Virus record (IMG/VR): IMGVR_UViG_3300032092_000317
Coordinates: 1-20,788 of that record
Length of the DNA stretch: 20,788 bases
Direction: 5' to 3' (one strand)
Origin: a virus
The notes under the pieces are model-generated. The model did no database searches, had not been told where the DNA came from, and worked only from the letters and a program-made list of their open reading frames with translations. This document shows positions 1 through 20,788 of this stretch, piece by piece. The position numbers and the translations under genes are program-made. Positions within the stretch are counted from its first letter, which is position 1, and each line of letters starts with the position of its first letter.

Positions 1-449
1 ACTGCTCTCCAAACAATACCAGAAAGAACAACATTAAATACCTTACCTTCTGCAGCAAGTTCACGAGCAGTGGCTTCGGCTATTGGCTGATCATCAGGAA
101 AAGAAGAGAATCCATAATCAGTAATGCAACCAACAACATTCTTTCTTTCATGTTCAATATTAATATATTTACCTTTAAAACTTTTCGCAATAGCAATACC
201 CTTTTCGCCAGATATCATGTGGCCATTCTTGTTGCCAAGATTTGGAGTATATGCATTAAAAGCAACGCCTAAAATATCATAGCTAGCTTCAAAATCAAAA
301 TCTTTTGGAAGCAAATTTTTTAACTTGTCCGCGCTAGCTTTTGCAATGTATTGAAGATCTTCCTTATCCATAGATACCGCTTTGATTTGAATACTATCAA
401 ATCGAATATGGAATGGGCATTCTTCTAATTTTTTACTTTTTTTTGCCAT
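1..449 (-). CDS. Probable capsid maturation (prohead) protease, C-terminus cut by window edge
   Basis: I translated this frame by hand: it opens at ATG 449-447 and runs off the left edge without a stop (149 residues visible). The start follows the stop of the upstream gene by 1 nt (TAATATG). After a lysine-rich start comes a segment containing NAYTPNLGNKNGHMIS, then KYINIEHERKNVVGCI (His-100) and VFNVVLSGIVWR (Ser-143). A His inside an N/D-x-EH..VVG strand followed about 40 residues later by a Ser before a hydrophobic strand resembles phage prohead proteases of the herpesvirus-protease-like fold. The position downstream of terminase and portal also fits. Such an enzyme would cleave scaffold and capsid N-termini during prohead maturation. 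The family assignment is from motif memory; the third catalytic residue cannot be placed and the C-terminus is missing. A scaffold or other core protein remains possible. Confidence 0.5.
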   Translation of the reverse strand, partial: MAKKSKKLEECPFHIRFDSIQIKAVSMDKEDLQYIAKASADKLKNLLPKDFDFEASYDILGVAFNAYTPNLGNKNGHMISGEKGIAIAKSFKGKYINIEHERKNVVGCITDYGFSSFPDDQPIAEATARELAAEGKVFNVVLSGIVWRA

Positions 450-450
450 A

Positions 451-753
451 TTAATTCTGTTGTGTAATTGCGCACCAGTATCGACTGCTTCCACTAGATA
501 CTGCACGAACTTCACCCATTGGAGAGCTAGAAAAAGCTGGGGTGGCATAGCCAGATCCACTTAATACAATATCATAAAATGGAATGCCCTGATCTATAAA
601 AAATGGACTTCTATATTGCAATCTAATAGTGCCAGAAGCATTTCCAAAAGCGGTAAATAAGTTTTCACGACTGCGGCCAATTTCTGCCCATTGACCAGTA
701 AATGGAGCCTGCTGTCCTGTTAAAAGATGTATTGTGTTTAAGAAATCGCTCAT
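451..753 (-). CDS. Small virion-type protein, 100 aa, unknown function
   Basis: Complete 100-residue ORF with no signal peptide or membrane segment. It looks like one small beta-rich domain: alternating hydrophobic/polar stretches (GTIRLQYRSPFF, FYDIVLSGSGY), an SSSPMGEVRAVSSG turn, and an aromatic-ended last strand (RYWCAIT). Short beta-rich proteins of this kind are common among phage head decoration, stopper and fibre-accessory proteins, but I do not recognise a specific family. It lies 44 nt downstream of a fibre-like gene and 1 nt upstream of the probable protease, within the head module. The upstream gap carries TGTAATA followed by two overlapping AATAAATA octamers, so it may head its own late transcript. 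No Shine-Dalgarno sequence is visible. Confidence 0.7.
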   Translation of the reverse strand: MSDFLNTIHLLTGQQAPFTGQWAEIGRSRENLFTAFGNASGTIRLQYRSPFFIDQGIPFYDIVLSGSGYATPAFSSSPMGEVRAVSSGSSRYWCAITQQN

Positions 754-766
754 AATATTATTTATT

Positions 767-773
767 TATTACA
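767..773 (-). promoter_or_regulatory. TGTAATA motif upstream of the 100-aa gene
   Basis: On the minus strand TGTAATA ends 13 nt before the ATG at 753 and runs directly into AATAAATAAATAA, which holds two overlapping copies of AATAAATA, one base from the T4 late promoter TATAAATA. It is the only clear signal in the 44-nt gap 754-797. It could be a late-promoter -10-like element or an A/T-rich translation start signal. Confidence 0.35.
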
Positions 774-797
774 CTCATTTTATTTTAAATAACTTAT

Positions 798-2198
798 TTA
801 AATTTTTATAAGTATTGAGCCTGTGCTTGTTGCATTTAAGGCATATCCTATTTTTACAGAATATAAACCAGAATCGCCAGTTATTCCGCCATTAATAGAC
901 TCTGATAAATATACAATACTATTTGAAGAAAATTGAGTAGTATCAATACCAGTAACAATTCCAAATGCAGCTATATATCCCGTTTGATTATTGGGAATAT
1001 TATCAGTAGCCACTCCCATAAGATGAGTTCTATGATAGGCATTTGATCCATTAGCTAACCATACTTTTGGAAGATTTTGATCAAATCCAGAAATATAAAC
1101 AGCCTGACCATTATTAATTTGTACGCTAGTTTTATTTACAGCTTTAAAATATTGCTCTTGAGATGCAGCAGAAATTAATCCAGTTGTATATCCAGAAAAA
1201 GTTTCAAACTTGTCTGTTGTAATTAAATCTTTATAATAATTAGCTGCAACAACTGACTTTCCACCCAAAACAATATTTACATTTTTAACATCATTTAAAG
1301 TTCCACTTATATCAATACCAATCATTCTTCTGAATGGTATGTAAGCATCTTGGGCCAATGTAGCCCAAGAATAAAATAATCCAGAATTCAAACCAAAACT
1401 TGTAATATGTACTTTTTGTTGATTTTTTGGATCTCTATAATAAAATCTTCCAGTTAACGGAAGCGAAATTGCAAATGGGCCAGACCCACTATTTGATACA
1501 TATACTGCCCATCTATTAACATAAAATTCATTTGCTGAATAATATTCTAGAAGCGTATTTCCAGTTGCTCCATATTCTGAATAAAAAGAAATTGAACTAT
1601 CGCCGCTTGACATAACAACCCCTTCGCTAATATTTTCTTGATATAAATCATTATATCTTCCCTTCAATACAATTGATAAATCTTCGGCCCCAGACAGTCC
1701 GGAATATATATCCAATCCTATAATTTGATTTCCAGTTAAAGTATCTTGAAAAATTTGCCCAGAATTAGCAAATTGCCCAGAATTAATATAAAAATTAGCT
1801 ATTGCAGATCTGTTCGATGGATTTAGAGGAGATCTAACATATAGCTGTCCAGTTAGTGGTGACCATATTGGTTGACCGCTTGCCCCACTTGTCAAATGTG
1901 CTGGCCCAACTCCAGATTCTCCTAAATAAACTTCCCATCCAGTAACGATATAATCTGTATTTAAATATTCTTCATACAAAGAAAGTCCAGTATATGGAAT
2001 TGACAAAAAAAAGTTTGGTGGCTGCAGGCCTATTTCAGATGGAAGCAACACATACTGATTGCTGGCAGGAATAACCAATGGTTTTCCATCTAAAAGCAGA
2101 GTCTGCTTAAATTCATCTGTTGTTAAAGCAGCTCCGCTAATAAACAATCCACCTATATTAAGGTAGGAGTCGCTTTGCTTTACTCTTTTATTAATCAT
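798..2198 (-). CDS. Virion fibre-like protein with two family C beta-modules and a C-terminal surface domain
   Basis: 466 residues. Residues about 71-180 and 205-313 are two copies of one module: a Y-rich opening with a W-x-V-Y strand (VTGWEVYLGESGVGP; NRWAVYVSNSGSGP), then LTGQLYVR / LTGRFYYR, an xxNSG turn, and IGLDIYSGLSGAEDLSIVLKG / IGIDISGTLNDVKNVNIVLGG. The same module occurs in the rightward gene at 16648-18378. Residues about 350-466 form a separate domain with NNGQAVYISG, HLMGVATDNI, GYIAAFGIVTGI and a terminal SILIKI strand. That resembles a small beta-barrel domain common at the C-terminus of phage capsid-decoration and fibre proteins. The start overlaps the stop of the upstream fibre gene by 8 nt, so the two are probably translationally coupled. 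Position between portal and protease would suit a head-associated fibre, but tail location cannot be excluded. Confidence 0.7.
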   Translation of the reverse strand: MINKRVKQSDSYLNIGGLFISGAALTTDEFKQTLLLDGKPLVIPASNQYVLLPSEIGLQPPNFFLSIPYTGLSLYEEYLNTDYIVTGWEVYLGESGVGPAHLTSGASGQPIWSPLTGQLYVRSPLNPSNRSAIANFYINSGQFANSGQIFQDTLTGNQIIGLDIYSGLSGAEDLSIVLKGRYNDLYQENISEGVVMSSGDSSISFYSEYGATGNTLLEYYSANEFYVNRWAVYVSNSGSGPFAISLPLTGRFYYRDPKNQQKVHITSFGLNSGLFYSWATLAQDAYIPFRRMIGIDISGTLNDVKNVNIVLGGKSVVAANYYKDLITTDKFETFSGYTTGLISAASQEQYFKAVNKTSVQINNGQAVYISGFDQNLPKVWLANGSNAYHRTHLMGVATDNIPNNQTGYIAAFGIVTGIDTTQFSSNSIVYLSESINGGITGDSGLYSVKIGYALNATSTGSILIKI

Positions 2199-3621
2199 AT
2201 GATGGATCTAAAGTAAATTGACTATACTGTAATGAGGCATGAAATATAGTACTTTCTGTAGATTTGCCGCTAGCCATTATATAAAAATTTGCATCATTTC
2301 CAGACTCTATAAATATGCCATAATCGTCGCTTCCACCAAATAAATCTGCCTGATCTTTGATAACTGTTTGTAAATTTGTACCTCTAGCAATTACGAAATA
2401 TTTTCTTCCATAAATAGTTTCTTCAAAGTCTTTACCCGCAAAACTTGCTAGAAAATCTGTAACTGGTGCATATTTACATGCAAAATAATCAACATGGCCA
2501 ACAAGCGCTGCTCCGGTTGGAACCTGTATGCCAGAATATTTAGTTCTTGGAACCTTCATTGCTTTAATAACTTGACCACCAGAAATTAAAGCTTTTAGAT
2601 TTATATTTCCAAAATAAGAATTGTTTACACTATTGCCAATACCAAAAGAATATGGATGCGGAAAGGCATCCCCGCCAGTCATATTAACGCCATTTATAAT
2701 TGTTGATCCTGTTTGATTAAATAAATACGCGCCGCTTAAATTTATATAAGTACAACCCTTGTTATTTGCAAAATATCCATCATTACAATTAATTGTTGAT
2801 ACAGATTTATTTCCAACAAGATAATTTCTATCGCCATTAATAAAAGTAGCAGAGTTGCCTGATGCAAAAAAATTCTGATAGCCAATCCAATTATAAGAAC
2901 CAGCTTGTGTTGATAAATTTGTACCCCAACCACTACCAATATATGAAAATGTTATAGTTTTTAAAAACGTATTTGTATTGATATTTATATCATTAGTTCC
3001 GCTTAGTAAAATATCTGATCCGCTTATTGTATTTAAACTTTTTACCCCAGCATTTTTAGCTCCACTAGAGTCTATGTAAATATTTTGACCAGTAACTCTA
3101 ACTGATGTACCATTCTCTCCAATTAAAGTAATTGAGCCAGATTTATTATTAATTTGACTAACTGTTTGGGCAGAAAGTCTAATTGCTCCACCAGAAAAAT
3201 AACTTACAATATTTTCTTGGCCAGTAATTGAAATGCCACTAATTGCAATTGTACTTGCATTTAATGGCCATACATCAACGTTGCCAGCCCCAGACAATGT
3301 AAGATTTCCACTTAGCGTATTCAATCTATTAACAGAAGTAGCTCCAGTTAGTCCAAAAACTATCGTAGAGCCTCCGCTAACATATGAATAAATACCGCTT
3401 GTGCCAGTTATATTAACATTACCAGTTAAACCAGCAAATGACTGTACAAAGTTACCATTATTATTATTTAATGTAAAATATAAAGTATTTCCTACAGGAA
3501 CAGTTTTAAGTCCAGAAACCCCACTTAAATAACTATAATTTGGATAAAGTGGATCAGCATATGTTTTTACTGCGCCAGATATATCTGGATGAAGCTGTGA
3601 TGCGCGGATAAGTGTTCTCAT
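2191..3621 (-). CDS. Fibre-like virion protein with shaft repeats and a 16-residue solenoid
   Basis: 476 residues. Residues 65-226 hold shaft-like repeats of the form GN-x-x-LSG..NI-x-V....TI-x-ISG (for example GNLTLSGAGNVDV, GSITLIGENG, SDILLSGTNDININ), typical of trimeric phage fibre shafts. Residues 250-313 hold four exact-length 16-residue repeats, each opening with an aromatic pair position (NFFASG, NYLVGN, GYFANN, AYLFNQ) and ending near T-x-IN, which suggests a beta-solenoid. The C-terminal 110 residues (VGHVDYFACKYAP through FTLDPSYD) form a globular domain with an ETIYGRKYFVIARGT segment. ATG 3621-3619 overlaps the stop of the portal C-terminal frame by one base (TAATG). This arrangement implies expression with the portal. 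The order of shaft, solenoid and globular tip supports a virion spike or fibre; exact location is unknown. Confidence 0.7.
   Translation of the reverse strand: MRTLIRASQLHPDISGAVKTYADPLYPNYSYLSGVSGLKTVPVGNTLYFTLNNNNGNFVQSFAGLTGNVNITGTSGIYSYVSGGSTIVFGLTGATSVNRLNTLSGNLTLSGAGNVDVWPLNASTIAISGISITGQENIVSYFSGGAIRLSAQTVSQINNKSGSITLIGENGTSVRVTGQNIYIDSSGAKNAGVKSLNTISGSDILLSGTNDININTNTFLKTITFSYIGSGWGTNLSTQAGSYNWIGYQNFFASGNSATFINGDRNYLVGNKSVSTINCNDGYFANNKGCTYINLSGAYLFNQTGSTIINGVNMTGGDAFPHPYSFGIGNSVNNSYFGNINLKALISGGQVIKAMKVPRTKYSGIQVPTGAALVGHVDYFACKYAPVTDFLASFAGKDFEETIYGRKYFVIARGTNLQTVIKDQADLFGGSDDYGIFIESGNDANFYIMASGKSTESTIFHASLQYSQFTLDPSYD
2683..2874 (-). repeat. Four tandem 16-residue (48-bp) solenoid repeats
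   Basis: Coding repeats for residues 250-313 of the fibre-like protein. Repeat starts are at residues 250, 266, 282 and 298, exactly 16 apart. Conserved features are an aromatic at position 2, a small residue or N near position 6, and a T/S-x-I-N stretch near the end. They are recognisable only at protein level, so the repeats are old. Confidence 0.6.
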
Positions 3622-4559
3622 TATTTTTTAGAATGATAAAGTATTGCTGCCTCATCTTCTCCTATTTCATGGTGAGCGGCAATATCAAAAATTTCTTTTG
3701 AAATATTATTTTTTGTCACATCTTGAGCTGGATTTTCAATATATTGATTAACTTTATTTTTCCAATCTGGCCTTTGCTCGGAGGAAATAATTATATTTGC
3801 CAAATCAAACGCTATGCTTTTTTGAGACTGATTTAGTTTTTTAATTTTATATTTTTTCTTTAGCGCTTCAGAGATTAAATTTTCTAATTCATCTTTTTCT
3901 TTTAATACAGATCCAATCAAAGCAGTGCTAAACTTATAAGATGCAACAGATTTTTGTCCTATTGGCGTAATAGCTTGCGTTGTTTGCTTTGCTGGTGTGC
4001 CATTTGGCCTCCCAGCCTGACCAGCAGGAGATTGTTTTGGATTTAATAATGGCTGATAAAAACCATCTTCTTTTTCAGAAATCATTTCCCTTTGAGACTC
4101 AACAAGCTCATATGGTTCTGGTAATACGTTAGTATTAATTGCAGAAATTGCATCCTTTGGAGAAATTGCCCCAAGCTCTAGCAATCTTGTGTAAACTCTA
4201 GACAGCACGGCAGAATCATTTCTAAAATTATGAGTCTTCCATTTTGGTGTTGGAACAGACTTAAAGTTCATAGTTTTGGCTATTTCACGCACTTGTGGCT
4301 CCAAGAATTTAACAATGAATTCTTTTCTTGCAAACTCAAGCCTCTTGAAAAATGCATCCATTTTTGCACTAGCATTTGCAAATTTATCATCGCCAAAAAT
4401 AATATTATTTAAACCAAGTCTGATATCACGATCTACAATTTCATATTTTTTTGGGTCAAGAATATCTCCAATTTGTGGAATAACGAATTGGGCCTTTGTT
4501 GTATAGTCTGCAATTAAAACTCTTCCAACGCTACCATTTTCAAAAATTTTACGAAGCAC
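3621..4559 (-). CDS. Portal protein, C-terminal part (separate frame after in-frame TAA)
   Basis: 312 residues, starting from GTG 4559-4557, which directly follows the TAA that ends the upstream portal frame, in the same frame. It opens with [20 protein letters not shown] and then [21 protein letters not shown], the region that in intact phage portals follows the long stem helix and pairs with capsid and terminase contacts. It continues through a helical segment ([20 protein letters not shown]) to a Pro/Gln/Gly-rich linker at about 175-205 and a charged helical tail, as is usual for portal C-termini. There is no Shine-Dalgarno sequence before the GTG and no independent start context. Either it is reached by readthrough or reinitiation, giving one or two portal chains, or the TAA is a mutation or sequence error. 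Homology to the portal is inferred from family pattern; a separate function is unlikely. Confidence 0.7.
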
Positions 4560-4562
4560 TTA
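4560..4562 (-). other. In-frame TAA interrupting the portal reading frame
   Basis: Minus-strand order is CCA AGC CAA AAA AGC CAG TAA GTG CTT CGT AAA. Upstream frame 5519-4560 and downstream frame 4559-3621 are in phase with nothing between them but this codon. Replacing TAA with CAA (one base) would yield one 632-residue chain, a normal portal length. Other genes in the window end with TAA, TAG and TGA, so a reassigned code does not explain it. Confidence 0.85.
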
Positions 4563-5519
4563 CTGGCTTTTTTGGCTTGGCGGTCCAAGCTCATCATTTC
4601 CCTGAGTTATTAACAAAACTGCTTGCTGAATGGTTCTAGATACAGCCATATCAACTTTTTTAAGCTCTAATTTCCAATTTATGTCTTCTAGAACTGGAAA
4701 GCCCATTGGAACTGCCAATGGTTCATAGTCTTGTTTTTTGTAAAAAATACTAACCAACCTATCAGAGTCAAGAGAAATCTCAAGAGATTGATTTCCATTT
4801 TTAATATTTTTTAACTCAGGCATTGTGGATGCAATTTTTTTATCCTCATCATTGTTCGGCCTTAACAATGCACCAATCTCAAAAGAATTCAATCTTTTCT
4901 TGTAAATAGGAGAGGTAAAGCTAGAAGACGCTAATACTTGTATATCATATGGATTTAATATAATATATTTTAATGGAACCTTTAACGCAGCCTCTGCAAT
5001 ATTCATTTGCTGAAGTTTTCGCAAACTTTCCCTTGGAAATTCACCGAATAATTTATAAATAAAAACATTTCCACTTCTGAAATATTCACGAAAGAACATA
5101 TCTGTCAACTGCCATAAATTTATTTTTTCTGCCCAAATATTAAAAAAGTTTCTTGATTCTTTATTTCCGCCACTGAATGTAATTTCAGAAATTGCAAATT
5201 CAGTCATTAAATCAATAGTATTTCTAAAAATAGGAACATTCCAATAGGCCTTTTGACATAAAAGAATTGTATCTTGCAATGAAATATTTGTAGCATATTT
5301 GCCATTACTTCTTTCGTACAAAAATGGCGCAACCCCAGCTTCAAGATTAGCAAATCTTTGAATTCTGGTTATGCTACCAGCAGAATTTGCCCTTGATCCT
5401 CTTTCAGGAGTTGTATCGCAAGACCCAATTAGCTTATCATAATCATCCAAGCTAGCTGTTAATGGTTCCGAAATCTCCTTTTTATTCTTTTTAGACCTTG
5501 TACCCTTTTTAGATATCAT
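4560..5519 (-). CDS. Portal protein, N-terminal part
   Basis: 319 residues from ATG 5519-5517. A basic disordered start (about 1-20) is followed by helical and mixed segments: LCQKAYWNVPIFRNTIDLMTE (about 88-107), FFREYFRSGNVFIYK (142-156), KYIILNPYDIQVLAS (184-198), then FYKKQDYEPLAVPMGFPVLEDI (259-280) and the stem-type helix ending AVLLITQGNDELGPP. These are hallmarks of dodecameric portals that form the DNA entry vertex, bind the large terminase and nucleate head assembly. The gene sits 56 nt downstream of the terminase, the usual order. At 319 residues it is about half a normal portal; the missing half is the frame that follows directly. The upstream gap holds TGTAATAAATAA, a possible promoter. 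I see the split directly; the portal call is from family pattern. Confidence 0.8.
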   Translation of the reverse strand: MISKKGTRSKKNKKEISEPLTASLDDYDKLIGSCDTTPERGSRANSAGSITRIQRFANLEAGVAPFLYERSNGKYATNISLQDTILLCQKAYWNVPIFRNTIDLMTEFAISEITFSGGNKESRNFFNIWAEKINLWQLTDMFFREYFRSGNVFIYKLFGEFPRESLRKLQQMNIAEAALKVPLKYIILNPYDIQVLASSSFTSPIYKKRLNSFEIGALLRPNNDEDKKIASTMPELKNIKNGNQSLEISLDSDRLVSIFYKKQDYEPLAVPMGFPVLEDINWKLELKKVDMAVSRTIQQAVLLITQGNDELGPPSQKSQ

Positions 5520-5530
5520 ATGCAGTTATT

Positions 5531-5537
5531 TATTACA
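5531..5537 (-). promoter_or_regulatory. TGTAATA motif upstream of the portal gene
   Basis: In the 56-nt gap between terminase and portal the minus strand reads TTACTGTAATAAATAAC, ending about 9 nt before the ATG. TGTAATA ends 11 nt before the start and overlaps AATAAATA. The 11-mer TATTACAGTAA on the plus strand (5531-5541) is identical to the one before the PhoH gene (11608-11618), and ATTACAGTAAT at 5532-5542 is palindromic except for its centre. Confidence 0.4.
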
Positions 5538-5575
5538 GTAATGTATTCTGAAATTCATTTTATTTAAAAATTAAA

Positions 5576-7480
5576 TTAAATTAGAGTTGGTATAAACTGT
5601 TCTCTTTTAATTTCCACTTGAGTTTTAACTAATTCAAAATAACATTTTATACCCCAATTACCTAATAATAGCGTGCTGTAGTTATCTTTTCTAGGTTTAT
5701 TATTTGCCGTTGAAGTTCTGGCTGATCTTGGAAGATCAAAGCTTTGATGGCCTCTGGAGGTTGATGTTACCTCAATATTTGCACACTGCTCTTTTGTTGA
5801 AATAATAATATCATCCTGAAGTTCAATAAATTCTCTTATTGATAATTTTCTATTATCTTCTTTGGAATCACCCTCTAGAATCCCAGATCCGTGAGGAAAT
5901 ACTAATTTTAATGGAATTCTTAAATTAAACATATAGGACATATATTCTGGGTGGTTGCTGGCACGAGAAGCAAACCATATTTTTTTATGATCAATGCATG
6001 ACTGTAAATAAGAATTAGATCTCATAATCCAATCTGTGCTTGGCGTTTGTCTAATGCACATGCAGCCCATGTCTGGGCTATATTGTTTTTTTGCTTTAGT
6101 AAGCATATCTACTTGATCCTGACCATCTTTGGTAGAATCCCATTCTGTTATATATGTTATTTTTTTACTTATACCCTTAAACAATTCACTTTCATTACAT
6201 GCGTCAATAATTGTATCCAAGTTCGAAGAGTCGGCAATTATTAAAACAACATTGAAATGTGTTAGCACATAATAAATATATTTTATATGATCTTGAAGAT
6301 CTGCACCGATCCTCTGATACCCATGAACAAGAACCCCTTCTTCTTTTTCTTCATCAAGCTCTACAACTGACATTGCAAAAAAGTCTGACGATGCGCTTTT
6401 TGAATAGTTTGGATCAATTGATAATATATATTTTTTTAATGGGTCTCCAGTAACTTTAGAATGTGGATACTCGCCATCTGGAATGGTACATTCGTTCATT
6501 TTACGCATTGAAAAATACCCATCGCCACCATCACGAAACTGTGCGCCATATTCGCGCTGAAACGAATCTTCTGATATGCTTGCTCTTTGTGATTGAATAA
6601 ACTCTCGGTTTAATATAGTTGCTGGTATAGCCTCCCATCCCATTTGTGATATAAAATAAGTTGGCCTTTCCTCTTCCTTATTATTCATCGTCAAAATATC
6701 CGGACGTTCTACAAAATCAGTCCAGTCGGAATACATTTTATACAAATGCTGGAATTGATAAGAGGCAGATGACAAACAGATCATTTGTGCGGCATTTTCA
6801 AAAATCATTTTATTATTGGGATGTAATGTGCCAGCTTTAATTAACTCGTCCTCTAATTTTCTAACTTTAATTCTGAACGCAGCGTCCCTTGGCGAAGACA
6901 AGAATGGTGCTAATACATCATTAATCATCTGCGGAGATAATAGCAAAACCTCATCAAGGATAAGAACATCGCAACGCATGCCTCGCGTATCTTCAGAAAG
7001 TGGAATAGCGCATATATATCCACCATTAACGTCCCATTGAAACTTATCGTTTCTTAAATAAGGTTTTTTATCAAAGCATGATCTTGCAAGCTGAGCTTCT
7101 TCTGTGTTTAATAGTCTTACAATTTCTTCAAAAATTCTGCGGCTTGTTCTAAAATTTGCTGAAGCAATAACAATTCTAGTACCAGGCTCAAATATACATT
7201 TTAATATACAATACCAACCAGCTAAAGTAGATTTTCCACCACCACGACTAAAAATAAGCATGCAATTATTCTTTTCAAACATTGCATTTATATGCATAAC
7301 CTGCATTGGCTCCATATTAATACCAAGAATTAATTGTGATGTAAATCCAATATTATGCCTTAGAAATTTTGCTAAACTTATTTTTGCTGTTCTATCGTCC
7401 AACTCACCACGCAATTCTAATAGCTCATTGTTAAAATTAGCTATTTCTTTTGCTGGTTGATTTCCTGCCCAAATTGCCAT
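5576..7480 (-). CDS. terL: Terminase large subunit (packaging ATPase and nuclease)
   Basis: 634 residues. The ATPase domain shows Walker A FSRGGGKST (77-85), Walker B VLILDEV (172-178, D176/E177) and coupling motif LSSAS (236-240). The RNase H-like nuclease domain begins at about 350: ILSIDPNYS (Asp-356), then VVLIIADSSN (Asp-417); KDNYSTLLLGNW (Asp-599) is a likely third metal ligand. The enzyme docks on the portal, pumps DNA into the prohead with ATP and cuts the concatemer. Length is normal. Start ATG 7480 follows the nuclease gene's TAG by 1 nt, without a Shine-Dalgarno sequence. All catalytic motifs look intact, so the packaging module appears functional apart from the split portal. The packaging strategy (headful or cos) cannot be told from the sequence. 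Confidence 0.95.
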   Translation of the reverse strand: MAIWAGNQPAKEIANFNNELLELRGELDDRTAKISLAKFLRHNIGFTSQLILGINMEPMQVMHINAMFEKNNCMLIFSRGGGKSTLAGWYCILKCIFEPGTRIVIASANFRTSRRIFEEIVRLLNTEEAQLARSCFDKKPYLRNDKFQWDVNGGYICAIPLSEDTRGMRCDVLILDEVLLLSPQMINDVLAPFLSSPRDAAFRIKVRKLEDELIKAGTLHPNNKMIFENAAQMICLSSASYQFQHLYKMYSDWTDFVERPDILTMNNKEEERPTYFISQMGWEAIPATILNREFIQSQRASISEDSFQREYGAQFRDGGDGYFSMRKMNECTIPDGEYPHSKVTGDPLKKYILSIDPNYSKSASSDFFAMSVVELDEEKEEGVLVHGYQRIGADLQDHIKYIYYVLTHFNVVLIIADSSNLDTIIDACNESELFKGISKKITYITEWDSTKDGQDQVDMLTKAKKQYSPDMGCMCIRQTPSTDWIMRSNSYLQSCIDHKKIWFASRASNHPEYMSYMFNLRIPLKLVFPHGSGILEGDSKEDNRKLSIREFIELQDDIIISTKEQCANIEVTSTSRGHQSFDLPRSARTSTANNKPRKDNYSTLLLGNWGIKCYFELVKTQVEIKREQFIPTLI

Positions 7481-7481
7481 A

Positions 7482-8402
7482 CTATATTATTTCTTTTTCA
7501 ATGCAATATTGCAAATCTATTTTTTTAACTTCTTCTCCAAGTCCTAAAATTTTTAAAATTAAATCAGTCATATGCTTTCTGCCATCACAATATACAACTT
7601 GAAAGCATTCATATTTTTTATATAAATCTCTAACTCTATGAAATATATATTCTGGGCTTGTTGCAAACCATCGTTTTTTATTATAGGCTAAAGAGCTGTA
7701 TGATGCCTCGACCATTATAATAATATATCCATTATTATTTTGTGCTCTTAACAATTCTCTTTCAAACCTTTCAAGATTGGCACCAAAAGTTCCAAAAAAA
7801 TCACTGAAACTTTTTCGCTCAATAACTATTCTGGAAGCTGGAGATAGGGCATAGTCCCCATAATCAAGTGCAACATTTACTTTTCTCAAATCTTTTGCAA
7901 ATTTTAAAGGTCTTTTTTCGCGGGTATCAATTACTATTTGTTTTGCAGGTTTTGAATTCGTAGCCCGTGTATCTAAATTATAATAATCATATTTAGATTC
8001 TATGTTGCTCTTGATACATATTTCATTATAGTTAGTTGAGCATAATTTTTCTATAAAGCGAATTGATGGTAAGCAGCTTATTGTTTGTATGAAAAATTCT
8101 GGTGGTGCGTTTTTTAAATTTTTAATATCACAGTATTTTTTAATTTTTCCAGATATATAATCCAAAGCTTTTTCTTGGCCAATTTTTGCAAGCCAAGACT
8201 TCATAGAAATTTTATCTTCAAAATCTGAAAGAAAATATTGCTCTACTGATTTGAAATTTATTTTATTCTTGTTTGATAGGTCATGTCTGGGATAAAATTG
8301 CTCGAAATATCTTTTTTGAGATATCTTGTGTTGCTTTAAATGTTTTGAAAGCTCTATAACGCCACTAAATTTTTTAGTGCAAAATTCACATTTAAGTTCC
8401 AT
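7482..8402 (-). CDS. C2H2 zinc-finger plus ERCC4 (XPF/Mus81-type) nuclease
   Basis: 306 residues. An N-terminal C2H2 finger has C5, C8, H21 and H25. The middle part (about 40-150) is unassigned. From about 155 comes an ERCC4 nuclease core: VIDTREKRP (D159, R161, E162), YGDYAL (G182, D183), and IERKSFSDFF (E195, R196, K197, D201), which is the GDx(n)ERKx3D signature of XPF/Mus81/Hef enzymes. No C-terminal helix-hairpin-helix pair is obvious. This family cuts branched or flapped DNA, so plausible roles are resolving replication and recombination intermediates before packaging. The gene lies between a putative DNA-binding protein and the terminase with 1-nt gaps on both sides, which ties its expression to packaging. 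It ends with TAG. The catalytic core call is secure; the role is inferred. Confidence 0.88.
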   Translation of the reverse strand: MELKCEFCTKKFSGVIELSKHLKQHKISQKRYFEQFYPRHDLSNKNKINFKSVEQYFLSDFEDKISMKSWLAKIGQEKALDYISGKIKKYCDIKNLKNAPPEFFIQTISCLPSIRFIEKLCSTNYNEICIKSNIESKYDYYNLDTRATNSKPAKQIVIDTREKRPLKFAKDLRKVNVALDYGDYALSPASRIVIERKSFSDFFGTFGANLERFERELLRAQNNNGYIIIMVEASYSSLAYNKKRWFATSPEYIFHRVRDLYKKYECFQVVYCDGRKHMTDLILKILGLGEEVKKIDLQYCIEKEII

Positions 8403-8403
8403 A

Positions 8404-9516
8404 TTAACCCACCAATTCTTCTATTGTTGCTCCGCGAAGAAGAGCTTTTATTTCGCTCATTGAATTAATACGACCAGCCTCCTCTTTAATTTTCATTTTT
8501 TCTAGATCAGCCAGATGTATTGTTTTTTTTCTAAACTCTTCATCTTTCCAAGCTTGTACTAAATTTATAAGCCTTTCAAATCCATCGCTTTTTTCTTCTA
8601 AGCGTTTATTTCTTTTTGTTGTTAAATCATTATATAATTTTGTTTTAATATTTTCACATGAATTAAGTTCAGTCTGGAGTACATTTATGGCCTCGTTCAT
8701 TTTCATCGAAATTTCTCCTGCGGCCATGGTCGCGCGAAGAGACTCTATTCGTCTTTGAATTTCAGCTGCTCTTACAATTTGATTGCACAAAGTAATAAAT
8801 TGATCCAAATCTTCCTGTGTTAAATCTGGTTTATCATGAGTATATCGAATGAAAGCATCCTCAAAAAGATCTCGATCTCCTTGAATTTTGTAAGTATTAA
8901 TTTGATATATAAAGCGAAATATATTTAAATATTTTTTAAGCTGCTGCATTTCAAAAAGCTGTTGTTTTTTTAATGCCTCTTCGTTATATCCATAATTTAA
9001 ATATTTATTTACGCGTTCAATTGTTTGTTTTAAAGTTTTTGGTGGTTTATATTCAGAATCTATTAACTCTTCTGGATTATAATTAATATTAACAATTTCT
9101 AGCTCGTCTTTTGGCTGTGGTATATTATCTCTTTTAATAGTATCTTTGATTTCTTCAATTTTTGCATTTATTGTTCTATATTCTTGGCTTAAATTAGTAA
9201 GAGCATCGTTATTAAAAAGTTCTTTTGCTATCTCTAGTGCGCTTTTAACTCTAAAATTATTTTGTATATAAATAATCTGCTCTTGCGTTAAATTAATAAA
9301 TCCTTTTAAAATAACCGTTCTTGTTTTAAATTTCAACCCACTCTCGTTGCAGAATGCCTTAATTGCCCTAGCTTCTTTTGTTTTTCCATCCAGAGCATCA
9401 TTTTCAAAAACGCTCTTGACAATGTTTGAAAGCTCAGGCTCCAAATCTACAGAAAAAAAATCAAGCACTTTCTTTTTGTGCTCTTCAGAAAGTTCAAAAT
9501 TTACCGAATCAGACAT
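8404..9516 (-). CDS. Coiled-coil protein with duplicated N-terminal motif; possible small terminase
   Basis: 370 residues, mostly charged helix. Residues 25-55 and 90-120 look like an internal duplication: an IVKSVFENDALDGKTKEARA segment aligns with IAKELFNNDALTNLSQEYRT, 65 residues apart. Each has the pattern A/V-K-x-F/L-F-x-NDAL-x-x-x-x-x-E-x-R, which could be a small DNA-binding helical unit. Residues about 185-370 are rich in E, K, L and Q with long heptad-like stretches (coiled coil). The gene sits between the sigma factor and the nuclease-terminase pair, 1 nt from each neighbour. Small terminases are often helical, oligomeric and encoded just upstream of the large subunit, so this is a candidate, but no recognised small-terminase signature is visible. 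It could also be a structural or transcription accessory protein. Confidence 0.6.
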   Translation of the reverse strand: MSDSVNFELSEEHKKKVLDFFSVDLEPELSNIVKSVFENDALDGKTKEARAIKAFCNESGLKFKTRTVILKGFINLTQEQIIYIQNNFRVKSALEIAKELFNNDALTNLSQEYRTINAKIEEIKDTIKRDNIPQPKDELEIVNINYNPEELIDSEYKPPKTLKQTIERVNKYLNYGYNEEALKKQQLFEMQQLKKYLNIFRFIYQINTYKIQGDRDLFEDAFIRYTHDKPDLTQEDLDQFITLCNQIVRAAEIQRRIESLRATMAAGEISMKMNEAINVLQTELNSCENIKTKLYNDLTTKRNKRLEEKSDGFERLINLVQAWKDEEFRKKTIHLADLEKMKIKEEAGRINSMSEIKALLRGATIEELVG

Positions 9517-9517
9517 A

Positions 9518-10201
9518 TTATATTATCATTTCTTTGACAATTTTCTTTGCTTTTATTACAATCTGTGCCCTTATTTTCTTAACAAATTTATAACCAGTTT
9601 TTGTAGAACCATTTTTATAACCAAGCATTGTTATAACTTCTGTTTCTGGATACCCATCTACAAACAAATATGTGTAAACCTTTTGCTGAACTGGTGTTAA
9701 AGATTTTAACATTTCGCTATGAACTTTTGGAACAAACGATTCAAAATCAAAACCGCTGGAATCTGATGCGCGAGCATCAAACTCATTACCCTCACCAAAA
9801 ATTCTTTCATCATTTACGCTAACTGGCAACTTAACATCATAAGCATGTTTCTTTGTTTTCTCCCATTTTGCATAATCAGCACATTTAGAAGATTGAACAT
9901 TATATAATTTACAATTATTTCCACCAGCATTATGTGGGCAATTTAAACACGGCCTGGCATAGTTGGAATAATTGTTTCTAACGAGGTTAATAATTTGATT
10001 TGTAATAACAGTATTTAACCATGGAAGGAGGGCCATTTCTGGATTCCACTTTTCCCATTTTTTAAAAATATGTAGTCTTAATTTTTGTTCTACATCATTA
10101 AAATCCATCCATGCAATGGATGTTAATTTCCACTGAGAGCGTCTTTTTGCTATCTCCTGATTTATTATATCTAAACAGGACTCGAAAGATGGGCGCTCCA
10201 T
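9518..10201 (-). CDS. Sigma-70-family phage sigma factor with Cys4 cluster
   Basis: 227 residues. Residues 34-76 look like sigma region 2: DVEQKLRLHIFKKW followed by LLPWLNTVITNQIINLVRN, the core-binding and -10-recognition helices. Residues 85-107 carry four cysteines, C85-x2-C88-x8-C97-x9-C107, likely binding zinc, followed by KWEKTKKHAYDVKLPVS. Residues 168-215 resemble region 4: LTPVQQKVYTYLF plus a helix-turn-helix segment. It would redirect host RNA polymerase to phage promoters, most likely late ones, because it is encoded with packaging genes. The stop of the upstream zinc-ribbon gene lies 2 nt before the ATG and the junction reads GAATAAATATG. The zinc cluster between regions 2 and 4 is unlike host sigma factors. 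Sigma membership is well supported; promoter specificity is unknown. Confidence 0.8.
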   Translation of the reverse strand: MERPSFESCLDIINQEIAKRRSQWKLTSIAWMDFNDVEQKLRLHIFKKWEKWNPEMALLPWLNTVITNQIINLVRNNYSNYARPCLNCPHNAGGNNCKLYNVQSSKCADYAKWEKTKKHAYDVKLPVSVNDERIFGEGNEFDARASDSSGFDFESFVPKVHSEMLKSLTPVQQKVYTYLFVDGYPETEVITMLGYKNGSTKTGYKFVKKIRAQIVIKAKKIVKEMII

Positions 10202-10203
10202 AT

Positions 10204-10677
10204 TTATTCTTCGCTATCTATGATATCAATATTATTTTGATAATTTCTGCCTGACATTTTAGCTTCTGAAATAAAACTCGCAGGCAACGACTTTGCTACT
10301 TTTTTTCTTCCACGCTTTTGTTTTGCTGATTGCTTTATAGATGCAGATTGTTTTTTTTGGCTTGGCTCATCTGACACTAAATCGCCAAGCCTAATTCCAT
10401 TACTTTGATTATTTTTTTCTATATTCACATCAAGGCCGCGCATTGAGCTATAATCGCCAACAATTTCAGGATCAAACGCTTCATCCGCATGATCAACGCT
10501 AACCTTTTTATTTACAGCTATTGGATTTGTTATATTAACTTGAAATTGATTTGATTTAATAATACTTGTTTGCGGTGCCGCAACAGAAAATGAAGATCCG
10601 CAATGGGAGCAAAATTTTGGTTTTTGAAATTGGTAAAGGTTTTTACCGCCACACTTTGGACAAAAATAACTTAACAT
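10204..10677 (-). CDS. Zinc-ribbon protein, 157 aa, unknown function
   Basis: The N-terminus is a zinc ribbon with C6-x2-C9 and C23-x2-C26 (FCPKCGG ... FCSHCGS). The remainder is low-complexity and probably disordered: polar, rich in Ser, Gln and Lys, with a basic patch KQKRGRKKVAK at about 118-130. The combination suggests a nucleic-acid- or polymerase-binding accessory protein. It sits directly upstream of the sigma factor gene (2-nt gap), so a role as a transcription partner is attractive but is only inference. Start ATG 10677 follows a 68-nt gap after PhoH, with CATAATAAATTT about 10 nt before it and no Shine-Dalgarno sequence. Confidence 0.65.
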   Translation of the reverse strand: MLSYFCPKCGGKNLYQFQKPKFCSHCGSSFSVAAPQTSIIKSNQFQVNITNPIAVNKKVSVDHADEAFDPEIVGDYSSMRGLDVNIEKNNQSNGIRLGDLVSDEPSQKKQSASIKQSAKQKRGRKKVAKSLPASFISEAKMSGRNYQNNIDIIDSEE

Positions 10678-10745
10678 AATTAAAAGAAATTTATTATGTA
10701 TTATTCTACAAAATAAAAGAGTAAAAATCTAATTTTTAATTTATT
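10678..10745 (-). promoter_or_regulatory. AT-only intergenic gap with weak hairpin and AATAAAT box
   Basis: The 68-nt gap between PhoH and the zinc-ribbon gene contains a perfect short inverted repeat AAAAAT-CTA-ATTTTT (10723-10737) just after the PhoH stop. It has no G/C in its arms, so it would be a poor terminator. Nearer the next gene is CATAATAAATTT, similar to the boxes before the portal and 100-aa genes. It may allow separate expression of the sigma operon. Confidence 0.25.
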
Positions 10746-11600
10746 TTATAATTTTTGGCTTGGGCACCAGCTATCTTGATAAACTTGAGAAATGTTTGTG
10801 CTATGAGCTTTATTTTTCTTTTCTTTTTCTTTTTCAGCTAATTTAATTGCATCTTCTTTTTTGCGCTGTGTTATTTTTTTAACCACAAATTTGCAAAGCT
10901 CAGATCTTAAAATATCATCCTCTGTAAATTGAAAATGATGGATTCCCATTTTTTTTGATTCTTCGCATGAGAATAATTCGACAATTTTATCAAAAGCACC
11001 TTGTTTATTAAATGGAAGATCTGACTGCGATGAATCTGCGCATATAATCATTTTTGTAAATTTTCCAATTCTTGTAAGCAATGTGGCAAACTCTGATAAT
11101 GTGGCATTTTGCATTTCGTCCATAAGCACTACTCTTGCTGCAAAACTCAACCCACGACAAAAGTTAATAGGCTGATTTGTAATTCTATTATCAGTTTTTA
11201 ATCTTTTTATCTGATCAATCGGCAAAAGTTCTTCTAGTTTGTCAGCAAATGGCATCATATAGACATCATATTTAGATTGCAGATCGCCAGGCAAATATCC
11301 AAGCTTTGAATCGGCACTTTCTACAGCCGCTCTAACACATATAATATCAGAGACTTTTTTTTCATTTAACATTTGAAGCGCGGCCCTAACAGCAATTAAT
11401 GTTTTGGATGAGCCAGCTGGCCCACTTACAAAAACAATTCTAGCTTCTTTATTATTAATTAAATTAAAAAACTCTTTTTGCTTATTAGTCCATTCAAGCT
11501 CTCTTATCTTAAGCTCAAAATCAATTTTATCCCTTTGATATACTTTTGGACTCTTATCCTCAGCCTTGCGCATACTACGCGCTGATTGCTTTTTAGACAT
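10746..11600 (-). CDS. phoH: PhoH-like P-loop ATPase
   Basis: 284 residues. Walker A is GPAGSSKT (60-67), followed by RAALQML and ICVRAAVESADSKLGYLPGD, the conserved PhoH segment after the P-loop. Walker B is VVLMDEMQN (158-165), followed by LTRIGKFTKMIICADSSQSD. PhoH-like ATPases are frequent in marine and other large phages; relatives with PIN or helicase activity act on RNA, but the phage role is not settled. The P-loop has Ser where many have Gly (SSKT rather than TGKT), which I recall as common in phage members. The C-terminus is a Lys/Glu-rich helix (about 243-262). It is the first leftward gene from the divergent region, and its start has TGTAATA 7 nt upstream and no Shine-Dalgarno sequence. 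An early or middle expression time would be expected, but this is not visible. Confidence 0.92.
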   Translation of the reverse strand: MSKKQSARSMRKAEDKSPKVYQRDKIDFELKIRELEWTNKQKEFFNLINNKEARIVFVSGPAGSSKTLIAVRAALQMLNEKKVSDIICVRAAVESADSKLGYLPGDLQSKYDVYMMPFADKLEELLPIDQIKRLKTDNRITNQPINFCRGLSFAARVVLMDEMQNATLSEFATLLTRIGKFTKMIICADSSQSDLPFNKQGAFDKIVELFSCEESKKMGIHHFQFTEDDILRSELCKFVVKKITQRKKEDAIKLAEKEKEKKNKAHSTNISQVYQDSWCPSQKL

Positions 11601-11607
11601 ATAAGAA

Positions 11608-11614
11608 TATTACA
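11608..11614 (-). promoter_or_regulatory. TGTAATA motif upstream of phoH
   Basis: The minus strand reads TTACTGTAATATTCTTATATG. TGTAATA ends 7 nt before the PhoH ATG. The enclosing TATTACAGTAA (plus strand 11608-11618) is identical to the sequence before the portal gene. Confidence 0.4.
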
Positions 11615-11700
11615 GTAAAAATAAAAAATAAAACTACTTTTAAAATTAAATCGAAATAATTAATATTTTTTACAATTAATGTGTATTATTATACCTGCAA

Positions 11701-11707
11701 TGTAATA
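11701..11707 (+). promoter_or_regulatory. TGTAATA motif upstream of first rightward fibre gene
   Basis: TGTAATATTCATTATG: the motif ends 6 nt before ATG 11714 and its 10-mer TGTAATATTC is identical to the one before phoH on the opposite strand. Its presence here also argues for ATG 11714 as the true start, since the GTG at 11681 would place the motif inside the gene. Confidence 0.4.
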
Positions 11708-11713
11708 TTCATT

Positions 11714-12793
11714 ATGGCCATACAGCTAAGTAGAGACATTATACATCCATATGCCAAGAATTTTATAGAAAAATCTGGAGGTTATGAAGTATTTAATAAT
11801 AGCGAAATAGAGGCTGTTAATTTTTTAATAAAAAGCTTAATTGATAATAATTTATGGAATAAATTTAAAGCATTATATCCGTTCGTTGGTCGGACTGCCC
11901 AAGCGCACGCTGTTAATTTAATCAATGCAAATCGTCATAATATAAAATGGTATGGTAATGTTATACATGATAGACTTGGCGTTACTGGAAATGGAGGCTA
12001 TGGCAATACACTTTTAGCAGCTGGCTTGTTGAAAGAAACAGATATACATGTTTCAGTTTATAATGCCACACAGTGGAGCTTGGCCAATAATAATTCGCAC
12101 CTGATAGGCACAACAAAAAAATCTCAAAGAATAACATTAAAAACAGCAATTGATAACAGATATACATATAGCACCGCGGATGGAATATTTTTCGCAGGAA
12201 CAGAAGGTAATGATATATCAAGCACAGAAGCTTTTGGGTTAATAGTTGGAATCAACAGCATTAAGTGCTATGTAAACGGAATACCATTTGGGGTCATCAG
12301 TCCAAATGACCCATCAACATTCGTACCAGCGCCTGGCAATTCGCAGCAACAAGCCGCAATGAATAATACCGTTATTCAAAGCTTAGATCAGTATCCAATG
12401 CTAATTTTATCTTATGATGATTTTGGATCAGTTTCTGTCAAATCTACAACAAATATAAGATTTGCCAGTATTGGCAGCGGAATGAATGATCAAGAGAATG
12501 CAAAATTTTATGAAATAGTCGAAAAATTTCAATCAATATTGCAAAGAAATGTTGGAAGTCTCAAGTTGAACATATACTTATTTGAAAATATAGAGAGGGA
12601 AAAAGTAACAGCTAATTTAAATATATTAAGTATAATTCAAAAATTAGGAGTATTTAAAATTAATCAAATAGAAAGTGAAAGCATAAAATCAAGTCTCTCA
12701 ATAAATAATTTGAGAATATCGGGAGCTAGGCGAGTTTACTTAAATGATAGGGCATCTTCAAATATATCTGTAATTTCTTTTACAGAAATATAA
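11714..12793 (+). CDS. Family A virion protein (concanavalin-like core), copy 1
   Basis: 359 residues from ATG 11714. I prefer this start over the in-frame GTG at 11681 because the resulting N-terminus (about 7 residues, then DIIHPYAKNF) matches that of the relative at 18414 (DIIHPMLYDF). The core has LYPFVGRTAQAHAVNL, a DIHVSVYNATQWS strand, a LIGTTKKSQRITLKT strand, FGLIVGINSIKCYVNG, and FASIGSGMNDQENAKFYEIV near 255-275. This order of strands is typical of concanavalin/LamG-like sandwiches in phage tail and virion proteins, which bind glycans or other virion parts. After the shared core it has about 80 extra residues absent from the copy at 15806. It heads the rightward arm; 20 nt separate it from the next gene. 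Fold is inferred from pattern; receptor binding is plausible but not shown. Confidence 0.75.
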   Translation: MAIQLSRDIIHPYAKNFIEKSGGYEVFNNSEIEAVNFLIKSLIDNNLWNKFKALYPFVGRTAQAHAVNLINANRHNIKWYGNVIHDRLGVTGNGGYGNTLLAAGLLKETDIHVSVYNATQWSLANNNSHLIGTTKKSQRITLKTAIDNRYTYSTADGIFFAGTEGNDISSTEAFGLIVGINSIKCYVNGIPFGVISPNDPSTFVPAPGNSQQQAAMNNTVIQSLDQYPMLILSYDDFGSVSVKSTTNIRFASIGSGMNDQENAKFYEIVEKFQSILQRNVGSLKLNIYLFENIEREKVTANLNILSIIQKLGVFKINQIESESIKSSLSINNLRISGARRVYLNDRASSNISVISFTEI

Positions 12794-12813
12794 AAAAAAA
12801 TATAATTAATTTG

Positions 12814-13908
12814 ATGAATATTTTAACAAAGAAATTTTATGAAAGCTTATTGGAGCCAAAAATGTTCGTTGGGGGAAAATGGAATATTTCTATAGTCTCA
12901 AGAGAGAATGGGCGCGAAAATTTCATCTTTGGAAAAAATAAAAAAAATAATTTAATATTAAATCAGGGATTAAATATTTTAGCAGAAAGTAAATATTTTA
13001 CAAATTATAATGGAATCAATTACAATACAATTCCAGCCTTTTTATATTCAACAGCTGTTTTAGGGAATGGATTAATTACTCCAAACGTAACAGACACTCA
13101 ATTAACAAACCAGCTTCAAGAAAGCACATCAATAAAAACAGACTCGTGCAGCGTTGAAGACAATTACATAAATGGAACACGGACCTTTAAAAAAGTTTAT
13201 GATTTTCCAAGCCCTACATCTAAGATCTCTGTTTCTGAAATTGGTTTAAATACTCCATTTAATAGCAAAAAACTTTTTTCAAAATTTTTATTAGAAAGAC
13301 CTGTAAGCATAGAAGTAGATGAGTTTATAAGATTATACTATGATTTTTCTGTTGGATCTGATGCCATTATAAATCCAATTAATATATCATCTTCTTCAGG
13401 AGGTGTAAATGCAAGTGGGCAAATTAAATTGTGTGGCAATTTTAATGATATATTTTTATCTATGGATTCTAATGGAAATCCAACATTTGGAAATGGAGAT
13501 TCACCAAGAACATCACTACTGCCTTATTACGAAAAATACTGCTCAGAAAATCCAAGCTGTGCAACTGAATGTTTTGGAACATGCTTTATGGTAGATCAAA
13601 ATCCATCAATGCCTACTGTTAATAATTCGCTATCTAATGAATGGATTGGAGAAAGGCTAGAGGAAAGTTTAGGAAATATATCGGCATCTACTTACATAAA
13701 TGGTAATTTTTATAGAGATATAACGTATACATTTAATAATAATAATCCAATCGAAACTAAAAATTTTGGCGGATTTTTATTTACAGTTACAAAAACAAAC
13801 AGACAAAATACATGGGATGGCTGGTTTTGGAAATTTACTAACAATCAAGTGAAATATAATTCAAAAAGTCTTGTAATTATATTAAGACAATCAATAAATA
13901 GAATATGA
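12814..13908 (+). CDS. Family B virion protein, copy 1 (module-free version)
   Basis: 364 residues from ATG 12814; the upstream in-frame TTG 12811 adds one residue and is less likely. It shares with 13905 and 20112 an N-terminal strand pair ending in FGKNKKNNLIL, and with 13905 the segment SGQIKLCGNFNDIF..DSNG (201-221) and the end GWFWKFTNNQVKY. Unlike the 13905 copy it has no SG modules, so it shows the uninterrupted fold. It has its own oddity: four cysteines at 243, 249, 253 and 257 (C-x5-C-x3-C-x3-C) where the other copy has none, perhaps a metal site or disulphides. Its TGA stop overlaps the next ATG (ATGA), so the two B genes are probably translationally coupled. Likely a virion fibre or baseplate-associated component; exact role unknown. 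Confidence 0.7.
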   Translation: MNILTKKFYESLLEPKMFVGGKWNISIVSRENGRENFIFGKNKKNNLILNQGLNILAESKYFTNYNGINYNTIPAFLYSTAVLGNGLITPNVTDTQLTNQLQESTSIKTDSCSVEDNYINGTRTFKKVYDFPSPTSKISVSEIGLNTPFNSKKLFSKFLLERPVSIEVDEFIRLYYDFSVGSDAIINPINISSSSGGVNASGQIKLCGNFNDIFLSMDSNGNPTFGNGDSPRTSLLPYYEKYCSENPSCATECFGTCFMVDQNPSMPTVNNSLSNEWIGERLEESLGNISASTYINGNFYRDITYTFNNNNPIETKNFGGFLFTVTKTNRQNTWDGWFWKFTNNQVKYNSKSLVIILRQSINRI

Positions 13909-15806
13909 ATATAGACATAAAATCTTACGTGTCTGCGTGTTATAACGTGGCAATATGTAAATCTGGAGAAAATGGAATAGAGGAAAAATATCCTCTTGGA
14001 ACAGGTATGCGCAAAAATACCATACTTGACTCGTGGCTTGAAACAATTCCATTAATTTTATCTACAGGCACAAATAAAAGATTCCATATGGCAGAAATGA
14101 TACGTGGTAATGGGTTTGGTGCTGCTCAGCTGAATAGTTCAATGCAAATAGGAAAAGGAACTACCCCAACAAATTATCAGCAGAGACAATTAGTAAATTT
14201 CTCAAAAGAAACTAGCTATGTTAGGCCATTTGTTACTGGAAGTTATTATATTGATAATACTGGGCTAGGTATGAGAACTTACAGTATTACTTATGAATAT
14301 CAGCCAGAAACTGGAACTAATACATATTATGAGGCTGGGTTAAAATCTCCATATTCATATTTTTGGCAATCTGGCTCCACGATTGATCCATCAAGAGTAC
14401 CGCCAACATTATTAAGCCCAATAATTTCTAGATTTCTTTTTACAAACCAAAGCGGAATAGTTGGTTTTGCAAGCGGCTTTGTTGATAATGTTGGAAACTA
14501 TTCCATTTTTACAGGCGCATCTGGCTATAGCGGATATATAATTAATAACCAATATACAAAATTTACAGGCGGTAACGATTTTCAAAACAGAACAGATTTC
14601 CAATACGGATATAGCGTATTTAATCCAATTTTTAATGGCACTACTGGAGGCTTTTTTAGTGGAATAAATTATGCAAATTCTGGAAGTGGAATTTTGAGTG
14701 GAATTATTGGTTATAAAAATGATCTTTCTGGAATTACGGCAAATATTGGTGAATATATAAAAATAAAATATGATGTATCAATAAGAATACCGGCAATTGT
14801 AAGCGGAATTCCAGTTACTGGAACGGGAGTATTGTACGGCGACTTTAATGGTAGTGGCGAGATAAAACTTTGCGGAACATTTAGAGATCTATTTGGCAAC
14901 GTTGACTCTAATGGCTATGTAAGATTTATAAATAATGGAGTTGCCGACTCAACCGCAGATTTATTACCAAGGCTTGAACAGCTTTCATGGGATACGCCAC
15001 CAGAAATAGAAGGATTAATGTGGCCAATAAACAATTTTCCAACAAATAGCACATTATCACAGGCGACCGCGCACTTCACGGCAACTTACATTTCAGGCAT
15101 ACAATTGAACCAAAATATAACAGGGTTTGTGAGTGGATACAAGGATCAATTTGGAAATTTTACCGGATTACATTTAATAGACATAAGTTCTGGGTCAAGT
15201 GGTTATTTTCTAAATCAACAAAAGTATTATTTTCCAACTGGAAACTTATTTTCAGGATTTAGCGGTCAATCTGGTTTTATAGAAAATGACAACATTACAT
15301 TTAAATATTCAGGATTTTCATTTGTATCTGGTAGTGGATTTTCTGGTTTAAATTTTATAAATTCTGGGTATGGAGTTATGACTGGAATTATTGGAAATAG
15401 ATCTGAGCTAATACCATCAGGATTTCCAAGCATAAATTCCGGAGCAAATGTGCCAATTGTAAATATTGGCGATTCTAGCTCTGATAGAAAAAATCCATTA
15501 CAATACAAAGGCACTGCATATGATTTATATCAAAGAAGCTCTGGTGCAAATCTTCAAGATAAATATATAGATAGAGAATTTTATTTTGTTGCCGATTATC
15601 CAAATTATGATTTAAAATTTGGTGGAATATTTTTCTGTCCAATGGTGAGAGATGTTAGTTCATTAATTGGCCTAATAGAATATCAACCAAATAAGTACAG
15701 CACTCAAAGAGGCTATGGATGGTATTGGAAATTTAACAATATACAAACAAAATACCAAGATCAACTGCTGAAATTAAATTTTAGATTTTCTATGGATAGA
15801 GATTAA
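13905..15806 (+). CDS. Family B virion protein, copy 2, carrying two inserted SG modules
   Basis: 633 residues. It is the longer relative of the preceding gene. Shared landmarks are KYPLGTGMRKNTILDSWL near 28-45, FLFT at 177-180, GEYIKIKYDVSI at 282-293, SGEIKLCGTFRDLF..DSNG at 317-337, and GWYWKFNNIQTKY near the end. Between FLFT and GEYIKIKYDV lies SG module A (about 185-272), and between the DSNG region and the C-terminal KFGGIFF strand lies SG module B (about 405-499). The previous gene runs straight through the corresponding places. The protein is rich in Gly, Ser, Asn and aromatics with almost no Cys. Start ATG overlaps the upstream TGA; the stop overlaps the next ATG (TAATG). Probably a surface-exposed fibre or spike component; no enzyme motif is visible. 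Confidence 0.72.
   Translation: MNIDIKSYVSACYNVAICKSGENGIEEKYPLGTGMRKNTILDSWLETIPLILSTGTNKRFHMAEMIRGNGFGAAQLNSSMQIGKGTTPTNYQQRQLVNFSKETSYVRPFVTGSYYIDNTGLGMRTYSITYEYQPETGTNTYYEAGLKSPYSYFWQSGSTIDPSRVPPTLLSPIISRFLFTNQSGIVGFASGFVDNVGNYSIFTGASGYSGYIINNQYTKFTGGNDFQNRTDFQYGYSVFNPIFNGTTGGFFSGINYANSGSGILSGIIGYKNDLSGITANIGEYIKIKYDVSIRIPAIVSGIPVTGTGVLYGDFNGSGEIKLCGTFRDLFGNVDSNGYVRFINNGVADSTADLLPRLEQLSWDTPPEIEGLMWPINNFPTNSTLSQATAHFTATYISGIQLNQNITGFVSGYKDQFGNFTGLHLIDISSGSSGYFLNQQKYYFPTGNLFSGFSGQSGFIENDNITFKYSGFSFVSGSGFSGLNFINSGYGVMTGIIGNRSELIPSGFPSINSGANVPIVNIGDSSSDRKNPLQYKGTAYDLYQRSSGANLQDKYIDREFYFVADYPNYDLKFGGIFFCPMVRDVSSLIGLIEYQPNKYSTQRGYGWYWKFNNIQTKYQDQLLKLNFRFSMDRD
14457..14720 (+). repeat. SG module copy A (88 aa)
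   Basis: Begins IVGFASGFVDNVGNYS, continues SGYIINNQYTKFTGGNDF, and ends SGSGILSGIIGYKN. The most divergent copy in the middle (NRTDFQYGYS instead of SGQSGF). Residues 185-272 of the family B protein at 13905. Confidence 0.65.
15117..15401 (+). repeat. SG module copy B (95 aa)
   Basis: Begins ITGFVSGYKDQFGNFTG, continues SGYFLNQQKYYFPTGNLF, then FSGFSGQSGF, and ends NSGYGVMTGIIGNR. Residues 405-499 of the family B protein at 13905. Very close to copies C and D of the gene at 16648. Confidence 0.75.
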
Positions 15807-16639
15807 TGAAAACAAACTTTTCTAGTGATAAAATTAATGTTTTATTAAGGCCATTTTTTAATCAAAATGGCGGTTATAGAAATTTTAGAGAATATGAAAT
15901 TCGATCCTTATCTGAATTAGTTGATAAACTAGTTGGTTACAATTTATGGAGTAAATTTTTAGCTATATATCCATTTGTTGGAAGAACGGCAAATAGTCAC
16001 TCTTTTAATATTAAAGACATTAATCAGTATAAAATAACTTGGACTGGAACATTAACCCATAATAATTTTGGAGTAATTAGTGGCGGTGGATGGGGTGATA
16101 CAAATTTCCCGCTAGTATTGTTAAGAAACAATTTAAATAATATACATATAAGCGCATATAACAGAACTTCGTTATCACAGTCAACTTTTGATGGCAGATT
16201 GATAGGGGTAAATTCTTTAAATATATTAACAAATTATAGAGAAGCTGGTGCTCAAGAATTAAATTTTACAACAGCAAATGGTGGAATAGTTGGCTATGTT
16301 TACAGTGAATATAGTAATTTGGGTGGTTATGGATACAAACAGAGTCAAGTTTCAACTGTAACAGGAAGAGGGCTTATGGTTGGTACAAACTGCGATAAAT
16401 GTTATTTAAATGGAGAAGTTTTTGGAGAATGGCAACCGCTTTTACCAACCCCAATTCACCCGCAGTGCCCAAGAAGAATTCTATTATTTGCAAACAGATA
16501 TGAAACAAGCGTAACTTCTGCTGCAAGAGTAAATCTGGCATTTGGGAGCATAGGATATGGATTTTCTGAAACTGATATTAAAAATTTTTCTGAGGCAGTA
16601 GAAACATTTCAAAAAGCAATGTATAGATCTGCACTGTAA
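15806..16639 (+). CDS. Family A virion protein, copy 2 (minimal version)
   Basis: 277 residues. It aligns along nearly its whole length with the gene at 11714: N-terminal helix pair followed by IYPFVGRTANSHSFNI, an NIHISAYNRTSL strand, a GRLIGVNSLNILT strand, GRGLMVGTNCDKCYLNGEVFG, and an end LAFGSIGYGFSETDIKNFSE. It stops 10-15 residues after that element, so it defines the minimal family A domain and shows that the 11714 copy carries a C-terminal extension. No Shine-Dalgarno sequence is evident, only GGATAGAG 8 nt upstream inside the previous gene; the start overlaps the previous stop by one base. A concanavalin-like carbohydrate-binding or structural virion protein is the best reading. Confidence 0.75.
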   Translation: MKTNFSSDKINVLLRPFFNQNGGYRNFREYEIRSLSELVDKLVGYNLWSKFLAIYPFVGRTANSHSFNIKDINQYKITWTGTLTHNNFGVISGGGWGDTNFPLVLLRNNLNNIHISAYNRTSLSQSTFDGRLIGVNSLNILTNYREAGAQELNFTTANGGIVGYVYSEYSNLGGYGYKQSQVSTVTGRGLMVGTNCDKCYLNGEVFGEWQPLLPTPIHPQCPRRILLFANRYETSVTSAARVNLAFGSIGYGFSETDIKNFSEAVETFQKAMYRSAL

Positions 16640-16641
16640 TA
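16635..16641 (+). promoter_or_regulatory. TGTAATA motif upstream of the family C gene
   Basis: CTGTAATAATTACCATG: the motif ends 6 nt before ATG 16648 and includes the TAA stop of the previous gene. As part of it is constrained by the stop codon, this instance is weaker evidence than the others. Confidence 0.3.
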
Positions 16642-16647
16642 ATTACC

Positions 16648-18378
16648 ATGCCTAACGTTTTTTCTATTGAAAATATTAATTTAAATGGATCTACCATTAC
16701 TACAAATAATGGTACGCTATATGTTAATAATAACCCAATCATTGCTCAAACTGGAGTATCTGTAAATGAAAATTTATTCATAAAAGGATATGCCCCGCTC
16801 ACATTCTATTCTAGATTGGCAATACATGGAACATATTTAAATGAAATATTTTTAAATGATGAATTTATAGCTACAGGATGGCTAATTACCTGCTCGCAGC
16901 CAGGCACAGGACAGTCGGCACTTCAAGGAAGATTCTATACCAGAAAGCCAACCTCAGTTATTGACACTCAAACTATAAGTCAATTTCAATTACAAACAGG
17001 TTCTATTTTTTCTTTCAGTAATCCATATTTTTATAAAGTTTATAGCGATAGCGTAATCGGTCTAGATATATATTCCATACCAGCAGAAATGCAATCGTTA
17101 TCTATCAATTTATTAGGATATTTCGCTGGAGCTGGCCACTTTGATAAAGTTCCAAAAACATTTGATACCTATATCAGAGGCAAAGTAGAAATTGGATATA
17201 ATATTTTTCAAGAATATGTACAATATGATACTACATTTACTGGTATTGGAATTTATGCAGGTGAGTCTGGCACTGGACCATCAACAATCAATACGCAATA
17301 TATAACCGGATATTTAAGTGGCACTTTAAACCAATACCCAATTTATAAAAGTATAACAGGCGTATATGCAAATAGTGGATACTTTGTAAGTGGAAAAAAA
17401 TATAATTTCCCTACAGGAAATCAATTTTCTGGATTTAGTGGTCAGTCTGGATTTGATAATATATGGGGCTATTCATATAGTGGCTTTGAAATATCAAGAA
17501 GCGGTGATAATATTTTTAGTGGTTATTATGGTAATGTAAGATTTGGTGAAGGAGAGCTTTTAGAAAAAATAGGCACAAGAAATTATACCGTTCAAGAAAA
17601 AATAATAGGTTTTAGAAGTGGATTTTTGAATGAATCATTTGTATTTTCTGGATTTACTGGACAACAAAACCTGAGTGGATATTTTATTAGTGGGACGCAA
17701 TATTATTTTCCAACAGGGACTGGCTTTGCAAATTTCAGTGGTCAATTTGGATTTGATGAATATCTGGGATATTCTTATACTGGATTTACCTTTCCAGAAG
17801 GAGTTGGCTTTAGCGGATTAACATTTCCAAGTTCTGGAACTGGAATTTTGACTGGATATATTGGACATCGAAATGTTTTGACTGGTGAATTTGTTAGCGG
17901 ATTTATAAAAATAATATCTGATTATGATTTTACTGTCGCAACAGGAAGAAATTTTGTTAGTGGATATTTTATAGACAGAACAAGAACTGGATTCGATACT
18001 GGCATTCCATTTTCTGGATTTGATGGGCGAAGTGGATTTGATAATTATTGGGGCTACACTTTTAGCGGATTTTTCCCCACAAGCAGCGGATTTAGCGGCA
18101 GTAATTTTTTATATTCTGGAAGTGGCATAATGACAGGAGCAATTGGTTATAGATATATTCCAAACTTAAATCCATTATCTGGACAGTTTTATTATAAAAA
18201 TAATCTTGGCGATAAAACAGCTGGCCCTAGCTTTATTTTAAACTCTGGAGAAAAATTTTATGAAAGCACATCTGTATTTTATCCAGTTTCTGGAAAAAGA
18301 ATTATTGGATTTGATATACATAATACCCTTTCTGGCTTAAGTGATGTGAATATAGTATTGATGGGATATTATAATTGA
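16648..18378 (+). CDS. Family C virion protein with three SG modules nested in a beta-module
   Basis: 576 residues. The N-terminal 45 residues (NLNGSTITTNNGTLYVNN) look like a fibre-shaft or attachment strand set. Residues about 55-160 are one complete family C module (IATGWLITCSQPGTG, ALQGRFYTRKP, IGLDIYSIPAEMQSLSINLLG). A second module starts at about 188 (EYVQYDTTFTGIGIYAGESGTGP) but its second half (LSGQFYYKN, IGFDIHNTLSGLSDVNIVLMG) appears only at 507-576. The about 270 residues between are SG modules C, D and E. The modules in the leftward gene at 798-2198 have no such insert. It has no enzyme motif and is nearly Cys-free. It lies in the middle of the rightward fibre arm, 8 nt after the previous gene. 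Likely an elongated, surface-exposed fibre or spike. Confidence 0.72.
   Translation: MPNVFSIENINLNGSTITTNNGTLYVNNNPIIAQTGVSVNENLFIKGYAPLTFYSRLAIHGTYLNEIFLNDEFIATGWLITCSQPGTGQSALQGRFYTRKPTSVIDTQTISQFQLQTGSIFSFSNPYFYKVYSDSVIGLDIYSIPAEMQSLSINLLGYFAGAGHFDKVPKTFDTYIRGKVEIGYNIFQEYVQYDTTFTGIGIYAGESGTGPSTINTQYITGYLSGTLNQYPIYKSITGVYANSGYFVSGKKYNFPTGNQFSGFSGQSGFDNIWGYSYSGFEISRSGDNIFSGYYGNVRFGEGELLEKIGTRNYTVQEKIIGFRSGFLNESFVFSGFTGQQNLSGYFISGTQYYFPTGTGFANFSGQFGFDEYLGYSYTGFTFPEGVGFSGLTFPSSGTGILTGYIGHRNVLTGEFVSGFIKIISDYDFTVATGRNFVSGYFIDRTRTGFDTGIPFSGFDGRSGFDNYWGYTFSGFFPTSSGFSGSNFLYSGSGIMTGAIGYRYIPNLNPLSGQFYYKNNLGDKTAGPSFILNSGEKFYESTSVFYPVSGKRIIGFDIHNTLSGLSDVNIVLMGYYN
17353..17541 (+). repeat. SG module copy C (63 aa)
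   Basis: Begins ITGVYANSGYFVSGKKYNFP, then FSGFSGQSGFDNIWGYSYSGF, and ends with a shortened DNIFSGYYGNVR. Residues 236-298 of the family C protein; lacks the long GFSGxxFxxSG stretch of other copies. Confidence 0.7.
17602..17871 (+). repeat. SG module copy D (90 aa)
   Basis: Begins IIGFRSGFLNESFVFSGFTG, then LSGYFISGTQYYFPTGTGF, NFSGQFGFDEYLGYSYTGF, and ends SSGTGILTGYIGHR. Residues 319-408 of the family C protein; a full-length copy. Confidence 0.75.
17941..18153 (+). repeat. SG module copy E (71 aa)
   Basis: Begins TGRNFVSGYFIDRTRTGFDT, then FSGFDGRSGFDNYWGYTFSGF, and ends YSGSGIMTGAIGYR. Residues 432-502 of the family C protein; lacks the leading ITGFxSG part. Confidence 0.72.
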
Positions 18379-18413
18379 ATAAAAATGATTTCGTTAAAAA
18401 ATAAATGTATTAA

Positions 18414-20054
18414 ATGCGCCCATATAAAGACATAATTCATCCCATGCTATACGATTTCTCAAATCGTGTAGCAGAAGTTGGATTTAATACATTTGATCAA
18501 TTTGAAATATCATATTTAAATGATTTTGTTACCTATTTGAACGAGACAATTCCGGATGGAAATTTTGCATTCTATCCTTTAAGAATAAAACAAAATGTGG
18601 GCCAGGGAAGGACTGGCATAGGTATGGGAAAAATGGGATCTGGAAACCCAATTATATTTAATAGTGGAGTTACTTGGAACCAGTCTGGGGTATACATGGA
18701 TAGCCTGAACAATTGCGGACTTATTGATTTTGAAAATTTAGGATTTCAATTTAGAAGGGACACATCTACAATTTTTTATGTTTTTAAACATGAAAGAAGT
18801 GAAAATGAAGAGTTAATGTTTAGGCTGAACCAAACAACTCCATATTTTTGCTTTGACAGATCAGATAATATTTGCGCAGATCACTTTACCGTATATGCCC
18901 CAGAATTTTCAAATGATCCAAGAAGACCTGTGGGAACAACATATATTTATGATCAATTTTTTGGTCTTGACAAAAAAGGATATGCGGTAGATTATTCAAT
19001 AAGACCTTCAGAGCTTGCATCCAAAAATCAAGCTTATTCTTTTTATAGTTTGGCAAATAATTTTGTAAGTTTAAATTTTTGCTCTAATTTTGATAATTTT
19101 TCTTTAAGATCTTTTAGCGGTGTCGATAATACAATTTTAACGGGAAGCTTTCCAAAGCCATACTTGGTAAGATATGAGAAACAATTGGATGATCAATTAA
19201 CCGGCATATATACAGAAAATCCAAATTATAATCCTGATGATACAACGCCAATACCATCAGAGGCAATTCCTGGCTCTTTATATATTGACGAACCAGAAAG
19301 TGAATTGGTTAAAAAATTTTTAATGCCATCTAGAATGGTTATTGGTGCTGGCGTTTCTAGCGTTGGAAATTCTTACAATATAAGTGGCTTGCCACAAACT
19401 TGCGCTGGGGTATTAATTATTAGTGGAAATTATTGCAATTTATCAAGCCAAATAAATGATAAATTATTCGCAGCTCTTGGGATAAAAAGAGCACCAGATC
19501 CATTTATCTTTCAAAATATAGAAAACATAAATATAGCCCCAAATATTACAAGCATAATTTATAAAGATAATCCATACATTTTAGATCAAATAACAGAAAG
19601 CTTTTTATTTTTTCCAAATATACAAAAAACAGTTTATAGATCTATTTTTGAATTTTATTATGAATCTGTTGGTATAACCGGATTACTATTTGCACCACTT
19701 GAAATATTTTATGCCAGCGGAAACATCAATAATATTTCTTACTTCCCAATATCAGCAGCAATTACCGGAACTGAAACTGGAATTTACACAGTCTCTGGCA
19801 TTGGCCAAATAAATAGTAATATTATTTATGGAATAAAAGAGACTGGCATTTATGGCGCTTCAGGAATAAGACAAATTAATGATAACTTGATTTATGGAAT
19901 AAAAGAAACTGGTGTTTATGGAGTATCAGGGGCTTCTGTTATTAATTTTAATTTAATCAATGTATCTGAAACATTTGGCGTTTCAAGCTATGGAATTATA
20001 AATGACGCATATGAAGATATATTTGGACTCACGGCCTCTGGATCAATATCATAA
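18414..20054 (+). CDS. Family A-related virion protein, copy 3, with C-terminal tandem repeats
   Basis: 546 residues. The N-terminus (YKDIIHPMLYDF, then an aromatic helix and FAFYPL) matches the opening of the family A gene at 11714. The following core is longer and more divergent: RTGIGMGKMGSG, STIFYVFKHERS and CFDRSDNICADHF, with an FAALGI element near 360 in the place of FASIGSG. Residues 449-536 are four 22-residue tandem repeats (ETGIYGASG..QIN type). It begins 35 nt after the previous gene with AATAAATG 6 nt before the ATG and no Shine-Dalgarno sequence. Two long spacers rich in Ile, Asn, Pro and Tyr separate core and repeats. Probably a fibre or spike with a receptor-facing or oligomerising repeat tail; no catalytic motif seen. 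Family A membership rests mainly on the N-terminus and order of elements. Confidence 0.68.
   Translation: MRPYKDIIHPMLYDFSNRVAEVGFNTFDQFEISYLNDFVTYLNETIPDGNFAFYPLRIKQNVGQGRTGIGMGKMGSGNPIIFNSGVTWNQSGVYMDSLNNCGLIDFENLGFQFRRDTSTIFYVFKHERSENEELMFRLNQTTPYFCFDRSDNICADHFTVYAPEFSNDPRRPVGTTYIYDQFFGLDKKGYAVDYSIRPSELASKNQAYSFYSLANNFVSLNFCSNFDNFSLRSFSGVDNTILTGSFPKPYLVRYEKQLDDQLTGIYTENPNYNPDDTTPIPSEAIPGSLYIDEPESELVKKFLMPSRMVIGAGVSSVGNSYNISGLPQTCAGVLIISGNYCNLSSQINDKLFAALGIKRAPDPFIFQNIENINIAPNITSIIYKDNPYILDQITESFLFFPNIQKTVYRSIFEFYYESVGITGLLFAPLEIFYASGNINNISYFPISAAITGTETGIYTVSGIGQINSNIIYGIKETGIYGASGIRQINDNLIYGIKETGVYGVSGASVINFNLINVSETFGVSSYGIINDAYEDIFGLTASGSIS
19758..20021 (+). repeat. Four 66-bp tandem repeats (22 aa each)
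   Basis: Periods start at 19758, 19824, 19890 and 19956. Copies 2 and 3 share ATTTATGGAATAAAAGA and ACTGG at DNA level and read IYGIKETGIYGASG / IYGIKETGVYGVSG. Copy 1 (TGTETGIYTVSGIGQINSN) and copy 4 (NVSETFGVSSYGIINDA) are more divergent. The two near-identical central copies suggest recent duplication or slippage within an older array. Confidence 0.8.
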
Positions 20055-20111
20055 TATAGTATTTATTTAAAAAAATATTTTAAATATTCTAATGTAATTT
20101 AATAATAAATC
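20055..20111 (+). promoter_or_regulatory. AT-only gap before the last family B gene
   Basis: 57 nt holding AATATTTTAAATATT (weakly self-complementary, no G/C arms) and TGTAATTTAATAATAAATC immediately before ATG 20112. It resembles the TGTAATA and AATAAAT boxes elsewhere but is not an exact match. No terminator can be supported. Confidence 0.25.
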
Positions 20112-20788
20112 ATGCATAATCAGATAAATAACTGGAGCTTTGGTGGCGAATATGTAGCCGAAATTAAATCTCCTGATGGATCTGTAAGATATCCATTTGG
20201 CGAAAAGCCATTAAAAAATCTAATTTTAGATACGTTTTTATTATCTTTGGCTTCAGGATACCGTCATAATCCGCAAGCCTATATACAAAGCTGCATATTA
20301 AGTACTGGAGATACGGCGCCAGAAAGATCACAAACGGGAATCGTTGGCCCCATACTGGCAACAACGCATGCCAGTGATTACTTTTCAACTTTAGTAGATA
20401 CGGGCAATAGCGCCGCAGCAATTGCTAGGAATTTTAGATTTAATCCAGTAACTGGACCTTCTACATATAGAGAAGCAGCGATTGGATGTTTTGGGCTTGG
20501 TGGGGTTGACAATATTACTACAAGTAGAATAGTTTTTCCTAGCGATATAAATTTAACCGCTGGTGAGCAATTTTATTTAAATTATAAATTAAGTATGGGC
20601 ATGCCATGGTTAACAAAGGATGTTCCGTTTGTAGCAAGTGGAAATGGTTTGGTTTTTAGTGGTGCATTAAGGTCATCAACAAATAATTCTGGAATTTTTG
20701 CGTATATTACAAGCACAACATGTTATTTTACTCTTGATCAATTTGTTCCTACAAACATTGTCTCTTATCGAACTCGTAATTTTACTAA
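20112..20788 (+). CDS. Family B virion protein, copy 3 (cut by right edge)
   Basis: Hand-translated from ATG 20112; the frame stays open to the right edge (225 codons). Its N-terminus (WSFGGEYVAEIKSPDGS, then YPFGEKPLKNLILDTFL) aligns with the openings of the family B genes at 12814 (FGKNKKNNLILNQGL) and 13905 (YPLGTGMRKNTILDSWL). It continues with FRFNPVTGPSTYREAAIGCF and FPSDINLTAGEQFYLNYKLSM, matching the SEIG...EFIRLYYDFSV part of 12814. In this copy that part (about residues 115-178) runs without an SG module. The end is missing, so the KLCG/DSNG region cannot be checked. Start chosen because it is the first ATG and gives the alignment to relatives. Product is a likely virion fibre or baseplate-associated component. 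Confidence 0.72.
   Translation, partial: MHNQINNWSFGGEYVAEIKSPDGSVRYPFGEKPLKNLILDTFLLSLASGYRHNPQAYIQSCILSTGDTAPERSQTGIVGPILATTHASDYFSTLVDTGNSAAAIARNFRFNPVTGPSTYREAAIGCFGLGGVDNITTSRIVFPSDINLTAGEQFYLNYKLSMGMPWLTKDVPFVASGNGLVFSGALRSSTNNSGIFAYITSTTCYFTLDQFVPTNIVSYRTRNFT

Follow-up and report, generated by a model that had tools for sequence, protein, structure and literature searches.

The insertion of a protein domain into another copy of itself is rare, and the cases that we found are the HABAS domains of RNA polymerase and the DysF domains of ferlins. The HABAS domain is a four-stranded open sheet with a GD-box-like motif. In the beta' subunit of cyanobacterial RNA polymerase (Si3), HABAS domains of the same family are recursively inserted in one another (PMC11515920). 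This nesting is reported to reach up to six levels and to include bifurcating hosts (PMC13114784). The DysF domain of dysferlin and myoferlin has two long antiparallel end strands and a 77-residue loop, and one DysF lies within another (PMC3898210). On phage virions, Ig-like domains such as those of T4 Hoc are small transferable beta domains carried by virion proteins in variable strings (PMC10385173). We found no example of recursive self-insertion in virion proteins in the literature searched, the coverage of which was incomplete. Here we describe a phage module that is likely to be self-inserting, lodged in the loops of fibre or baseplate-arm proteins where it would form nested and sometimes branched arms.

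The window, by which we mean the whole stretch of DNA analysed, is an IMG/VR record of 20,788 bases. Its minus strand holds the head-and-packaging core, with genes for part of a portal, the terminase large subunit, an ERCC4-type nuclease, a sigma-like factor and PhoH, and a row of fibre-like genes starts on the plus strand at 11,681. The seven plus-strand proteins gave zero matches to Pfam families. We found matches to PHROG 4176 ('tail fiber protein') for genes 12811 (E 5e-11) and 20112 (E 3e-6). Gene 13905 itself fell below the threshold, yet it is tied to this tail-fibre family through its homology to 12811. Among cultured phages, tblastn found no match to 13905, 16648 or the 1236-residue orthologue of 13905 from allele G001.

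Relatives were collected by their terminase, which gave 23 loci in IMG/VR that are 94-98% identical. Eight allele classes, the window included, were readable, and further scans found no additional alleles. Gene order is kept across the alleles. Over the core, which spans about 3.5 to 11.6 kb, relatives match the window's DNA at 82-91% identity, while the fibre genes past the core show essentially zero nucleotide match and, for genes up to 16648, a protein identity of 31-54%. A hypervariable fibre cluster adjoins the conserved core.

Other features of the window were seen in passing. Genes 798 and 2191 (798-3621) form a second hypervariable pair, mostly 39-51% identical to relatives at the protein level and lying between two conserved stretches of DNA (1-782 at 87-90%, 3.5-11.6 kb at 82-91%). 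The C-terminus of gene 798 (798-2198) shows similarity to PF09956, a family of phage cement proteins, with an E of 1e-4, just under the cut-off. The portal-like region at 3621-5519 consists of two open reading frames (4560-5519 and 3621-4559), is the same in relatives at 83-95% identity, and may be a split or a frameshifted portal. In the fibre row, genes 11681 (11681-12793) and 15806 (15806-16639) are paralogues with 32% identity that alternate with the 12811/13905 pair; neither matched a library family in Pfam or PHROG.

A module of about 95 residues, rich in glycine, serine and aromatic residues, occurs twice in 13905 and three times in 16648 (Table 1). The original prediction had placed five copies here, and profile matches A to E were all found at those places. 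BLAST of 13905 against 16648 matched the modules alone, with 37-51% identity and E values of 5e-10 to 8e-17. Because the composition of the module is extreme (17% glycine, 13% phenylalanine and 12% serine), module pairs were tested against shuffled copies. All ten pairs gave Z scores of 6.2 to 20.2, each above every one of 200 shuffles. Modules A to E are homologous beyond their composition. The five copies had been said to share an ordered set of motifs, but A is without FSGFSGQSGF and YxFPTGxxF and the tail of C is degenerate (FGEGELLEKIGTRN), so that some copies do not carry the whole set.

The module had also been described as a sequence that was not recognised, and searches of Pfam, PHROG and PDB sequences gave no match to a described family. 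Against 47 modules, Pfam produced nothing beyond three single chance hits. The search of PDB sequences found nothing up to E 1 with the five copies, and one chance hit (E 0.65) with 47 copies. A hit of the profile HMM to a known domain would have spoken against the original prediction; none was found. The IMG/VR matches to the module signature were all in the same phage group, where the module is present in the records of 12 of the 23 relatives with many copies per record, and there were 0 matches in 84,980 species genomes. Estimates of dN/dS in the modules of sister pairs were 0.07-0.19, with G008/G023 the only unsaturated pairs (0.07 and 0.12). In these tested pairs, selection on the modules is purifying.

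Table 1. Coordinates in the window of the modules, their host genes and the candidate ports.
Feature	Position	Strand	Evidence
Gene 12811, module-free relative of 13905	12811..13908	+	Module absent in 8 of 8 alleles
Gene 13905, tail-fibre/baseplate-arm-like host, 633 aa, with modules A and B	13905..15806	+	BLAST to 12811; AlphaFold host-model matches
Host strand ISRFLFT preceding A	14421..14444	+	AlphaFold strand 173-178; SRFLFT or SRFVFT conserved in orthologues
Module A, base module, both ports empty in window allele	14457..14717	+	HMM 3-95, E 7e-15
Host strand GEYIKIKYDV following A	14748..14777	+	AlphaFold strand 283-295; aligns to DEFIRLYYDF of 12811
Module B, special to window allele	15111..15401	+	HMM 1-95, E 6e-30
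Gene 16648, duplicated-domain host (domain also twice in 798), with modules C, D and E	16648..18378	+	BLAST to 798
Second host domain of 16648, first half	17185..17283	+	Joined halves 39% identical to 798 residues 71-183
Module C	17296..17580	+	HMM 1-95, E 7e-24
Module D, AlphaFold-modelled copy	17596..17871	+	HMM 1-95, E 5e-28; pLDDT about 77-93 by block
Approximate port 1 in D, occupied in some relatives	17707..17733	+	N-piece fragments end at HMM 40-47; model loop after strand 39-42
Approximate port 2 in D	17803..17826	+	N+M fragments end at HMM 71-80; model loop between strands 76-79 and 85-101
Module E	17881..18153	+	HMM 4-95, E 8e-23
Second host domain of 16648, second half	18160..18375	+	Alignment of joined halves
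Gene 18414, module-free in window	18414..20054	+	Orthologues: nested arrays in C-terminal half

We found that, once A and B are taken out, 13905 aligns over its full length with 12811 (85.5 bits, E 8e-23). Gene 12811, numbered 12814 in the original prediction, had been named there as a module-free relative and is one in all eight alleles read. Similarly, the second domain of 16648 without C to E is 39% identical to gene 798 (E 5e-20) and also aligns to the first 16648 domain. Outside the modules, 13905 and 16648 share zero BLAST similarity, which bears out the statement that the host proteins are otherwise unlike. Since the hosts align across the removed modules and show no similarity to each other otherwise, the modules lie in loops of two unrelated hosts. 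The module thus behaves as a separable domain within loops and not at chain ends, as had been proposed, and its hosts, of two unrelated folds, each align through the junctions with module-free relatives. Because 12811 and the domains of gene 798 exist without the SG stretches, these are no integral part of the host folds. To say that the module was 'inserted five times' is misleading. A module was present at site A in all 13905 orthologues read, and every relative in which the C-E site was read had a group of three modules there. The one copy peculiar to the window is B, whose site was empty in 6 of the 6 other allele classes compared.

The apparent self-insertion of the module and the variation in its copy number were missed in the original prediction because they are invisible in the window alone. 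Many of the module matches in relatives were half modules. We cut the profile into three pieces, N, M and C, with thresholds taken from shuffled proteins, read the order of the pieces as words, and tested the grammar Module = N [Module*] M [Module*] C. This nesting rule needed 17 edits for 213 pieces in 17 arrays, whereas plain tandem order needed 82, and 200 shuffles of each word gave a mean of 95 edits with a minimum of 74. The arrays in which we noticed the rule are also those used to test it, and five threshold settings agree: with the four other sets nesting took 16-21 edits, against 73-85 for tandem order and 88-95 for shuffles. Gene 16648 of G001 and G015 (7 N, 7 M, 7 C; 1040 residues in G001) was parsed with zero edits at a nesting depth of four. 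The fragment breaks fall mainly in two groups, at HMM 40-47 (port 1) and HMM 71-80 (port 2). Judged from the order of the pieces, further modules in relatives probably sit inside modules at these two fixed breaks, sometimes at both, which would make the array branched. When N and C pieces assigned to one module were compared between sister alleles, their divergences showed no clear correlation.

We used AlphaFold2 to model a piece containing D and E, with 60 alignment rows. In this model D has a pLDDT of mostly 88-93, long strands at its termini (2-16 and 85-101) with a long loop connecting them, and both ports in predicted loops, while module E, with a shallow alignment, was poor. A Foldseek search with the module model, half of which (E) was poor, found nothing at E<0.001 in PDB and BFVD. 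Structural matches to KCTD1, SPOP and dysferlin were weak and we did not take them as a relationship. The inner DysF domain 4cah was among three weak matches to D (Z 3.4, rmsd 4.6, 87 residues), far below significance, and is a possible lead only.

Gene 13905 was modelled with a host-centred alignment. Its host model matched the HFTV1 tail chain 9h4p_BD with a Z of 11.6, and the phi812 arm segment and A511 gp105 with a Z of 6.6. With the latter two, 111 aligned residues run over 70-293 of the model and 14-173 of the chain. The known chain takes just 160 residues for this stretch of the model, so module A is an addition relative to these two structures. Modules A and B themselves had a pLDDT below 50 in the full model because the alignment was shallow.

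The same order of pieces may be read without nesting, as an out-and-back fibre in which the chain climbs N-type repeats, turns and returns via M/C-type repeats, so that the repeats pair across a long hairpin. For the most part the deep arrays read NNNN and then MC MC MC, which is also expected of a hairpin, and D has long terminal strands. The order of the pieces excludes tandem repeats and hardly separates last-in-first-out from other pairings of half modules; it is only the comparison of base module A that speaks for true nesting over such a fibre. The 13905 orthologues have one common base module at the A site. In our reading of the piece words its port contents (port 1+port 2) are 0+0 in the window, 0+1 in G003, G008 and G023, 2+1 in G010, 3+2 in G011, and 4+2 in G001 and G015, so that base A carries 0 to 6 nested copies depending on the allele. 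Its M piece has the signature IPxxEYGW and variants of it in six non-window alleles. We found that base-A M pieces score 53-153 among themselves and no more than 62 with 57 other M pieces, and that they are alike across the alleles of relatives whether or not they are split from the N piece; the window's base-A M piece is too diverged to group with this orthologous set. That base A keeps its identity while its inserts change, its pieces being the same whatever lies between them, argues for true insertion. A hairpin is also at odds with the complete, uninterrupted modules found on their own at a number of sites, among them all five of the window, with whole modules at port 2 that have just a short C piece behind them, and with the base modules in which both ports are filled. 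We therefore consider the out-and-back fibre unlikely.

The second host gene, 16648, has three plain modules in the window and G011. In G003, G008 and G023 there is, by the same reading, one extra module within the second and one within the third, and in G001 and G015 the second and third hold one and three extra modules. In G008 (L109:10777-13326), residues ~401-528 around the inner D module are closer to G003 and the remainder is G023-like. The closeness of this inner D to G003 rather than G023 suggests exchange at the scale of modules, and recombination of that kind is probable in the G008 gene. The edges of the exchanged stretch do not coincide exactly with the ports. The window's gene 18414 ends with a short tandem repeat of its own (YGIKETGxYGxSG...IN) where its orthologues have nested module arrays.

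Since C, D and E adjoin and array length varies, we considered ordinary tandem repeats within the host folds that change in length by slippage. This is very unlikely given the far higher edit count of tandem order (82 against 17) and the existence of module-free hosts that align across the junctions. Furthermore, the nearest-neighbour lists show no pair of module copies from the same record above 57% identity, and thus recent slippage is not seen. Variable genes for surface proteins in a phage could also reflect a diversity-generating retroelement or another targeted mutator, which we hold to be more improbable still. The PF00078 reverse transcriptase was absent from 7 records of up to 170,518 bp, possibly incomplete, with positive controls; the variation is in whole modules and spread over the gene, and dN/dS is low. 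Least credible of all is that the arrays, which come from metagenomic contigs with repeats, are assembly artefacts of repetitive sequence, given that the same arrays recur in independently named records (G003/G004/G018, G014/G015, G011/G017, G006/G023), the reading frames are open for >1000 codons, the copies are too diverged to collapse and selection on them is purifying.

We propose that the module is an autonomous, beta-rich domain whose ends would probably lie side by side, which would allow it to be housed in a loop of a different fold; the terminal strands seen in the model of D may pair. Two of its own loops would tolerate insertion, port 1 between N and M and port 2 between M and C. 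In this phage group the module would have moved into loops of fibre or baseplate-arm proteins, and later copies would have entered the ports of earlier ones, giving nested, sometimes branched arms along which the copies may stack outward. Such arms may help attachment to variable cell surfaces, and the whole cluster may be swapped by recombination. We infer contact of the module with the cell surface from its position and from the variability of the cluster, and the earlier suggestion that it diversifies surface binding is plausible. A broader proposal is that this two-port surface module builds recursive, branching arms by an open-ended growth rule, with depth and branching, and not sequence alone, differing between alleles; we give it an even chance. 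Self-nesting here concerns a family absent from the libraries searched, in several fibre genes and with a depth that varies between alleles. It suggests that phages may be able to extend their surface arms, or to branch them, with the host folds untouched, and the two ports could serve as sites for protein design.

The phage module resembles the HABAS domains in the recursive insertion of one family. However, HABAS is a different domain in a subunit of a cellular enzyme, and here a phage fibre module is found in at least three genes. Nesting depth here also differs between alleles with nearly identical core genes, so that the evolution of nested insertion can be compared directly between relatives. 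The DysF domain shares with the model of D a long strand at each terminus, and both would nest in themselves. In contrast to DysF, which nests once and is held together by conserved arginine/tryptophan stacks, the phage module appears to nest up to four deep, and 33 of 47 modules are without tryptophan (0.4% of residues); we rejected membership in DysF on the tryptophan stacks. The Ig-like domains, such as those of T4 Hoc, are likewise small transferable beta domains of virions. The module differs from them in that it sits in loops and probably inside itself, not in a simple string, and it gave no hit to an Ig family. Finally, HFTV1 9h4p_BD, the phi812 arm segment 9fko and A511 gp105 6hhk have the same fold as the 13905 host, but the aligned arm domain of these phage proteins is much shorter where module A lies in 13905.
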